Source of the DNA: Lachnospiraceae bacterium
GTDB lineage: Bacteria > Bacillota > Clostridia > Lachnospirales > Lachnospiraceae
Length of the DNA stretch: 64,000 bases
Direction: 5' to 3'
NCBI GenBank assembly: GCA_910575155.1
Contig: CAJTDX010000002.1
Location: forward strand, 1 to 64,000
This document shows, piece after piece, positions 1 through 64,000 of the stretch. The notes under the pieces were generated by a model. That model did no database searches. It was given only the letters and a program-made list of their open reading frames with translations, and was not told the DNA's origin. Each line of letters starts with the position of its first letter. Position 1 is the stretch's first letter. The translations under genes and the position numbers were made by a program.

Positions 1-89
1 AAAAAAGTATCCTTCGTTTTATAGAACAGTATAATCTTACAGCGCATCCATTCAAATGGACATATGCAGGGATACCTTTAACAATTTAA
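1..89 (+). pseudogene. IS630-type transposase, 3' end only
   Basis: A reading frame open from the window edge ends at TAA 87-89. Its last residues include FIEQYN, HPFKWTY and a final PLTI, the tail typical of IS630-superfamily DDE transposases. The rest lies outside the window, so family assignment rests on a short C-terminus. Directly downstream the sequence becomes a Tn916-type integrase lacking its N-terminal part, and the switch occurs at a TA (about 114-115), the dinucleotide that IS630 elements target. I infer that the element inserted into the integrase gene. Whether the transposase is intact upstream cannot be seen. Confidence 0.5.
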
Positions 90-102
90 TTCACTGTTAT
101 TT

Positions 103-825
103 ATGCAATTCTGTACTAGGCAGGGGATTACAAAGGACCAGATGAGAAAATTCCTGAAATTTGTACATGACGATGTTGTATATTGTAAGTATTATGAGGT
201 TGTTTATATTCTTTTTCATACGGGCATGCGAATTTCAGAGTTCTGCGGGTTAACCATAAAGGACTTGGATATGGAAAAAAGAATAATAAACATTGATCAT
301 CAGTTGGTACGAGTAGGTATGAAATTGTATGTTCAATCTACTAAAACAAATGCAGGAACAAGAAAACTGCCAATGACGCAAGAGGTGTTTGAATGCTTTC
401 AGGCAATATTGGAAGATAGGGGAACCCCGAAAAAAGAGAAGATGGTTGATGGTTATGCGGGATTTTTGTTTTTGGATAAAAACGGACTTCCGGAAGTAGC
501 CATGCATTGGGAACATCGATTCAACCATATGGTCAATCGATATAATGAGATCTACAAAGTTCAAATGCCAAATATTACTCCTCACGTATGCAGGCATACA
601 TATTGCAGCAATATGGCAAGGGCAAGAATGAACCCTAAGACATTGCAATACTTGATGGGGCATTCTGATATCGGAGTAACAATGAATACCTATACGCATT
701 TAGGATTTGATGATGCGAAAGACGAGATGATAAGATTAGAAGAACTTGAACAGGCCAAGAAGGAAGTTGAGCGAATGACAGAGAAGCCTAAGGAAGCCAA
801 CCAGAATATGTTCAGGGCAATATAA
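103..825 (+). pseudogene. int: Tn916-type tyrosine integrase, 5'-truncated
   Basis: The 240-residue frame is the catalytic half of a tyrosine recombinase: catalytic Arg in GMRISE (residue 43), Lys in STKTNAG (81), the H-x-x-R box HVCRHTY (161-164), His in MGHSD (187) and the nucleophile Tyr in NTYTH (197). The run TPHVCRHTYCSNMA and the general sequence match the Tn916/Tn1545 Int group. The family is about 400 residues, so the arm-binding and core-binding N-terminus is missing. The ATG at 103 is probably accidental: homology begins near residue 5, right where IS630-like sequence stops. The catalytic residues are intact but the protein should be inactive alone. No excisionase or conjugation genes are nearby, so this is a relic of an integrative element. 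Confidence 0.8.
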
Positions 826-850
826 TCATATAGAAGAGACACAGAATGAG

Positions 851-882
851 ATCCGACACTTTTGGGAGTGCCGGATTTCTTT
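851..882 (+). terminator. Rho-independent terminator after integrase
   Basis: The arms ATCCGACACT and AGTGCCGGAT form a stem with a six-base loop, followed by TTCTTTTG. It lies 25 bases after the integrase stop. Confidence 0.7.
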
Positions 883-1231
883 TGTTATGGCATTATCAGA
901 TGGATAAATTCAGAATTCTATGGTATTATAACATTGGTACATTTTAGTCTCTTGTTATTGGTTAAATGTGAACCCACCCCTGGGTTCATTTTATATAAAG
1001 AGGGTTCATAGTCAAACGATACTGTGTTTTATAGGTAATTTACCAGTATAAAATCGTATACGAATGCAGCGTATACGTCTACGATTTGACAACGTTTGCA
1101 AGACACATCTTGCTATTTTTTGCCTCATTTTGAAAAAATCGGTAACGATAGTGGGGTAATTGAAAATAATGACTATCGCGCAAAATGCGGCAAAACAGGC
1201 CGGTTTAGAGCGCTTCAGGAGGAATAGAAAA
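883..1231. other. Intergenic stretch with a short perfect palindrome
   Basis: No gene is supported here. A perfect inverted repeat TGAACCCA-CCCC-TGGGTTCA occupies 969-988 and is followed by a T-rich tract; a further GGGTTCA occurs at 1002-1008. Around 1050-1090 there is an imperfect inverted repeat built on AAATCGTATACG. These may be terminator or operator structures at the edge of the former integrative element. Confidence 0.35.
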
Positions 1232-1699
1232 ATGATTAAGGTACTTTTTATTTGCCACGGCAACATCTGCCGTTCCCCCATGGCAGAATTTGTACTAAAA
1301 GAGATGGTAAAGAAAGAAAACATTGCCGATCAGTTTTACATTGCCAGCGCCGCCACAAGTACGGAAGAAATTAGCAATCCGGTTCATTATGGCACCAGAA
1401 ATAAGCTGGCGCAGCTGGGAATTTCTACTTCAGGAAAATATGCCGTGCAGATGAAACGCAGTGATTATCACGAATATGACTATATCATTGGCATGGATAA
1501 CTGGAACTACCGAAATATACTGCGGATAACAGGCAAGGATAAAGAACAGAAAATCAGCCTTTTGCTGGATTATACCAGTCATCCCCGAGATGTGGCAGAT
1601 CCATGGTATACCGGAGACTTTGAAAAAACCTATGAAGATGTGCTGGCAGGATGCCAGGGATTTCTGGCATACCTGCGCCAGCAGGGGAAACTTACATAA
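1232..1699 (+). CDS. Low-molecular-weight protein tyrosine phosphatase
   Basis: This 155-residue cytoplasmic phosphatase hydrolyses phosphotyrosine, or phosphoarginine in some Bacillota relatives. The N-terminus carries the signature C-x5-R-S loop as CHGNICRS (Cys8 nucleophile, Arg14), and the general-acid Asp lies in VADPWY (Asp123). Length is normal for the family. I chose ATG 1232 because AGGAGGAAT lies just upstream and the family starts two or three residues before the VLFICHGN strand; an earlier in-frame ATG at 1160 would add 24 unrelated residues. The gene stands alone and is convergent with the carbonic anhydrase gene, only 10 bases between stops. Whether it acts on tyrosine or arginine cannot be decided here. 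Confidence 0.9.
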   Translation: MIKVLFICHGNICRSPMAEFVLKEMVKKENIADQFYIASAATSTEEISNPVHYGTRNKLAQLGISTSGKYAVQMKRSDYHEYDYIIGMDNWNYRNILRITGKDKEQKISLLLDYTSHPRDVADPWYTGDFEKTYEDVLAGCQGFLAYLRQQGKLT

Positions 1700-1709
1700 T
1701 AATAAAAAC

Positions 1710-2210
1710 TCAAATTGTTTTTGCATAAACAGCAGCCTGAGCAATATAATGGGCAGCATTTTCCTGGTTATGGGTGATTTCCTCTGCTGTAACCGTACGT
1801 CTGATTTTAGCGGGACTTCCCATAACCAGAGAATTGTCAGGAATTTTTGTGTTCTGTGTAACCACGGCTCCTGCAGCCACAATGCAGTTCTTCCCAATGA
1901 CAGCATGGTTCATAATGATTGCGCCCATGCCAATAAGCGAATTGTCACCGACAGAACAGCCGTGAACAATTGCATTATGTCCGACAGTAACCTGATTTCC
2001 AATGGTAACGTCGGCGCCCTGGTCGACATGGATCACACAGCCATCCTGAATATTACTGCCGCTGCCGATAACGACAGAGCCGGTTTCTGCCCGAATGACA
2101 GCTTGAAACCAGACGCTGACGTCATTCATCAGAGTTACATTTCCGCGTACAACAGAGCCGGGAGCAATGAAAACATTTTCAGCAATAACAGGTTGTTTTA
2201 CAGTATACAT
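1710..2210 (-). CDS. Gamma-class carbonic anhydrase family protein
   Basis: The 166-residue protein is a left-handed beta-helix of hexapeptide repeats related to gamma carbonic anhydrase, YrdA and PaaY. The three metal-binding His residues of the family are present in HVD (61), GHNA (78) and VHGC (83), so zinc or iron binding is likely. Bacterial members often lack strong anhydrase activity, and the physiological substrate is uncertain. Start ATG 2210 is preferred over an in-frame ATG nine codons upstream because GAAAGGAA lies eight bases before it. The gene is monocistronic in appearance, with degenerate repeat DNA upstream. Confidence 0.9.
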   Translation of the reverse strand: MYTVKQPVIAENVFIAPGSVVRGNVTLMNDVSVWFQAVIRAETGSVVIGSGSNIQDGCVIHVDQGADVTIGNQVTVGHNAIVHGCSVGDNSLIGMGAIIMNHAVIGKNCIVAAGAVVTQNTKIPDNSLVMGSPAKIRRTVTAEEITHNQENAAHYIAQAAVYAKTI

Positions 2211-2330
2211 AATATAATTCCTTTCATACAATATCATTTATTTCGGCAGGAAACGCCGGGCAGCCATAGAAACCGTGGAACATGGCTATTTGTTTCGTTT
2301 ATCTGTTGTCCAGATCAGAGTGCCGCTAGT

Positions 2331-2656
2331 GTGCTGACCACATTATATTCAGCCAAACCTGCCAGCCTGCTGCGTTACTTTTCGCGCAGCGTTCATTCCA
2401 GTCAGTTCTGCACCAGCTATTTCCTTACCTTAATTTTGATCGTGTTTATAATTTTTCTGTATATGGGACTTATTATACAACAAACAGGCAGTAATTGACA
2501 GTCTTTTAGCGGACCGGATTGCTTTATCATGCAGCATCTCCAAATTAACGCAACTTTATATTTGTTTAAATTTCCATCTGCCGTATTAGATTTTCTGTCT
2601 GCAGTCACTGTTGCGCTGTCAAAAATCTGCATTGCAGAATGAAAATTTATTCTGCA
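2331..2656. repeat. Decayed copy or copies of repeat family A
   Basis: Two separate blocks match the better-preserved element at 14893-15049. Block one starts at 2331 with GTGCTGACCACATTATATTC and AGCCAAACCT. Block two, 2577-2656, aligns with the inner and right half (TCTGCCGT, GATTTTCTGTCTGCAGTC, then a mirrored TCTGCA). Between them lies unrelated sequence. It may be one element split by an insertion or two eroded elements. The intergenic space 2211-2687 holds no supported gene. Confidence 0.55.
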
Positions 2657-2687
2657 CATAAAGTTGAGACATTTAGAAGATGCTGCA

Positions 2688-3356
2688 TTAGTGGAAAAGA
2701 ACATTGGGCTGAGTCTGCGTTTGTGTACAGCTTAAATAATGATGTAAATCTTCTACGCAACAAAAAACATGATTTGGATTTTCTTTTTCTAATAGTTCCA
2801 CAGGGGCGGATTCCTGCCATGCTGCTGAAAGGCAGACAACACCGGCGTTTTGGCAAGTTCTGAAATCCTCAATGGTATCGCCGATATAACAGAAATTATC
2901 TTTTGAAACAGAATATTTTCTTAACAGAGCTGCGATATGTTCTTTCTTATTGGGCGCTGATTGCGAGCCATAAAGCAATTCATCGAATACGTTTGATAAG
3001 CCTAATTTGTGCAAAGTAATAGAACAGCTTTTTTCACCTTTTCCCGTAATCAGTGCAATGATCGTTTTCGTTTGTTTCAAAAATGTAAGCAGGTTTAAGA
3101 TACCAGGATATGGAGCGGTTATTTCATCGTGCAATAATTCATATTTACGATAGAAATCATTTAGCGCGGAACGCCAGTTTTGTGCGGTAAGAGCTTTAAT
3201 CATTCCGATTTCATTCAACCCAAAGGTTTGTACGATTTCCTGTTCGGTAAGCTCATGGTCTGTATAGGCAGAGACGCTTGTATATACTGCCTCGATACAC
3301 ATAGGAATGGTATCAGCGATTGTTCCGTCTAAATCAAAAGCAACTATTTGGTACAT
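2688..3356 (-). CDS. HAD-superfamily hydrolase, phosphoglycolate-phosphatase-like
   Basis: A 222-residue haloacid dehalogenase phosphatase. Motif I is FDLDGT (nucleophile Asp8, acid/base Asp10), motif II is the Thr in LITGKG (104), motif III a Lys near 137, and motif IV is YIGDTIEDF (Asp160, Asp164). The helical cap of about 65 residues between motifs I and II is of the Gph/PGMB type, so likely substrates are small phosphorylated metabolites such as phosphoglycolate or sugar phosphates. Its start overlaps the 3' end of the sugar acetyltransferase gene by 13 bases, so the two are co-transcribed and translationally coupled. The specific substrate cannot be told from sequence. Confidence 0.85.
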   Translation of the reverse strand: MYQIVAFDLDGTIADTIPMCIEAVYTSVSAYTDHELTEQEIVQTFGLNEIGMIKALTAQNWRSALNDFYRKYELLHDEITAPYPGILNLLTFLKQTKTIIALITGKGEKSCSITLHKLGLSNVFDELLYGSQSAPNKKEHIAALLRKYSVSKDNFCYIGDTIEDFRTCQNAGVVCLSAAWQESAPVELLEKENPNHVFCCVEDLHHYLSCTQTQTQPNVLFH

Positions 3357-3955
3357 TTTGGCTCCCCTTCATTAATGCTGCGAATCACGCGGCAGGGATT
3401 TCCAACCGCAAGAGAATTTGGTGGTATGTCTTTGGTGACAACGCTTCCAGCTCCGATTACGGAGCCGCAGCCGATCGTTACCCCCGGGAGTACAATTACG
3501 CCGCCTCCCAGCCAGCAGCCGCTTTCAATTTTTATTGGTAATGCGTAAGTACGGCAGAAATACTGTTCTGTTTTGGGGTTCCAATCAGGGGTAAGCCTTT
3601 CAGACAGTGCAACGGGATGTGCCGCCGTATAAAGCTGAACATTTGAAGCAATCAGTACATTATCACCAATGGTTATTTTATTGCAGTCTACGAATGTGCA
3701 GTTCATGTTGACAGAAACATTGTTTCCGATATAAATATTTCGTCCATAATCGCAGATAAATGGCAGTCCCACCGATACGTTTGCGCCGATTCCACCAAAT
3801 AATTGTTTTAAGATTGCTCTTTTTTTCTCCTTCTGATCGTATGCCAGATCATGATATGTTCTCAGCAGAGTTCTCGCGTTGCTCTTAAATTCCAAAAAAA
3901 TTTTATCATGACAGTTATAGTACTGTCCCGCCATACATTTTTCTAATTCATTCAC
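3344..3955 (-). CDS. Maltose/galactoside O-acetyltransferase family protein
   Basis: A 203-residue acetyl-CoA-dependent sugar O-acetyltransferase of the LacA/Maa/NodL group: an N-terminal helical Mac domain (about 1-55) and a left-handed beta-helix of hexapeptide repeats (about 55-195). The catalytic His is in YTAAHPVA (113). I place the start at GTG 3955, read as Met, because GGAGGTGAT lies just upstream and the Mac domain begins there; the open frame extends 41 codons further upstream through a terminator hairpin, which is not coding. It forms an operon with the HAD phosphatase gene, suggesting joint work on a sugar or sugar phosphate. Confidence 0.88.
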   Translation of the reverse strand: MNELEKCMAGQYYNCHDKIFLEFKSNARTLLRTYHDLAYDQKEKKRAILKQLFGGIGANVSVGLPFICDYGRNIYIGNNVSVNMNCTFVDCNKITIGDNVLIASNVQLYTAAHPVALSERLTPDWNPKTEQYFCRTYALPIKIESGCWLGGGVIVLPGVTIGCGSVIGAGSVVTKDIPPNSLAVGNPCRVIRSINEGEPKCTK

Positions 3956-3980
3956 AGTATCACCTCCATGCTTTATGGTA

Positions 3981-4011
3981 GAGAAAAACCTGTTACATAA
4001 CAAGTAACAGG
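3981..4011 (-). terminator. Rho-independent terminator between RpiR gene and acetyltransferase
   Basis: On the minus strand CCTGTTAC and GTAACAGG form a perfect eight-pair stem with a seven-base loop followed by TTTTTCTC. It closes the RpiR-type regulator transcript, which ends at 4020, before the acetyltransferase start. Confidence 0.8.
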
Positions 4012-4019
4012 CTGTTTCT

Positions 4020-4733
4020 TTATATTCTTTTTGCCAGAGCTTCAATGATAAATAGAACCGGAACCTGTGTAGTGCCATTGTATCCGCCGTTGATCCGTTT
4101 CGTGTTTAGGTTATACGAGAAATTCCAGTCTGACAATTTTGCTAACATTGACAGAGGAGAATTGGTAATGCTTAGGATGCAGCAATTTTTCTCCTTCAGC
4201 AGATGAATGGTTTCAATGAGCCTTTTCGTTTCGCCGCTTTCGGAAAGCGCGATCACAACGGTGTTGTTCCACTGTAAAAAATCGACGGGATACAGCGCGT
4301 CTTCCCAGCCAACGGCAAAATGCCCCATATTAGAAAAATACCGCGCGCCATATTTTGCCAGTGTGCCGGAGGAACCCATGCCTATGAAAATCGTTAAGTC
4401 AGACGCTCTGACAGCTTCAACGGCAAACAGCAGCTTTTCTTCAAAGGCGCTGGAATTTGCTCTTGCAAAAAAGTCAGAAAGTTCCTGTAAATCTTCCATA
4501 GGAGGAGAGGCAGTCTGTAAAGAACGTTCTTGTTTTAATGCATTTTTAAATGCTGAATATCCTTCACAATTATGCTTATTGCAAAAGCGCAGTATGGTTG
4601 AAGTTGAAGTGTGTGTTTCCCTGGCAAGTTCCCGAATCGTCATATACTGGATTTTGTCAATATTTGAAACGATATATTTATAAATAGAAATATCTGTTTC
4701 ATTGTATTTTTGCAGTTCATCATATGAAAACAT
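4020..4733 (-). CDS. RpiR/MurR family transcriptional regulator
   Basis: The 237-residue protein has the RpiR architecture: an N-terminal helix-turn-helix (about 1-77, with MTIRELARETHTSTSTILRF as the HTH core) and a C-terminal SIS sugar-phosphate-binding domain (about 110-230, with FIGMGSSG and ALSESGET as the phosphate-binding loops). Such proteins sense phosphosugars or amino-sugar phosphates. It is followed by the acetyltransferase and HAD genes in the same orientation, separated by a terminator, so local control is plausible but unproven. Upstream is a miniature repeat element that may have replaced its promoter region. Confidence 0.88.
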   Translation of the reverse strand: MFSYDELQKYNETDISIYKYIVSNIDKIQYMTIRELARETHTSTSTILRFCNKHNCEGYSAFKNALKQERSLQTASPPMEDLQELSDFFARANSSAFEEKLLFAVEAVRASDLTIFIGMGSSGTLAKYGARYFSNMGHFAVGWEDALYPVDFLQWNNTVVIALSESGETKRLIETIHLLKEKNCCILSITNSPLSMLAKLSDWNFSYNLNTKRINGGYNGTTQVPVLFIIEALAKRI

Positions 4734-4796
4734 ACGATAATTCCTCCAAATGATTTGCTGGTTTGATTATATACTGAATTTGTTTGCTTTACAACC

Positions 4797-4879
4797 AGTA
4801 CATCGTTCGACAAATAACTGGATCAATCACTCAGAAAAGCAGGCAAGTGGTTGGTGTAGTTATTTGCGCAACGATGTAC
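4797..4879. repeat. Miniature inverted-repeat element, family B, short copy
   Basis: An 83-base element bounded by imperfect terminal inverted repeats AGTACATCGTT...CAAATAACT: left AGTACATCGTTCGACAAA, right (reverse complement) AGTACATCGTTGCGCAAA, missing the final base pair on the right. A longer copy of the same family lies at 39721-39881 in the opposite orientation. It has no coding capacity and looks like a non-autonomous element. It sits between the divergent RpiR and TtcA-like genes. Confidence 0.7.
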
Positions 4880-4964
4880 GAGCGAAGCAGTCATGAAATC
4901 ACCAGATTTTCTATTGCTATTTTGTCGCCTCATTCGTATAATGAAACAGAAGAGGAGAAAGAGC

Positions 4965-5867
4965 ATGGAATATAAGAATGAAAAAATGGAAGTAACATGT
5001 CAGGAGTGGCAGGAAAGCGGGAAAGCAGCGGCGGAACGTATTGAAAAAAGTATCCGTAAAAAATTTCATAAACAGTTGTTTTCAAGGTTTGCAAAGGCCG
5101 TCCGCGATTATCAGCTTGTACAGGAAGGGGATCGGATTGCAGTCTGTATTTCCGGCGGAAAGGATTCCATGCTGATGGCAAAACTGTTTCAGGAGCTGCA
5201 AAAGCACCGGAAAGTAAGATTTGAACTGGAATTTCTTGTGATGGATCCAGGTTATCTTCCAAAGAACCGCAGACTGATAGAAGAGAATGCCGCCATGCTG
5301 GGGATTGCAGTCAGAATCTTTGAGACAGAGATTTTTGACGCAGTGTATGAGATCGAGAAATCGCCCTGTTATCTCTGCGCCCGGATGAGGAGAGGACATC
5401 TCTACAGCCAGGCAAAGAACATCGGCTGTAACAAGATCGCCCTGGGTCATCATTATGATGATGTGATCGAGACGATTTTGATGGGAATGCTCTATGGCGG
5501 GCAAATCCAGACAATGATGCCGAAGCTTCACAGTACGAATTTTACAGGTATGGAACTGATTCGTCCTATGTATTATATTCGTGAAGATGATATTAAGCAT
5601 TGGAGAGATTATCACGGACTGCATTTTCTGCAATGTGCCTGCCGGTTTACAGAAAGCTGCGCTGTCAGCAGTCCGGACGATACAACTGTGTCAAAGCGCA
5701 TGGAGATGAAGCAGCTTATCGCTGAAATGAAAAAAAATAATCCCTTTGTGGAAGGAAATATATTTAAAAGCGTGGAAAATGTGAATTTGAGCACTGTAAT
5801 AGCTTACAAAGAGCATGGGAAACGTCATCATTTTCTTGATTTCTATTCTGGCAAAGAATCTGACTGA
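4965..5867 (+). CDS. TtcA-like PP-loop tRNA-thiolation ATPase
   Basis: A 300-residue N-type PP-loop ATPase. The loop SGGKDS lies at 63-68, a CxxC pair at Cys135/Cys138 (CYLC) and further cysteines at 224 and 226. This arrangement matches TtcA, which makes 2-thiocytidine at tRNA position 32 using an Fe-S cluster held by a CxxC pair and one later Cys. Relatives in Bacillota are often of unknown substrate, so TtcA-like is safer than TtcA. Start ATG 4965 has GAGGAG upstream; an earlier in-frame start at 4893 would add 24 residues encoded beside the upstream repeat element. Confidence 0.8.
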   Translation: MEYKNEKMEVTCQEWQESGKAAAERIEKSIRKKFHKQLFSRFAKAVRDYQLVQEGDRIAVCISGGKDSMLMAKLFQELQKHRKVRFELEFLVMDPGYLPKNRRLIEENAAMLGIAVRIFETEIFDAVYEIEKSPCYLCARMRRGHLYSQAKNIGCNKIALGHHYDDVIETILMGMLYGGQIQTMMPKLHSTNFTGMELIRPMYYIREDDIKHWRDYHGLHFLQCACRFTESCAVSSPDDTTVSKRMEMKQLIAEMKKNNPFVEGNIFKSVENVNLSTVIAYKEHGKRHHFLDFYSGKESD

Positions 5868-5917
5868 GAAAAGAAACAGAAGAATATTTATTGAGCAGGG
5901 AAAAGGAGGTTGCGGAT

Positions 5918-6128
5918 ATGATGATGACACTGTTTGATGAGGAACAGGTAATGCGTGCTTATGTGGAGAGTGAGAAAAGAGAAGCAGCAAAAAAAGCAGC
6001 AGTGATTTCTGCAATTGAGATCTATCAGGAGATAGGTTTACCAGTTTCAGAAACCATAAAAAATAGCCGGAAAATATAATCTTGAAGAAGAGGATGCAAA
6101 AGCCTGGGTGAATAAATATTGGAAATGA
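5918..6128 (+). pseudogene. Small conserved-looking protein, frameshifted at an A6 run
   Basis: With AAGGAGG seven bases upstream of ATG 5918, the frame reads MMMTLFDEEQVMRAYVESEK, then an Ala/Lys-rich helix, and stops at 6079 (53 residues). A +1 shift inside the six-A run (6058-6063) continues in a convincing frame (IAGKYN, LEEEDAKAWVNKYWK) to TGA 6126-6128, giving roughly 69 residues. The predicted helices resemble the C-terminal tails of Rpn/PD-(D/E)XK transposase-like proteins, but I do not recognise a defined family. Either the gene is broken, the run varies in length, or there is a sequencing error. Confidence 0.5.
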
Positions 6129-6227
6129 GAAGAGAAATCTTCATATCACGGGAAATACTGAGCGCCATGTTATATTGTATGGATTTTTACAGTTCATGAA
6201 AACAGAAAAAAATGAGGGCAGATCATG

Positions 6228-6256
6228 TTGACATATGCAGAAAAAAAGGTTATAGT
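6228..6256 (+). promoter_or_regulatory. Promoter of metY
   Basis: TTGACA, a 17-base spacer and TATAGT lie about 50 bases upstream of the metY start. No SAM riboswitch or T-box is visible in the short leader. Confidence 0.75.
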
Positions 6257-6306
6257 ATGCTAATAACCAATAAAACAACTAGGAATAATAGGATAAGGAG
6301 GAAGCT

Positions 6307-7626
6307 ATGAGTAAAAAGCCATATGCAGATCGAAATTTAAAGTTTGAAACTTTACAGTTACACGCCGGACAGGAGAATCCTGATCCGGCTACGGACGCAA
6401 GAGCAGTGCCTATTTATGCCACGTCTTCTTATGTATTTCAGAACTGCGACCGCGCGGCTGCGAGATTTGCACTGCAGGAAGCAGGAAATATTTATGGCAG
6501 GCTTACGAATCCCACACAGGACATTTTTGAACAGAGAATGGCTGCTCTGGAAGGCGGTGTGGCGGCGCTTGCAGTTGCTTCCGGGGCGGCGGCCATTACG
6601 TATACCATTCAGAATCTTGCCAAAAATGGAGAGCATATTGTGGCGGCCAATAATATTTACGGCGGCAGCTATAATCTGCTGGAGCATACGCTTCCTGATT
6701 ATGGAATTACCACAACGTTTGTGGACCCTTCAGATATCAATAATTTTGAAAAAGCGATCAGAGAGAACACCAAAGCCCTCTTTATTGAATCATTGGGAAA
6801 CCCCAATTCTGACGTCACAGACATAGAGGCGGTCGCAAAAGTTGCACATGATCATAAAATCCCTCTGGTGGTTGACAGCACGTTTGCGACTCCGTTTTTA
6901 TTAAGGCCGATGGAATATGGAGCGGATCTTGTGGTACATTCTGCGACCAAGTTTATCGGAGGTCATGGAACTGCCATTGGCGGTGTGATTGTGGACAGTG
7001 GAAAATTTGACTGGGAAGCATCCGGAAAATTCCCGGAAATTACGGAGCCAAATCCAAGCTATCATGGAGTAAGCTTTACCAAAGCCGCGGGGGCGGCGGC
7101 TTTTGTCACAAAGATTCGCGCGATTCTTTTAAGGGATATGGGGGCGACGATTTCTCCGTTTCACTCCTTCCTCTTTTTGCAGGGATTGGAAACCTTGTCT
7201 CTGCGGGTAGAACGCCATGTGGAAAATGCTCTGAAAATAGTGGAATATTTAAACCGTCATCCGCAGGTGGAAAAGGTACATCATCCTTCTCTGAGCACGG
7301 ATCCGGCGCAGCAGGCGTTATATGAAAAATATTTCCCCAAAGGAGGAGGATCCATATTTACCTTTGAAATCAAAGGCGATGAGCGGACGGCAAAGGATTT
7401 TATTGATAATCTGGAAGTATTTTCCCTTCTGGCAAACGTGGCGGATGTAAAATCGCTGGCGATTCATCCGGCTTCCACAACTCATGCCCAGTTAAATGAG
7501 GAGGAATTAAAAGAACAGGGCATTGCCCCCAATACCATCCGTCTGTCGATTGGCACGGAACATGCGGATGATATTATTGAGGATCTGCAAGAGGCGTTTT
7601 TGGAGGTAAAATCTCACACGCAATAA
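6307..7626 (+). CDS. metY: O-acetylhomoserine aminocarboxypropyltransferase (sulfhydrylase)
   Basis: A 439-residue PLP-dependent Cys/Met-metabolism enzyme that converts O-acetylhomoserine and sulfide to homocysteine. The PLP lysine is in [11 protein letters not shown] (Lys215), and the long insert after it ([13 protein letters not shown]) is characteristic of the MetY rather than the MetB/MetC branch. The length is normal. AAGGAGG stands nine bases before ATG 6307. A near-consensus promoter lies immediately upstream and there is no co-directional gene within the same transcript except possibly the 7724 gene, which has its own TATAAT. The 3' substrate could also be O-succinylhomoserine, but bacteria of this group usually use the acetyl ester. 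Confidence 0.93.
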
Positions 7627-7687
7627 CAGACATTTTACATGTTCTTTCCAGGTATTTTGTATTATAATAGTGTCAAAAGAAAACGGA

Positions 7688-7723
7688 AGGAGGAGCTTTA
7701 TCTATATGATAAAGTAAAATACT
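7688..7723 (+). promoter_or_regulatory. Shine-Dalgarno separated from its start codon by a hairpin
   Basis: AGGAGG (7688-7693) lies 30 bases before ATG 7724, too far for normal initiation. Between them CTTTATC (7696-7702) and GATAAAG (7708-7714) form a perfect seven-pair hairpin with loop TATAT. Looping it out leaves about 11 bases between Shine-Dalgarno and start. The loop also contains an ATG that opens a three-codon frame (ATG ATA AAG TAA). Either arrangement could regulate translation. Confidence 0.45.
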
Positions 7724-8470
7724 ATGGCTGTGCAGACAAAAGGGAAATGTAAGTATTGCGGAAAAACATATTCCAAATCGTATATGCTGAGACACTTGGC
7801 GGATTGCAAAGAGAGGAAGCCTCTTACGGCGGACAGCAAAAAATGTAAGTACTATGAACTGGCAATTTACGGGCGTTATGACAAAGCATACTGGCTGATC
7901 GTTGAAATACGTGAAGATGCTGCATTAACGGTGTTAGATTCTTTCCTGAGGGAGATCTGGCTGGAATGCTGCGGACATCTCAGTTCTTTTCATATTAACG
8001 GCGTCAGTTATGACTCTGTGCCAGTAGAAGGTCTTTTCTGGGGAGATCCCGCTGAGAATATGAACCATAAGCTGAAAACGCTGCTCCAAAAAGGAATGAA
8101 ATTTAATTATATGTATGATTTTGGTTCTACAACAGAATTAATCATAGATGTTCATGACTATAGGGAAGGAGAAAAAAGAAAAGAAGCGGTGACAATTCTT
8201 TCCAGAAATATGCCGCCTGGGATTTTGTGTGACCAATGTCAGGAACGAGAGGCTGTGATGATCTGTATGGAATGTTACTGGGGAGGCGAGGGAGGATTTT
8301 TGTGTAAGGCTTGTTTGAAAAAGCACGACTGTGAAGAAGAGATGATGCTTCCAGTCTGCAATTCGCCGAGAATGGGCGTTTGCGCCTATGAGGGAAGCGA
8401 TAGTTATCCGGAAGAATTTGAGCCGGATATAAAAAATATTAAAAAAGTTCTTGCCAAACCCCAAAAATAG
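7724..8470 (+). CDS. pRiA4b ORF-3-like protein with zinc-binding ends
   Basis: The 248-residue protein has a zinc-finger-like N-terminus (CKYCGK with Cys9/Cys12, then His24 and Cys28), a central segment with YDFGSTTELIIDV that matches the plasmid pRiA4b ORF-3-like fold (usual form YDFGDxWEH), and a Cys-rich C-terminal part (CDQC, CMEC, CKAC, HDC). The family has no established biochemical role. The start follows the GKCKYCG motif placement and a TATAAT at 7663-7668; the translation signal is unusual and described separately. The aspS leader promoter overlaps its 3' end. Confidence 0.75.
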   Translation: MAVQTKGKCKYCGKTYSKSYMLRHLADCKERKPLTADSKKCKYYELAIYGRYDKAYWLIVEIREDAALTVLDSFLREIWLECCGHLSSFHINGVSYDSVPVEGLFWGDPAENMNHKLKTLLQKGMKFNYMYDFGSTTELIIDVHDYREGEKRKEAVTILSRNMPPGILCDQCQEREAVMICMECYWGGEGGFLCKACLKKHDCEEEMMLPVCNSPRMGVCAYEGSDSYPEEFEPDIKNIKKVLAKPQK

Positions 8471-8479
8471 TGCTATTAT
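8451..8479 (+). promoter_or_regulatory. Promoter of the aspS-gatCAB operon
   Basis: TTGCCA, a 17-base spacer and TATTAT overlap the last codons of the preceding gene and place the transcript start just before the T-box leader. Confidence 0.7.
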
Positions 8480-8499
8480 TTAACAACAAAATATCAGCA

Positions 8500-8800
8500 A
8501 GGTAAAGCGTTGAAGGAGACTCTTGTTTTCAGAGACCGACAGGAATACGGCGTCACCGACTGAGAGCGCCGTTTGGAGGAGAAGACGAAGGGAACACTCT
8601 GGAGCAGACTGGTTGAATCTCTGCGGTTTCCTGTTTAAAGGGCAGAAGGTAGGTCAGTACGTCCATGCACGTTACGCATAAGAGTGGGGAAAGGATTTCC
8701 GGATGATGTCCGGAGAACAATTCTTTCTCAAGGCGGGTGGTACCGCGGATAAAGTTTATTCGCCCCGGAATACAGTATACGTATTCCGGGGCTTTTTCTT
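8500..8800 (+). promoter_or_regulatory. T-box riboswitch, Asp/Asn class
   Basis: A complete tRNA-sensing leader precedes aspS. It has a Stem I region (about 8508-8605, with an AGAGACC bulge motif and the CGGCG/CGCCG arm), the antiterminator T-box GGCGGGTGGTACCGCG (8732-8747, TGG pairing with tRNA acceptor CCA), and a terminator hairpin with arms CCCCGGAATAC (8763-8773) and GTATTCCGGGG (8781-8791) followed by CTTTTTCTT. In the specifier region the best candidate codon is GAC (Asp, 8584-8586); AAC (Asn, 8593-8595) is an alternative. Uncharged tRNA would favour read-through into aspS-gatC-gatA-gatB. Confidence 0.93.
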
Positions 8801-8907
8801 TGGAACAACGAAGCGTTACCGAAGAAAAGTGTACGCTCAGGACTGTATGGAAGCGCAGAAGAATTGTTCTTACCGGAATACCATATATCAAAAAAGGAGT
8901 GAGCATT

Positions 8908-10650
8908 ATGAGCAGAATTTACAGAGACATCACATTAGACAGAGTAAGCGAGGCAGATATCGGCAGAACAATCCGCGTTGCCGGATGGGTAGAAAATATC
9001 CGTGATCACGGCGGCGTGTCCTTTGTGGATTTGAGAGATATGTACGCTTTGATGCAGGTGGTAATCCGCGATGGGAAGCTGCTGGATGGTATCCGTAAGC
9101 AACAGGCAGTGTCCATTCAGGGGATGGTTGAGCAGAGAGATGAGGAAACTTACAATCCCAAAATACCTTCGGGAACCATTGAGCTGAACGCGCAGGAAAT
9201 TGATATTTTAGGCGAGGTTTATACGGCGCTTCCCTTTGAGGTTATGACGAGTAAAGAAGTTCGGGAAGAGATCCGTCTGAAATACCGCTATCTGGATCTC
9301 AGAAACCAGAAAGTTAAAGAAACGATTCTTTTCCGTTCCCAGGTGATAATGTTTTTGCGGCAGAAAATGACGGAGCTGGGATTTGTGGAAATCCAGACGC
9401 CGATTCTGTGCGCGTCCTCCCCGGAAGGAGCCAGAGATTATATCGTTCCTTCCAGAAAATATAAGGGCAGATTTTATGCGCTGCCCCAGGCTCCCCAGCA
9501 ATATAAGCAGCTTTTGATGGCGTCCGGTTTTGATAAGTATTTTCAGATTGCCCCTTGTTTCCGGGATGAGGACGCCAGAGCGGACCGCTCTCCGGGAGAG
9601 TTTTACCAGCTTGATTTCGAGATGAGCTTTGCCACGCAGGAAGATGTGTTTCAGGTGGGCGAAGAGGTTCTGGCAGAAGTATTTGAGAAATTTGCGCCCG
9701 CGGGAAGCAGCGTCACTAAAACCCCGTTTCCGGTTATCAGCTACCGGCAGGCGATGCTGGAATTTGGCACCGATAAACCGGATCTGAGAAATCCTCTGCG
9801 CATTACAGATCTCACAGAATTTTTTCAGAGATGTACGTTTCAGCCGTTTCTTGGCAGGACGGTACGGGCAATCCGGGTACAGGCAAAAATGTCCAAAAGC
9901 TTTCATGAAAAATTATTGAGATTTGCCACAGGTTTGGGCATGGGAGGGCTTGGCTATCTGGAAGTGATGGAAGACGGAAGTTACAAGGGGCCTATTGATA
10001 AATTTATTCCGGAAAAGTTAAAGGAGGAGTTTCGCGCCCTTACTGGCTTAGAGCCCGGAGACACCATTTTCTTTATGGCGGACAAAGAGGCGAAGGCGTC
10101 TTATTATGCGGGCATGATCCGCACAGAACTGGGAGAAAAACTGGATCTGCTTGAAAAAAATGCCTACCGTTTCTGTTATATCAATGATTTTCCGATGTTT
10201 GAGCGTGATCCCAGGACGAAGCAGACAGGATTTACACACAACCCTTTTTCCATGCCGCAGGGCGGGCTGGAAGCGCTTAACACCAAAGATCCTTTGGAAA
10301 TTCTTGCGTATCAGTATGACATTGTGTGCAATGGTGTGGAATTGTCCTCCGGCGCAGTGCGTAACCATGATTTACAAATTATGGAAAAATCATTTGAAAT
10401 CGCAGGGTATGACAGGGAAGTATTGAAAAACAGATTTGGCGCTCTGTACCAGGCATTTCAGTTTGGCGCGCCGCCTCACGCGGGTATGGCGCCGGGAGTG
10501 GACCGCATGATTATGCTGCTTCGGGGAGAAGAAAATATCCGGGAAGTAATCGCCTTTCCGATGAACGGCAACGCGCAGGATCTTATGTGCGGCGCGCCCG
10601 GAGAAGTGACAGAGCAGCAGCTTCGGGAAGTACATGTGAAAATAAGATAA
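8908..10650 (+). CDS. aspS: Aspartyl-tRNA synthetase
   Basis: A 580-residue class IIb synthetase of the bacterial type: N-terminal OB-fold (about 1-110), catalytic core with motif 2 CFRDEDARADRSPGEFYQLD, an inserted GAD domain (about 270-420) and motif 3 GVDRMIMLL near the C-terminus. It charges tRNA-Asp. Because gatC, gatA and gatB follow directly in the same T-box-controlled operon, it may be a non-discriminating enzyme that also makes Asp-tRNA-Asn for the amidotransferase; this is inference from context. Start ATG 8908 has AAAGGAGTG upstream. The open frame extends back into the T-box terminator, which is not coding. Confidence 0.97.
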   Translation: MSRIYRDITLDRVSEADIGRTIRVAGWVENIRDHGGVSFVDLRDMYALMQVVIRDGKLLDGIRKQQAVSIQGMVEQRDEETYNPKIPSGTIELNAQEIDILGEVYTALPFEVMTSKEVREEIRLKYRYLDLRNQKVKETILFRSQVIMFLRQKMTELGFVEIQTPILCASSPEGARDYIVPSRKYKGRFYALPQAPQQYKQLLMASGFDKYFQIAPCFRDEDARADRSPGEFYQLDFEMSFATQEDVFQVGEEVLAEVFEKFAPAGSSVTKTPFPVISYRQAMLEFGTDKPDLRNPLRITDLTEFFQRCTFQPFLGRTVRAIRVQAKMSKSFHEKLLRFATGLGMGGLGYLEVMEDGSYKGPIDKFIPEKLKEEFRALTGLEPGDTIFFMADKEAKASYYAGMIRTELGEKLDLLEKNAYRFCYINDFPMFERDPRTKQTGFTHNPFSMPQGGLEALNTKDPLEILAYQYDIVCNGVELSSGAVRNHDLQIMEKSFEIAGYDREVLKNRFGALYQAFQFGAPPHAGMAPGVDRMIMLLRGEENIREVIAFPMNGNAQDLMCGAPGEVTEQQLREVHVKIR

Positions 10651-10704
10651 TTCTTTTTGGCCGGCAGGACGGAGGATTGATTTTAGGAAATGGAGGAATT
10701 AAAT

Positions 10705-11040
10705 TTGAAGCAGTCACAATCAAAGCGGCTCGCAGAGCAGACAGAAAAACATAAAATTTCAGATGAAACCATGGAATATGTGGGGATTCTTGCGAAACTG
10801 GAATTGTCTGCACAGGAACAGAAGGAAGCCAGTGAGGACATGGAGCGTATGCTGGCTTATATTGATAAATTAAACGAACTGGACACTTCCGGGATCGAAC
10901 CAATGTCTCATATTTTTTCCGTGAATAATGTGTTCCGCGAAGATATTGTAAAAGAACAGGACGGCGGAGAAGATACGCTTGCAAATGCGCCGGAACAGAG
11001 AAACCGGGCGTTTGTAGTGCCAAAGACCGTAGACCAGTAA
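10705..11040 (+). CDS. gatC: Asp-tRNA(Asn)/Glu-tRNA(Gln) amidotransferase subunit C
   Basis: The small subunit of GatCAB, needed for assembly and stability of the GatA-GatB complex. The helical N-terminal region (YVGILAKLELS, then a second helix with MLAYIDKLNELDTSGIEP) and the C-terminal FREDI segment are the family hallmarks. The start is uncertain: TTG 10705 has GGAGG with an eight-base spacer (10692-10696) and is preferred; an in-frame ATG at 10690 would put AGGA one base from the start codon and adds five residues. It lies between aspS and gatA, 11 bases before gatA. Confidence 0.88.
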   Translation: MKQSQSKRLAEQTEKHKISDETMEYVGILAKLELSAQEQKEASEDMERMLAYIDKLNELDTSGIEPMSHIFSVNNVFREDIVKEQDGGEDTLANAPEQRNRAFVVPKTVDQ

Positions 11041-11051
11041 GGAGGAGAAGG

Positions 11052-12515
11052 ATGAAACTATTATCATTGACAGCCGTTGCTCTGGGAACAAAAATCAGAA
11101 ATGGGGAAGTGACGGCAAAAGAGGCAGTTTTGGCATCCTTAGAGGCTATTGAGGCAAAAGAGGAACAGATACACAGTTTTGTAACGGTAGACCGGGAAGG
11201 CGCCTTAAAGCGCGCTGGAGAAGTCCAGAAGAAAATAGAAGCAGGGACGCTTACCGGTCCGCTCGCCGGAGTTCCGGTGGCGGTTAAGGATAATCTGTGT
11301 ACACAGGGAATGCTGACCACCTGCGGTTCGAAAATGTTATATAATTTTATTCCCACTTACACTGCGGAAGCTGTGCAAAATCTGGAGCGGGCAGGCGCGA
11401 TTATTCTTGGAAAAACAAATATGGACGAATTTGCCATGGGAAGCACCACAGAAACTTCTGCCTATGGAGCGACCAGAAATCCCTGGAATACAGAATATGT
11501 GCCGGGAGGATCATCCGGGGGAAGCTGCGCGGCGGTGGCGGCAGAAGAAGCGCCTTATGCGCTGGGTTCCGATACCGGGGGTTCCATACGCCAGCCGAGC
11601 GCCTTTTGCGGGGTTACGGGAATCAAGCCCACGTATGGAACCGTTTCACGTTACGGGCTGGTCGCCTACGCATCCTCCCTCGATCAGATCGGTCCGATTG
11701 CCAAAGATGTGACGGATTGCGCGGTAATTCTGGAAGCGATTACCTCACATGATCAGAAAGATTCCACTTCCATACAGCGAACGGATGTTGATTTTAGCAC
11801 TGCGCTGGTGGATGATGTAAAAGGGATGAAAATCGGCATTCCCAGAGACTATCTGGGAGAAGGACTGGACGCGGAGGTGAGACAGGCAGTTCTTGCGGCC
11901 GCAAAAAAACTGGAAGAAAAAGGAGCTCTGGTGGAAGAATTTGATTTAAGCCTGACAGAATACGCCATTCCGGCTTACTATGTCATTGCGGCCGCTGAGG
12001 CAAGTTCCAATCTGGAACGGTTTGACGGAGTAAAATACGGTTATCGTACTAAGGCGTATGAAGGGCTTCATAATATGTATAAAAAATCACGTTCCGAAGG
12101 CTTTGGTGCGGAGGTAAAACGGCGCATTATGCTGGGATCTTTCGTTTTAAGTTCCGGATACTATGACGCCTATTATCTGAAAGCGCTGCGCACCAGGGCG
12201 ATGATCAGGCAGGCATTTGACAAAGCCTTTGCTGAATATGATGTAATTCTGGGTCCGGCAGCGCCCACGACGGCGCCCAGGCTGGGAGATTCCCTGAGTG
12301 ATCCGCTGAAAATGTACCTGGGAGATATCTACACCGTTTCTGTGAACCTGGCAGGACTTCCGGGCGTCAGTCTTCCCTGCGGGCTGGATCAAAAAGGGCT
12401 TCCTATTGGCCTGCAGATGATTGGAGACTGTTTTCAGGAGAAAAAAATCATCCGTGCGGCATACGCGTATGAGCAGACCAGGACTTATCAGCGAAGTCCT
12501 CTGGCAGAGCAGTAG
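11052..12515 (+). CDS. gatA: Asp-tRNA(Asn)/Glu-tRNA(Gln) amidotransferase subunit A
   Basis: The 487-residue glutaminase subunit, an amidase-signature enzyme that releases ammonia from glutamine and channels it to GatB. The catalytic Lys is in VAVKDNL, and the signature Gly/Ser stretch GGSSGGS followed by SDTGGSIRQPS supplies the two catalytic serines. Length is normal. AGGAGGAGAAGG precedes ATG 11052. It is the third gene of the T-box operon and is 15 bases from gatB. Confidence 0.96.
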   Translation: MKLLSLTAVALGTKIRNGEVTAKEAVLASLEAIEAKEEQIHSFVTVDREGALKRAGEVQKKIEAGTLTGPLAGVPVAVKDNLCTQGMLTTCGSKMLYNFIPTYTAEAVQNLERAGAIILGKTNMDEFAMGSTTETSAYGATRNPWNTEYVPGGSSGGSCAAVAAEEAPYALGSDTGGSIRQPSAFCGVTGIKPTYGTVSRYGLVAYASSLDQIGPIAKDVTDCAVILEAITSHDQKDSTSIQRTDVDFSTALVDDVKGMKIGIPRDYLGEGLDAEVRQAVLAAAKKLEEKGALVEEFDLSLTEYAIPAYYVIAAAEASSNLERFDGVKYGYRTKAYEGLHNMYKKSRSEGFGAEVKRRIMLGSFVLSSGYYDAYYLKALRTRAMIRQAFDKAFAEYDVILGPAAPTTAPRLGDSLSDPLKMYLGDIYTVSVNLAGLPGVSLPCGLDQKGLPIGLQMIGDCFQEKKIIRAAYAYEQTRTYQRSPLAEQ

Positions 12516-12530
12516 AGAGGAGAGAAGATT

Positions 12531-13961
12531 ATGAGTAAAGAATATGAAACCGTCATAGGACTGGAGGTTCATGTGGAACTGGCAACGAAAACGAAAATCT
12601 TCTGTTCCTGTTCCACGGCATTCGGAAGCATGCCCAATACCCATACCTGTCCGGTCTGTACCGGAATGCCCGGTTCTCTTCCGGTATTAAATAAAAAAGT
12701 GGTGGAATACGCTCTCGCCGTGGGGCTTGCCGCGGGCTGTAAGATTAATCAGTGTAGTAAATTTGACCGCAAAAATTACTTTTACCCGGATAATCCGCAG
12801 AATTATCAGATTTCCCAGCTTTATCTGCCGATTTGCTATGAGGGCGGCATTGAAATCGAGACGGAATCCGGGAAAAAGACCATCGGCATTCATGAAATCC
12901 ATATGGAGGAGGACGCCGGGAAACTGATACACGATGACGGGGAAGAAGTATCTTTCGTAGATTACAACCGCTCCGGCGTGCCTTTGATTGAAATTGTCTC
13001 AGAGCCGGATATGCGTTCCGCAGAGGAAGTCATCGCCTATCTGGAGAAGCTGCGCATGATCATCCAGTATCTGGGCGCTTCCGACTGCAAAATGCAGGAG
13101 GGTTCCATGCGTGCGGATGTGAATTTGTCCGTCCGGGAAAAAGGAGCCGAAGCTTTCGGCACAAGGACAGAGATGAAAAATATCGGTTCTTTTAAAGCAG
13201 TCGCCAGAGCAATCGAGGCGGAGACGGCCCGGCAGATTGACCTGATAGAAGCGGGAAAGCAGGTGATACAGGAGACGAGAAGATGGAACGATGAGCAGGG
13301 ATATTCCTATGCCATGCGTTCCAAAGAAGACGCTCAGGATTACCGTTATTTTCCGGAACCGGATCTGGTTCCTGTTGTCATAAGCGACGCGTATATACAG
13401 CGGCTCAGGGACAGCCAGCCGGAGCTTCGGGATGAAAAACTTGCCCGCTATATCTCGGAATTTGAATTGCCGGAATATGATGCCAAGATCCTTACCTCAT
13501 CCAAAAAGCTGGCAGATCTCTTTGAAGCCGCCGCAAAATTGTGCGGCAGGGCGAAAAAAGTTTCCAACTGGCTGATGGGAGAGACGATGCGCCTTTTGAG
13601 AGAACGCGGCATGGACCCGGAAGATCTGGCATTTTCTCCAGAAAATCTTGCCAGACTGATTGCGCTTACGGAGGCGGGAACGATAAACGGCACGGTGGCG
13701 AAGGAGGTTTTTGAACAAATCTTTGACAAAAATATCGATCCAAAACAGTATGTGGAAGCGCATGGGCTGAAAACGGTTCATGATGAAGACGCGCTTCGCA
13801 GCGTCATTGCCAGAGTAATTGAAGATAATCCAAAGTCCGTGGAGGATTATCGGGGCGGCAAGGAAAAAGCTATGGGATTTCTGGTGGGGCAGACGATGAA
13901 AGCCATGAAGGGCAAGGCAAACCCGGGGCTGGTAAACCAGATTTTGAAAGAAATGCTGTAA
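12531..13961 (+). CDS. gatB: Asp-tRNA(Asn)/Glu-tRNA(Gln) amidotransferase subunit B
   Basis: The 476-residue kinase/transamidase subunit that phosphorylates and amidates mischarged Asp-tRNA-Asn or Glu-tRNA-Gln. The N-terminal cradle begins IGLEVHVEL, the zinc-type cysteines are in FCSCSTAFG and CPVCTGMPG, and the C-terminal helical plus YqeY-like tail (about 330-476) binds tRNA; it ends with the typical GQTMKAMKGKANPG motif. GAGGAGAAGATT precedes the start. Last gene of the operon; no clear terminator follows. Confidence 0.96.
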   Translation: MSKEYETVIGLEVHVELATKTKIFCSCSTAFGSMPNTHTCPVCTGMPGSLPVLNKKVVEYALAVGLAAGCKINQCSKFDRKNYFYPDNPQNYQISQLYLPICYEGGIEIETESGKKTIGIHEIHMEEDAGKLIHDDGEEVSFVDYNRSGVPLIEIVSEPDMRSAEEVIAYLEKLRMIIQYLGASDCKMQEGSMRADVNLSVREKGAEAFGTRTEMKNIGSFKAVARAIEAETARQIDLIEAGKQVIQETRRWNDEQGYSYAMRSKEDAQDYRYFPEPDLVPVVISDAYIQRLRDSQPELRDEKLARYISEFELPEYDAKILTSSKKLADLFEAAAKLCGRAKKVSNWLMGETMRLLRERGMDPEDLAFSPENLARLIALTEAGTINGTVAKEVFEQIFDKNIDPKQYVEAHGLKTVHDEDALRSVIARVIEDNPKSVEDYRGGKEKAMGFLVGQTMKAMKGKANPGLVNQILKEML

Positions 13962-14342
13962 CGTAAAAGCCTGGCCCTGTATTTTGACAGTGAAAGGGAG
14001 CGCGTCTTTTTCTGTAACGCCGGTTTTCATACCATTCATGTTTACATGAGGCATACGGTTCGTAAATTTCGCAGACAGCGAAAACATTTTATTTTGGATA
14101 ATAAAGCAGAATTTAAAAACGGCTGGGTGGATCATAAGTCCATTCCGGTCGTTTATTTTCGCTGCAGAGCCATCCCGGCTGCAAAAAACAGCAGCTGTCA
14201 TGATCTTCATAACCTGCAAAGGCGTTTCAGCCATCCAAAAAAAGGTGTACATATAGGTAGAAGCGGAAATGTGCAGTGACCATGTCTATATATTAGTGGA
14301 GATTTACAGGCTCTTTGGCTTTTGCGGTATATGAAAATTGGA
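13962..14342. other. Intergenic, no supported gene
   Basis: Open frames exist on both strands here (77 codons on plus; the minus frame is a continuation of the gatB antisense frame), but neither has a ribosome binding site or a recognisable motif. I see no repeat or RNA gene in it. Confidence 0.4.
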
Positions 14343-14371
14343 TTGCCGGATCATGGCTGGTGTGTTATAAT
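14343..14371 (+). promoter_or_regulatory. Promoter of the small toxin mRNA
   Basis: TTGCCG, 17-base spacer, TATAAT. The predicted transcript begins near 14378, about 65 bases before the toxin start codon. Confidence 0.65.
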
Positions 14372-14405
14372 CTGCGTAAGGAGCAGACGCGTTACAAGGT
14401 GTGAG

Positions 14406-14433
14406 CCTCCCAAACTTCACAGAAGATGGGAGG
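14406..14433 (+). promoter_or_regulatory. Leader hairpin sequestering the toxin Shine-Dalgarno
   Basis: CCTCCCA (14406-14412) pairs perfectly with TGGGAGG (14427-14433), which contains the ribosome binding site used by the toxin start at 14442. This would keep the full-length mRNA translationally silent, as in known type I toxin mRNAs. Confidence 0.6.
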
Positions 14434-14441
14434 TGATGCAG

Positions 14442-14543
14442 ATGGAAAATACATATGATATTTTAAGTTTGTTATTTTTGAGCGGTAACTTCCTGATTGC
14501 ATTGCCTGCCTGTTTGGACAATAGGAACAACAAGCGAAAATAA
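14442..14543 (+). CDS. Holin-like type I toxin, 33 residues
   Basis: A 33-residue peptide (starting MENTYDILSL) with one hydrophobic segment (about 8-25: LSLLFLSGNFLIALPACL) and a polar, basic end DNRNNKRK. The size, the pattern of a short N-terminal start, one membrane helix and an Asn/Lys-rich tail after a D-N motif match the putative holin-like toxin group of Bacillota (TxpA/RatA-like loci). GGAGG lies eight bases before ATG 14442; an in-frame ATG six bases earlier is too close to it. The gene is flanked by its own promoter, a Shine-Dalgarno-blocking hairpin, a long 3' stem and a terminator, plus an opposing promoter for an antisense RNA. Toxicity is inferred, not shown. Confidence 0.7.
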   Translation: MENTYDILSLLFLSGNFLIALPACLDNRNNKRK

Positions 14544-14632
14544 ATAAGCCTACCTTGCTAACTTGGCCGGTTACAGGTAGGCTTATTGTAAGCATAACTG
14601 GAGGCTGACCACTTTGTGGGCGGCGGCTCCTT
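14543..14632 (-). ncRNA. Candidate antisense RNA antitoxin
   Basis: A minus-strand promoter (14639-14667) predicts a transcript starting near 14632 that runs leftward into the toxin 3' end. It could end at the hairpin with arms AATAAGCCTACC and GGTAGGCTTATT (14543-14587), which on this strand is followed by TATTTTCGC. The RNA would be about 90 bases, fully complementary to the toxin mRNA 3' region. Transcription is not demonstrated. Confidence 0.5.
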
Positions 14633-14634
14633 TT
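14600..14634 (+). terminator. Terminator of the toxin mRNA
   Basis: GGAGGCTGACCAC and GTGGGCGGCGGCTCC pair imperfectly around a TTT loop and are followed by TTTTCT. The antisense RNA would start just inside this hairpin. Confidence 0.65.
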
Positions 14635-14638
14635 CTAT

Positions 14639-14667
14639 AATATAACATTTCTATATCTGAAAATCAA
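14639..14667 (-). promoter_or_regulatory. Promoter of the antisense RNA
   Basis: On the minus strand: TTGATT, 17-base spacer, TATATT, facing the toxin gene. Confidence 0.5.
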
Positions 14668-14892
14668 CGGCATTTTTAGAATCCGGCGAAATTATGATCC
14701 TTCCATATCTGACACATATTCCAGAAACGGACACCATTTTTGACACCGTTTTTTGGGATTCTGCGGTTTTTAGTGAGTTGAGATGAAAAATGTACGCGAG
14801 TTCTAAAAAAACAGTTGTTGCAGTGGATAGAAAAACCGTGAGAGTATTTATTAAAGGGATTGGTGTGTCTGTTATCACTGTGAAAGCTGGTG

Positions 14893-15049
14893 TGCTGACC
14901 GCATTATATTCAGCTAAACCTCCTTGCCTGTCCGCCCATCTGCCGCGTTGGATTTTCTATCCGCAGCCACCGCTGCGTTGTCGAAAATCCGCCTTGCGGA
15001 TGAGCGAATATTCTGCGGAGTTTCGCCAGATATAATACGGTCAGCATAC
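14893..15049. repeat. Repeat family A, best-preserved copy
   Basis: A 157-base element whose ends are imperfect inverted repeats: left GTGCTGACCGCATTATATTC, right (reverse complement) GTATGCTGACCGTATTATAT. The interior holds further short inverted segments (GATTTTC/GAAAATC, TCCGC/GCGGA). A 67-base internally deleted copy lies at 39653-39719 and decayed pieces at 2331-2656. No coding capacity; it looks like a miniature transposable element. The surrounding stretch 14668-15399 holds no gene I can support. Confidence 0.7.
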
Positions 15050-15399
15050 TGGAGCGACAGCAAAATATAAGGAAACAAAGGCAGAAATCTTAATCAAAGT
15101 CAGCCCTGAATAACAAAAAATCCTTACCCTAAAATCAAAAAACAAAACGAAGATAACGGCAGGATGGAAAATATTTTATCTGATGGCAATTTGTGTTATA
15201 ATATCTGAAGATTAATTAGCCGAACAGCTAAGAACGGTATATGGAGGTTGATAGGAAGAAATTTGATTCGGATTACAGGCTGCCGGAAGAACGGTATGAG
15301 GATGGATAAATGGTTTGACATTGTTATAGACGTCGAGGACGCAGTCGGTGAACGCAATTGGTAAAAAACAAAGAACGAATAACGAAATGAGGGAGCATT

Positions 15400-15702
15400 A
15401 TGGTAAAACACATTATTTTATGGAAACTGAAAGACGAATATTCCAAAGAGCAGAAAATAACCATTAAACAGGAGATCAAAGAGAATCTGGAAGGGCTGAA
15501 AGGGAGGATTCCGGGCTTAATTGACATTAAAGTGATCACAGAAGGGCTTGCGGGTTCCAATGCCGACCTGATGCTGGATTCTTCTTTTGAAAATGAGGAG
15601 GCGCTAAAGCTTTACGCCGCGCATCCGGCGCATGTAGCGGTGGCGGACAGAAACGTCAGGCCATTTACAGCAGAGCGGAATTGTATGGATTTTGAATTGT
15701 AA
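15400..15702 (+). CDS. Dabb (stress-responsive alpha/beta-barrel) family protein
   Basis: A 100-residue dimeric alpha/beta-barrel protein. The first strand MVKHIILWKLKD, the central helix, the GSNADLML strand and the HPAHVAVADR segment with a final Pro are the Dabb pattern. Members range from stress proteins to small enzymes such as cyclases; the function here cannot be told. ATG 15400 has GAGGGAGC upstream. It is followed after 42 bases by the DUF1963 gene and may share its transcript. Confidence 0.85.
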   Translation: MVKHIILWKLKDEYSKEQKITIKQEIKENLEGLKGRIPGLIDIKVITEGLAGSNADLMLDSSFENEEALKLYAAHPAHVAVADRNVRPFTAERNCMDFEL

Positions 15703-15744
15703 AATTTGAATTGTATCATGCAGAAAATGCAAAAGGAGGAGCAT

Positions 15745-16623
15745 ATGGACAATTTACCAGAAGTGGAACGAAAAACCATTGAAGAACTAAAACGGATGTC
15801 AGCCAGACAGGCGGTAAGTATTGAGATTAACCCGAAAAAGAAACCAAAGATTACAGACAGTAAATTTGGCGGCGCGCCGTATTGGGATTTGAGTATGGAT
15901 TATCCGCAGACGGAGGACGGCAGTCTGCTGATGCTGCTGGCGCAGATTAATCTGGATGAGTTAAACAGGGAAGGAAAAAATGTAGGAAATAAACTGCCCA
16001 GAACTGGTATGCTGCAGTTTTTTATTAATCTGGACGATGTATACGGCATGGATTTTGACTGCCATACAGACCATGAAGGAAGACTGGAACAGAACAGTTT
16101 CCGGGTTGTGTATCATAAGAAGATAGACTACGCAGTTTCCGCAGAAGAAATTAAAGCCCTTGGTATGCCGGACAGTGCGAAAGAAGAATTTGACGAATCG
16201 CCGGTCTGGGGTGAGTACGGGCTTGATCTGAAGTTAAAAGAGACTTACATAGGAATGGATGATTATCAATTTGTAGAATATTTCCAGCATGCCGCAGAGG
16301 CAGTGGGCTGGAAAGAGGTAAAACAGCAGAAAAAAGAATATTACAATTACTTTTCCGATGAGGGAGACGCCCTCTTTGAAGAACTGGAGCCCTGCGGCCA
16401 CTGGATGCTGGGATATCCTTATTTTACTCAGTACGACCCGCGGGAAAGCGGCGGCAAAATGAAAAAGTATTCCGTGCAGCTCTTTCAGATGGATTCCGAT
16501 TATAATGATGACAATGATTATGTGATGTGGGGAGACGCCGGCGTGGCAAATTTCTTTATCAGTGAAGAAGATCTGGCAAATGAGGACTTCCGGGATATCT
16601 TATATTCCTGGGACTGTTGTTAA
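15745..16623 (+). CDS. DUF1963 (YwqG-like) protein
   Basis: A 292-residue soluble protein of the YwqG/DUF1963 family. The marks are SKFGGAPYWD near residue 50, LLAQINL, the LQFFI strand and a C-terminal WGDAGVANFFI segment. The fold is known in B. subtilis YwqG but the function is not; related proteins are often encoded among polymorphic-toxin or stress loci. ATG 15745 has AAAGGAGGAG upstream, better than the in-frame ATG at 15706. The DUF4253 gene starts 17 bases after its stop. Confidence 0.85.
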   Translation: MDNLPEVERKTIEELKRMSARQAVSIEINPKKKPKITDSKFGGAPYWDLSMDYPQTEDGSLLMLLAQINLDELNREGKNVGNKLPRTGMLQFFINLDDVYGMDFDCHTDHEGRLEQNSFRVVYHKKIDYAVSAEEIKALGMPDSAKEEFDESPVWGEYGLDLKLKETYIGMDDYQFVEYFQHAAEAVGWKEVKQQKKEYYNYFSDEGDALFEELEPCGHWMLGYPYFTQYDPRESGGKMKKYSVQLFQMDSDYNDDNDYVMWGDAGVANFFISEEDLANEDFRDILYSWDCC

Positions 16624-16640
16624 AGAAGGAGGAAATAAGA

Positions 16641-17363
16641 ATGGATGAATCAAGCGCAAGAATAGCAGAAAATTTTCATTGTAAATACACTGTGTTTGAG
16701 AAAGGGACAGACCCAAATCTGGTGGAGCAGGCATATCACAGAGCTTTGGAAGCCGGGAAAACAGAAGGTTTCTGTCCGGCATTGATCTGTCTGGACGAAT
16801 ATGCAGTGGAATGGCTGGAAGAAGTGGTAAAGAACGAATCTGACAAGGAAGAAATTATTGCGGGCTGTGAAAATAACGGCGAGGATATTTTAAAGGAACG
16901 CTTCACAGAATATACGGAGGATTACGAGGAAGAAGAACTGAAACAGATGATCGGGGAAGAGACTGAAGGAGAAGAACTCCAAGAGTTTATCGGCTACAGG
17001 TCTTTTTCAGATGGAATGCTGGAGGCGGACACGCTGCTTTTGGAACTTCCGGTGAAAAATCCCTGGGAAATCATAGGGTATCTGCCTATGGGCGGATGGA
17101 ACGAATGTCCCTGTCCGGAGGATATGATTGCCGTCTGTAAATACTGGTATGAAAAATACCAGGCAGTTCCGGCAGTATTTACCCATGATGTCATGGAATT
17201 TTACGCGCCGCTGCAATTAAATGGAACAGACAGCTTAGATGCGGCGAAAGAGCATTATGCATTCTGCCCGGACCGGGTGGAACAGGCAACCAGGACGTAC
17301 CGCATTTCAGAGCTGGCGGCAGGTTTGAAAGGATCCAAAGTATGGTATTTCTGGTGGGATTAG
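16641..17363 (+). CDS. DUF4253 protein
   Basis: A 240-residue protein whose last 100 residues match DUF4253: WEIIGYLPMGGWNECPCP, then HDVMEFYAP, HYAFCPDRVEQ and the C-terminal SKVWYFWWD. The acidic N-terminal half is less conserved. Function unknown; DUF4253 and DUF1963/YwqG genes often neighbour each other, and here they appear co-transcribed (17-base gap). Start ATG 16641 is chosen because AAGGAGGAAATAAG lies directly before it. Confidence 0.82.
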   Translation: MDESSARIAENFHCKYTVFEKGTDPNLVEQAYHRALEAGKTEGFCPALICLDEYAVEWLEEVVKNESDKEEIIAGCENNGEDILKERFTEYTEDYEEEELKQMIGEETEGEELQEFIGYRSFSDGMLEADTLLLELPVKNPWEIIGYLPMGGWNECPCPEDMIAVCKYWYEKYQAVPAVFTHDVMEFYAPLQLNGTDSLDAAKEHYAFCPDRVEQATRTYRISELAAGLKGSKVWYFWWD

Positions 17364-17532
17364 ATCGTATCTGGAAATCTGTTCCGCGCTTCCTGGCGGG
17401 GAATGAGCGGTACTGCAGCCAGTCAAAAACAGCGGTTTAAGAAGCAAAAACAGCAAAATAGTACGATTGAAAAACGAAAAAAGATATGATAGCATAAATT
17501 TAAAAAATTACATATTGCAAAGGAGAACAGAA

Positions 17533-19023
17533 ATGAATGAGAAGGCTTACAACAGAGAGAAGTCGGTAAACCAGTTTTTACTCATTATCATTACGATCAT
17601 GGATTTGTTTTTGTTTTTTGGATATTTCGGCGATTACAGCAAAGGCAACATCGGGCTGGGATTTCTGATGGCAGTGGAGCTGACGGTTCTGACTTCCATG
17701 ATTGCGGATTACGCAGTGTTTCTGCACCGGAAAGACAGTGGAATATTCAAACATGTTTCCGTGATCGGTTACATGGTTGTCTATGCAATTGCATTGCTGG
17801 GAGCGCAGAATGATTTGGTTTTTGCAATCGTGTTTCCGCTGACGGTAATTTATATTTTATATTTTGATTATAAACTGATTTTGCGAATAACAGTGGTATA
17901 CAGTCTGATTACCGCTGCAGATCTCGTTTACACGGCGGCAGTGTTAAAACATATGCACTCCGGCGTTGCGTTAAACAGCACGTCTCTTCTGGTACAGGGC
18001 GCCTCCGTAATTGTTTACCTGATTGTACTTTGCGGTACGACAAAGATTTCAAACCGCAATAATGACGTGCGGATTGCAAGCCTGAGCGAAGAAAAGGAAC
18101 ATAGCGCAAGACTGCTGCAGGATGTGTTAAAAGTGGCGCAGGCAGTAAAAAAGAACTCTTCCCAGGCGGAGGAATATATCCGTATTCTGGGACGTGATGT
18201 GGATTCTACGGCTCAGGCGCTGTCAGGGATTTCAGACGGTAATTCCAATAATGCGGAGAGCATTGAAAAACAGACGGTTATGACGGAGCATATTCAGGGA
18301 ATGATACAGCGCGCCAAGGAAATGTCAGATGAGATGCTTGCACTGGCACAGCAGTCTCAGGAAGCGGTGGACGGCGGGCAGCGGTCCATGGACGACCTGC
18401 AAAAACAGTCTGATAATATGCAAAAGGCAAATGAACAGGTGGCTGCTTCTGTGATCAGCCTTATTGAAAATGCCGGGTCTGTGGATGAGATTACAGAACA
18501 GATTTTCGCTATTTCCAGCCAGACAAATCTGCTGGCTTTAAACGCGTCCATAGAGAGCGCCAGGGCCGGAGAAGCCGGGCGGGGGTTTGCCGTGGTGGCG
18601 GAAGAAATCCGGCAGCTGGCAGATGAAACAAGAAAACTGACAGAGCATATACAGAATATTGTCCAGGAACTGCGGCAGAACGCAGACAAGGCCAAGAATA
18701 CCGTGGACAATGTTATGGAGGCGTCCCAGAGGGAGCATGAACTGATCCGCAGCGCGGATGAACAATTTTCAGGTATCGGCGGCAGGATGGGGGAATTGAA
18801 CCGCAATGTGTCGGAGATTTACCAGAAGATTGAAGAAATTCTGGAATCCAATAATGCCATTGTGGACAGTATCAATGAGATCTCGGCAGTAAGCCAGCAG
18901 GTATCGGCCAATACCCAGCAGGCAGTGGAACTGGGAGAGGATACGAGCAGGCAGGCGCAGCAGGTACAGCAGCGCATGGATGAACTGCTGCAGACGGTGG
19001 GCGCGATCGACAAATATATTTAA
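17533..19023 (+). CDS. Methyl-accepting chemotaxis protein with six-helix membrane sensor
   Basis: The 496-residue protein has about six membrane segments in its first 185 residues and no extracellular sensor domain, then a cytoplasmic signalling coiled coil. The hairpin tip that binds CheA/CheW is clear ([20 protein letters not shown], then [15 protein letters not shown]). It lacks a HAMP domain. The input is probably a membrane-dissolved or energy signal; no chemotaxis genes are visible in the window. AAGGAGAACAGAA precedes ATG 17533, and TTGAAA, 17 bases, TAGCAT at 17467-17495 is a possible promoter. Confidence 0.9.
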
Positions 19024-19027
19024 CGCC

Positions 19028-19061
19028 TTACATATATTTTACATGTTCCTGCAGATTACAT
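19028..19061. promoter_or_regulatory. TTACAT direct repeats upstream of the two-component operon
   Basis: TTACAT occurs at 19028-19033, 19039-19044 and 19056-19061; the first two are spaced 11 bases apart, one helical turn, as expected for an OmpR-family regulator dimer. The site lies 45-80 bases upstream of the response regulator start and may be its own operator. Confidence 0.4.
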
Positions 19062-19106
19062 GACAATAAAATGATAACATAAGAGACAGCGGAGGGATGC
19101 ACGAAG

Positions 19107-19775
19107 ATGATCAAAATTTTAATTGTGGAGGACGATCCTAATATTGCCAGGCTGATGGAGGCAACCGTCGCCATCGGCGGGTATGGCTGCGAGGTGTGCG
19201 GCAATGGCGAGGAAGCCTTTCAGAAAATGGAACATGAGAATTATGACTTGGTTCTTCTGGATGTAATGCTGCCGGATATGAGCGGTTTTGAGATTATGCG
19301 CAAACGTACCAATACAGAATCTCCCGTGATCTTCATCACAGCCAGGCAGGAGCTGACAGACAAAGTGCGGGGGCTGCGGCTGGGGGCCGAGGATTATATT
19401 GTCAAACCCTTTGAAGCCATGGAACTTCTGGCGAGGATTGAGGTGATTCTGCGCAGAGTGAAGCGGACAGAGTGTGTGTACCGTTATGGAAAAATTCTGG
19501 TCAATGTGGAAGAACATACCTGTAAATGTGCGGAAGAAGAGGTCTATCTGACCCCGAAGGAATTTGAGGTGCTGGTATTTTTTATCCAGCATAAGGATGT
19601 GGCAATCTCCAGGGACCGTCTGCTGGCAGCCGTGTGGGGGTTTGAATATGAAGGAGAGAGCAGAACCATTGATATTCATATTCAGCAGCTTCGCAAGAAA
19701 CTGAATTTAAAGGATAAGCTGGTGACGATTCCCAAGCTTGGGTACCGTCTGGAGAGCGCAAAGGAGCAGCAATGA
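19107..19775 (+). CDS. OmpR-family response regulator
   Basis: A 222-residue regulator: receiver domain (1-120) with acidic pair in IVEDD, phospho-acceptor Asp in LVLLDVMLPD, Thr in FITA and Lys in DYIVKPFE, then a winged-helix DNA-binding domain (about 128-220) with LTPKEFEVL and the recognition region ESRTIDIHIQQLRKKL. AGCGGAGGGATG stands upstream of ATG 19107. Its stop overlaps the histidine kinase start by four bases, so the two are translationally coupled. Confidence 0.95.
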   Translation: MIKILIVEDDPNIARLMEATVAIGGYGCEVCGNGEEAFQKMEHENYDLVLLDVMLPDMSGFEIMRKRTNTESPVIFITARQELTDKVRGLRLGAEDYIVKPFEAMELLARIEVILRRVKRTECVYRYGKILVNVEEHTCKCAEEEVYLTPKEFEVLVFFIQHKDVAISRDRLLAAVWGFEYEGESRTIDIHIQQLRKKLNLKDKLVTIPKLGYRLESAKEQQ

Positions 19776-21181
19776 AACTCTGGCAGAAAATATTTTTATA
19801 TACGATGGTACTGGTGATGCTTGCAGTGAGCCTCACCAGTATTTTGCTGTTAAAAAACAGTTTTTCCCTGGCGCTGGAACAGCGCAAACAGAGCGTGTAC
19901 AGTGAACATGAATTTCTGATTACAAGTTTTAAGAGCCTGATGCTGACAGAACGGCTGCGGGCAAATGTGGTTGTGCTGGATGAACAGGCGCTTCAGGGAT
20001 TTATGATAGACACTTTTGAGAAAAGTAAAAATGGAGTGGCGTTTTTTAACAGCGACACGCAGCAGATTTATGCAAATCAGAAAATGAAGATTCCCAAAAG
20101 ACTGATTGACAAGGTGAAGCACAGCGGAAGTCCTCATATGCAGATTGAGGATTATCAGCTCTATACGGCGTCGGGAGAAAGCATAGAAGGCAGGAATTAT
20201 TATGTAATTACAGAAAATAATATTCATGATGTGATAGAAACGCATGAGAATATGCTGTACCAGATTCAGGTGATTACCATGTCCTGCGCCATGGGAATAT
20301 CGCTGATTCTCATGGTGGTGGTGAAACTGCTGCTGAACCCTCTGAAAAGGGTCAATGAAGGTACCAGAGAGATCGCCCAGGGAAATTACCGGAAGCGTAT
20401 TAATGAAAAGGGACATGACGAGCTTTCAGAACTGGCGCGCAATATGAATATTATGGCGCAGGCAGTGGAAACGAATGTCCGCGCCCTGGAGGACGTCGCC
20501 GAAGACCGCAAACATTTTATAGATAATTTGTCGCATGAGATGAAAACGCCGCTCACTTCTATCCTGGGCTTCTCCGATTTGCTGCAGATTAAAAAAGATA
20601 TTTCAGAGGAGAGCCGCATTGAGTATGCAGGAATTATTAAAGAAGAAGCTACAAGAATGCGCACGCTGTCCGGTAAGCTTATGGAGCTGATTACCGTAGG
20701 GGAAGCCGAACTGGAATGGAAGCAGGAGGACATGAAAAAGCTTTTTGATGAAATTGGGACTTCTCTTAAGGTAGTGGCAGACAGTCATAACATGCAGCTA
20801 TATTGTGAAGGAGAGGCGGGAATGCTGTGGGTGGACCGGGAATTATTTAAATCGCTGCTCTACAATCTGGTGGATAATGCGATTAAAGCGTCTCAGGAAG
20901 GTGGAAAAATCCAGGTTTTGGGACGGTTTGAACATGGACAGTTTTGTATAGAGGTAGAAGATGAAGGCGTGGGAATCCCCAAAGAGGAGATTGAGAAGAT
21001 TACCCAGGCGTTTTATATGGTGGATAAGGTCAGGAGCCGCGCCAGCGGCGGCGCGGGACTGGGACTGGCGCTCTGTGCGGAGATTGTGTCTACCCACCGG
21101 GGAATGATGCGGTTTGAAAGTAAACTGGGCGAAGGGACGCGCGTCTTAATCCGCATGAAAGGAGGAAGGACGGATGCGTAG
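19772..21181 (+). CDS. Sensor histidine kinase
   Basis: A 469-residue membrane kinase. Transmembrane helix one (about 7-27) and two (about 165-190) flank an extracytoplasmic sensor of some 135 residues; HAMP follows (about 190-240), then HisKA with the phospho-acceptor His in NLSHEMKTPLTS, and the ATPase domain with N box LLYNLVDNAIKAS, G1 DEGVGIP and G2 GGAGLGLAL. The ligand is unknown. It overlaps both the response regulator and the downstream 21174 gene, so all three form one translational unit. Confidence 0.95.
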   Translation: MKLWQKIFLYTMVLVMLAVSLTSILLLKNSFSLALEQRKQSVYSEHEFLITSFKSLMLTERLRANVVVLDEQALQGFMIDTFEKSKNGVAFFNSDTQQIYANQKMKIPKRLIDKVKHSGSPHMQIEDYQLYTASGESIEGRNYYVITENNIHDVIETHENMLYQIQVITMSCAMGISLILMVVVKLLLNPLKRVNEGTREIAQGNYRKRINEKGHDELSELARNMNIMAQAVETNVRALEDVAEDRKHFIDNLSHEMKTPLTSILGFSDLLQIKKDISEESRIEYAGIIKEEATRMRTLSGKLMELITVGEAELEWKQEDMKKLFDEIGTSLKVVADSHNMQLYCEGEAGMLWVDRELFKSLLYNLVDNAIKASQEGGKIQVLGRFEHGQFCIEVEDEGVGIPKEEIEKITQAFYMVDKVRSRASGGAGLGLALCAEIVSTHRGMMRFESKLGEGTRVLIRMKGGRTDA

Positions 21182-22196
21182 GATAAAATCCATGCTGCTG
21201 ACGCTTATTTGCGCCGCTGTTATTTTAGGAATTGGATATCTGGGAATTGTGGAAAGCGGAAAAGAGATCCTGCGCAGGGAGAGCGTACCGGAAAAAGTGG
21301 AGTATGATAATGTGGGCTCCAATATATTTTACGGAAAAATCGACGATGATATTGAGATATTTCCCTGGAATTATTATGTAACAAACGGAAAAGGATTAAC
21401 GTCCGGCGTACCGGAATTCTTATCAGAAGCCCTGGCGGTTCAGCAGAGTAAGTTTGATGCAGGAGAATGGAGCGTACAGGAGGATAAGATGGTAAATGCT
21501 GTGGACTGTTATTTTGGTCAGCTGATTGCCTATGAGACAGACACGCAGATTGAAGAGGTCCTGAATTGCTATGAAGACAGCGGCAGGCATATCTATTATA
21601 ATATGGTGTTGGAGAAGGGAACGGGTTACGGGAATATCTATTTCTATCAGGATATCCTGCAATTAGGAGAGAAACAATACCAGGTACGGATTGCCTGCGG
21701 CGACTGGAGCGTTATAAGTTTCTGTTGTGCAGAGTATGATCCGAAAGACCGCCGGGAGCAGAAAAAGTGGAAAAAAGGCAAGCAGAAGCTGGTATCTGTG
21801 CTGGAGAAGTTTGAAAATGAACTAGCGGATTACGTAACTTTTATGACAAAAGTGGAGATTATGTCAGTTCCTTATTTTTATCTGGACGAAAATGAGTTAA
21901 ACAATATGGAAAACGCTTATCTTAGCAGTTTTTGTTTTCTGGATTATGTTATGCAGCAGGGAGAAAGCCAGACGGCAGAATTAACAGAAGAAATGCAAGT
22001 GATAAGGGAATACTGGGAATCGGAACGGCTTGCGCTTGGAGAGGAAAAAGGCATGGAAGATCTGTATTATTCCTATCAGGTAGTGGAATTGAAGGATATG
22101 ATTCTGCTTTTGGCGCAGGGGGATGAAACCATTGGCATTTATTATGATCCGGTAAATCAGAAGTTCTGCGGTTATAATTATTTTTATGAATATTAA
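21174..22196 (+). CDS. Unknown membrane-anchored protein of the two-component operon
   Basis: I do not recognise a family. The 340-residue protein begins with a single hydrophobic anchor (about 8-27, LTLICAAVILGIGYLGI) without a lipobox or obvious cleavage site, followed by an acidic extracytoplasmic region of about 310 residues containing two Trp/Tyr-rich segments and no cysteine-rich or catalytic motif I can name. Its start overlaps the histidine kinase stop by eight bases, so it is made with the sensor. An accessory sensor, or a regulated cell-surface output, are the natural guesses. Confidence 0.75.
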   Translation: MRRIKSMLLTLICAAVILGIGYLGIVESGKEILRRESVPEKVEYDNVGSNIFYGKIDDDIEIFPWNYYVTNGKGLTSGVPEFLSEALAVQQSKFDAGEWSVQEDKMVNAVDCYFGQLIAYETDTQIEEVLNCYEDSGRHIYYNMVLEKGTGYGNIYFYQDILQLGEKQYQVRIACGDWSVISFCCAEYDPKDRREQKKWKKGKQKLVSVLEKFENELADYVTFMTKVEIMSVPYFYLDENELNNMENAYLSSFCFLDYVMQQGESQTAELTEEMQVIREYWESERLALGEEKGMEDLYYSYQVVELKDMILLLAQGDETIGIYYDPVNQKFCGYNYFYEY

Positions 22197-22299
22197 TTTT
22201 TTAGAAACTCTTTAAAAAGCGGTTGTGCTATTGTGGGCCTTGAATTATAATAATACCAGGTTCCGGTTACAGAGACTGAACGAAAAAGGAGAATTCAGG

Positions 22300-23757
22300 A
22301 TGAGCAAGAAGGAAATATTTGAAGATACAGACTTTCATAAGGAAGAGCAGGATCTGGAAGCACAGGAGGAACAGGAGGACGACGGATACGAAGATATCTG
22401 TTATATTTGCCACAGACCGGAGAGCAAAGCGGGGAAAATGATTCACATCCCCAATGAGATCTGCATCTGTGGGGATTGTATGCAGAAAACCTTTGATACC
22501 ATGAATCATTCAGGGTTTCCTATGGGAGATCTGGGGAATCTGGGGAATATGCCCAATATCAGCATGATTAATCTGTCAGATCTGCAGAATATGAATATGA
22601 TGCCCAAGGCGCAGAAGCTGAAAAAGAAGAAGGCAAAAGAGAACAAAGAGAAACAGAAGCCGGTCCTGGATATCAAATCCATCCCAGCTCCTCATAAGAT
22701 TAAGGCAAGTCTCGATGAATATGTAGTCGGACAGGAATATGCCAAGAAGGTAATGTCAGTGGCGGTTTATAACCATTACAAGCGGGTTACATGCGATGAT
22801 TTGGACGGTATTGATATTGAGAAATCCAATATGCTGATGTTAGGTCCTACCGGAAGCGGCAAGACATACATGGTAAGGACGCTGGCAAAGCTTCTGGATG
22901 TGCCGCTTGCGATAGCGGACGCCACTTCCCTGACCGAGGCAGGATACATTGGAGACGATATAGAGAGCGTTGTGTCCAAGCTGCTTGCGGCGGCGGATAA
23001 TGATGTGGAGCGCGCGGAACATGGAATTATCTTTATTGATGAGATTGATAAAATCGCTAAGAAGAAAACCACCAACCAGCGGGACGTCAGCGGTGAGAGC
23101 GTGCAGCAGGGAATGTTAAAGCTGCTCGAAGGCGCCGAGATTGAGGTTCCGGTGGGGGCCAACAGCAAGAATGCCATGGTGCCGCTTGCCACCGTCAATA
23201 CCAAAGATATTTTGTTTATCTGCGGCGGGGCTTTTCCGGACCTGGAAGATATTATCAAGGAACGCCTCAATAAACAGTCTGCCATGGGGTTTCATGCAGA
23301 TTTGAAAGATAAATATGACGGCGAGGAAAATCTTTTGCAGCGGGCGGAAGTGGAGGATATCCGCAAATATGGCATGATTCCTGAATTTCTGGGGCGTCTG
23401 CCGGTGATTTTTGCATTGGACGCATTGACGGAGGATATGCTGGTGCGGATTCTTACAGAGCCGAGAAGCGCCATTGTCAAGCAGTATCAGAAGCTGCTTT
23501 CCATAGATGAAGTCAAGCTGGAATTTGAAGAAAATGCCCTGCATGCCATTGCAAGAAAGGCGAAGAAGAAGGATGTGGGCGCAAGGGCTCTGCGCGCGAT
23601 TATTGAGGAATTTATGCTGGACATTATGTATGAAATTCCCAAAGACGACAATATCGGCAAAGTGACGATTACAGAAGATTATATTGAAAATAAAGGCGGT
23701 CCTGTGATCAGTATGCGGGGATGTCTGGCCCTGGAGGAAAAAGCGGCGGGAATTTAA
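22300..23757 (+). CDS. clpX: ClpX-type AAA+ unfoldase with extended linker
   Basis: A 485-residue ClpX-family ATPase. The zinc-binding domain has Cys34, Cys37, Cys57 and Cys60; the AAA+ core has Walker A GPTGSGKT (182-189), Walker B FIDEIDK, pore loop GYIGDD, sensor region EFLGRLPV and an IGF-like ClpP-binding loop QSAMGFHAD. ClpX is usually about 420 residues; here an acidic N-terminal extension of about 30 residues and a Met/Asn/Lys-rich linker (about 70-125) make it longer. No clpP or tig is adjacent, unlike most Bacillota loci, so this may be a second ClpX. Start ATG 22300 follows AAAGGAGAATTCAGG. Confidence 0.88.
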
Positions 23758-23800
23758 TGCGGTAAGGTATGACTCAGGGAGGAGATCGCAGGAGCAAAGT

Positions 23801-23838
23801 AAAAGAAGAAGATTCTGTTCATGGAATTTTCTTCTTTT
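23801..23838 (+). terminator. Terminator after clpX
   Basis: AAAAGAAGAAGATTC and GAATTTTCTTCTTTT form a 15-pair stem with one G-U pair and an eight-base loop, ending in TTTT. An ATG at 23821 lies inside the loop and is therefore unlikely to be the start of the following gene. Confidence 0.7.
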
Positions 23839-23871
23839 GCATATGCTGATAAAAAAGGAAAGGGCAGTAAC

Positions 23872-25554
23872 ATGGAGTGTGAAGAAGCTGTCTATTCGAA
23901 TGATTATTACGATTTTATTATGGAGTACATTCTGGAGACCAGGAGTGAGCCGGGAAATTCCTGCGTCCAGAAACTGGATGAAAATTTCGATATTCTTTAT
24001 CTTCCGCGGGAGGGAAATCCTCCATTGAGTATTAAAAATTACAGTTATAATGCAATTCCGGCGCTCTATGCGCCTATGGATGAGAGCGCTCTGGAAGTAA
24101 GCGGAATTTTAAGACTGCAGAATCAGCCTACCCTGGGACTGAAAGGGCAGGGAGTGATGATTGGGTTTCTGGATTCCGGAATTGACTATGAGAGCCAGGT
24201 GTTTCGCAACAGCGACGGCAGTACCAGGATTGCCGCAATCTGGGATCAGACAGACCGCAGCGGCACGCCTCCCGGCGGATTCATTTATGGCAGCGAATAT
24301 CGGGATGAGCAGATTAATCGCGCTTTGAATTGTGAGAAGCCCAAAGAAGTTGTTCCCGTTACGGACGAAGACGGTCATGGAACTTATATGGCGAGTGTGG
24401 CGGCGGGCAGCGAAATTCCGGAAAAAAATTTTTCAGGAGCCGCTCCTTATGCCAGAATTGCGATGGTGAAGTTAAAGCCGGCGAAAGAATATCTGCGGGA
24501 ATTTTATTTTATCAATCCGGACGCTACCGCATATCAGGAAAATGATATTATGGCGGGCGTCAGATACTTAAGTCTTCTGGCAAAGGAGCGCCGCATGCCC
24601 CTTGTAATCTGCGTTGGTCTGGGTACGGATCTGGGCGGACATACCGGTACCAGTCCCCTGTCAACGATGCTGAATTTTGCAGCGCTGCAGAAAGAGCAGG
24701 CGGTGGTGATCGCAGCGGGAAACGAGGGAAATTCCCGTCATCATTTTCTGGGAGAGCTGGCGGAAAACGAGACGGTTAAAAATGTGGAAATTGACGTGGG
24801 GGCAAACGTACAGGGCTTTTATGTGGAAATGTGGGCGCAGGTGCCCCAGCGTTTTCTGGTGGATATTATTTCTCCTACCGGAGAGCGGATGCCCAGCGAA
24901 TATATATTATCCGGGGGACGGGAGTACAGTTTTCTGTTTGAAGATACAAAGGTATCTGTAGATTACCGGATTTTAGGGATTCTGGATGGTTCTCAGGTTG
25001 TTTATATCCGTTTTTCCAAGCCTACCCAGGGATTGTGGAATATTCGCGTTTACCAGGAAGGGGAGATTGGCAAATTTTTTCATATGTGGCTGCCGCTGGA
25101 AGAGTTTCTGACCGGGGAAGTTTTCTTTGTGCGCTCGAATCCGGATACCACCATAACAGTACCTTCCGGGGCCGTGGTGCCTATGGCGGTAGGCGCTTAT
25201 GATGTCAGAGATAACAGTATTTATCTGCGCTCTGGCAGAGGATTTGCGGCCAACGGTACCATTAAGCCTAATTTTGTGGCCCCGGGAGTGGAAGTGTTTG
25301 GGGCTGCGCCCGGAGACATGTTTGTCACAAGGAACGGCACCAGCGCCGCCTCGGCAGTGACCGCCGGAGCGGTGGCGCTTATGATGGAATGGGGGATTGT
25401 CCGGGGGAATTATTCTGCGATTTCAGGCATTGATATAAAAAATATGCTGATACGAAGCGCGGAGCGGGACCCCAGGCGCACATATCCTGACCGGGCGTAT
25501 GGCTGGGGACGGCTGAACTTATACCGGGCATTTGAAGAGATTCGGATCCGGTAG
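23872..25554 (+). CDS. S8 (subtilisin-like) peptidase
   Basis: A 560-residue serine protease with the complete triad: Asp101 in GFLDSGIDY, His169 in DEDGHGTYMAS and Ser491 in NGTSAASAV. The insert of about 200 residues between His and Ser regions (a jelly-roll-like domain) resembles the Csp germination proteases and their relatives in Clostridia. There is no signal peptide, consistent with a cytoplasmic or spore-associated role. The N-terminal 80 residues may act as a prodomain. Start ATG 23872 is preferred because GGAAAGGGC precedes it and the earlier ATG lies in a terminator. Neighbours give no spore-specific context. Confidence 0.88.
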   Translation: MECEEAVYSNDYYDFIMEYILETRSEPGNSCVQKLDENFDILYLPREGNPPLSIKNYSYNAIPALYAPMDESALEVSGILRLQNQPTLGLKGQGVMIGFLDSGIDYESQVFRNSDGSTRIAAIWDQTDRSGTPPGGFIYGSEYRDEQINRALNCEKPKEVVPVTDEDGHGTYMASVAAGSEIPEKNFSGAAPYARIAMVKLKPAKEYLREFYFINPDATAYQENDIMAGVRYLSLLAKERRMPLVICVGLGTDLGGHTGTSPLSTMLNFAALQKEQAVVIAAGNEGNSRHHFLGELAENETVKNVEIDVGANVQGFYVEMWAQVPQRFLVDIISPTGERMPSEYILSGGREYSFLFEDTKVSVDYRILGILDGSQVVYIRFSKPTQGLWNIRVYQEGEIGKFFHMWLPLEEFLTGEVFFVRSNPDTTITVPSGAVVPMAVGAYDVRDNSIYLRSGRGFAANGTIKPNFVAPGVEVFGAAPGDMFVTRNGTSAASAVTAGAVALMMEWGIVRGNYSAISGIDIKNMLIRSAERDPRRTYPDRAYGWGRLNLYRAFEEIRIR

Positions 25555-25590
25555 AGAAAATTTAAACATTACATAAGGAGAAATCAGAAA

Positions 25591-26037
25591 ATGAAATTTG
25601 CAGTATTGAGTTTAACCATATTTGGCGGAGACTTTTTCCTGAAAAATCATATGGAGAAGCATTTGAACAGGGGAGAGGAAAGAAGGATCTGTAAAGGCAG
25701 GATTCTGCTGCGCAGACATCATAATTACGGCATGGCGCTGAATATACTGAAAAACTGTCAGACGGCCTTAAAAGTCGTCTGCGGCAGTCTGCTGCTGCTC
25801 TTGGGAGCATTCTGGTTTCTTCTTTTGAGTAAAAAAGAGAATCCCGGCATTCTTCTGGGCGTAAGCCTGCTTCTGGGCGGCGGCGCCAGCAATTTTTATG
25901 ACCGCATAGCAAGGGGATATGTGGTAGATTATTTTAGTTTTTGTACGCCTTTTCACTGGCTGAATCAGATTATTTTTAATGTATCGGATCTGTGTATTTT
26001 TATGGGGGGAATCCTTGCGGTATGGAATGAGCGGTAA
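25591..26037 (+). CDS. lspA: Divergent signal peptidase II (LspA) family protein
   Basis: The 148-residue membrane protein carries the LspA catalytic pattern: NFYDR (Asp104) with VVDYF, and IIFNVSD (Asp133), plus the N-terminal GGDFFLKN that replaces the usual D-x-x-x-K motif, and HNYGMAL for the N-x-G-x-A strand. LspA removes signal peptides from prolipoproteins. It is divergent, short in its first helix and rich in Arg/His between residues 27 and 44, so it may be a second or specialised copy. AAGGAGAAATC precedes ATG 25591; a terminator follows at 26110. Confidence 0.75.
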   Translation: MKFAVLSLTIFGGDFFLKNHMEKHLNRGEERRICKGRILLRRHHNYGMALNILKNCQTALKVVCGSLLLLLGAFWFLLLSKKENPGILLGVSLLLGGGASNFYDRIARGYVVDYFSFCTPFHWLNQIIFNVSDLCIFMGGILAVWNER

Positions 26038-26109
26038 AAGCAGAGGAGAAACAGGATGTTCTGCAGCGGATGCAGTCTTTGAAATGCAGTCGTCTGTTTA
26101 TAACATAAC

Positions 26110-26134
26110 AAAAAGCTGCCGTTGGCAGCTTTTT
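26110..26134 (+). terminator. Terminator after lspA-like gene
   Basis: AAAAAGCTGCC, loop GTT, GGCAGCTTTTT. Confidence 0.85.
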
Positions 26135-26225
26135 GCAATCACCCGCGTTTCATCAAATATCTTATATCTTAATAAAAAATCGAAATTCTATATTCAGACA
26201 AAGGTACATTGAGAACTTGATGAGA

Positions 26226-26426
26226 TTAGCGTACTACAGTTACATTAACGGCCTGAGGTCCCTTTGAACCTTCGGTCACGTCAAACTCAACAGTAGCGCC
26301 TTCTTCTAAGGATTTGAAACCTTCCATATTTAATCCGGAATAATGAACAAATACGTCGTTTCCAGATTCATCGGAGATGAAACCATATCCCTTTTGGTTA
26401 TTAAACCACTTAACTGTACCTTGCAT
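26226..26426 (-). CDS. Cold-shock domain protein
   Basis: The 66-residue single cold-shock domain binds single-stranded RNA and DNA as a chaperone. RNP1 is KGYGFIS and RNP2 is VFVHYS, followed by [11 protein letters not shown] and GPQAVNV. Start ATG 26426 follows GGAGGTACTGAC; the open frame upstream (to 26570) is not part of the protein. Length and sequence are standard for CspA-like proteins. Confidence 0.97.
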
Positions 26427-26553
26427 GTCAGTACCTCCACTATATAATCTATGCCCTTCTTGTGACATAACCCTAGGATAGCACATTATCCCCCAAAAGT
26501 AAAGGAAAATTTGTGAAATTCCTTGTTTTTGGGGCGATAAGAAGACAGGATCA

Positions 26554-27060
26554 TCAGACAAGCGGTTCAAAAGGGATTTTATGGTTTCTCAGGAACTGTT
26601 TTACCAGCTCGTCCCAGATATGCTCCAGTGATTGATCCATGGAAAACATATGCCTGGAGACGCCGGTGGTGCAGGTGAGCCTGTGATTCTGGTAAATCAG
26701 ATTCAGATGCATACCGGAAATGTCTTCTGTACTGAATGTGCGGCCGACCGAAGACAGGGTCCGTTCCAGATTTTTTTTCGAAAGCTGGAATACAAATTTA
26801 AAGGACGAGGGCGTGCGTTTTCCTTTTATCAGGTCAAAACATGCGGGGCGCACCAGTGAAAAAGGAATATAATCCTCCTGGACAGCCTGCTCGTAATCGT
26901 CGTCTTCGGGGCTGAAAAAGTCCGGATGGGAATGGCCGTCCAGAAGAACGGTCATGTAAGTGGTAATAGATCCTTCTGACAGAAGAAAGCTGTCGAAAGT
27001 CTCTGTGCGCAGTAAAATATGCATAAATTCTTTTATATTCAGAATGGATAATGCGGTCAT
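26554..27060 (-). CDS. DUF5721 protein
   Basis: A 168-residue cytoplasmic protein that I match to DUF5721, a family found mainly in Lachnospiraceae: the N-terminal KEFMHILL and [21 protein letters not shown] stretches are its hallmark. Function unknown. Start ATG 27060 has CAGGAGGTACAT directly upstream; the frame opens further but without homology. It precedes the cold-shock gene in the same orientation with a 127-base gap. Confidence 0.75.
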
Positions 27061-27256
27061 ATGTACCTCCTGTTTTCCGCAGTAAAGGCGTGGCCGCCTT
27101 TGGCAGATGTGCAATCATAGTTTTATATTATCAGATTTTTGGATGGTATTCAATTCCGTTTGCAGAATGGCTGGAAAAACTTCTGCATTTATAGTATAGT
27201 ATTGAGAGATAATATAGAATAGATTAATTTGTGAGAAGAAATGCAGGAGGCAGGAA

Positions 27257-28534
27257 ATGGAACAGGAAGAAATGTTATTTCATTTACTGGAACAGGGGAC
27301 CAGTGCGGCTATGGTAGTAAAAGAGGCAGAGATACAGCTTAAGACGGCGGGGTTTCAGGAACTGTCTTTTGCGCGGCCCTGGAAGCTTTTGGAGCACGGA
27401 GCATATTATGTGAAGCATCATGATACCACATTATTTGCATTTACCATTGGCGGGCAGGCAGGGACAGAATCGCTGCGGATTGCGGCTGCCCATACGGATT
27501 TTCCGTGTCTTCGCATAAAGCCCTGCGCAGATGTGCAGGCGGGAGGATATGCCCAGGTAAATGTGGAGGTTTACGGAGGGGCGATCTTAAATACCTGGCT
27601 GGACCGTCCTCTGAGCATTTCCGGGCGCGTGGCCCTGGCGGGTAAAGATGTGATGCACCCGGAACTGCGCTGCATTTCAGCAGAACGGACATTGGGAGTG
27701 ATTCCCAATCTTGCCATTCATATGAATCGCGATGTCAATAAGGGAATAGAACTGAATAAGCAGACGGATCTTCTTCCGGTGCTGGGACTTGCCAAAGAGG
27801 GGAGCAAACAGCCGTTTCTGGATTTTCTGGCCGGGGAACTTGACAGAAACGCAGAAGATATTCTCGATTATGAATTGTGTCTGTATTGTCAGGAAAAGCC
27901 CGGATATGCGGGAATTGACGGGGAACTGATTCTTTCTCCCAGACTGGACAATCTTACTTCCGTACAGGCGCTGCTGACGGGAATAACAGAGAGCCGCAGA
28001 GAGAACGGCATTAACGTAATCGCTTTATTCGACCATGAGGAGATTGGCAGCCGTACCAAACAGGGAGCTGGTTCCATGCTGCTTGGGAATCTTTTGCAGC
28101 GCATGTTAGGGTGCTTTGGGAAAACGCCGGCGCAGTGGACAGAATGCCTGTATCAGGCGTTTTTGCTGTCTGTGGATGTGGCGCATGGACTCCATCCGAA
28201 TCATATGGCAAAAATGGATATTACCAATAAGCCGGTACTGGGAAAAGGTTTCTGCATCAAAGAAGCCAGTTCCCAGTCTTATGCCACGGACTGCGAAGCA
28301 GTGGCGATTGTGGAACAGATATGCAGGAAGGAAAAGATTCCTTATCAAAAATTTGTCAACCGTTCAGATCTGCCGGGCGGCGGCACCCTTGGTTCCGTTG
28401 CCTCAAGCTTCCTTCCGGTGAGAACCGTTGATGTGGGAATACCGCTGCTTGCCATGCATTCAGCGGTGGAAACCATGGCCGCCGCAGACATGAAAGCGCT
28501 GACGGATCTGCTGCGCGCTTACTTTCGGATATAG
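27257..28534 (+). CDS. M18 family aminopeptidase
   Basis: A 425-residue dinuclear-zinc aminopeptidase of the aspartyl-aminopeptidase family. Metal and catalytic motifs: AAHTDFPCLRIKP near the N-terminus, DHEEIGSRTKQGAGS in the middle and a C-terminal PLLAMHSAVETM. It releases N-terminal residues, usually acidic ones, from cytosolic peptides. GCAGGAGGCAGGAA precedes ATG 27257. The lipoprotein gene follows nine bases after its stop. Confidence 0.93.
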   Translation: MEQEEMLFHLLEQGTSAAMVVKEAEIQLKTAGFQELSFARPWKLLEHGAYYVKHHDTTLFAFTIGGQAGTESLRIAAAHTDFPCLRIKPCADVQAGGYAQVNVEVYGGAILNTWLDRPLSISGRVALAGKDVMHPELRCISAERTLGVIPNLAIHMNRDVNKGIELNKQTDLLPVLGLAKEGSKQPFLDFLAGELDRNAEDILDYELCLYCQEKPGYAGIDGELILSPRLDNLTSVQALLTGITESRRENGINVIALFDHEEIGSRTKQGAGSMLLGNLLQRMLGCFGKTPAQWTECLYQAFLLSVDVAHGLHPNHMAKMDITNKPVLGKGFCIKEASSQSYATDCEAVAIVEQICRKEKIPYQKFVNRSDLPGGGTLGSVASSFLPVRTVDVGIPLLAMHSAVETMAAADMKALTDLLRAYFRI

Positions 28535-28543
28535 AGGGAGCGC

Positions 28544-29836
28544 ATGATTTCCTATAACAAATCACAAGAAGGACGGAACATAAAGTTTATGAGAAAAATG
28601 CAGAGAAATATGGCGGTGTTTGCGCTCATATTACTGATGTGGAGCGGCAGCGCCGGCTGTACGCAGGCGGATGTACAGGAATATCTGCAGCAGAGCAGAC
28701 AGCCGGAGCAGGCAGAGGAACATCAGAACCAGAAGCAGGCGGAAGATGTAATACAGCAGAATGAATCACAAGACGTAATGCGGCAGGATCAGACGGAAGA
28801 TATTATGCCGCAGAGTAAGGCGGTAGTCCCGCCGGAGCGGATTTCGCTGGAAAAATATGCATACCGGCAATTGAACGGTACAGAACAGACAGTTTATGAT
28901 GAGATGCTGTCCGCCATTTTAAGCCAGGAAGAAAGGGTGCAGCTTTCTACTACGGATACAGAGGTGATGCAGCGCGCCTATAAGGCGGTCTGCAGCGATT
29001 ATGGCGGACTGTTTTGGGTGGAAGGATATGTATTTACCAGTTATACCAAAGGCGAAGAACTGGTGAGCCTGGAGTTTTCCCCGAAGTATACCATGACAAA
29101 AAGGGAACGCAGACAGCTTCAAAGGCAGATTGATGGGATTGTGGACGCGTGGCTTGCCGGGATTTCGATTAGCGATACGGATTATGATAAGGCAAAATAT
29201 GTATATGAATTGCTGGCGCTGAATACAGAATATGTGGAGAATGCCAGGGACAGCCAGAACATTGTCAGCGTCTTTTTAGGGCAGCAGACGGTATGCCAGG
29301 GATATGCGTGCGCCGTTCAGTATCTTCTGGAGCAGCTTGGGATTCAAAGCGTGATTGTGTCCGGTACCGCGCGCGGGGAACCGCACGCGTGGAATCTGAT
29401 TTGCCTGGACGGGGAATATTATTATATGGACGCCACATGGGGAAATAATGGGTACCGCAATAAAGAGGGGCAGGAAACTTCGTTTATAGATTATAATTAT
29501 ATGGCGATGACCACTTTGGAAATGCAGGTCGGGCATCAGCCGGACCTGGAGATTGATCTGCCGGAATGCACAGCGGTACTGAATAATTATTATATAAAAG
29601 AAGGAAACTATATAGAAGAATGGGATGCAGATGTTATAGGCGCAAAACTTTCTCAGGCATGGGAGAGCCAGCGGGTGATCACCCTGCGTTTTTCGGACGA
29701 TACCCTTAAGGACCAGACCTTTCAGTATTTTATAAAGGAGGGGCGTATAATGGATTACTGCAGTAATATTACGCAAATTAATTATATTGAGGACAGCGTG
29801 TGGAAAGAAATCAGCTTTTGTTTTAATCAGGAGTAA
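28544..29836 (+). CDS. Lipoprotein with transglutaminase-like domain
   Basis: The 430-residue protein has a lipoprotein signal with lipobox SAGC, a long Gln-rich spacer, and a transglutaminase/protease-like domain with a Cys-His-Asp triad: Cys251 in TVCQGYAC, His281 in PHAWN and Asp296 in YMDATWGN. It is likely anchored outside the membrane and acts on peptides or cell wall; most relatives are uncharacterised. Start choice: ATG 28544 has GGGAG close by, while ATG 28589 starts directly at the signal peptide but has a weak site. Downstream of the M18 aminopeptidase gene, possibly co-transcribed. Confidence 0.8.
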   Translation: MISYNKSQEGRNIKFMRKMQRNMAVFALILLMWSGSAGCTQADVQEYLQQSRQPEQAEEHQNQKQAEDVIQQNESQDVMRQDQTEDIMPQSKAVVPPERISLEKYAYRQLNGTEQTVYDEMLSAILSQEERVQLSTTDTEVMQRAYKAVCSDYGGLFWVEGYVFTSYTKGEELVSLEFSPKYTMTKRERRQLQRQIDGIVDAWLAGISISDTDYDKAKYVYELLALNTEYVENARDSQNIVSVFLGQQTVCQGYACAVQYLLEQLGIQSVIVSGTARGEPHAWNLICLDGEYYYMDATWGNNGYRNKEGQETSFIDYNYMAMTTLEMQVGHQPDLEIDLPECTAVLNNYYIKEGNYIEEWDADVIGAKLSQAWESQRVITLRFSDDTLKDQTFQYFIKEGRIMDYCSNITQINYIEDSVWKEISFCFNQE

Positions 29837-30030
29837 AAAAGACTTTTCAAACCTGAATATTTATGTTACTATTAAGTAGTATTTAAAACTACGTAGAATG
29901 ATGAAAATAATTTATAAAGTTATATTAAAAGTCAAATATGCAGAAGAAGAATACTATATTATAGAAATGCAGAATATGAGAGAAATACATTCAGACATTT
30001 TATACTGCAGAAATATTCAGGAGGAAGAAG

Positions 30031-30870
30031 ATGAGCTATAAAATTGTTGTGGACAGCTGCGGGGAATTGCCGGAAACGTTAATGAAGGATGAACATTTTG
30101 AATCGGTGCCGCTGGAAATTTTTGTGGATGATTATCATATTACGGATGACGAAACCTTTGATCAGGCCGAATTTTTGCGGCGTGTGCGGGAAAGCCCCAA
30201 TTGTCCAAAGTCTACCTGTCCATCTCCGGAACGGTATATGGAGGCTTATGACTGCGCCGCAAAGCATGTCTATGCGGTAACTCTTTCAGCCCGGCTCAGC
30301 GGTTCCTGCAACAGCGCCCAGCTTGGCAGAAAGCTGTATCTGGAGGAAAAAGGAGAGAAGCAGATCCATATATTTGATTCGAAATCGGCGTCGGTAGGGC
30401 AGACTTTGATTGCCATGAAGATTCAGGAGTGTGAAAAAGAGGGGCTTGCATTTGCAAAGATTGTTCAAAAGGTGGAAGCTTATATAGAAGAAATGAATAC
30501 GTCGTTTGTTCTTGAGACTCTGGAAACGCTTCGCAAGAATGGCAGACTGAGCAATATTAAGGCGTTTGTGGCAAGCGCGTTGAATATTAAGCCCGTAATG
30601 GGCGCCACGCCGGAAGGGATGATCTGTCAGCTCAGCCAGGCCAGAGGCATGGTGCGCGCTATTGATAAGATGATTGCGGATCTGGTGGAAAAAACGAAAA
30701 ATCCTCAGGAGAAGATCTTTGCCATATCGCACTGCAATGCGCCGAAACGTGCCAGAGAAGCGGCGGAAAAAGTGAAGCAGATGGGGAATTTCAAAGAAGT
30801 ATTTGTACTGGATACGGCCGGGATCAGCAGTATGTACGCCAGTGACGGAGGAATTATCATGGCAGTGTAA
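30031..30870 (+). CDS. DegV family fatty-acid-binding protein
   Basis: The 279-residue protein is a DegV/FakB-type fatty-acid-binding subunit that presents acyl chains to fatty acid kinase. Signatures: IVVDSCGELP, the TCPSPERYMEAY loop, TLSARLSGSCNSA and IFDSKSASVGQ. No fakA is nearby. GGAGGAAG precedes ATG 30031. A hairpin follows the stop. Confidence 0.92.
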   Translation: MSYKIVVDSCGELPETLMKDEHFESVPLEIFVDDYHITDDETFDQAEFLRRVRESPNCPKSTCPSPERYMEAYDCAAKHVYAVTLSARLSGSCNSAQLGRKLYLEEKGEKQIHIFDSKSASVGQTLIAMKIQECEKEGLAFAKIVQKVEAYIEEMNTSFVLETLETLRKNGRLSNIKAFVASALNIKPVMGATPEGMICQLSQARGMVRAIDKMIADLVEKTKNPQEKIFAISHCNAPKRAREAAEKVKQMGNFKEVFVLDTAGISSMYASDGGIIMAV

Positions 30871-30900
30871 GCTGCCATGATATTGCTCACGCTGAAAGTT

Positions 30901-30920
30901 GAAGCGGGCCTGCCCGCTTC
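30901..30920 (+). terminator. Hairpin after the DegV gene
   Basis: GAAGCGGG, loop CCTG, CCCGCTTC, followed by an interrupted T-rich tract (GTTGTTCTT). Weak T run. Confidence 0.5.
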
Positions 30921-30956
30921 GTTGTTCTTCCAGAATGGGAAAGACTGCTATGTAGG

Positions 30957-31397
30957 TTATTCTTCTGTATAAACGGCTTTGTCCAGCGCCGACTGGATTG
31001 CTTTTAGCAGTACCATGGAGGTGTACTGGTTATCTTCTTCATAGGAGATATTTTCCAGCGACTGGTTTTTGTAAATTTGCTGGCTGAGATTATCCAGCGC
31101 AGGCTGCATCAGCGGATACATGGCGGCGGTGGTTTCATCCAGGTTTACCAGGCTGATGGAAGTGATGTGAGTACTGTCCACCATCACTTCTACATCGATG
31201 GCGTTATCATTTAGCTGTATGGAGGAAGTGTATACTCCCGCCGTATATTTCATGGTTTCTTTTGTGGCGTTGTCTTTGTTGTCTGGCAGGAACATAAAAA
31301 TCAGCAGTATAATCAGCAGGATTCCCAGTACTGCAAAGATTGCTGTATAGATCAGTTCTTTTAAATGCAGAACAACGATTTTGGTTTTGGAACTCAC
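30957..31397 (-). CDS. Membrane-anchored protein with degenerate FMN-bind-like domain
   Basis: A 146-residue protein with one N-terminal transmembrane helix (about 15-37) and an extracytoplasmic domain. The pattern YTAGVYTSSIQL, VEVMVDSTHITSISLV, ET near the middle, IYKNQSLENIS and YTSMVLLKAIQSAL follows the FMN-bind domain strand by strand, but the flavin-attachment motif SGATYTS is replaced by EEDNQYTS. It therefore probably does not carry covalent FMN. AAGGAGGAGTTCTGTGAG lies upstream. The gene is convergent with degV. Confidence 0.65.
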   Translation of the reverse strand: MSSKTKIVVLHLKELIYTAIFAVLGILLIILLIFMFLPDNKDNATKETMKYTAGVYTSSIQLNDNAIDVEVMVDSTHITSISLVNLDETTAAMYPLMQPALDNLSQQIYKNQSLENISYEEDNQYTSMVLLKAIQSALDKAVYTEE

Positions 31398-31457
31398 AGA
31401 ACTCCTCCTTAATTTCTCTTTGTTTTACTATATGAAAAAAAAAGAAGGAATATGCTA

Positions 31458-31486
31458 TTGACAAGATAATAAAAATATAGTAAAAT
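31458..31486 (+). promoter_or_regulatory. Promoter of tRNA-Gly
   Basis: TTGACA, 17-base spacer, TAAAAT, about 25-30 bases before the tRNA. Confidence 0.75.
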
Positions 31487-31518
31487 ATATATTGTCTTGA
31501 GAAACAAATACATAATAT

Positions 31519-31591
31519 GCGATAGTGGCGTAGTTGGTAACGCGCGACCTTGCCAAGGTCGAGACCGCGGGTTCGAGCCCCGTCTATCGCT
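31519..31591 (+). tRNA. tRNA-Gly (GCC)
   Basis: A cloverleaf of 73 bases without encoded CCA. Acceptor arms GCGATAG and CTATCGC pair perfectly; the anticodon arm is CGACC-TTGCCAA-GGTCG with anticodon GCC; the T arm is CGGGTTCGAGCCCCG. Confidence 0.95.
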
Positions 31592-31603
31592 CTCATAATT
31601 AGG

Positions 31604-31657
31604 AGTCGTAAACTTGGAGATTTTTCGGAAGAATCAGAGGTTTACGGTTCTTTTTTT
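31604..31657 (+). terminator. Terminator after tRNA-Gly
   Basis: CGTAAAC (31607-31613) pairs with GTTTACG (31640-31646), with further inner pairing, followed by GTTCTTTTTTT. Confidence 0.7.
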
Positions 31658-31799
31658 ATTTTATAGGAGATTCCTTCGGATTCCGTATAAAATAAAAAAC
31701 AATGATCGCACTGCGGCGGAAAAGAGCGTGTCAAAGAGTGCCCCCAGGGAATTGATTGATGGGGCAGGGGAAATGAAAAATGTATGTTGAAAATTGTTC

Positions 31800-31837
31800 T
31801 TGACTTTTACTGTGATGTGTCATATCATATCTATGAC
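31800..31837 (+). promoter_or_regulatory. TetR promoter with overlapping operator
   Basis: TTGACT, 17-base spacer, TATCAT (31800-31828). An inverted repeat GTCATA-N7-TATGAC (31819-31837) covers the -10 box, which is the layout expected for autorepression by the TetR protein encoded 35 bases downstream. Confidence 0.65.
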
Positions 31838-31871
31838 CGAAATAACATTTTGAGTCATAGGAGGAAACGAT

Positions 31872-32444
31872 ATGGCAAGAAGTTTTACAGAACAAGAAAA
31901 AGAAAACATCAAAAAAAGTTTGCAGGAAGCCTGTAAGCAGAGCTGGACACAGTACGGCTATAAGAAAACGAGCGTCGATGACCTCTGCAGGCGCGCAGGC
32001 ATTTCAAAAGGGGCGTTTTATCTTTTTTTTGAATCGAAAGAAGCTCTTTTTTGCGAGGTATTGTGTTCCGTGCAGGAACAAATCTGCAATGCGGCCTCCG
32101 AAGTAATCGAAAAACACAGAGATAAATATGGCGTCGCAGAAGCCTTAAAGCTTATTTATCGGGAATACGATAAAAATAATTTTTTATATGATTCGCACAG
32201 TACGGATTTCACGATTTTGCTGAATAAATTATCAGAGGAACAGGCAAAAAAAATCGAAGCATCCAATCATATGAGCCAACAGCTTTTTTTAAGTCAGCCG
32301 TATTTGAAATTCAGGGTCGATGCGGGTCTGGCAATGTCAGTGATTTACTCTTTGATTATGAATATCAAAAATAAGGATGTTCTCCCATACGATCACAGGG
32401 AAACGTTTGATTTTATGGTTGACCATTTGATTGAAAGCTTGTAA
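31872..32444 (+). CDS. TetR/AcrR family transcriptional regulator
   Basis: A 190-residue repressor with the TetR N-terminal HTH (about 8-55; KTSVDDLCRRAGISKGAFYLFF is the core, here quoted as DLCRRAGISKGAFYLFF) and a helical ligand-binding domain. AGGAGGAAACGAT precedes ATG 31872. It is followed 27 bases later by the DUF4180 gene, with which TetR regulators are commonly paired, and an operator-like palindrome overlaps its promoter. The ligand is unknown. Confidence 0.9.
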   Translation: MARSFTEQEKENIKKSLQEACKQSWTQYGYKKTSVDDLCRRAGISKGAFYLFFESKEALFCEVLCSVQEQICNAASEVIEKHRDKYGVAEALKLIYREYDKNNFLYDSHSTDFTILLNKLSEEQAKKIEASNHMSQQLFLSQPYLKFRVDAGLAMSVIYSLIMNIKNKDVLPYDHRETFDFMVDHLIESL

Positions 32445-32471
32445 AGAATAAAAATTTGATGGAGGTAGAAA

Positions 32472-32840
32472 ATGAAAACAGAAGTTATAAACAGAAATAA
32501 CACAGAGATTGCAGTGGTCAGCAGCGATGAACTGTTGATTACAGACGTCCAGTCTGCATTAGACTTGATTATGACAGTAAAATATGAAACAGGCTGCACA
32601 AATATTGCTATAAATAAGGAGGCTGTTGTAAATGATTTCTTTATTCTGAGTTCTGGTCTGGCAGGAGAGATCTTACAGAAATTTATCAACTATGGCGTGA
32701 GATTTGCAGTATACGGCGATTTTTCAAAATATACGAGTAAGCCGTTAAAGGATTTCATGTACGAGAGTAATAAAGGAAAGGATATTTATTTTCAGCCTGA
32801 GGTTTCTCTGGCTGTAGACAAGCTTTCCTGTCAAAGATGA
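32472..32840 (+). CDS. DUF4180 protein
   Basis: A 122-residue protein of the DUF4180 family (ITDVQSALDLIMTVKYETG, then the INKEAV segment and a GEILQKFINYGVRFAVYGDF core). The fold resembles STAS-like or DUF4325-like small alpha/beta domains. Function unknown. TGGAGGTAG stands before ATG 32472. Co-transcription with the TetR gene is likely, so its expression probably responds to the same ligand. Confidence 0.8.
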   Translation: MKTEVINRNNTEIAVVSSDELLITDVQSALDLIMTVKYETGCTNIAINKEAVVNDFFILSSGLAGEILQKFINYGVRFAVYGDFSKYTSKPLKDFMYESNKGKDIYFQPEVSLAVDKLSCQR

Positions 32841-32898
32841 GATAAAAGCAGCGGAAGCGATACTTGACAAACTCCAAAGTTATGTAATCAGGACGCGC

Positions 32899-33069
32899 TT
32901 ATTCGCCCCGATTTTTGTGAGAGATTGGGTATCCGTTTCCCTGACTGTCAGTGGTAATATCATTGAGATGTTTCTTAGGGGAATGGTTTTTCTCCTCATT
33001 GATAACGCCGCTTTCCCATGCTCCTTTTGGGGCTGTGCGGATCCTTTGATCTTTATCAGTTGCCTTCAT
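32899..33069 (-). CDS. Small hydrophilic protein of unknown function
   Basis: I do not recognise a family. The 56-residue product is very polar (MKATDKDQRIRTAPKG at the N-terminus, a Lys/His/Asn-rich middle, end ISHKNRGE) with no hydrophobic segment, so likely disordered. Support for coding comes from CAGGAGGGCGCA just before ATG 33069 and a TATACT box about 30 bases further upstream on the same strand. It lies between two genes on the opposite strand. Confidence 0.5.
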   Translation of the reverse strand: MKATDKDQRIRTAPKGAWESGVINEEKNHSPKKHLNDITTDSQGNGYPISHKNRGE

Positions 33070-33257
33070 TGCGCCCTCCTGAGTGTTGATAGAGTTAGTA
33101 TAACCGAAAACCAGGGAAATATAAGACAAAATGTGAAAATCTCAGGGGGACGGATTCCAGGCGGCAGCATTAAGAAAAAGCAGAAACAGATACTTTTGTC
33201 ACAATATACTGCTTCTTATTATAGGCGGTATAGAAACCGGGATATTTGGAGGAGAAT

Positions 33258-33734
33258 ATGGCAAAGAAGCGGAAAACACTTCCACAAGAAATGAAAGAAC
33301 TTTTAGAGAGCGGCGATCTTGCGGGGGAAGTAATCGTTCACGATGGCGCGTCTTCTATATATGTGCCGGAGGAAAGTAAAAAGAAAGCGTTTCCATGGCT
33401 TTGGAACTATCTCGTTCCGCCCAGAGGAAAAGCCCAAACTGCACAGGGCGAAGCGATTCGTATTGCGGGGCGCATTGACCATGAAATCATTGCGAACGGC
33501 GGAATGAACTGGGACGGCGAATTTCGGAAGATGCTGCGCGTCTTTCCTCAGTATATGCGTTTGGGAAATCCGCTGTGTGAGGAGGATGTGGCTGAGGTGA
33601 AAAAAATTACCCGCCTGTTATGGGACAGCCGGGACGACGGAACCTTAACTATGCAGTTATGTGCCTATGCAGCTGCATGGGTATTGCTGAATCCGGAAGT
33701 TCTTCCCCCATTGGAAGCAGATTATTCCAGGTGA
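33258..33734 (+). CDS. Hypothetical protein
   Basis: A 158-residue soluble protein I cannot assign. Visible features: a basic start AKKRKTLPQEMKELL, a central FPWLWNYLVPP segment, GGMNWDGEF and a C-terminal Pro-rich end LPPLEADYSR. No membrane segment or metal motif. TTTGGAGGAGAAT precedes ATG 33258, which I prefer over a start four codons earlier that would overlap the binding site. Flanked by unrelated small genes. Confidence 0.7.
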   Translation: MAKKRKTLPQEMKELLESGDLAGEVIVHDGASSIYVPEESKKKAFPWLWNYLVPPRGKAQTAQGEAIRIAGRIDHEIIANGGMNWDGEFRKMLRVFPQYMRLGNPLCEEDVAEVKKITRLLWDSRDDGTLTMQLCAYAAAWVLLNPEVLPPLEADYSR

Positions 33735-33848
33735 AGACGTATTGCCGTAGATCAGTGTTATAGTTACAGCGGTTTTGATAAGTTTATGGTTTTGTTCAAA
33801 CGCGATCTTGCAGGAGATGAGAATTTAAATTAGCGGAGGAAGAGTTGT

Positions 33849-34436
33849 ATGGAGGAACGGTTAAAGAAACAGTTGGATTTTGCGTTGGAGATTGACAAGG
33901 AAAAAAATATTTTCCGGCAAACGCATTTGTCCGGACATGGAAGAAATGAAAATGACGCGGAACATGCGTGGCATATGGCGGTGATGGCGTATCTGTTAAG
34001 AGAATATTCAAATGAAGAGATCGATATCGCAAAAGTAATGCTTATGTGTCTGATACATGATATTGTAGAGATTGAGGCCGGAGATACCTATGCCTACGAC
34101 GCTGAAAACAAGAAGACCCAGAAAGACAGGGAAGATGCTGCAAAGGAAAAAATATACTCCATGCTGCCAAAAGACCAGAAGCAGGAGTTCGTGGCGTTAT
34201 TTGATGAATTTGAAGCGTATCAGACCGCAGAGGCAAAGTTTGCACATGCCATGGATAATTTACAGCCGCTGCTGTTAAACGACAGCAACCAGGGAGGAGA
34301 CTGGAAAGAGCACCAGGTGACTGCAGAGCAGGTGTACGCAAGGCAGTCCAAAACAAAATCAGGTTCCCGGACGCTCTTTGAGGTAACGGATGAAATTATA
34401 AAGGAACATATTAAAAGAGGGAATATCAGAGCGTAA
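33849..34436 (+). CDS. HD-domain phosphohydrolase (YfbR/HDDC2-like)
   Basis: A 195-residue HD-domain metal-dependent phosphohydrolase. Metal ligands are His39 in NDAEHAWHMA, the His70-Asp71 pair in CLIHDIVEIEAGD and a late Asp in FAHAMDNLQPLL. This is the pattern of 5'-deoxynucleotidases (YfbR) and HDDC2, which dephosphorylate deoxynucleoside monophosphates. AGCGGAGGAAGAGTTGT precedes ATG 33849. It is convergent with the AraC gene. The exact nucleotide specificity is not evident. Confidence 0.88.
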   Translation: MEERLKKQLDFALEIDKEKNIFRQTHLSGHGRNENDAEHAWHMAVMAYLLREYSNEEIDIAKVMLMCLIHDIVEIEAGDTYAYDAENKKTQKDREDAAKEKIYSMLPKDQKQEFVALFDEFEAYQTAEAKFAHAMDNLQPLLLNDSNQGGDWKEHQVTAEQVYARQSKTKSGSRTLFEVTDEIIKEHIKRGNIRA

Positions 34437-34455
34437 AATAAACAGAATGTATCAT

Positions 34456-35331
34456 TTATCTGATTTTGAGGCGGAATTGCGTGGGGGTACACTGGTATTT
34501 TTCTTTGAACATCCGGTTAAAATAAGAGAGGTTTTCAAATCCGGTTTCCACAGCGATGCTGCTTACGCTGTCCTCGGAAGAAGTGAGAAGCCTTGCCGCC
34601 ATGGTAAGGCGGTAATTATTCAAATACCCGGTAAACGAGATATTCATATTTTTTTTGAAAAATTTCATAAAATGTGATTTGCTGAATCCGCAGACTCTGG
34701 CGGCGTCGGCAATGGATATTTTTTCCTGATAGCTGTTTTCTACATATTTTAAGATCTCTTTCAGGCGTCCAAGAGATTTATGGTTCTGAGGGCGCAGGGG
34801 AGATGCTGCAGAACATGCAAGTCCGTAAAAAAAGGAGAAAAGCTGCCCTTTTATGGCAAGCTGGTAGCCTGTTGAAAAGTTCCGGCAGATTTCGTCCATG
34901 GCGTCCAGGCAGGCAGCCAGCGCCGGATATTGCGGGGAAGTTGCGGGGTAGTAGTTGTGAAAGGTAATTTTGCCCCGCGTCAGCGGCTCAAAAAATTCTT
35001 TGGTGCAGACGTCGTCCCAGGGTCCCATGAGCATGGAAAGTTCGAATATGATATTTTCGTATTCCATCGAATGATCACTGACCTGCTGGATCGAGTGGAG
35101 CTGGCCGGGAAGCACAAGCATGATATCTCCTTTGGAGACTGCAAAAGGAAGAAGGTCTACCGTGATTTGTCCCCTTCCTTTTTTTATATAAATAATTTCC
35201 ATCGCATTGTGCCAGTGCGCGGGCACCAGGGTAAAATCCAGCGGAATGCTGCACAGGTATATATTAAAGGGAAAATCCCTGTGTCCATGAAATTTTGTCT
35301 CCTGCGAGTTTTCGTATTCTAAAATATTCAT
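34456..35331 (-). CDS. AraC family transcriptional regulator
   Basis: A 291-residue regulator with an N-terminal cupin sensor (about 15-150; PAHWHNAMEIIYIKKGRG and GDIMLVLPGQLHSI) and a C-terminal double HTH (about 190-290; ISIADAARVCGFSKSHFMKF and VSSIAVETGFENLSYFNRMF). Such regulators usually sense sugars. It is divergent from glycogen phosphorylase with 195 bases between them, which suggests but does not prove control of glgP. Confidence 0.92.
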   Translation of the reverse strand: MNILEYENSQETKFHGHRDFPFNIYLCSIPLDFTLVPAHWHNAMEIIYIKKGRGQITVDLLPFAVSKGDIMLVLPGQLHSIQQVSDHSMEYENIIFELSMLMGPWDDVCTKEFFEPLTRGKITFHNYYPATSPQYPALAACLDAMDEICRNFSTGYQLAIKGQLFSFFYGLACSAASPLRPQNHKSLGRLKEILKYVENSYQEKISIADAARVCGFSKSHFMKFFKKNMNISFTGYLNNYRLTMAARLLTSSEDSVSSIAVETGFENLSYFNRMFKEKYQCTPTQFRLKIR

Positions 35332-35526
35332 AAGATCGAAGTCCTTTTTTGTAGATTTGATAGTATTGTACTATATGTTGCTATCATACAGCAAGAAAAA
35401 AACGGTAAATATGGATATAATATACATAACATCTTTTGGCTCTGAGCTGACATTGTGCCAGAGCGGCTGACAGGGAATAAACAATGTAAAAAAAGGGAAC
35501 GCTTAGTTGTAAAAAGGAGAACAAAA

Positions 35527-37785
35527 ATGAGTGTGAATGTAAGAGAATTATTGGAACAGAAATGCTGCAATAATATTGCAGCCTGCACGGATCAGCAGCT
35601 TTACTATGGGCTGTTGGGGATTGTAAAGGATTTGGCGAAGGAGAAAGAAAGCAGTAAGGGAAAGAAAAAAATCTACTACATTTCTGCAGAATTTTTGATT
35701 GGAAAGCTGTTGTCTAATAATCTGATTAATCTGGGCATTTATGATGAAGTGGCAAAAATGCTCAAAGAATACGGCAAGGACATTAATCTCATTGAAGAGG
35801 CGGAGCCGGAGCCGTCTCTGGGAAACGGAGGATTGGGACGTCTCGCCGCATGTTTTCTGGATTCCATGGCTTCTCTGGGACTGAACGGAGACGGCATCGG
35901 GCTGAATTACCATTTCGGACTGTTTCTGCAGACTTTTGAAAACCATATGCAGAAAGAAAATAAAAATCCATGGATGGAGAAAGAGAGCTGGCTTACGAGG
36001 ACGGAGGTCGCTTATCCTGTTCAGTTTGGCGGATTTACGGTGCAGTCGAGAATGTACGACCTGGATGTGACAGGTTACGACAACCGTACAAATAAGCTTC
36101 ATTTGTTCGATATTGAGAGCGTGGATGAAAATCTTGTGGGAGAAGGGATTCATTTTAATAAGGAAGATATCTGCAAAAATCTTACGCTGTTTTTGTATCC
36201 GGATGATTCCGACGACGCCGGAAGGCTGCTGCGCGTGTATCAGCAGTACTTTATGGTAAGCAACGCCGCAAGGCTGATACTGGAGGAATGCCAGGCCAGG
36301 GGATGTAAACTTTACGATCTGCCGGAGTACGCGGCGATCCAGATTAATGATACGCATCCCAGTATGGTCATACCGGAACTGATCCGTCTTTTGATGGAGC
36401 AGGGAATCCGCATCAAGGATGCAATCGAGATTGTTTCCAGGACCTGCGCATATACCAACCATACGATTCTCGCAGAAGCTTTGGAAAAATGGCCTGTGGA
36501 TTATTTGAATAAGGCGGTTCCGCAGCTCATGCCGATTATCCGGGAACTGGATAACATTGTAAAAGAAAAATATGATGATAAATCTGTGGCGATTATTGAC
36601 GAGAACGGCCGCGTTCATATGGCGCATATGGATATTCATTATGGTTACAGCGTGAACGGCGTGGCATATCTGCATACAGAGATTTTAAAGAAAAATGAGC
36701 TGAACAACTTTTTTAAGATTTATCCGGAGAAATTCAACAATAAGACGAATGGTATTACGTTCCGCCGCTGGCTGATGCACTGTAATAAAGGTCTGAGCCA
36801 TTTTCTGGATGAGGCAATCGGCGCCGGCTGGCACAAGAATGCGGATGAACTGGAAAAACTTGCCGCATTTGCAGACGATGCAAAAGTACTGCAGAGATTA
36901 CTGGATATTAAACAGGAGAATAAACGCGTCCTTGCCGCATATCTGAAAGAAACCCAGGGTGTGGAAATTGACGAAAACTCTATTTTTGATATTCAGATCA
37001 AACGTCTTCATGAGTATAAACGCCAGCAGATGAACGCGCTGTATGTGATTCATAAATATCTGGAAATTAAAAAGGGTAAAAAGCCGACGACGCCTGTCAC
37101 AGTGATTTTTGGCGCCAAGGCGGCTCCGGCTTATGTGATTGCCAAGGATATTATCCATCTGATTCTCTGTCTGCAGGAGATTATCAATAAAGATCCGGAG
37201 GTAAGCCCGTATCTGAAAGTGGTTATGGTTGAAAATTACAACGTGACAAAGGCGGAAAAACTGATTCCTGCATGTGATATTTCCCAGCAGATTTCTCTGG
37301 CCAGCAAGGAAGCGTCCGGAACCGGAAATATGAAATTCATGCTCAACGGCGCCGTAATTCTCGGAACCATGGATGGAGCCAATGTAGAGATTGCGGAATT
37401 GGTTGGAGAGGATAATATTTATATTTTTGGTGAAAGCTCTGATACCGTTATTGAGCATTACGAGAAGGCGGATTACGTTTCCCGTAATTATTATGAGAAA
37501 GACGAAGATCTCAAAGAAGCCGTAGATTTTATAGTCAGCGAAACCCTGCTGAATGTAGGGCAGAAGGAAAATCTGGAACGCCTTTACCGGGAACTGCTGA
37601 ACAAAGACTGGTTTATGACGCTGCTTGATTACAAAGACTATGCGGCAAAGAGAGAAGAGTGCTACAAAGATTATGAAAACCGCATGACATGGGCAAAGAA
37701 AATGCTCATGAATACGGCGAAAGCAGGGTTCTTCTCCTCAGACCGCACGATTGCTGAGTATGATAAGGATATCTGGAAATTATAG
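35527..37785 (+). CDS. glgP: Glycogen (alpha-glucan) phosphorylase
   Basis: A 752-residue PLP-dependent family GT35 phosphorylase that releases glucose 1-phosphate from glycogen or maltodextrin. N-terminal [13 protein letters not shown] and [16 protein letters not shown], and the PLP lysine in [12 protein letters not shown] (Lys603) are diagnostic. It is somewhat shorter than the 800-residue family average, as seen in many Clostridia. AAAAGGAGAACAAAA precedes ATG 35527. A TATAAT lies at 35416-35421. Divergent from the AraC gene. Confidence 0.96.
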
Positions 37786-37871
37786 GGTATGGAACAGATC
37801 GGATAAGTAATACGGTCAAAGTCTCAGGTGTAGTGGAAGAGCGTGATATGAAACTGTGCCTGAGACGAAAT

Positions 37872-37918
37872 AAAGCCCTCTGAAAGCAGCGGAACACCGT
37901 ATGATTTCAGAGGGCTTT
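37872..37918. terminator. Bidirectional terminator between glgP and the CNNM/CBS gene
   Basis: AAAGCCCTCTGAAA and TTTCAGAGGGCTTT are perfect inverted repeats. Stronger T-rich sequence follows on the minus strand (TTTATTT), serving the convergent gene as well. Confidence 0.7.
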
Positions 37919-37959
37919 GATGCCTGGCTCCTCAATAGCGGAGGGCTGCCATCACAATA

Positions 37960-39243
37960 TTAAAAATTTTCGTCCGGCCGTTCTTCGGGCAGCCGCAAAA
38001 ATAGTTTGTTGATGCGGTTTTTGTCTGTATCCTCCACCCTCAGAAAAACATGTTCCGGTGTGGTGATGGATTCTCCAGGCTGGGGAAGATGATCCAGAAA
38101 TTCGATCATGTAACCGCCCACGGTATCGTAATCTTCGGAAGAAAGCTTTAAATTCAGTTTATTACACAGATCCTCAAGATTCATGGAACCCTGCACCAGA
38201 TATTCCCGGTCGCCCAGTTTCTGAATAGGATCTTCTTCATCTATATCGTATTCGTCGCGGATTTCGCCCACAATTTCTTCGAGAATATCTTCCAGTGTAA
38301 TGAGACCGGCGGTGACGCCGTATTCATCCAGTACAATGGCGATGTTTAAGGAGGACTGTCTCATTTCAATCAGAAGTTCTACGGTCTTCTTGTGTTCATA
38401 AGTGTAGTAAGGTTTGCGCAGAATGTCACGGATGGAAAAACTGTCCCTGCTGGCTCCGTAGAGAAGCAGGTCTTTCATATTAATAGTACCGATAACATTG
38501 TCAATGGAGTCTTCATAAATTGGAAGACGGGTAAATTTATATTCCCGGAAAAGCTCAATCAGCTCGTCATAACTGCTGTTAATGTCAGCAAACGTCATAT
38601 CGATCCGGGGCACCATGATTTCTTTCGCCTGTGAATCGCCGAAATCAAACACATTGTTGATCATGGCGTGTTCTTCAGGTTCAATCACGCCTTCCTGATG
38701 GCCTACGTCCACAATCGTCCGAAGTTCCGCCTCTGTGAGCGCGCCATGCTCGCTGGCAACATTGACCCGCAGCAGTAATAAAAAGCCGATGGACAATTTG
38801 TTGATGATAAAGATCGCAGGCGTCAGAAGCTTCATCAGCCACAGAATAATCCCCGCGTAGGCAAGGGATATTTTATCTGCATAGATGGTGGCGAAGGTCT
38901 TGGGCGAAATTTCGCCGAAAATAAGAACCAGAACCGTAAGAATCCCTGTGGCGATTCCGGCGCCGGCGTTTCCAAAGACCCGGATCGCAAGTGTTGTGGC
39001 AAGGGATGACGCCGACAGGTTTACAATATTGTTGCCGATTAAGATAGCGCTCAGCATCTTGCCGGAGTCGCCCGTGATTTCCAGTACCTTCTGCGCCCGT
39101 TTGTTTCCTTCATCCGCAAGATTTTTAAGCCGGATCTTATTAGAGGTGGTCAACGCCGTCTCTGCGGAGGAAAAGAACGCGGATAACAATAGTAAAACGA
39201 TTACGAATAATAGTTGTATGACCTCACTTGAGTCCAAATGCAT
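37960..39243 (-). CDS. CNNM/CBS-domain membrane protein (HlyC/CorC family)
   Basis: A 427-residue protein: a DUF21/CNNM transmembrane region with about four helices (1-185; FFSSAETALTTSNKIRLKNL at its start), tandem CBS domains (about 205-330) and a C-terminal CorC/HlyC domain (about 345-420; GGYMIEFLDHLPQPGE). Homologues export magnesium or cobalt, or confer resistance to them. The hemolysin name is historic. AAGGAGAG precedes ATG 39243; the frame extends 16 codons upstream without support. Confidence 0.93.
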   Translation of the reverse strand: MHLDSSEVIQLLFVIVLLLLSAFFSSAETALTTSNKIRLKNLADEGNKRAQKVLEITGDSGKMLSAILIGNNIVNLSASSLATTLAIRVFGNAGAGIATGILTVLVLIFGEISPKTFATIYADKISLAYAGIILWLMKLLTPAIFIINKLSIGFLLLLRVNVASEHGALTEAELRTIVDVGHQEGVIEPEEHAMINNVFDFGDSQAKEIMVPRIDMTFADINSSYDELIELFREYKFTRLPIYEDSIDNVIGTINMKDLLLYGASRDSFSIRDILRKPYYTYEHKKTVELLIEMRQSSLNIAIVLDEYGVTAGLITLEDILEEIVGEIRDEYDIDEEDPIQKLGDREYLVQGSMNLEDLCNKLNLKLSSEDYDTVGGYMIEFLDHLPQPGESITTPEHVFLRVEDTDKNRINKLFLRLPEERPDENF

Positions 39244-39391
39244 CTCTCCTTTCAATATACATAATATAAAGGAAGAAGGGAAATTTTGCAAGATATTTAC
39301 CGGATATTTCTATGTAAAATGCAATTTTTAGCTGTTCCATAAGAGATGTCTGCCGTCTGCGGTCATTGGGACAATCCATGTCTGATTCCTG

Positions 39392-39444
39392 CCCGGTCTG
39401 TACAGAGAGACGACTGTGCTTAAAATCTCTCTGTGCAGACCGGG
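39392..39444. repeat. Long near-perfect hairpin of unknown role
   Basis: Arms of 19 bases, CCCGGTCTGTACAGAGAGA (39392-39410) and TCTCTCTGTGCAGACCGGG (39426-39444), differ at one position (a G-U pair in RNA). The loop is 15 bases. No good T-run follows on the minus strand, the direction of the upstream small gene; GAAGTTTTAC follows on plus, where no gene ends. Confidence 0.6.
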
Positions 39445-39449
39445 AAGTT

Positions 39450-39602
39450 TTACTGCTCGCCTTCCGCTACGATCTTTTCCAAAACCTGAATCAGATCCTG
39501 AAGCGTGTTCAGACGTACGTTGTGTTCCAGAATACAATCTTTTAATTCTGTAGACAATGACTCAAATTTTTCCCGCAGAGCAGGAGCTACATAAGACGCC
39601 AT
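39450..39602 (-). CDS. Small conserved-looking protein, 50 residues
   Basis: No family recognised. The 50-residue product (starts MASYVAPALREKFESLS) is predicted as two amphipathic helices with no membrane segment: the second is ILEHNVRLNTLQDLIQVLEKIV. GAGGTGATTTCT lies directly upstream of ATG 39602, a strong site. The gene is followed on its strand by the large hairpin at 39392-39444. The upstream side is occupied by two miniature repeat elements. Confidence 0.6.
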   Translation of the reverse strand: MASYVAPALREKFESLSTELKDCILEHNVRLNTLQDLIQVLEKIVAEGEQ

Positions 39603-39652
39603 AGAAATCACCTCGGTATAGTATGTGCAAATCCGCGCGATTTTATACGAAT

Positions 39653-39719
39653 GTGCTGACCGCATTATATTCAGCCAAATCTCCTTGCCTGTCCGCCAGA
39701 TATAATACGGTAAGCACAC
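39653..39719. repeat. Repeat family A, 67-base internally deleted copy
   Basis: Begins GTGCTGACCGCATTATATTC and ends with ATATAATACGGTAAGCACAC, matching both ends of the 157-base copy at 14893-15049 with the middle missing. It abuts the family B element at 39721. Confidence 0.7.
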
Positions 39720-39720
39720 T

Positions 39721-39881
39721 AGTACATCGTTGCGCAAATAACTACACCAACCACTTGCCTGCGTTCCCGATTACACAGGTGAAAAATCCTCAGCGTAGTC
39801 CGCTACGCCTACGTTTTTTGACCTGCACACTCAGAAAAGCATTCTGCGTGATTGATCCAGTTATTTGTCGAACGATGTACT
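39721..39881. repeat. Miniature inverted-repeat element, family B, long copy
   Basis: A 161-base element with terminal repeats AGTACATCGTTGCGCAAA (left) and AGTACATCGTTCGACAAA (right, reverse complement). Compared with the short copy at 4797-4879 (inverted orientation) it keeps an extra 80-base interior that itself contains a CGTAG/CTACG palindrome and AGGTGAAAAAT mirrored as TTTTTTGACCT. No open frame of note. Confidence 0.7.
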
Positions 39882-39971
39882 AGGTCAGGAAGGGTGGTTG
39901 TGTTTATAACAGAAAAGTATTATAATTGGTTTCGGAAACAGGAACAGCTTAACAGGAAAGGAACATAAAAA

Positions 39972-40772
39972 ATGAGAGATGAGAAAAAATATGCTCTGCT
40001 GATTGACGCGGAAAATGTATCTTCAAAATATATTGAAATTGTGACCAAGGAAGCCCAGACATTAGGAAATGTAACAATCCGCAGGATTTACGGCGACTGG
40101 ACGGCAAGCGCCAAAAATTCCTGGAAGGATTCGCTGCTGGAGAATTCACTGTCTCCCATCCAGCAGTACAGTTATACGGTGGGTAAAAATTCTTCCGATT
40201 CCGCCATGATTATAGATGCTATGGATATTTTGTATACGAATGATGTGGATGGGTTTATCATTGTTTCTTCGGACAGTGATTTTACCAAGCTTGCCATGCG
40301 GCTGCGGGAATCCGGCAAACAGGTCATCGGTATGGGGGAGAGCAAGACGCCCAAGCCTTTTGTCAGGGCGTGCGAGCAGTTTAAGACATTGGATGTTTTA
40401 TATAAAAATCATCATCCGGAACAGAAAGTAAATATACCGGAGAGGATCAGAAAACAGGAGATCCGCTGCGTCCCCACAGAACGGGCGCTGCCAAGAGAAC
40501 AGCCTAAGGACGCGCAGCCAATTACCAACCTGCGGGCAATTAAGGAAACGGTGATTTCTCTGCTGGATGAAAATTCTGACGAAGACGGATGGATGTATTT
40601 GTCGGAGCTGGGCAACATGATCCAGAAATTGTACTCAGACTTTGACTGCCGCAACTACGGCTTCCATAAATTTGGAAAATTGATTGAATCCTTTCCGGAG
40701 CTTCAGACCAGAAAAGACGATTCCAGCAACGGCATTACGAAAATTGTACTGGTGCGCAGAAGGGAAGAATAA
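39972..40772 (+). CDS. NYN-domain ribonuclease-like protein with OST-HTH/LOTUS C-terminus
   Basis: A 266-residue protein. The N-terminal NYN (PIN-like) domain (about 5-140) has acidic residues in LLIDAENVS, DSAMIIDAMD and VSSDSDF that would bind metal for RNA cleavage. After a basic linker comes an OST-HTH/LOTUS domain (about 180-262; DGWMYLSELGNMIQ and YGFHKFGKLIESFP), an RNA-binding module. LabA/MARF1-like proteins share this layout. The target RNA is unknown. Monocistronic, downstream of the repeat pair; GAAAGGAACAT before ATG 39972. Confidence 0.88.
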   Translation: MRDEKKYALLIDAENVSSKYIEIVTKEAQTLGNVTIRRIYGDWTASAKNSWKDSLLENSLSPIQQYSYTVGKNSSDSAMIIDAMDILYTNDVDGFIIVSSDSDFTKLAMRLRESGKQVIGMGESKTPKPFVRACEQFKTLDVLYKNHHPEQKVNIPERIRKQEIRCVPTERALPREQPKDAQPITNLRAIKETVISLLDENSDEDGWMYLSELGNMIQKLYSDFDCRNYGFHKFGKLIESFPELQTRKDDSSNGITKIVLVRRREE

Positions 40773-40843
40773 TACGCTGTAAATGTTAAAATCAAAGACC
40801 GGAGTTTTCGTTCTGGCAGGGAACGGGCTGCTTTATGTCCGTT

Positions 40844-41416
40844 TTATGCGCGGGAACACATCTCTAAAAAGTTCCGGTGGATATGCAGATACTTATCCAG
40901 TTCCGGGTGAAAAGCCAGGGCAGTCTGGCGGCGGTATTGTACGGCTGTGATCTGCTGTCCGGTTTGTGAGAGAATGGAAACGCCGTGGCCTGTGTTAATC
41001 ACGTAGGGAGCGCGGATAAAAGTCATGGGCACCCGGCCAAGATTTTTGTACTCCGATGTTATATGAAAGCTTCCAAGCTGCCTTCCATAAGCGTTTCTTT
41101 TTACATTCATGGGTATGGTTTTAAAATAGGGAGATTCCTGTCCGTCAATTTTTTCAGATAATAAAATCATGCCGGCGCAGGTGGCAAGTACAGGGACGTC
41201 GTTTTGTATCATGTTTAAGAGCGGATGAAATAAGTTCAGCTCTTTGAGGAGTTTTCCCTGTACCGTACTCTCGCCGCCGGGTAAAATAAGGCCGTCAAAG
41301 TCTTCCTGCAAGTCTTTTTCGCATCTGATTTCCTGAAAAGGGACATGCAATTTCTCAAGGATTAGTTCCTGTTCTGAGAAGGCCCCCTGAACTGCCAGAA
41401 TTCCAATTTTCATCAT
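40844..41416 (-). CDS. pdxT: Pyridoxal 5'-phosphate synthase glutaminase subunit
   Basis: The 190-residue class I glutaminase that supplies ammonia to PdxS. The triad is Cys in [10 protein letters not shown] and His/Glu in ALAFHPEL; the oxyanion segment is LPGGEST. Its start overlaps the pdxS stop (ATGA), so synthesis is coupled. Confidence 0.95.
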
Positions 41417-42285
41417 ATACCTCTTTCTGCCATCAAAAGCTTTAATTCCTGTTCATTTATGCCCGTCATTGCCTCTCCAAGATCAGCGGAGAGATCGGCT
41501 ATCATCTCTGCGTTTTTAAAATTGCTCACAGCTTTTACAATGGCATCGGCACGTTTTTGCGGATTTTTGGACTTGAAAATACCAGAGCCTACAAATACGC
41601 CCTCTGCGCCAAGCTGCATCATCAGGGCGGCGTCTGCCGGAGTGGCGATGCCGCCTGCCGCAAAGTTTACGACAGGCAGCCTGCCGTTCTCATGGACGTA
41701 TAAAACCAGTTCCGCGGGGACTTGCAGATGTTTTGCTTCTTCAAATAATTCATCTTTGCGCATCGAGGTTATTTTTAGAACAGCACGGTTCATTTTGCGC
41801 ATATGCCGGACGGCCTGTACAATATCTCCGGTTCCCGGTTCGCCCTTGGTACGGATCATTGCCGCTCCTTCACTGATTCTGCGCAGAGCTTCGCCCAGGT
41901 CTTTGGCGCCGCATACAAAGGGTACTTTGAAGTCTCTTTTATTGATATGATAAACGTCGTCTGCCGGAGAGAGTACTTCGCTTTCATCAATATAGTCAAT
42001 TTCAATCGCTTCTAATACCTGCGCTTCCGCAAAATGTCCAATGCGGCACTTTGCCATGACCGGGATGGAAACGGCCTTCTGGATGCCCTGTATCATTTTG
42101 GGATCGCTCATTCTGGCAACGCCTCCCGCGGCGCGGATATCGGCGGGAATGCGTTCTAACGCCATGACGGCGCATGCTCCCGCCGCTTCGGCAATACTTG
42201 CCTGTTCCGGGGTGGTTACGTCCATAATAACGCCGCCTTTCAGCATTTGCGCAAGCTGCTTGTTTAAGGTATATCTGTCTTCCAT
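41413..42285 (-). CDS. pdxS: Pyridoxal 5'-phosphate synthase lyase subunit
   Basis: The 290-residue beta/alpha-barrel synthase that makes PLP from ribose 5-phosphate, glyceraldehyde 3-phosphate and ammonia. Diagnostic segments: [33 protein letters not shown] and [12 protein letters not shown]. Start ATG 42285 follows GGAGG with a five-base spacer; an ATG four codons upstream overlaps that site. Forms an operon with pdxT and is divergent from the pdxR gene. Confidence 0.97.
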
Positions 42286-42321
42286 ATTGTCCTCCATTCT
42301 GTGCTTTTTTTACTTTGTTGC

Positions 42322-42358
42322 TTTACTTTGGGAAACACATAGAGTATAATACCAAAGT
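42322..42358 (+). promoter_or_regulatory. pdxR promoter and putative PdxR operator
   Basis: TTTACT, 17-base spacer, TATAAT (42322-42350) reads toward pdxR. ACTTTGG (42325-42331) and CCAAAGT (42352-42358) form an inverted repeat that brackets the -10 region, a plausible operator in the pdxS-pdxR divergent interval. Confidence 0.6.
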
Positions 42359-42421
42359 GGCATTAATAAAATAATCAATTTGAATATATTCGGAAAGGTC
42401 AGTTTGCAAAAGGCGGTGGAA

Positions 42422-43822
42422 ATGATTACTTACAATCTGGAGGATGCAGGATCAGATTCCTTATATGGATTTCTGAGTAAAAGCATAAAAAACGATATAT
42501 CTGAGGGTATTTTAAAGGCGGGGGAGAAACTGCCGTCCAAAAGGCAGTTCGCCAGGAATCTGGGACTCAGCGTTATAACCATAGAAAACGCGTATGCGCA
42601 GCTTATGGCAGAAGGCTACATTTATTCCATTCCCAAAAGAGGTTTTTACGTTGCGGATTTGAAACATCTGATTCAGCGGAGGGAACTGGATTTGGCAGAG
42701 GAGACGATTCCTCTGACGAGAGAAGAAGGGAGCTGGCTGGCGGATTTTTCCAGCAACCAGACCGAAACTGGCCTTTTTCCATTTACAATCTGGTCGAAAG
42801 TCATACGGGAGGTTTTAAATGACAGCCGGGCGCAGCTTATGACAAATTCAGCCTGGGGAGGCATTCGTGATCTTCGGGAGAGCATTGCAGACTATCTGCG
42901 AAAATTCCGCGATATGCATATTAAGCCGGAGCAGATTGTGATAGGCGCCGGGACAGAATATCTCTATGGGCTTTTAATACAGTTTTTCGGGAAAAACAAA
43001 GTCTATGCATTGGAAAATCCAGGATACCGCAAGCTGGAAAAAATCTATCACAGTTTTGGCGTCTCCTGCCGTTTTATTGCAATGGACGCGGCGGGCGTAT
43101 GTATTTCAGATCTGGAGAAGCAGTGTGCGGATATTGTACATATTACGCCTTCGCATCAGTATCCCACAGGTATCATTATGCCAATCAGCAGACGCTATGA
43201 GATGCTGGGCTGGGCGTCGAAAAAAGAGGGGCGTTATATTATTGAGGATGATTATGACAGTGAATTGCGTCTGAGCGGCAGACCGGTGCCAACTCTGCAA
43301 AGCATAGATTTATCAGGGCGTGTCATATATATGAATACCTTTACCAAAACGCTTTGTTCCACGGTGCGTATCAGTTATATGGTACTGCCGGAAAAGCTTT
43401 TGAGAATTTTTTATGAGAAATTATCGTTTTATTCCTGTACGGTTTCCAATTTTGAACAATATACGCTTGCGAAATTTATTCAGGAGGGTAAATTTGAAAA
43501 CCATATCAACCGTTTGCGCAATTATTATCGTAAGAAAAGAGATCGCTTGCTGGAAGCGTTCCGAAAAGGAAAAGCGAAACATTTCATTTCTATATCAGGG
43601 GAAGAAGCAGGGCTTCATTTTCTGATGAAAATAAAAAGCAGCGTGCCGGAGGATGTACTGATAGAACGCGCCAGATCAAAAGGAGTGAAGCTGGCTCCGT
43701 TATCTGCCTGTTGCTATGGAGAAGAAAAAACGGAAAATATATTTGTTATGAATTATTCTTCTGTCGATATTACAAAGGCAGAAGAGATTGCGGAAACGAT
43801 ATGCAGATGCTGTGCAGAATAA
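42422..43822 (+). CDS. pdxR: PdxR-type MocR/GntR regulator of PLP synthesis
   Basis: The 466-residue regulator joins a GntR winged HTH (about 1-75; LPSKRQFARNLGLSVITIEN) to a class I aminotransferase-like PLP-binding domain (about 105-466; EDDYDSEL and the Schiff-base Lys in YMNTFTKTL). MocR proteins encoded opposite pdxST activate that operon when PLP is low and repress themselves. I place the start at ATG 42422; an upstream TTG would add 14 residues. Confidence 0.9.
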   Translation: MITYNLEDAGSDSLYGFLSKSIKNDISEGILKAGEKLPSKRQFARNLGLSVITIENAYAQLMAEGYIYSIPKRGFYVADLKHLIQRRELDLAEETIPLTREEGSWLADFSSNQTETGLFPFTIWSKVIREVLNDSRAQLMTNSAWGGIRDLRESIADYLRKFRDMHIKPEQIVIGAGTEYLYGLLIQFFGKNKVYALENPGYRKLEKIYHSFGVSCRFIAMDAAGVCISDLEKQCADIVHITPSHQYPTGIIMPISRRYEMLGWASKKEGRYIIEDDYDSELRLSGRPVPTLQSIDLSGRVIYMNTFTKTLCSTVRISYMVLPEKLLRIFYEKLSFYSCTVSNFEQYTLAKFIQEGKFENHINRLRNYYRKKRDRLLEAFRKGKAKHFISISGEEAGLHFLMKIKSSVPEDVLIERARSKGVKLAPLSACCYGEEKTENIFVMNYSSVDITKAEEIAETICRCCAE

Positions 43823-43881
43823 AAAGTATGTTGGAGGAGATTGCGCACCAAACAGTTTTTGACGCATATTGTATTTATGAC

Positions 43882-43916
43882 AAAAAAATACTTGCCGGAC
43901 TTATTTGTCCAGCAAG
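43882..43916 (-). terminator. Terminator of the 54-residue gene
   Basis: On the minus strand CTTGCTGGAC and GTCCGGCAAG pair around AAATAA, followed by TATTTTTTT. Confidence 0.75.
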
Positions 43917-43930
43917 CTAAAATTAAGACG

Positions 43931-44095
43931 TCAATTTTCTGAATGCTGCGAGTGGACTAGCCGCCAGATTGTATCGTGCATCCAGTCAACGGTCTCACTC
44001 AGCTTTTTGTTTTCTTCCATTAGTATAATATTTTCCGTCTGTAATTTTTCCATTAATTCAATGACGTTGCTGTTTAGAATACTATTAACTGCCAT
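43931..44095 (-). CDS. Small coiled-coil protein, 54 residues
   Basis: Family not recognised. The product is a single long amphipathic helix with heptad spacing (VIELMEKLQTENIILMEENK), followed by the distinctive VDWMHDTIWRLV and a polar end. GTGAGGTGATAAAA directly before ATG 44095 and a proper terminator 15 bases after the stop make it a convincing gene. It may dimerise or associate with a larger partner. Confidence 0.65.
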   Translation of the reverse strand: MAVNSILNSNVIELMEKLQTENIILMEENKKLSETVDWMHDTIWRLVHSQHSEN

Positions 44096-44259
44096 TTTTA
44101 TCACCTCACTGATATTATAGCAGAACATACGTAAAAGTGGTGTTAAGATAACGCAAAGAAATAAGCGGGAATGCTGGATTATTATGGAGAATCAGGGAGA
44201 TTGCCGTCGAAAAAAATAAGAATCAGGGAGCAAAAGCCTTATGCTTTTTCAAAAATAGC

Positions 44260-44288
44260 TTGTATAAAAAAAGGGCATATACTATACT
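44260..44288 (+). promoter_or_regulatory. Promoter of glf
   Basis: TTGTAT, 17-base spacer, TATACT, about 80 bases before the glf start. The remainder of 44096-44366 holds only a short direct repeat, GAATCAGGGAG, twice around 44190-44230. Confidence 0.55.
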
Positions 44289-44366
44289 GTAAAGGAACAG
44301 ATGCGGAATATGTTATGATAAATAAAGAAATTGGTATGTTCACAACAGTAAAATAAGGAGTAATCA

Positions 44367-45470
44367 ATGAAAGAATATGACTTTTTAATTGTGGGAGCGG
44401 GATTATTTGGAGCCGTATTTGCCAGCGAGGCAAAAAAGGCAGGCAGGAAATGCCTGGTGATAGATAAGAGAGATCATGCGGCAGGAAATATTTACACCAG
44501 AGAGGTGGAAGGAATACAGGTTCATGAGTATGGCGCTCATATTTTCCATACGTCGAACAGGGAAGTATGGGATTATGTGGGCAGGTTCGCAGAGTTTAAC
44601 CGTTACACCAATTGCCCGGTTGCGAATTATAAGGGAGAGATCTATAATATGCCCTTTAATATGAACACGTTTCACAAATTATGGGGCGTTGTGACGCCCA
44701 AAGAGGCGCGGGAGAAAATTGAACGGCAGAAGCAGGAATATGCAGTGGAGCATCCGCAGAATTTAGAGGAACAGGCGATTAATCTGGTGGGACCGGATGT
44801 GTATACCAGACTGGTGAAAGGCTATACAGAAAAACAGTGGGGAAGACGCGCCACGGAGCTTCCGGCATTTATTATCAAACGTCTGCCTGTCCGCTTTACG
44901 TATGATAATAATTATTTTGACGATGATTTTCAGGGGATTCCCGTGGGCGGTTACACCAGAATGGTGGAAAACATGCTGGAAGGAACGAAGGTGCTTTTGA
45001 ATGAGAATTATCTGGAAAAACAAGAGGAGTTCAAAGCTCTTGCGGATACGGTGATTTATACAGGGATGATTGACGAGTATTTTGATTATTGTTTTGGAGA
45101 ACTGGAATACCGCTCTCTGCGTTTTGAGACAGAGACGCTTGACCAGGAGAATTATCAGGGCAATGCAGTGGTGAATTATACGGAATATGAGGTGCCTTAC
45201 ACCCGTGTGATCGAGCATAAGCATTTTGAATATGGAACGCAGCCAAAGACCGTGATTACCCGGGAATATCCCAGAGAGTGGAAGAAGGGGGACGAGCCGT
45301 ATTATCCCGTCAATGATGAGAAAAATGCCGCGCTTTACGCCCGCTACCAGGAACTTGCCCGCAAAGAGGGGAATGTGATATTCGGAGGAAGGCTGGGTCA
45401 GTATAAATACTATGATATGGATGATACTGTGGAAGCAGCGCTGCAGTGTGCAAAAGAAAATATAAAATAG
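44367..45470 (+). CDS. glf: UDP-galactopyranose mutase
   Basis: A 367-residue FAD enzyme that interconverts UDP-galactopyranose and UDP-galactofuranose for cell-surface glycans. The FAD-binding start FLIVGAGLFGAVFA, HEYGAHIFHT and the YTEKQWGR active-site segment are diagnostic; length is standard. AAGGAGTAATCA precedes the start. No galactofuranosyltransferase is adjacent; apt follows after 23 bases. Confidence 0.96.
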   Translation: MKEYDFLIVGAGLFGAVFASEAKKAGRKCLVIDKRDHAAGNIYTREVEGIQVHEYGAHIFHTSNREVWDYVGRFAEFNRYTNCPVANYKGEIYNMPFNMNTFHKLWGVVTPKEAREKIERQKQEYAVEHPQNLEEQAINLVGPDVYTRLVKGYTEKQWGRRATELPAFIIKRLPVRFTYDNNYFDDDFQGIPVGGYTRMVENMLEGTKVLLNENYLEKQEEFKALADTVIYTGMIDEYFDYCFGELEYRSLRFETETLDQENYQGNAVVNYTEYEVPYTRVIEHKHFEYGTQPKTVITREYPREWKKGDEPYYPVNDEKNAALYARYQELARKEGNVIFGGRLGQYKYYDMDDTVEAALQCAKENIK

Positions 45471-45493
45471 TACACAGGACGGAGGATAAGATT

Positions 45494-46018
45494 ATGAAAA
45501 AATTAGAAGAATATGTAGTGAGTATTCCGGATTTTCCGGAGCCGGGAATTATTTTCAGGGACGTAACCAGTATCCTGCAGGATGCCGACGGATTACAGCT
45601 TGCCATCGACGGTCTGCTGGAAAGTCTGAAAGATGTAGAATACGACGTAGTGGTAGGGCCGGAATCCAGAGGATTTATTTTCGGAGTTCCGGTGGCGTAT
45701 GAGGCTCATAAGAGCTTTGTCCCGGTTCGGAAAAAAGGAAAGCTGCCCCGTGAGACGCTTCATGCAGAATACGATCTGGAATATGGAAGCGCCGTGATTG
45801 AGATACATAAAGACGCGATCAAACCGGGACAGAAAGTGGTGATTATTGACGATCTGATTGCCACAGGCGGAACCATTGAAGCAATTGTGGGGATGATTGA
45901 GCAGCTTGGCGGTGAAGTGGTAAAAATTTGTTTTGTGATGGAGCTTGCCGGGCTGAAGGGAAGAGACAAACTGAACGGTTACAGGATAGACAGTATTATC
46001 ACGTATGAAGGTAAATAA
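45494..46018 (+). CDS. apt: Adenine phosphoribosyltransferase
   Basis: The 174-residue purine salvage enzyme makes AMP from adenine and PRPP. The PRPP motif is [13 protein letters not shown], and the N-terminal [15 protein letters not shown] is typical. GGAGGATAAGATT precedes ATG 45494. Followed five bases later by ispF, so apt-ispF-acetyltransferase form a tight cluster. Confidence 0.96.
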
Positions 46019-46023
46019 AAACG

Positions 46024-46575
46024 ATGAGAGTTGGAATTGGATATGATGTTCACAGACTGACAAAGGAGCGCAAACTGATTTTGGGCGGAGTGGAAATTCC
46101 CCATACGATGGGTCTTGAGGGACATTCCGATGCAGATGTGCTGGTTCACGCGGTTATGGACGCTCTGCTGGGCGCGGCGGCGCTTAAAGATATTGGAAAA
46201 CATTTTCCGGACACAGATCCGGCCTATAAAGGAATTTCCAGTATGAAGCTGCTGGCGCATGTAGGGGAGCTGTTAAAAGACCAGGGCTATGTGATTGAAA
46301 ATATTGACGCTACTGTCATTGCGCAGAGGCCGAAGCTGCGTCCTTATATTGAACAGATGGAAACAAATATTGCCGCTGTGCTTGAGATTGCAGACAATCA
46401 GATTAATGTCAAGGCAACGACAGAGGAGAGGCTTGGATTTACCGGAAGGGAAGAAGGGATTTCCGCGCAGGCAGTCTGTTCCATCAGCGGCCTGTATGAG
46501 GCGAGCGCGCCGGTGTTTGACAGTGAGAAAAACTGCAGTCACTGCAGCGGCTGCAGTAAGCGGAAGGAATTGTAA
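46024..46575 (+). CDS. ispF: 2-C-methyl-D-erythritol 2,4-cyclodiphosphate synthase with Cys-rich tail
   Basis: A 183-residue MEP-pathway enzyme. Zinc and substrate motifs are GIGYDVHRL and [19 protein letters not shown], followed by [10 protein letters not shown] and a C-terminal [20 protein letters not shown] (core ends near residue 157). Unlike the usual 155-160 residues it carries an extra tail of about 25 residues ending [14 protein letters not shown], a CxxCxxC cluster that could bind metal. The acetyltransferase gene begins two bases after its stop. Confidence 0.93.
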
Positions 46576-46576
46576 T

Positions 46577-47746
46577 ATGAGCGGTTTTATACGGTATTTG
46601 CAGCAATGGGAGAAGCAAAAGACCAGGGGCTTGTATGAGACTGCTTTTCCGGAAGATTCCAGAAAATTTGTGGATTATTATTACCAGTGGAAAATCAGGG
46701 ATAATGAAATCATTGTGATGGAAGAAGACCAGTCTCTCAGGGACGGCTTCTTCCATGTTATGATTCATTTAAATCCTTATACCCTCAGGATAAACGGAAG
46801 ACAGGAAAAGATTCCTTATCTTGTGGCGGTGGCGACGGCTCCTTTTTGCCGCAGACAGGGAAAAATGGGGCGGGTCATGCAGTATATGCTGCGGGATCTG
46901 CAGCAGAAAAACGTGCCTTTTGCCTTCCTTACGCCAGCAGACCCTGCCTATTACAGAGGACAGGGATTTGTTTTTTTTCCGGATATGAATCTGACGGGAA
47001 TGATTCAGGAGAACGGTCAGGGAATGATTCAGGCGGCGAGCGCGCAGATTACTTATGCGGCGGAACAATCTCCGGGTTTTTTGAATGAGAAACGTAAATA
47101 TCGCGCCTGGTCAAAGGGAAGCCGGATCAACTGGCGTCAGGCAGAAACGGAGGATATTCCGGAAATGGTGTGTTTTTCTGAAAAAATTCTCAGTGAAAGG
47201 CATGATATGGTTATCAGCCGCGACAGCTATTATTACCAGCGTCTCCTGGCAGAGACCGCGGTGGAACATGGAGGCGTTTTGCTGCAAAGATATGGAAAAG
47301 ATTTGCGCGGAATGCTTACTTATGCAGTAACTGAGAGCAGCGAAGCACAGCTGCAGGCCATAGTGGAGATAAAGGAACTTTTGCTGGAGGAAATTGTTTC
47401 GCATAAGGAAGCGGTCAGTATTTGCCGGGATGCTCTGCAAAGAGCGGGAGCGCTCCAAACACCGCTTCCTGAGATAAGGTTTGCTTTTGAGAGGATGATG
47501 GTGCGCATTACAAGTCTTGCGGCGCTGGTTCCGTTGCTCAAAAGCCGGAGGCGCCGTTCTTTATCCGTGAAGGTTTCCGATCCTCTGATCGAGGCGAACA
47601 ATGGCTGTTTTCACATAATTCTGGACGGAAATGGCGGTAAAATTCAGCGGACTGCAGAGGAAGCGGTTGCGGAGGAGATGGATATTGCCAGCCTTACCGG
47701 AGAACTGTGGAAAGATTGTTCTGTATATCTGAACGAGTGGGTATGA
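46577..47746 (+). CDS. GNAT acetyltransferase, Eis-like
   Basis: A 389-residue protein with an N-terminal GNAT domain (about 1-135; VAVATAPFCRRQGKMGRVM is the acetyl-CoA loop and FAFLTPADPAYYRGQGF the following strand) and a second GNAT-like plus sterol-carrier-like C-terminal part, the plan of Eis family acetyltransferases. Substrates in this family include lysines and aminoglycosides; here unknown. Start ATG 46577 follows AAGGAATTGTAAT. Confidence 0.85.
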   Translation: MSGFIRYLQQWEKQKTRGLYETAFPEDSRKFVDYYYQWKIRDNEIIVMEEDQSLRDGFFHVMIHLNPYTLRINGRQEKIPYLVAVATAPFCRRQGKMGRVMQYMLRDLQQKNVPFAFLTPADPAYYRGQGFVFFPDMNLTGMIQENGQGMIQAASAQITYAAEQSPGFLNEKRKYRAWSKGSRINWRQAETEDIPEMVCFSEKILSERHDMVISRDSYYYQRLLAETAVEHGGVLLQRYGKDLRGMLTYAVTESSEAQLQAIVEIKELLLEEIVSHKEAVSICRDALQRAGALQTPLPEIRFAFERMMVRITSLAALVPLLKSRRRRSLSVKVSDPLIEANNGCFHIILDGNGGKIQRTAEEAVAEEMDIASLTGELWKDCSVYLNEWV

Positions 47747-47784
47747 GTGAACAGGCGGCGGAGAAATTCTTTTTTCTTTTCTTA

Positions 47785-47813
47785 TTGACAAAATCTAAGT
47801 TTCTGCATAAACT
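47785..47813 (+). promoter_or_regulatory. Promoter of cysE
   Basis: TTGACA, 17-base spacer, TAAACT, about 50 bases before the cysE start. No T-box is visible in the short leader. Confidence 0.65.
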
Positions 47814-47864
47814 AACTTTGAATCAGTGACAGGATTGTAAAATGAGAAAGGAAGCGTTCATGAT

Positions 47865-48557
47865 ATGGGGATGTTTCAGCAGATCAGAGAAGAGTATGAT
47901 GTTATAAGAGAGCGTGACCCTGCCATAAAGTCGCCTCTGGAGGTGCTATTATATCCCAGTTTCCGGGTGATGCTCAGCTATCGAAAGGCGCATAAGCAGT
48001 ATTTGAAAGGCCATTATTTCCGGGCGCGGAGGATTTCCCAGAAAGCGGCGCGCAAGACAGGCATAGAGATTCATCCGGGAGCCGTGATCGGCAGAGGTTT
48101 TTTTATTGACCACGGCAGCGGCGTGATTATTGGTGAAACTGCCATTATCGGGGATAACGTCACGCTTTATCAGGGAGTTACGCTGGGAGGAACCGGGAAA
48201 GAGACCGGAAAACGCCACCCAACCCTCTGCGATAATGTTATGGTGAGCGCCGGAGCCAAAGTAATCGGCTCGTTTACCATTGGAGAAAACAGTAAAATCG
48301 GCGCGGGAAGCGTGGTGCTGGAGGAGGTGCCTCCAAACTGTACCGTAGTTGGCGTGCCGGGAAGAATTGTGAAACGTGATAATATTAAGGTGCCCAGAAG
48401 CGATATGGACCAGGTTCATCTGCCCGACCCTGTGATGGAAGATATTACCGTACTTCAGCATGAAAATTCAGCATTGTGCAACAGGCTGATTGATCTGGAG
48501 AAAGAATTGCGGGAACTGAAAGAGCTGCAGACACCGACGCAGAAAAAGAACAGTTAA
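47865..48557 (+). CDS. cysE: Serine O-acetyltransferase
   Basis: The 230-residue enzyme makes O-acetylserine for cysteine synthesis. An N-terminal helical region is followed by the left-handed beta-helix with catalytic motifs [12 protein letters not shown] and [16 protein letters not shown] and GAGSVV. Placed before cysS with 17 bases between, coupling cysteine synthesis to Cys-tRNA charging. Confidence 0.95.
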
Positions 48558-48574
48558 GAAATCAGGAGGAATAC

Positions 48575-49981
48575 ATGAAGGTTTACAATACATTGAGCAG
48601 AACAAAGGAAGAATTTCAGCCTTTAGAAGAAGGAAAAGTGAAAATGTATGTGTGCGGCCCCACCGTATACAATTTTATCCACATTGGAAACGCGCGTCCG
48701 ATGATTGTATTTGATACTGTGCGCCGCTATATGGAATACAAAGGATATGAGGTAAACTTTGTATCAAATTTTACAGATGTGGATGATAAGATTATAAAAA
48801 AGGCGGTAGAGGAAGGCGTTGATTCCCGGGAGATTTCCAGCCGCTATATAGAGGAATGCAAAAAGGATATGGCGGCTATGAATGTAAAACCCGCCACCCT
48901 TCATCCGCTTGCCACGCAGGAAATCGGCGGTATGCTGGAAATGATTTCCACACTGATTGAGAAGGGTTTCGCCTATGCGGTTAAAGACGGAACCGTTTAT
49001 TTCCGGACCAGGAAATTCGAAGAGTACGGCAAATTGTCCCACAAGAATCTCGATGATTTACAGGCGGGGCACCGGGAGATCAAAGTGACCGGGGAGGAGA
49101 AGGAAGACGCCCTGGATTTTGTGCTGTGGAAACCGAAGAAAGAAGGAGAGCCTTACTGGGAGTCTCCCTGGTGCCAGGGCAGGCCGGGCTGGCATATAGA
49201 GTGTTCTGTGATGGCGAAAAAGTATCTGGGAGAGGAAATTGATATCCATGCCGGCGGCGAGGATCTGATTTTTCCCCATCATGAAAATGAGATTGCGCAG
49301 AGTGAGGCGTGCAATGGAAAAATCTTCTCGAAATATTGGCTTCACAATGGATTTTTAAATATTGATAACAGGAAAATGTCGAAATCCCTGGGAAATTTCT
49401 TTACGGTGAGAGAGATCAGTGAAACATATGATCTGCAGGTACTGCGTTTCTTTATGCTCAGCGCTCATTACAGGAGTCCTTTGAATTTCAGCGCGGATCT
49501 GATGGAAGCGGCCAAAAACGGGCTGGAGCGTATTGTAAATGCGGCGGAGAATCTCAGGCATTTGAAGAAGAATGCCAGATCGGCGTCCATGACGGAAGAG
49601 GAACGTGAAATCTGGAAGGGCAGCGATGTATTTGTGGAGAAATTTGAAGCGGCTATGGATGATGATTTCAACACGGCGGACGCCATTGCCTGTGTTTTTG
49701 AGCTGGTAAAATACAGTAATACCAGAGTAAATGAGGAAAGCTCCGCGGAATTGTCAGAACGCCTTGGCGGACGTTTGCAGCAGCTTTGCGATATTTTAGG
49801 GATTCTGTTGGAACAAAAAGAGGACATTCTGGATGAAGAAATTGAGCGTCTGATTGCAGAACGCCAGGCAGCCAGAAAAGACAGGAATTTTGCGCGGGCA
49901 GATGAAATCCGTGAGATCCTGCTGAACAAGGGAATTGTTTTGGAAGATACCAGAGAAGGGGTAAAATGGAAAAGGGCATAA
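48575..49981 (+). CDS. cysS: Cysteinyl-tRNA synthetase
   Basis: A 468-residue class I synthetase. HIGH-type motif is HIGN in [11 protein letters not shown], the zinc site uses the CGPTVYN cysteine plus later Cys/His residues ([13 protein letters not shown]), and the KMSKS motif is [20 protein letters not shown] precedes the start. The mini-RNase III gene overlaps its end by 16 bases. Confidence 0.97.
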
Positions 49982-50421
49982 ATGCATATTTTTTAAAGAA
50001 ATTTGGCATGGAAGGCCAGGATATCCGCAGTTATTCTCCTCTGGTGCTTGCCTATATCGGGGACGCGATCTATGATCTTGCGATCCGTTCCCTGGTGGTG
50101 GGAAAGGGCAATACGCATGTAAATAACCTCCACAGACAGGCAAGCCAGCTTGTGAAAGCGCACACGCAGTCTGAACTGGCCGGGGCGCTGATGCAGGAGC
50201 TGACAAAGGAGGAACTTGCAGTGTATAAGCGGGGCAGAAATGCCAAATCGCCCACTATGGCAAAAAATGCCACCATGGGAGAGTACCGGAGGGCGACTGG
50301 TTTTGAGGCGCTGATGGGCTATTTATATCTGGAAGACAACATGGAACGGCTTATGGAGCTGGTTCTTTACGGGCTTGAGAAAATTGGAAAAGGAGTACAG
50401 GGTTGCGATACGAAGAATTAA
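49966..50421 (+). CDS. mrnC: Mini-ribonuclease III
   Basis: A 151-residue RNase III catalytic domain without a dsRNA-binding domain; it matures 23S rRNA ends in Bacillota. Signature [14 protein letters not shown] and later acidic residues in [11 protein letters not shown] provide the metal site. It overlaps cysS upstream and rlmB downstream (19 bases), the usual cysS-mrnC-rlmB order. Confidence 0.95.
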
Positions 50422-51140
50422 CGATTGAAGGGAGAAATGCAGTTCTTGAAGCGTTTCGTTCCGGAAAAACCATAGACAAGCTGTTTGTACTTGACGGCTG
50501 CCAGGACGGACCGGTCAGGTCCATTGTCAGAGAAGCGAAAAAGCACGATACAATTTTAAATTATGTGACGAAAGAGCGTTTGGACCAGCTCTCAGAGACG
50601 AAAAAGCATCAGGGAGTGATTGCGTTTGCAGCAGCTTATGAATATGCCCAGGTGGAGGATCTGCTGAAAGCGGCAGAGCAGAAAAATGAACCTCCTTTTT
50701 TGATTTTGCTTGACAATATTGAAGATCCGCATAATCTGGGAGCGATTATCCGTACGGCAAATCTTGCCGGCGCTCACGGGGTGATTATTCCCAAACGCAG
50801 AGCGGCGGGGCTTACTGCTACAGTGGCGAAAACCTCAGCCGGGGCGCTGAATTATACGCCGGTGGCCAAAGTAACGAATCTTTCCCAGACGATCAGGGAA
50901 CTGAAGGAGCAGGGGATCTGGTTTGTCTGCGCCGATATGGATGGTACGGTGATGTACCAGCTGGATTTGAAAGGGCCGATTGGGCTGGTAATTGGCAGCG
51001 AGGGGGAAGGCGTCAGCAAGCTGGTAAAGGAAACCTGTGATTTTACGGCTTCCATTCCCATGGCGGGGGAGATTGATTCGCTGAACGCCTCTGTGGCGGC
51101 GGGCGTGCTTGCCTATGAAATTGTGCGCCAGAGAATGTAG
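50403..51140 (+). CDS. rlmB: 23S rRNA 2'-O-ribose methyltransferase, TrmH family
   Basis: A 245-residue SPOUT methyltransferase with an N-terminal L30e-like substrate-binding domain (about 1-80) and a trefoil-knot catalytic domain (LILLDNIEDPHNLGAIIRTA, LVIGSEGEGVS, IPMAGEIDSLNASVA). It methylates a ribose in 23S rRNA; orthologues act at G2251. The start is TTG 50403 with AAGGAG eight bases upstream. Confidence 0.94.
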   Translation: MRYEELTIEGRNAVLEAFRSGKTIDKLFVLDGCQDGPVRSIVREAKKHDTILNYVTKERLDQLSETKKHQGVIAFAAAYEYAQVEDLLKAAEQKNEPPFLILLDNIEDPHNLGAIIRTANLAGAHGVIIPKRRAAGLTATVAKTSAGALNYTPVAKVTNLSQTIRELKEQGIWFVCADMDGTVMYQLDLKGPIGLVIGSEGEGVSKLVKETCDFTASIPMAGEIDSLNASVAAGVLAYEIVRQRM

Positions 51141-51274
51141 TTTTAACGCTTTGGCGTTCAGGGAACAAAAAAGAGCGGGAAATGGCTGAATCATATAGCG
51201 GAGACAATCCTTGTCAGCCGTGCAGAACGAATGCGGCGGTTATTTATTAACAACGATTTATAGAGGGAATCAAT

Positions 51275-51883
51275 TTGCAGAAAGAGTCAGAATATCAGAA
51301 TGAAAAGGATGAAATCCTGATCGAGCAGCTTCGCGGCGGTCAGGAAGAGATTACAGAGTATATTATGGAAAAATACAAAAATCTGGTGAGGAAGCGTGCG
51401 AATACCATGTTTCTGATGGGGGGAGACACCGATGATCTGATTCAGGAGGGAATGATTGGATTGTTTAAGGCTATCCGGGATTTCCAGATGGAACGGGACG
51501 TCTCCTTTTATCGTTTTGCGGATCTTTGTATTACCAGACAGATTTACCATGCAGTGGAAGCGTCCCAGCGCAAAAAGCACCAGCCATTGAATACATATGT
51601 CTCTTTGAACGCGCAGATGGGACAGGAAGGGGAGGGCACGCTTCTGGATTTGCTGGAATCTCTGGAAAATATGAATCCGGAACAGCTTCTCATTGACCGT
51701 GAAAATATGCAGGCGGTTCAGGAAAAACTGAAAAAAAATCTGAGTTCCTTTGAACAGCAGGTGCTGCATATGTATCTTGGAGGTATGAATTACAGGCAGA
51801 TTGCAGAGGAGCTTGGAAAGGAACCGAAAGCGGTTGATAATGCACTGCAACGCATCCGCGGGAAATTTTCAAAAAAGGAATGA
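51275..51883 (+). CDS. sigH: RNA polymerase sigma factor SigH type
   Basis: A 202-residue sigma-70 family factor of the Spo0H/SigH group: region 2 with DDLIQEGMIGLFKAIRDF and region 4 with MNYRQIAEELGKEPKAVDNA. SigH controls early sporulation and transition-state genes; its location after rlmB matches the conserved clostridial order. Start TTG 51275 follows GAGGGAATCAA. A tRNA-Thr follows. Confidence 0.93.
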   Translation: MQKESEYQNEKDEILIEQLRGGQEEITEYIMEKYKNLVRKRANTMFLMGGDTDDLIQEGMIGLFKAIRDFQMERDVSFYRFADLCITRQIYHAVEASQRKKHQPLNTYVSLNAQMGQEGEGTLLDLLESLENMNPEQLLIDRENMQAVQEKLKKNLSSFEQQVLHMYLGGMNYRQIAEELGKEPKAVDNALQRIRGKFSKKE

Positions 51884-51901
51884 AAAAATTGCAAAAAAAT
51901 A

Positions 51902-51930
51902 TTGACAATGCGGATAATTTGTAGTATATT
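51902..51930 (+). promoter_or_regulatory. Promoter of tRNA-Thr
   Basis: TTGACA, 17-base spacer, TATATT, about 35 bases before the tRNA. Confidence 0.75.
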
Positions 51931-51965
51931 AGACAAGTCGGTTGGACAAGCAACCACATAAGAAC

Positions 51966-52038
51966 GCTGCTGTGGCTCAGTCGGTAGAGCGTCGCATTGG
52001 TAGTGCGGAGGTCACGGGTCCGATTCCCGTCAGCAGCT
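51966..52038 (+). tRNA. tRNA-Thr (GGT)
   Basis: 73 bases without CCA. Acceptor GCTGCTG pairs with CAGCAGC; the anticodon loop TTGGTAG gives GGT; T arm ACGGGTCCGATTCCCGT. It marks the left edge of the accessory segment that follows. Confidence 0.95.
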
Positions 52039-52172
52039 TTTAGAATTGCCGTAAAATCAAAGCTTTTAGAGATAGGTCGTCAAAAAGGCGATCACAATAT
52101 ATGTTTTTGTTTTGTGAGCGGTAAGAAAGAAATAATACAGCATATTGTGTAATGAAATATTTGAACATTATC

Positions 52173-52219
52173 AAAAGCCCATAACTGGTGAAATTAATTT
52201 ATCAGTTGTGGGCTTTTTT
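52173..52219 (+). terminator. Terminator downstream of tRNA-Thr
   Basis: AAAAGCCCATAACTG pairs with CAGTTGTGGGCTTTT, followed by TT. Confidence 0.8.
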
Positions 52220-52389
52220 GGTGCCCGAATGAATGGGCTGCGCAGATCAGGGACTGCCAGAGCCGCCTGGCTGTCATGAGCGTTGTCGGTTGGTGTGCCA
52301 GGTTTTATATCTGTCAAGGAGACACGCTGAGGAAATTGTGAGAGTGACATAATTTTCTGGTTTATCTAGGAGAACTCGTCTGTCTGTCA

Positions 52390-52720
52390 GTATCCCCTTT
52401 TCTCTGTCCTTTCCCTTGCTTTTTCAACTGTCTTTTTACAGACACATTTTCCGGAAATTCTTTCTCAGTAAAATATAGCCTGACATCTTCCGGTAGGTTT
52501 TCTTGATTTGCCTTTGAGTCAGTACAAAATCCGCCCGTTTCTGCCGAATTTTCTTTGCAATTGCTGTTTGTGTTCCCATGGTATTTGATGTGATTATGGT
52601 TCCCTTTATGTTCAGTCAGGTAATGCAGGTAATTGCCTTGATTTCATTCGTTTTTTCTTCTACACATTTTTGTCCAAGGCAGAACCCCTTCTCACTTACT
52701 GCATTGACTAAAATGTTCAT
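52390..52720 (-). pseudogene. ISAs1-family transposase fragment, frameshifted
   Basis: Read on the minus strand across at least two frameshifts, the segment gives VSEKGFCLGQKCVEEKTNEI, then KGTIITSNTMGTQTAIAKKI and ADFVL, then LPEDVRLYFTEKEF. These are consecutive blocks of the ISAs1 (H-repeat-associated) DDE transposase catalytic core, in order. Both ends of the gene are missing and I see no terminal inverted repeats. It lies between tRNA-Thr and the AT-rich operon, evidence that this spot has received mobile DNA. Confidence 0.75.
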
Positions 52721-52767
52721 AATTTATACATTCATGCGTTTGTCGTGGCAAGAAAGCAATGATGTAT

Positions 52768-52795
52768 TTGCAAATAAGGTGGAATGTGATATAAT
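52768..52795 (+). promoter_or_regulatory. Promoter of the AT-rich operon
   Basis: TTGCAA, 16-base spacer, TATAAT, about 45 bases before the first gene. No other promoter is evident within the operon, whose genes overlap or nearly abut. Confidence 0.6.
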
Positions 52796-52838
52796 TAAAA
52801 AATTACTACCATAATTTTTGTAAAAAGGAGAAATATAT

Positions 52839-53213
52839 ATGCATGAAATAAAAAGCGTAAGTCCCAAAGTGCTTTATCCCATGACAACAATAGATTCAAT
52901 TAATCCAGATACGTTAGAAAGGGTGACTCTTGATATAAGAAATGGAACAGATATGCCAATAATTCAAGTTATTGAATTTAGAGGATATTATATCATCTGG
53001 GATGGGAATTATGAAATGATTGCAGCAAATATAATTGGAAAATCAAAAGTTAATGTCGAGGTAGTACCGTTGGAACAACAAAATAGCTGGGCTTCTGAAG
53101 AGAATATTGCCAAACAACTGGCAGCAGTGAGCATGAACGCATTATATGATTTTGAAGCATTAGGAGGATTTAATTATTCAGAATATCCTGGTTTCTATAA
53201 AGGAGGTAAATAA
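52839..53213 (+). CDS. ParB/Srx-like small protein, first gene of the island operon
   Basis: A 124-residue protein. The middle, IIQVIEFRGYYIIWDGNYE followed by MIAANIIGKSKVNVEVV, resembles the ParB N-terminal/sulfiredoxin-like fold (usual pattern: a strand with a polar turn, then DGHHR and a helix with AA), but the canonical DGHHR is DGNYE here, so catalytic activity is uncertain. The C-terminal 40 residues are unique. AAAAAGGAGAAATATAT precedes ATG 52839. Five bases separate it from the phosphoesterase gene. Base composition of this gene and the next four is clearly more AT-rich than flanking genes. Confidence 0.6.
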   Translation: MHEIKSVSPKVLYPMTTIDSINPDTLERVTLDIRNGTDMPIIQVIEFRGYYIIWDGNYEMIAANIIGKSKVNVEVVPLEQQNSWASEENIAKQLAAVSMNALYDFEALGGFNYSEYPGFYKGGK

Positions 53214-53218
53214 TTAAA

Positions 53219-55054
53219 ATGTATATTATACAAATGGCGGATTTGCACATAGGGTCCTCTGATTCGACAATACCTGCAGAGAAAGAAATTCTCTTGAAAA
53301 GTGTAGAGCTTATAAAAAAACTGATTCCCAGTGGGGAAATCGTTTTAATATGCTTATGTGGTGATATTATAGATAGTAAAGGGATGAATCCAGGATCCGA
53401 TGATCAAATCAAAGATAGATATGAAAAAGCTGAAAACCTGATCAATAAATTTAAAGCTGAAATAAAAAAAGAATACAATGTTATCATAAAATGTTGTCCA
53501 GGGAATCATGATGCAACGCATATAGATGATTTGGCGAAATTTATTTCAAATGTAGATGATGAAGATTCTAAAGATAGATTAGAAAAGTGTTATACAGTTG
53601 AAATTCAAAAGTTAGAAACTAAGATTATTTTTGTAAATTCTTGCAAAGAAAATCAACATGAAAAAGGATGTATTGATTATGATGCGCTAGAACAGGAATT
53701 AATAGATTTAGGACAAGATACTAAAAAAATTATTGTTTTGCATCATACTGTTATGAGCATGTTTGAAGAGGACAGTTCACCTATTAGAAACGCAGCGAAG
53801 CTAATCAATTTGATCGATAAATATAATGTAATAGGTGTTTTGCATGGACATATTCATGGAAGAGAAATTTTAAGTTTAGGGCAAAAGCAATGTAAAATAA
53901 TCGGAACAGGTGCATTGTTCAGCAGAAATTATAAAAATGTTAATTCACAATTTAATATTATAGAGCTTAAAAGTAATATTTTTAAAAAGATTTTAAATTG
54001 TAGATACCTTGCAGATGGTGGAAATGAGCCATGGGATGTAAAAGATTTGAAGGATTCTGGAATTAGTAGTATTTTTTCGGGAAACACTTTCTCAAATGTT
54101 TATCATCAGTTGATGGATACTTTAAACGTCATGACGCCAATTTATAATATGAGAATGGAAATTAAATCTAAATATAAAGAATTTGTTCAGGATTTGGAAG
54201 AATTTTTTAATGAAGATAAGTTAAAAATAGGAGATAATGAATGGTCATATTTTGATTTAGCAAAGATGTGGCAGGCTGATGAGGTACCAGAACAACTTTA
54301 TTTTAATCATGGCTCTTATTATAAAATGAAAGAAATGAGTGGAATCGAATATGTTATTGATATATTGAAGAAAAAGCCAACGAGCAATCGGATTGAGTTG
54401 TCGACATATAATATGGAAAATATAGAGGAATCATTGGACGATAAAAATTATTTACCATCACTTACATCGATTCAATTTGGAAAAGATGGAGAAAAACTAA
54501 TTGTTCATATGTATTTACGTGCATTAGAGGCGAAACAATTTTTAAAAATAAATATTTGTGAAATAGACTATTTGTTAAAAAAAATAAAGGATAGCGCCAT
54601 TACATTTAAAGATGTGGAAGTCGTAATATCGGCATTTAGGGTTCAGAAGATAGATAAATTTCACTGCTTTTTAAAGGCAGAAATAGATGCGATGGATGAT
54701 ACACGCCTTACTACAATTGTAAACTATAGAAAATTTTCGGAGCTTTATAAATTGATCAAAGAAAAAAAAGATGGTCAGGAAACTGTAATAAAAACGAAAG
54801 GACTTGATCAAGTTTATAAAGCAATGAAATCTTCTAATGCTGAGATGTTAGCGAGTGGAAAAAAAGAAATATATAGCAAAAATCTTATTACGCTCTTAAA
54901 AAAAGTTTTGGAAGAATATGAAAAATTGGACAGGATACATAAGAACGAATCAATTCAAAATGATAGCGGAAAAAATTATGAAAAAAATATAGATAGTTTG
55001 TTAGGAGAAATACTGCAAAGTATAAAAGAACTTGAAAAGGTGGAAACTTCATGA
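53219..55054 (+). CDS. Metallophosphoesterase fused to a thymidylate-synthase-like domain
   Basis: The 611-residue protein has an N-terminal calcineurin-like phosphoesterase (about 1-250) with all motifs: ADLHIG (Asp8, His10), CGDIID (Asp49), GNHD (95-98), HH (175-176) and GHIHG (210-214). After a helical linker, residues about 350-515 fit a thymidylate-synthase-like fold: NHGSYYKM, then LKKKPTSNRIEL, then LPSLTSIQF, MYLRALEAKQF and KINICEIDYLL. Spacing from Ser414 to Arg434 (20) and to Asn445 (31) equals that of Cys146, Arg166 and Asn177 in E. coli ThyA, but the nucleophilic Cys is Ser. The last 100 residues are helical. I infer binding of a pyrimidine nucleotide rather than dTMP synthesis. 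The stop overlaps the MazG-like start. Confidence 0.75.
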   Translation: MYIIQMADLHIGSSDSTIPAEKEILLKSVELIKKLIPSGEIVLICLCGDIIDSKGMNPGSDDQIKDRYEKAENLINKFKAEIKKEYNVIIKCCPGNHDATHIDDLAKFISNVDDEDSKDRLEKCYTVEIQKLETKIIFVNSCKENQHEKGCIDYDALEQELIDLGQDTKKIIVLHHTVMSMFEEDSSPIRNAAKLINLIDKYNVIGVLHGHIHGREILSLGQKQCKIIGTGALFSRNYKNVNSQFNIIELKSNIFKKILNCRYLADGGNEPWDVKDLKDSGISSIFSGNTFSNVYHQLMDTLNVMTPIYNMRMEIKSKYKEFVQDLEEFFNEDKLKIGDNEWSYFDLAKMWQADEVPEQLYFNHGSYYKMKEMSGIEYVIDILKKKPTSNRIELSTYNMENIEESLDDKNYLPSLTSIQFGKDGEKLIVHMYLRALEAKQFLKINICEIDYLLKKIKDSAITFKDVEVVISAFRVQKIDKFHCFLKAEIDAMDDTRLTTIVNYRKFSELYKLIKEKKDGQETVIKTKGLDQVYKAMKSSNAEMLASGKKEIYSKNLITLLKKVLEEYEKLDRIHKNESIQNDSGKNYEKNIDSLLGEILQSIKELEKVETS

Positions 55055-55413
55055 CTTTACAAGAACTAGTAGAATTTCAAAAAGAATTTGATGGTAAGCA
55101 TAAAGGAAACTTTAAATGGAATATCAAAGTTACTGATTCTAATATTGAAATGTTAGAATTTTTATTGGTTTCATTAACTGGTGAAGTAGGAGAAGTTGCT
55201 AATATCGTAAAGAAAATTGCAAGAGGTGATTTTAAATTAGAGGAAAAGAAGTCAGATATACAGGAGGAACTGGCAGATGTTTTTATATATCTTTTAAAAC
55301 TATCTTATCAGTTAGATATAGATTTAGAAAATGCTTATGTGGAAAAAATGGCAAAAAATCGAGAAAGGTTTTTAAAATATGAAAAAATTGATACAAACGG
55401 ACCAGAAGGTTAA
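55051..55413 (+). CDS. MazG-like nucleotide pyrophosphohydrolase
   Basis: A 120-residue all-helical protein with the MazG/dUTPase-2 metal motif: Glu45-x2-Glu48 in GEVGEVAN and Glu73-x2-Asp76 in EELADVF. Such enzymes convert (d)NTPs to monophosphates and pyrophosphate. It overlaps the phosphoesterase gene by four bases and the kinase gene by 35 bases, so it is an integral member of the operon. The nucleotide preference is unknown. Confidence 0.85.
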   Translation: MTLQELVEFQKEFDGKHKGNFKWNIKVTDSNIEMLEFLLVSLTGEVGEVANIVKKIARGDFKLEEKKSDIQEELADVFIYLLKLSYQLDIDLENAYVEKMAKNRERFLKYEKIDTNGPEG

Positions 55414-56032
55414 TAAAGGGAAATTTATTGCTTTTGAGGGAATTGACGGAAGCGGAAAGAGTACCCAAATTCAATTATTATCAAATAAATTAAGGGAACG
55501 GGGTATTTATTGTTATACGACAATGGAACCGACAGACTCGCCAATAGGTTCATTGATCCATCAGATAATGACTGGAAGAATTAAAACAGATAATAGAGTC
55601 ATTGCCGGTTTATTTGTTGCTGATCGGTTAGATCATTTATTAAATGATGTGGATGGAGTGTTGTCTCGTATATCGGAGGGAACAACGGTAATTACTGATC
55701 GATATTATTTCTCCTCTTACGCATATCACAGTATTGACATGCCAATGGAATGGGTAATTCAAGCAAATGCGCAAAGTAAAGAAATTCTACAGCCGACAAT
55801 TACTATTTTTATTGATGTGGATCCAGACACCGCAATTGAAAGAATTGCAAAAAATAGATTTCACCAGGAATTATTTGAAAAAAAATCAAGATTAATTAAA
55901 GTGAGGGAAAAGTATTTAGAGGCGTTCGAAAAGCTAAAGGACGAAGAGAATTATATTATTATTAATGGGAACAAATTGCAAGAAGAAATTGCGAAGGAAA
56001 TCTGGGATGGAGTAGGAAAGTATTTTAAATAA
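55379..56032 (+). CDS. Thymidylate-kinase-like nucleotide kinase
   Basis: A 217-residue P-loop kinase of the dTMP kinase family: P-loop GIDGSGKST (21-29), ADRLDHL (81-87), the DRY motif (107-109) and VDPDTAIERI. It would phosphorylate a pyrimidine monophosphate. A housekeeping tmk should exist elsewhere in the genome, so this is likely a specialised second copy. It starts within the MazG-like gene. The N-terminus before the P-loop is a little longer than usual, so the true start could be internal. Confidence 0.85.
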   Translation: MKKLIQTDQKVNKGKFIAFEGIDGSGKSTQIQLLSNKLRERGIYCYTTMEPTDSPIGSLIHQIMTGRIKTDNRVIAGLFVADRLDHLLNDVDGVLSRISEGTTVITDRYYFSSYAYHSIDMPMEWVIQANAQSKEILQPTITIFIDVDPDTAIERIAKNRFHQELFEKKSRLIKVREKYLEAFEKLKDEENYIIINGNKLQEEIAKEIWDGVGKYFK

Positions 56033-56054
56033 TTTTGAAAGAAGAAGGATAGAA

Positions 56055-56939
56055 TTGGAGATTCATTTTGAAATTGGAAATCAATGCTTATTAAAATGTA
56101 GACATTGCTCATCGATGGCATCAGAATTAAAGGAGCAAAAGAAATATCCTGAGCAGGATATGATTCAGTTGATAAAAAGTATAGAGGGAAAGAAAGATAT
56201 TTATCTAACGGGGGGAGAACCGCTTTTATACACAAATCTTGATAGGATGCTCAATAATTTGCGAATACAGATATCTGATATCAGATTGGGAATGTTTACA
56301 ACCGGTATTGTATGGGATTCAGGAGAAGCAAGGTCGATATCTGAGGAGTATGCAGGAAAATTAGCAGATTGCGATCTTAAAGTATGTTATTTATCAGTAT
56401 ACAGTCATTTAGAACAGGAACATGATTGGATGACAAGATTACAAGGATCATACAAAATGCTTAACGAATCAATATGTCATTTACAGGCTGTGGGAATTGA
56501 GACTAGATTTAATTCTGTTGTTACAAGAAAAAATATGTTTTATTTCAATGATATAATAGAGTTTGCTGAGAATATAGGAATAACAGAAGTGAGAATACTT
56601 AAGCTGATTAAACATGGAAGGGCAAAGGAGTGTTGGGATGAGATAGGCGTTACGGAGCAGTATTATAAAAACGTTATACGAAATGCCTTGAAAAGAAAAA
56701 ATAAACTTCGAATAACTGCTTCTGGAGCAATCGATATGTTATCCTGCAGGAATGATTGTAAAAGGAATATTTGTCCGGCTGGAGCAGAGTTGATCTACGT
56801 CGTCAATAATGGTGATATTTTTCCCTGTGCAAGCGTAAAAAAGAAAGCAGAATATAAAATAGGAAACATTGGTGAAATAGACATAGTAAAAAAATGGTAT
56901 ATGTTCCAAACAGAACTAAATGGGGAAATGCTTTGCTAA
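56055..56939 (+). CDS. Radical SAM protein with SPASM-like cysteines
   Basis: A 294-residue radical SAM enzyme. The cluster motif is CLLKCRHC (Cys11, Cys15, Cys18), followed by the GGEPLLY motif. Near the C-terminus a Cys-rich block (CRNDCKRNICPAG, then FPCASVKK and GNI) resembles SPASM/twitch auxiliary-cluster sites. The protein stops shortly afterwards with GEMLC, where SPASM proteins usually continue with more cysteines, so it may be 3'-truncated. Start TTG 56055 follows GAAGAAGGATAGAA. It ends the AT-rich operon. The substrate is unknown; a modified nucleotide or a peptide are both possible. Confidence 0.75.
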   Translation: MEIHFEIGNQCLLKCRHCSSMASELKEQKKYPEQDMIQLIKSIEGKKDIYLTGGEPLLYTNLDRMLNNLRIQISDIRLGMFTTGIVWDSGEARSISEEYAGKLADCDLKVCYLSVYSHLEQEHDWMTRLQGSYKMLNESICHLQAVGIETRFNSVVTRKNMFYFNDIIEFAENIGITEVRILKLIKHGRAKECWDEIGVTEQYYKNVIRNALKRKNKLRITASGAIDMLSCRNDCKRNICPAGAELIYVVNNGDIFPCASVKKKAEYKIGNIGEIDIVKKWYMFQTELNGEMLC

Positions 56940-57177
56940 TAACTCTGTCAAATTTAATGATGAATACGTGAAGACTGATAAAATAATTTCTATTTGTTTA
57001 TCATTTCTAAATATTTTATGATCTGGTTTAAAATATTTATAGATGCTCCGGGATTTAATTCTGTTAATGCGCGTACTGCCTCTATGAAATGAAGACTGAG
57101 CGAAAGCGCAGTATGTGAAATAGGACAGGAACAGACGTGGTTTTTATGAAAACTAAGCCTGATAGCGGAAGAAGGTC
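56940..57177. other. Right edge of the AT-rich island, no supported gene
   Basis: On the minus strand a start-less frame of about 60 codons ends near 56993 with a plausible-looking tail (ALTELNPGASINILNQIIKY), which may be a relic. I see no terminal repeat or duplicate of the tRNA-Thr 3' end here. Confidence 0.3.
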
Positions 57178-57206
57178 TTTACACCTTAGCCGCATATTGG
57201 TATAAT
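57178..57206 (+). promoter_or_regulatory. Promoter of ackA
   Basis: TTTACA, 17-base spacer, TATAAT. The predicted leader is about 200 bases and contains a short frame ATG...TGA of six codons (57308-57328) with GGGGGAGGAACA in front of it. Confidence 0.65.
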
Positions 57207-57414
57207 AAAACAATTGGATGGAAGGTATTTTCAGGAAAGCTGACGGGAAAGAGGACAGGTAAGGATATGATAAATCCTGTCAGAGTTTCATATACGGGGG
57301 AGGAACAATGCGAAAATACTTGATCTGAATAAATGGAAACGCATAATTTGAAAGCGCAATGTGAGAATAAAAACACTGCATAAGCTTATAAAAGAGCGCA
57401 GGAAAGGAGATAAC

Positions 57415-58608
57415 ATGAATATATTAGTAGTCAATTGCGGAAGTTCATCCCTGAAATACCAGGTAATTGATTCCGACACAGAGGCAGTACTGGCAAAGGG
57501 CCTGTGCGAGAGAATTGGTCTGGACGGCAGACTGGTATACCAGAAGGCAGGCGGCGAAAAGGAAATTACAGATGCAGACATGCCCACGCATAAGCAGGCA
57601 ATCCAGATGGTATTGAACGCGCTGGTGAATCCCAATACAGGGGCCTTGAAGAGTCTTGATGAAATCGGTGCGGTGGGACACAGAGTGGTGCATGGCGGAG
57701 AGAAATTTGCATCATCTACAATTTTAAATGAGGAAGTGTTGAAGGTAATCGAGGAATGCAATGACCTGGCGCCTTTGCATAATCCGGCAAATCTCATTGG
57801 AATCCGCGCATGTCAGGAACTGATGCCCAATGTACCCATGGTAGGAGTGTTTGACACGGCATTTCATCAATCTATGCCGGAAGAAGCCTATTTGTATGGA
57901 ATTGACTATGATTACTATGAGAAATATAAGGTCAGAAGGTATGGATTCCACGGAACCTCCCATAGCTATGTTTCCAAACGTGCGGCGGAAATGCTCGGGA
58001 AGCCTTACGAAGAACTGAAAACCATCGTATGTCATCTGGGGAACGGAGCTTCCATCTGCGCGGTGAAAAATGGGAAATCTATAGATACATCCATGGGTCT
58101 GACGCCCCTGGAAGGCTTGATTATGGGAACGCGTTCCGGCGATATAGATCCTGGCGCCATTGAATATATTGCAAAAAAAGAAGATCTGGATCTGCAGGGT
58201 GTGATGGATATCCTGAATAAGAAGTCCGGCGTACAGGGCCTTTCTCATATTTCCAGTGATTTCAGGGATCTGGAAGCGGCGGCGGAGAAAAATGACAACG
58301 CCGGAATCCGCGCCCTGAATACCTTTATTTACCGTGCGGCTAAGTATGTGGGCGCATATGTGGCGGCAATGAACGGCGTGGATGTGATTTGCTTTACTGC
58401 AGGTGTGGGAGAGAATGGACCGAACACCAGAAAAGGCATCTGCGATTATCTGGGCTATCTGGGTGTGAAGCTGGATGATCAGGCAAATGAGGTGCATGGA
58501 GAAGAAACCATTATTTCTGCTCCTGATTCCAGAGTAACCGTGATCTGCCTGCCCACAAATGAAGAACTTGCAATCGCAAGAGAGACAGAAGCGCTGGTTT
58601 TAAAGTAA
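57415..58608 (+). CDS. ackA: Acetate kinase
   Basis: The 397-residue ASKHA kinase interconverts acetyl phosphate and acetate, making ATP in fermentation. N-terminal VVNCGSSSLKYQ, then GHRVVHGGE, RRYGFHGTSH and GTRSGDIDPGA are diagnostic. AAAGGAGATAAC precedes ATG 57415. The partner pta, usually directly upstream in this group, is not in the window; its place is occupied by the AT-rich island. ackA has its own promoter and a long leader. Confidence 0.97.
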   Translation: MNILVVNCGSSSLKYQVIDSDTEAVLAKGLCERIGLDGRLVYQKAGGEKEITDADMPTHKQAIQMVLNALVNPNTGALKSLDEIGAVGHRVVHGGEKFASSTILNEEVLKVIEECNDLAPLHNPANLIGIRACQELMPNVPMVGVFDTAFHQSMPEEAYLYGIDYDYYEKYKVRRYGFHGTSHSYVSKRAAEMLGKPYEELKTIVCHLGNGASICAVKNGKSIDTSMGLTPLEGLIMGTRSGDIDPGAIEYIAKKEDLDLQGVMDILNKKSGVQGLSHISSDFRDLEAAAEKNDNAGIRALNTFIYRAAKYVGAYVAAMNGVDVICFTAGVGENGPNTRKGICDYLGYLGVKLDDQANEVHGEETIISAPDSRVTVICLPTNEELAIARETEALVLK

Positions 58609-58637
58609 ATCATTGAATTTTCTGGTAAATTTCAGTA

Positions 58638-58666
58638 TTGACAAACCGCAGATTGCTATGTATAAT
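58638..58666 (+). promoter_or_regulatory. Promoter of yceD-rpmF
   Basis: TTGACA, 17-base spacer, TATAAT. Confidence 0.8.
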
Positions 58667-58692
58667 ATATCGAGTGTGGATAGGAGACTGCC

Positions 58693-59214
58693 ATGAGAGT
58701 AGAATTAGCAGACATAATTTCCTGTGAGAACAAGGAAATGTACAAGCAGGTAGAAATTGAACTGATGTCCTTTGATTCCAAATTGGGACGGTTTCCCATT
58801 GTGAAGAAAGCACCTTTTGAACTGAAGTTTGTCAATGAGCATAATAAGCGTCTGCTTATTCAGGGCGAGACTGAGGTTACAATTGCAATTCCATGCAGCC
58901 GCTGTCTGGAAGATGTGGACAGTGATTTTTCCATCACGATTGATAAGGAGATTAACCTTAGCGGCAGCGATGAGGAAAACAGCATGGAAGGATTAAACTA
59001 CATGATAGGAACCAATCTGGATGTAGATCAACTTATTTTTGGAGAAATTTTGGTGAGTTGGCCAATGAAGGTTCTGTGCAGAGAGGATTGCAGAGGCATC
59101 TGTAAACGGTGCGGCGCTAATCTGAACACGACAGAATGTCAGTGCCAGAAAACGGAACCTGATCCAAGAATGGCAGCAATCCAGGATATTTTTAACAAAT
59201 TTAAGGAGGTGTGA
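58693..59214 (+). CDS. yceD: DUF177 (YceD) protein
   Basis: A 173-residue YceD family protein; orthologues are linked to 23S rRNA accumulation and are nearly always next to rpmF. The C-terminal cysteines (PCSRCL, then LCREDCRGICKRCGANLN) form the usual zinc-like site, and the end TEPDPRMAAIQDIFNKF is typical. GATAGGAGACTGCC precedes ATG 58693. Two bases separate it from rpmF. Confidence 0.92.
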   Translation: MRVELADIISCENKEMYKQVEIELMSFDSKLGRFPIVKKAPFELKFVNEHNKRLLIQGETEVTIAIPCSRCLEDVDSDFSITIDKEINLSGSDEENSMEGLNYMIGTNLDVDQLIFGEILVSWPMKVLCREDCRGICKRCGANLNTTECQCQKTEPDPRMAAIQDIFNKFKEV

Positions 59215-59216
59215 CC

Positions 59217-59396
59217 ATGTCTATATGTCCAAAAAATAAATCTTCCAAGGGAAGAAGAGATAAGAGAAGAGCAAACTGGAAAATGACTGCTCCGACTTTG
59301 GTAAAATGCAGCAAGTGCGGGGAACTGATGATGCCCCATAGAGTCTGCAAGAACTGCGGAAGCTACAACAAAAAAGAGATTATTCCTCAGGATTAA
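59217..59396 (+). CDS. rpmF: 50S ribosomal protein L32
   Basis: The 59-residue ribosomal protein of the zinc-ribbon form: CSKCG and CKNCG provide four Cys ligands, and the basic N-terminus KNKSSKGRRDKRRANWKM is standard. Having all four Cys marks the zinc-dependent paralogue. AAGGAGGTGTGACC precedes ATG 59217. Confidence 0.97.
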   Translation: MSICPKNKSSKGRRDKRRANWKMTAPTLVKCSKCGELMMPHRVCKNCGSYNKKEIIPQD

Positions 59397-59403
59397 TCAA
59401 ATG

Positions 59404-59437
59404 AGCCTCTCCATGACATAAATGGAGAGGCTTTTTA
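59404..59437 (+). terminator. Terminator after rpmF
   Basis: GCCTCTCCAT, loop GACATAA plus A, ATGGAGAGGC, then TTTTTAT. Confidence 0.85.
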
Positions 59438-59478
59438 TCATTATTTGAAATAGTTCATCAGGAGGAGAGAGCCAGGAA

Positions 59479-60120
59479 ATGAATATTTTTAATTATGACA
59501 GCGGTATTATGAGGGCGGTCAACAAGTTTACAGACTGTATGTTTCTGAGCATTCTGTTTTTGATCAGCTGTATTCCGCTTTTTACAATAGGTACGGCAAT
59601 GACAGCATTGTATTATACGGCGTATAAAGTTCTCCGCGGCGACAGAGGATATATTTTCCGGGATTATGTGCAGGCATTCCGCAATAATTTCAGACAGACA
59701 ATGCCGGTATGGCTGCTGGTGGCTGCGATGGCTGCTGTTTTAACGGCTGATTGGAATATCATGCGTCAGTATATCGGGGATAAAAATCTTCTGGGCGCTC
59801 TGGAAGTGCTGTTTTTTGTGGCAATGTCAATGTTTTCTGTCTGGATCTCCTACCTGTTTGCCTATATGGCGAGGTTTGAGGATACCCGGAGACGGTCTTT
59901 GAAGAATGCGGCTCTAATGGAACTGGCGCATCTTTCCCGCACATTTTTGCTGCTGGCGCTGGCCGTTTTGACGATGTTCCTGTTCTATATGGCGCCGCTT
60001 CTCATCCTGTTTCTTCCCGCTGCTTCCGCCTGGCTGCAGAGTTATATCCTGGAGGGGATTTTTCGAAAATATATGTCCGCGCAGGAGCGGAAGACAGAAG
60101 AAGAACGGGAACAGGCATAA
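59479..60120 (+). CDS. YesL-family (DUF624) membrane protein
   Basis: A 213-residue membrane protein with about five helices. The N-terminal NIFNYDSGIMRAVNKFTDCM and the LISCIPLFTIGTAMTALYY helix are DUF624/YesL hallmarks. Function unknown; some homologues sit in sugar-uptake operons, but here it lies alone between rpmF and plsX. AGGAGGAGAGAGCC precedes ATG 59479. Confidence 0.88.
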   Translation: MNIFNYDSGIMRAVNKFTDCMFLSILFLISCIPLFTIGTAMTALYYTAYKVLRGDRGYIFRDYVQAFRNNFRQTMPVWLLVAAMAAVLTADWNIMRQYIGDKNLLGALEVLFFVAMSMFSVWISYLFAYMARFEDTRRRSLKNAALMELAHLSRTFLLLALAVLTMFLFYMAPLLILFLPAASAWLQSYILEGIFRKYMSAQERKTEEEREQA

Positions 60121-60137
60121 TTGATGTTATTTTAAGG

Positions 60138-60166
60138 TTGATTTCTGGTATTAGTTATAGTATATT
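60138..60166 (+). promoter_or_regulatory. Promoter of plsX
   Basis: TTGATT, 17-base spacer, TATATT. No FapR-type operator is evident. Confidence 0.6.
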
Positions 60167-60231
60167 CTTAGAGAGGCATTAGCAAAATAAGGAAAATCTT
60201 TCTGGTTTGGTGCCGTAAGGAGGAAATGTTC

Positions 60232-61257
60232 ATGGAGGAAATGGTAAAAGTAGCAGTAGACGCCATGGGCGGGGATTATGCCCCGGCAGAAATGGTGAAG
60301 GGAGTGCTTGATGCCGTTACGCTGCGTCAGGATATCATGGTATATCTGATCGGAGAACAGGATATTATCACACAGGAGCTTGCAAAATATTCTTATCAGG
60401 GTTCACAGATCGAAGTGATTCATGCCCCGGAGGTGATTGAGACAGCGGAACCGCCGGTTATGGCAATCCGCAAGAAGAAACAGTCGTCCATTGTAGTGGG
60501 AATGAATATGGTAAAAGAGAAGAAAGCAGACGCGTTTGTGTCCGCCGGAAGCTCAGGAGCCATCCTGGTGGGAGGTCAGGTGATTGTCGGCAGAATCAAA
60601 GGCGTGGAACGCCCTCCGCTGGCGCCGCTGATTCCTACAGAAAAAGGAGTTTCCCTGCTCGTTGACTGCGGAGCCAATGTGGACGCCAGAGCGTCTCATC
60701 TGGTGCAGTTTGCAAAAATGGGTTCTATTTATATGGAAAACGTGCTGCAGGTGAAAAATCCCAGAGTCGCTATTGTTAATATCGGCGCTGAGGAGGAAAA
60801 GGGAAACGCCCTGGTAAAAGAGACATTTCCGTTGTTAAAGAATTGTCCGGATATTAACTTTGTAGGAAGTATTGAAGCCAGGGATATTCCTCATGGAGAA
60901 GCAGACGTGATTGTCTGCGAGGCATTTGTGGGAAATGTAATTCTCAAGCTGTACGAAGGCGTGGGAGCTACGTTCTTAAGCATGGTGAAAAAAGGAATGC
61001 TTGAAAATCTCAGAAGTAAGATCGGAGCGTTGCTGGTGAAGCCTGCGTTAAAGAAAACCATGAAAGGTTTTGATGCCAGTGAGTATGGTGGAGCGCCTCT
61101 TTTGGGACTGAACGGACTCGTAGTGAAAACGCATGGAAGTTCCAAGGCAAAGGAAGTAACCAACTCTGTCATTCAATGTGTTACTTTCAAAAAACAGGAA
61201 ATCAATGAAAAAATCAGAAGAAATATTGGAACCTCTCCTGTGGAAGAGGAGCAGTAA
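60232..61257 (+). CDS. plsX: Phosphate acyltransferase PlsX
   Basis: A 341-residue enzyme that converts acyl-ACP to acyl phosphate for phospholipid synthesis. VAVDAMGGDYAP at the N-terminus and SAGSSGAILVGGQ, GANVDARASHL and LNGLVVKTHGSS are diagnostic. Start ATG 60232 has AAGGAGG eight bases upstream; an ATG two codons earlier is too close to it. Upstream of acpP and rnc in the conserved order. Confidence 0.95.
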   Translation: MEEMVKVAVDAMGGDYAPAEMVKGVLDAVTLRQDIMVYLIGEQDIITQELAKYSYQGSQIEVIHAPEVIETAEPPVMAIRKKKQSSIVVGMNMVKEKKADAFVSAGSSGAILVGGQVIVGRIKGVERPPLAPLIPTEKGVSLLVDCGANVDARASHLVQFAKMGSIYMENVLQVKNPRVAIVNIGAEEEKGNALVKETFPLLKNCPDINFVGSIEARDIPHGEADVIVCEAFVGNVILKLYEGVGATFLSMVKKGMLENLRSKIGALLVKPALKKTMKGFDASEYGGAPLLGLNGLVVKTHGSSKAKEVTNSVIQCVTFKKQEINEKIRRNIGTSPVEEEQ

Positions 61258-61329
61258 GGAGCAAAAGCGGACAAAAAATGATCTGCCCGCGGCTTTTTGC
61301 GCTGAGAAATGTATGAATTGGAGGAAATC

Positions 61330-61560
61330 ATGGAATTTGAAAAACTGAAAAAAATCATTGCAGAGGTATTGAACGTTGATGTGGAAGAAATCACAATGGA
61401 TACCACGTTTGTGGATGATCTGGGTGCAGATTCTCTGGATATTTTCCAGATTATCATGGGGTTGGAAGAAGAGTTTGACATTGAGATTGCCAACGAAGAG
61501 GCAGAGAAAATTATTACGGTTGGCGATGCTGTAGAGCAGATTAAGAATGCATTAAATTAA
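61330..61560 (+). CDS. acpP: Acyl carrier protein
   Basis: The 76-residue acidic four-helix carrier of fatty acid synthesis. The phosphopantetheine attachment Ser is in [21 protein letters not shown] precedes ATG 61330; the frame opens seven codons earlier over the binding site. Confidence 0.97.
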
Positions 61561-61684
61561 TATAATTTAATGACAGTGATAGAAGGATAAGGGTGTCTGA
61601 AAGAAATTTTAAATCTCTCTTTTGGCTGCCCTTATTTAAATGCAGGAGATTTTATAAATATATGCGGTATGAAAGGTAAATAAT

Positions 61685-62401
61685 ATGGAGTTGTTGAATG
61701 AATTTGAAGAAAAGATAGGATATCAGTTTCAGAATGACAGATTGCTGAGACAGGCGTTCACGCACAGTTCTTATGCCAATGAGCGGCATATGGGAAAGCA
61801 GACGGATAATGAACGGCTGGAATTTCTGGGAGACGCGGTACTTGAAATTGTCGCCAGTGAGTTTCTGTATCACAGATATCCCGACTATCCGGAAGGGGAA
61901 CTGACGCGGCTTCGCGCAAGTATGGTCTGCGAACCCACGCTGGCGTTCTGTACCAGGGATTTAAATCTGGGGAAATACCTTCTGCTCGGCAAAGGAGAAG
62001 ACCAGACCGGAGGAAGGGAGCGTAAATCTATTTTGTCAGACGCTTTGGAGGCAGTCATAGGAGCGGTTTATCTGGACGGTGGTTTTGCTAGTGCAAAAGA
62101 GTTTATTGTTCGCTTTGTGTTAAATGATATTGAACATAAACAGCTCTTTTTTGATAGCAAGACTATCCTGCAGGAGATTGTACAGGGAAATTATGAAAAA
62201 CAGCTTCACTATGTTCTGATCAAAGAGGAAGGCCCGGATCATGACAAAAAATTTGTGGTAGAGGCAAGAATTGGGGAGAAGGCATACGGTCAGGGGACAG
62301 GCAGGACAAAAAAAGCGGCAGAACAGGAGGCTGCCTATCAGACGCTGCTGAAATTAAAGCATCAGATCCCGCAGAATAATGGAGGGGGACCATGTATTTA
62401 A
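61685..62401 (+). CDS. rnc: Ribonuclease III
   Basis: A 238-residue endoribonuclease. The catalytic domain has the signature NERLEFLGDAVLEIVASE, the second acidic site is in SDALEAVIGAVYLDGG, and the C-terminal dsRNA-binding domain (about 160-230) ends with KKAAEQEAAYQTLLKL. It processes rRNA and mRNA. smc starts ten bases before its stop. Confidence 0.97.
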   Translation: MELLNEFEEKIGYQFQNDRLLRQAFTHSSYANERHMGKQTDNERLEFLGDAVLEIVASEFLYHRYPDYPEGELTRLRASMVCEPTLAFCTRDLNLGKYLLLGKGEDQTGGRERKSILSDALEAVIGAVYLDGGFASAKEFIVRFVLNDIEHKQLFFDSKTILQEIVQGNYEKQLHYVLIKEEGPDHDKKFVVEARIGEKAYGQGTGRTKKAAEQEAAYQTLLKLKHQIPQNNGGGPCI

Positions 62402-64000
62402 AAAGCATCGAAGTCCATGGTTTTAAATCTTTTGCAAATAAGATTCTTTTTGAATTTCATAATGGAATCACTGGTATTGTAGGTCCGAATGGAAGCGGTA
62501 AGAGCAATGTGGCAGATGCGGTGCGCTGGGTACTGGGAGAACAGAGGGCGAAGCAGCTTCGGGGCGCCAGTATGCAGGATGTTATTTTTTCCGGGACAGA
62601 GAGCCGCAAACCTCTGAGCTATGCCTATGTGGCGATTACACTGGACAACAGCGACCGCCAGCTGAACGTGGATTATAATGAAGTGACCGTGGCGCGCCGC
62701 GTATACCGTTCCGGAGAGAGCGAATACCTGTTAAACGGCACAGCCTGCCGCTTAAAAGACGTCAACGAGCTGTTCTATGATACGGGTATCGGCAAGGAAG
62801 GATATTCCATTATCGGCCAGGGACAGATTGAGCGCATTTTAAGCGGGAAGCCGGAGGAACGGCGGGAACTCTTTGACGAGGCGGCGGGAATCGTGAAATA
62901 TAAGCGCAGAAAAGCCGCGGCGCAGAAGAAACTGGATGATGAACGCCAGAACCTTGTGCGCGTCAATGATATTCTGGCGGAGCTGGAGAAGCAGGTGGGA
63001 CCGCTGGAACGCCAGGCAGAGAAAGCGAAGATCTATCTGAAAAAGAGAGAAGAATTAAAAACCTGTGATGTAAACATGTTTCTGATGGATATGGAACGGG
63101 TGCAGGAGCAGTCCAGAGAACTGGAGGAGAAAATCAGGATTGTGGATCATGATCTGAAAGAATCCAACAGCTCCTATCAAAGTATCAAAGCAGAATATGA
63201 GCTGATGGAACAGAGCATGAAGGAAAAAGATGAAGAACTGGAAGCGCTCAGGGAGGAGCTGGGAAATACCACAGTTCTCAAAGGGAAGCTGGAGGGGAAG
63301 ATTAATGTCTTAAAAGAACAGATTCATGCTTTGCAGCAGAGTGAAGAACATTTTCAGGCACGGCAGGAGGAAATTGACAGAGATCAAACGGAGCGCACGA
63401 AGCAGCAGGAGGGATTTCAGATAGAACTCGCCCAGGCAAACGATCTGCTGAAATCTGTGGAAGAACAGAAGAGCAATGTGATGGCGCGGTATCAGGAAAT
63501 TCAGGAAGAGATTGCCCGCTGCAGCCGCGGGATGGAAGACGGCAAAAATGAAATGATTGAGCTTCTGAATAACAAAGCTTCCACCAGGGCAAAACAGCAG
63601 CGCTATGATACCATGCAGGAACAGGTGAATATCCGCAGGGCGCAGCTTAGCAAACGCTTACTGGAACAAAAAAGCGAAGAAGAAGAGCTGCAGTTTCTGG
63701 TGGAAGAATGTGAAGAGAAATACCGGCAGGCAAAAGAACATTATCTGGAGCTGCAGGAGCAGGAACAGGAGCTGATGCAGAAAAACCGGGAATGGCAGGA
63801 AAAACAGGCAAAGACGGCAGAAGCTCTGGAACAGTCCACCGCACAGTACCACAGAGAACAGTCCAGGCTGGAATCACTGATCAATATTGCAGAACGGTAT
63901 GACGGTTATGGCAATTCCATCCGGCGGGTTATGGAACTAAAAGACGCAGAGCCGGGCCTGCTGGGTGTTGTGGCAGATTTGATTCAGGTGGACAAACAGT
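62392..64000 (+). CDS. smc: Chromosome segregation SMC protein, 5' part
   Basis: The first 536 residues of SMC run off the window. The N-terminal ATPase lobe starts [14 protein letters not shown], with Walker [10 protein letters not shown] and the Q-loop region GQGQIERIL; the coiled coil begins near residue 160 ([13 protein letters not shown]) and extends to the edge. It loads with ScpAB to organise the origin region. GGAGGGGGACC precedes ATG 62392, within the end of rnc, so translation is coupled. Confidence 0.96.

What the first reader, a model, noticed from the sequence alone, without database searches (positions are those of the whole stretch)
52839..56939. AT-rich five-gene operon joining a ParB-like protein, phosphoesterase-TS fusion, MazG, thymidylate kinase and radical SAM enzyme
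The five genes share one promoter and one orientation and overlap or nearly abut. Their composition differs from both flanks, and they follow a tRNA-Thr and a dead transposase, as genomic islands often do. Four of the five products point to (deoxy)pyrimidine nucleotides. TS-like enzymes, nucleotide kinases, ParB-fold proteins and radical SAM enzymes also recur in phage thymidine-hypermodification clusters. Nucleotide kinases and pyrophosphatases recur in nucleotide-based immunity. I know of no named system with exactly this set, so either a new defence system or a nucleotide/DNA modification pathway is possible. The function is inference.
Basis: partly seen in the sequence, partly recalled or inferred. 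Interest (0 to 1): 0.85.

Follow-up and report, generated by a model that had tools for sequence, protein, structure and literature searches.

The report
Mobile nucleotide-enzyme cassette, probably anti-phage
A small mobile gene cassette, scattered among distantly related bacteria and often beside anti-virus genes, joins a phosphate-cutting enzyme to a thymidylate synthase that has lost its key cysteine, alongside other nucleotide enzymes; it probably helps bacteria fight viruses by acting on DNA building blocks.

Summary
Five co-directional genes (52839-56939; 31.3% G+C, rest of window 44.9%) lie in a variable site between tRNA-Thr and ackA; two relatives examined lack them there. They are a real mobile unit: Petralouisia muris, same genus, has all five in order at another locus (90% DNA identity). 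A core of metallophosphoesterase (MPE), thymidylate-synthase-like domain (TS*) and MazG recurs in 6 of 6 cassette types found (five Bacillota, one E. coli); a radical SAM enzyme in 5, a thymidylate kinase in 3, a ParB-like protein in 2; E. coli has a Cys-bearing TS-family gene instead. TS* has Ser in place of the catalytic Cys in 6 of 6; MPE and MazG metal motifs are intact in 6 of 6. In 4 of 6 types known or candidate defence genes lie alongside (Wadjet III; type III R-M; PDC-M02/Ppl; Avs2 pieces). Most likely an anti-phage system acting on pyrimidine deoxynucleotides, TS* being a nucleotide-binding part that controls or feeds the MPE. Defence is inferred from context and from related MPEs validated elsewhere; the chemistry is not shown. 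DNA hypermodification is disfavoured. Open-access searches found no description of this set.

The parts
52231..57354 (.). Variable site between the tRNA-Thr backbone and ackA; homology to two relatives without the cassette stops at 52219/52230 and resumes at 57355/57367 (a short 57087-57252 match to one of them lies inside)
51966..52038 (+). tRNA-Thr (GGT) beside the site
52353..52748 (.). IS-like remnant: 52353-52675 repeated elsewhere in this genome (77%), 52711-52748 multi-copy in this genome and several relatives
52767..52795 (+). Possible promoter TTTGCA-17-TATAAT with TG before the second hexamer; consensus match only, not above chance for the region
52839..53213 (+). P1, 124 aa, ParB-like by remote homology; in 2 of 6 cassette types; elsewhere the C-terminal part of (d)CMP-kinase-like proteins
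53219..54028 (+). P2 N-terminal metallophosphoesterase domain; DxH, GD, GNHD, HH, GHxH motifs intact; GpdQ / SMPDL3A / Rv0805-like
54059..54661 (+). P2 thymidylate-synthase-like domain (TS*), residues about 281-481
54458..54460 (+). Codon of Ser414, aligned with the catalytic Cys146 of E. coli TS; Ser in 6 of 6 family members
54680..55051 (+). P2 C-terminal mostly helical tail, residues about 488-611
55051..55413 (+). P3, 120 aa, MazG-type all-alpha NTP pyrophosphohydrolase; nearest solved relatives are dCTP pyrophosphatase 1
55379..56032 (+). P4, 217 aa, thymidylate (dTMP) kinase family, over curated cut-offs
56055..56939 (+). P5, 294 aa, radical SAM protein with conserved SPASM-like C-terminal cysteines (TTG start)

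Best explanation
A mobile anti-phage defence cassette that acts on pyrimidine deoxynucleotides. SHOWN by sequence: a conserved core of MPE + TS-like domain (fused or adjacent) + MazG, with a radical SAM enzyme in all five Bacillota types found, beside other defence genes in 4 of 6 types. INFERRED mechanism: MazG cleaves a pyrimidine dNTP (perhaps a phage-altered one) to dNMP + PPi; the TS-like domain, which has lost its catalytic Cys but keeps the fold and the nucleotide-contacting Arg and Asn positions, binds a pyrimidine nucleotide without methylating it, and so positions or switches on the joined MPE, which hydrolyses a nucleotide or phosphodiester and starves or stops phage DNA synthesis; the thymidylate kinase (or, in E. 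coli, the Cys-bearing TS-family protein), consecutive steps of dTTP synthesis, restore the host's dTTP; the radical SAM enzyme makes or consumes a modified nucleotide that is signal, antidote or second effector (least certain).
For: Recurrence in order: P. muris all five genes; G957 MPE-TS*/MazG/TMK/rSAM; G908 MPE-TS*/MazG/rSAM; G296 MPE/TS*/MazG/rSAM; E. coli MPE/TS*/MazG/TS. dN/dS between window and P. muris for P1 to P5: 0.28, 0.32, 0.61, 0.08, 0.16. Patchy (own genome counted each time): 1 of 250 family genomes, 2 of 398 phylum genomes after dropping three weak hits, 3 of 391 class, 1 of 392 order, 5 of 5,426 E. coli genomes, 2 of 72,556 plasmid records. Defence neighbours: Wadjet III JetA, B, C, D plus AbiL-like around G957's copy; type III Mod and a ResIII protein beside G908's; PDC-M02A/B, a Ppl-like protein and a GajB-like helicase beside G296's, Avs2-like pieces and PDC-S50 beside the one E. 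coli copy scanned. MPE kin to validated defence MPEs: E. coli copy DS9_1 6e-26, DS8 2e-18, PDC-S60 7e-16; window copy DS9_1 5.6e-10; in DS-8 and DS-9 metallophosphatase mutants lose defence (PMC13092281 section 7). Ser for Cys: the TS* profile ranks PDB C146S mutants of TS first, 6 of 6 members have it; MPE and MazG motifs intact in 6 of 6. MazG nearest dCTPP1.
Against: No activity was tested. In the window (neighbours judged by eye, not scanned with PADLOC) and on the 11.9-kb P. muris contig no defence gene was recognised. Among E. coli copies the defence neighbours are not constant: the copy in L004 is followed by IS1 and hipAB, not by Avs2 pieces. The PADLOC control is only partly reassuring: 86 proteins of six arbitrary 20-kb stretches of three genomes also matched 77 families at 1e-25 (kinases, helicases, methylases, and mad3 and mad6 models) against 87 families from 29 flank proteins (three loci, E. 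coli not included); both lists show 25 rows only. All matches to DS models are far below their cut-offs (38.7 and 91.3 of 420 bits; 65.5 of 790). The P2 model is weak (pLDDT under 50) at residues 388-391 and 394-413, just before Ser414, so the pocket cannot be read from it. The place of the radical SAM enzyme in a depletion scheme is not explained, and E. coli lacks it (there the TS gene runs into a broken ORF and an IS3 remnant, so loss is possible). P1 is missing in 4 of 6 types, TMK in 3.
Confidence: 0.5

Rival explanations
1. Viperin-like antiviral nucleotide synthesis: the radical SAM enzyme makes an altered pyrimidine nucleotide that poisons phage polymerases; kinase, MazG, MPE and TS* supply its substrate, phosphorylate it and remove excess.
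For: Radical SAM in 5 of 6 types. P5 matches PADLOC's pVip models (2e-13) and P4 its VakA and PDC-M51B models (2e-10, 8e-17). Relatives of P5 or P1 sit beside other nucleotide kinases: a (d)CMP kinase fused to a P1-like domain, followed by a radical SAM gene, and a 5-hmdU-DNA-kinase-family protein in a TIR / Nmad2 / kinase / radical SAM operon.
Against: P5 scores 37.3 bits on the NCBIfam viperin model against a cut-off of 180, and higher on several radical SAM/SPASM models (best 76.6, itself below its cut-off of 425); it carries conserved C-terminal cysteines. The E. coli type has no radical SAM gene.
Confidence: 0.22
2. Nucleotide or DNA hypermodification pathway, making modified thymidine or cytidine for the host's or a mobile element's DNA.
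Against: TS* lacks the catalytic Cys in 6 of 6; no HMUDK_hel or pyrophosphorylase family listed for the five proteins at E <= 1; no match to P2 or to the E. coli TS-like protein in 50,697 phage records, and three viral-contig scans confirmed no relative.
Confidence: 0.12
3. House-cleaning and dTTP-supply module carried by mobile elements for their own replication, with no defence role.
For: MazG, TMK and TS are housekeeping-type functions; mobile neighbours (integrase in P. muris; IS elements in E. coli). The window genome has no other PF02223 kinase, and 15 of 21 genus genomes have none at all, so an extra dTMP kinase might simply be useful.
Against: Defence genes beside 4 of 6 types; a Cys-less TS* next to a metallophosphodiesterase is not an obvious supply enzyme; no relative found in the phage collections searched.
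Confidence: 0.12
4. Chance assembly of unrelated AT-rich genes behind a tRNA.
For: Only compositional and positional observations before the comparison.
Against: Same core order in six cassette types in two phyla, and dN/dS below 1 in all five genes.
Confidence: 0.01

Closest known systems
DS-8 and DS-9 metallophosphatase defence systems (DefensePredictor, PMC13092281)
   Same: SMPDL3A/GpdQ-like dinuclear metallophosphoesterase with active-site motifs kept
   Different: DS-8 adds a NACHT domain, DS-9 a HAD phosphatase (section 7 read); here the partners are a TS-like domain, MazG, TMK or TS, radical SAM; scores far under the models' cut-offs
The validated E. coli system(s) with TS, dNMP kinase, 5-hmdU kinase and NMAD domains of the same paper
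   Same: A TS and, by the legend of its Fig. 3C, a dNMP kinase occur in experimentally validated E. coli defence systems (sections 15 and 5 read)
   Different: The gene composition is in a figure and tables I could not see, so kinship with this cassette is neither shown nor excluded
Prokaryotic viperins with nucleotide kinases (pVip / VakA)
   Same: Radical SAM beside a nucleotide kinase (in the 3 types with TMK)
   Different: P5 is below the viperin cut-off and closer to SPASM-type models; the core partners MPE, TS* and MazG are foreign to viperin loci (recalled)
Phage thymidine hypermodification clusters
   Same: TS fold, kinase, ParB-like and radical SAM occur there (recalled)
   Different: No catalytic Cys in TS*, no HMUDK_hel or pyrophosphorylase domain listed, no phage carrier found
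dCTP pyrophosphatase 1 / MazG house-cleaning enzymes
   Same: All-alpha NTP-PPase motif ExxE...ExxD; dCTPP1 is the nearest solved family
   Different: Encoded next to TS* in 6 of 6 types (and the ORF lists)

Membership tests
Thymidylate synthase (ThyA), TS-like domain of P2 | Catalytic Cys (E. coli C146) | tested here: not met
   Ser in 6 of 6 family members; profile best matches C146S mutants. The separate E. coli gene 4 does keep PCN
Thymidylate synthase (ThyA), TS-like domain of P2 | TS fold | tested here: met
Thymidylate synthase, E. coli gene 4 | Curated NCBIfam TS score | tested here: not met
   Pfam TS 110.4/24.3 but NCBIfam TS models below cut-off (93.6 of 174.55; 71 of 108.35): TS family, activity open
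Calcineurin-like metallophosphoesterase | Family match over cut-off and full metal-binding motif set | tested here: met
DS-8 / DS-9 defence systems | NCBIfam equivalog score over cut-off | tested here: not met
   DS9_1 38.7 (window) and 91.3 (E. coli) of 420 bits; DS8 65.5 (E. coli) of 790
MazG-type NTP pyrophosphohydrolase | Pfam cut-off and ExxE...ExxD motif | tested here: met
   34.0 bits, cut-off 22; motif in 6 of 6
dTMP kinase | Score over curated cut-offs and P-loop | tested here: met
   PF02223 146.8/27, TIGR00041 159.1/83.25; GIDGSGKST and DRY invariant in 3 of 3
Viperin | NCBIfam viperin model over cut-off | tested here: not met
   NF038283 37.3 of 180 bits
Viperin | Production of a ddh-nucleotide | not testable with these tools
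   needs enzymology
Radical SAM superfamily | Pfam cut-off and CxxxCxxC | tested here: met
   50.1/29.5; C11, C15, C18 invariant in 5 of 5
SPASM subfamily | C-terminal auxiliary-cluster domain | tested here: inconclusive
   C231, C240, C258, C294 invariant in 5 of 5, but Pfam SPASM 17.1 of 21.5 bits and no SPASM equivalog reaches its cut-off (25 of 54 rows shown)
ParB-like (P1) | Pfam ParB_N over cut-off | tested here: not met
   no match at E <= 1
ParB-like (P1) | Profile kinship to ParB-like domains | tested here: met
   hhalign probability 94.7, E 5.6e-8, 71 columns, against two toxin-like tails that themselves match ParB_N only weakly (E 0.004-0.005, below cut-off)
Thymidine hypermodification cluster | 5-hmdU DNA kinase or pyrophosphorylase domain in the operon | tested here: not met
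   five proteins at E <= 1
Anti-phage defence system | Recurrent location beside defence systems | tested here: met
   4 of 6 cassette types; control noisy
Anti-phage defence system | Protection against phage | not testable with these tools
   needs plating assays

The most novel reading that the evidence does not exclude
A thymidylate synthase stripped of its catalytic cysteine has become an immune sensor: it binds pyrimidine nucleotides that phages make or alter (dUMP, dTMP, 5-substituted dNMPs, delivered by MazG) and switches a fused phosphodiesterase, while a dedicated radical SAM enzyme makes a so far unknown nucleotide that acts as signal or antidote. This would be a new principle of immunity: reading the phage's hallmark DNA precursors with a dead version of the enzyme that makes them.
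Probability: 0.2. Interest if true: 0.9.

Novelty: new variant of a known kind. Interest (0 to 1): 0.64.

Why it matters
Phages depend on, and often chemically alter, thymidine and cytidine nucleotides. A widely scattered cassette pairing a Cys-less thymidylate synthase with a phosphodiesterase and a radical SAM enzyme would show that bacteria target this weak point, and would give a cloneable case (a four-gene E. coli version exists) for finding an unknown nucleotide reaction.

Tried and rejected
DNA hypermodification: rejected as first choice (Cys lost; no kinase or pyrophosphorylase domain listed; no phage carriers found). Viperin membership: rejected on the curated score, kept as a functional rival. 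Chance assembly: rejected.

Dead ends: viral-contig scans with P2, the E. coli TS-like protein, alignment A1 and P1 confirmed no relative; the phage collection gave no match for P2, the E. coli TS-like protein or P1; megablast of the cassette DNA in E. coli gave none. The single genome-contig scan confirmed only P. muris among 107 pattern matches, although G957, G908 and G296 types exist, so that scan is not sensitive; the census rests on overlapping samples of Bacillota genomes plus E. coli, plasmids and phages, and genomes of other phyla were not sampled. The AlphaFold model of P1 is poor (mean pLDDT 40.5) and was not searched. Of five hits, three were weak (E 2e-4 to 5e-4): two carry the PCH motif of ordinary TS (L009, L010), the third (L008) was not resolved; the three were dropped from the count. 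Of four P1 hits, two (L035, L036) are ParB-like tails of toxin-like proteins. The neighbour control did not separate flanks from arbitrary stretches by family count. Fold comparison: the VIA list is filled mainly by the MPE domain, so other TS-fold families are not excluded; the Foldseek viral list gave general TS, dCMP-hydroxymethylase and MPE proteins. Whether AfhB itself keeps a catalytic Cys was not determined. One search (flavin dCMP hydroxylase) found no paper.

Papers: PMC13092281: outline with abstract, sections 5, 7, 9, 15 and passages read. PMC12783734, PMC10853773 and PMC7824862: passages only. The other papers: search listing only. Three further papers on base modification are not held, so statements on hypermodification clusters are recalled. 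That the set is not described rests on the searches, in an open-access library without preprints.

Full report
WHAT IS THERE. Five + strand genes occupy 52839-56939 with gaps of 5 and 22 bp and overlaps of 4 and 35 bp. Their 31.3% G+C lies outside the range of 518 equal slices of the rest of the window (minimum 40.4%). They sit between tRNA-Thr (51966-52038) and ackA (named by eye). A DNA search of 21 genomes of the genus and pairwise alignments show that the backbone is shared up to 52219/52230 and again from 57355/57367 in G1018 and G1034. Their intervals (about 1.8 and 1.4 kb) have no DNA match to the cassette and hold only short ORFs, the longest 185 aa: a variable site. Inside it the window has an IS-like remnant (52353-52748) and then the cassette block, which matches Petralouisia muris from 52759 to 57044 at 90%. 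P. muris is Lachnospiraceae; its contig (11,889 bp) has the length of contig C4 of G1029, a genome of the window's genus. There the same five genes in the same order lie in other surroundings, beside a phage-type integrase. Between the two copies dN/dS is 0.28, 0.32, 0.61, 0.08 and 0.16 for P1 to P5, so all five appear to be maintained as proteins (weakest for the short P3).

THE CASSETTE ELSEWHERE. Six cassette types were found. (1) The window. (2) P. muris. (3) G957, same class: MPE-TS* fusion, MazG, TMK, radical SAM, and a 165-aa extra gene. (4) G908, same class: MPE-TS*, MazG, radical SAM. (5) G296, same phylum: MPE, TS*, MazG, radical SAM as separate genes. (6) E. coli: MPE, TS*, MazG and a TS-family gene with its Cys, in five chromosomes of 5,426 genomes, all five at one site next to IS remnants, and on two conjugative plasmids. 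MPE, TS* and MazG are in 6 of 6, radical SAM in 5 of 6, TMK in 3 of 6, P1 in 2 of 6. Identity of the E. coli proteins to the window is 33% (MPE), 32-35% (TS*) and 46-49% (MazG). The system is rare and patchy: 1 of 250 family genomes, 2 of 398 phylum genomes after dropping three weak hits, at least two of them ordinary TS, 3 of 391 class genomes, 1 of 392 order genomes, the window's own genome counted in each and the samples overlapping.

DEFENCE CONTEXT. G957's copy lies between jetB and jetC of a Wadjet III locus (JetA, B, C, D matches, E 8e-91 to 1e-199) with an AbiL-like ATPase. G908's copy lies beside a type III Mod-like gene and a ResIII helicase-type gene (no PADLOC match). G296's copy follows PDC-M02A/B, a Ppl-like protein and a GajB-like UvrD helicase. 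The one E. coli copy scanned (L005) is followed, behind an IS remnant, by two Avs2-like pieces and PDC-S50; another (L004) is followed by IS1 and hipAB instead. A control of 86 proteins from six arbitrary 20-kb stretches of three of these genomes also matched many PADLOC families at 1e-25 (77, against 87 from 29 flank proteins of three loci), mostly general kinases, helicases and methylases, also mad3 and mad6 models. Among the 25 rows shown of each list, only the flanks showed all members of a multi-gene system (JetABCD, PDC-M02AB). I therefore rest the claim on these systems, not on counts. The window's own neighbours look like housekeeping genes by eye and were not scanned.

HOW IT MOST LIKELY WORKS. 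Shown: gene set, order, conservation, lost Cys, intact MPE and MazG motifs, defence neighbours in 4 of 6 types. Inferred: MazG produces a pyrimidine dNMP; TS* binds it or a related nucleotide and controls the MPE; the MPE hydrolyses a nucleotide or phosphodiester to the phage's cost; TMK or TS, two consecutive steps to dTTP, refill the host's pool; the radical SAM enzyme handles a modified nucleotide. The weakest step is the radical SAM enzyme. A viperin-like reading, in which that enzyme is the effector, is the main rival; hypermodification and plain housekeeping follow.

NOVELTY. Individual domains (metallophosphatase, TS, 5-hmdU kinase; by the legend of Fig. 3C also dNMP kinase and NMAD) occur in E. 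coli defence systems validated in 2026 (PMC13092281, sections 5, 7, 15), and MazG was named there as a predicted defence domain (passage). The combination here, above all a Cys-less TS coupled to an MPE, was not found in the papers searched, but that paper's figures and tables were not readable, so a related validated system cannot be excluded.

Noticed in passing
L038:3348-8506 (NZ_OY725812.1, Parabacteroides distasonis plasmid): Operon with a ThsB-type TIR protein, an Nmad2 protein, a 5-hmdU-DNA-kinase-family protein, a radical SAM protein related to P5 and a 521-aa unknown, near an integrase: looks like another nucleotide-centred defence set.
   Followed up: partly
L037:5054-9525 (NZ_CP143950.1, Parabacteroides distasonis plasmid): AAA_28 protein, 284-aa unknown, (d)CMP kinase fused to a P1-like domain, radical SAM/SPASM, dehydrogenase: a possible further nucleotide-modifying cassette.
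   Followed up: partly
G000 and genus: 15 of 21 genomes of the genus have no PF02223 dTMP kinase match, and the window genome has only the cassette's; three others carry one beside a LacI-like regulator (by eye). The normal dTMP kinase of these bacteria may belong to another family.
   Followed up: partly
L028:777-17266 (G957): A Wadjet III locus has an AbiL-like ATPase, the cassette and an AAA-ATPase_like gene between jetB and jetC: nested defence genes.
   Followed up: no
L028:6887-7384 (G957): 165-aa protein of unknown family overlapping the end of the radical SAM gene; no NCBIfam or PADLOC match at E <= 0.001 (Pfam not scanned).
   Followed up: partly
window 52711-52748: 38-bp element with partial or full copies at 87-100% identity in many places in this genome and several relatives; probably an insertion-sequence end directly upstream of the cassette.
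   Followed up: no
L030:3587-4718 (G1018): At the same tRNA-Thr/ackA site a relative carries a 185-aa apparently membrane protein (by eye; no Pfam match) and an 86-aa ORF instead: the site may be an integration hotspot.
   Followed up: partly
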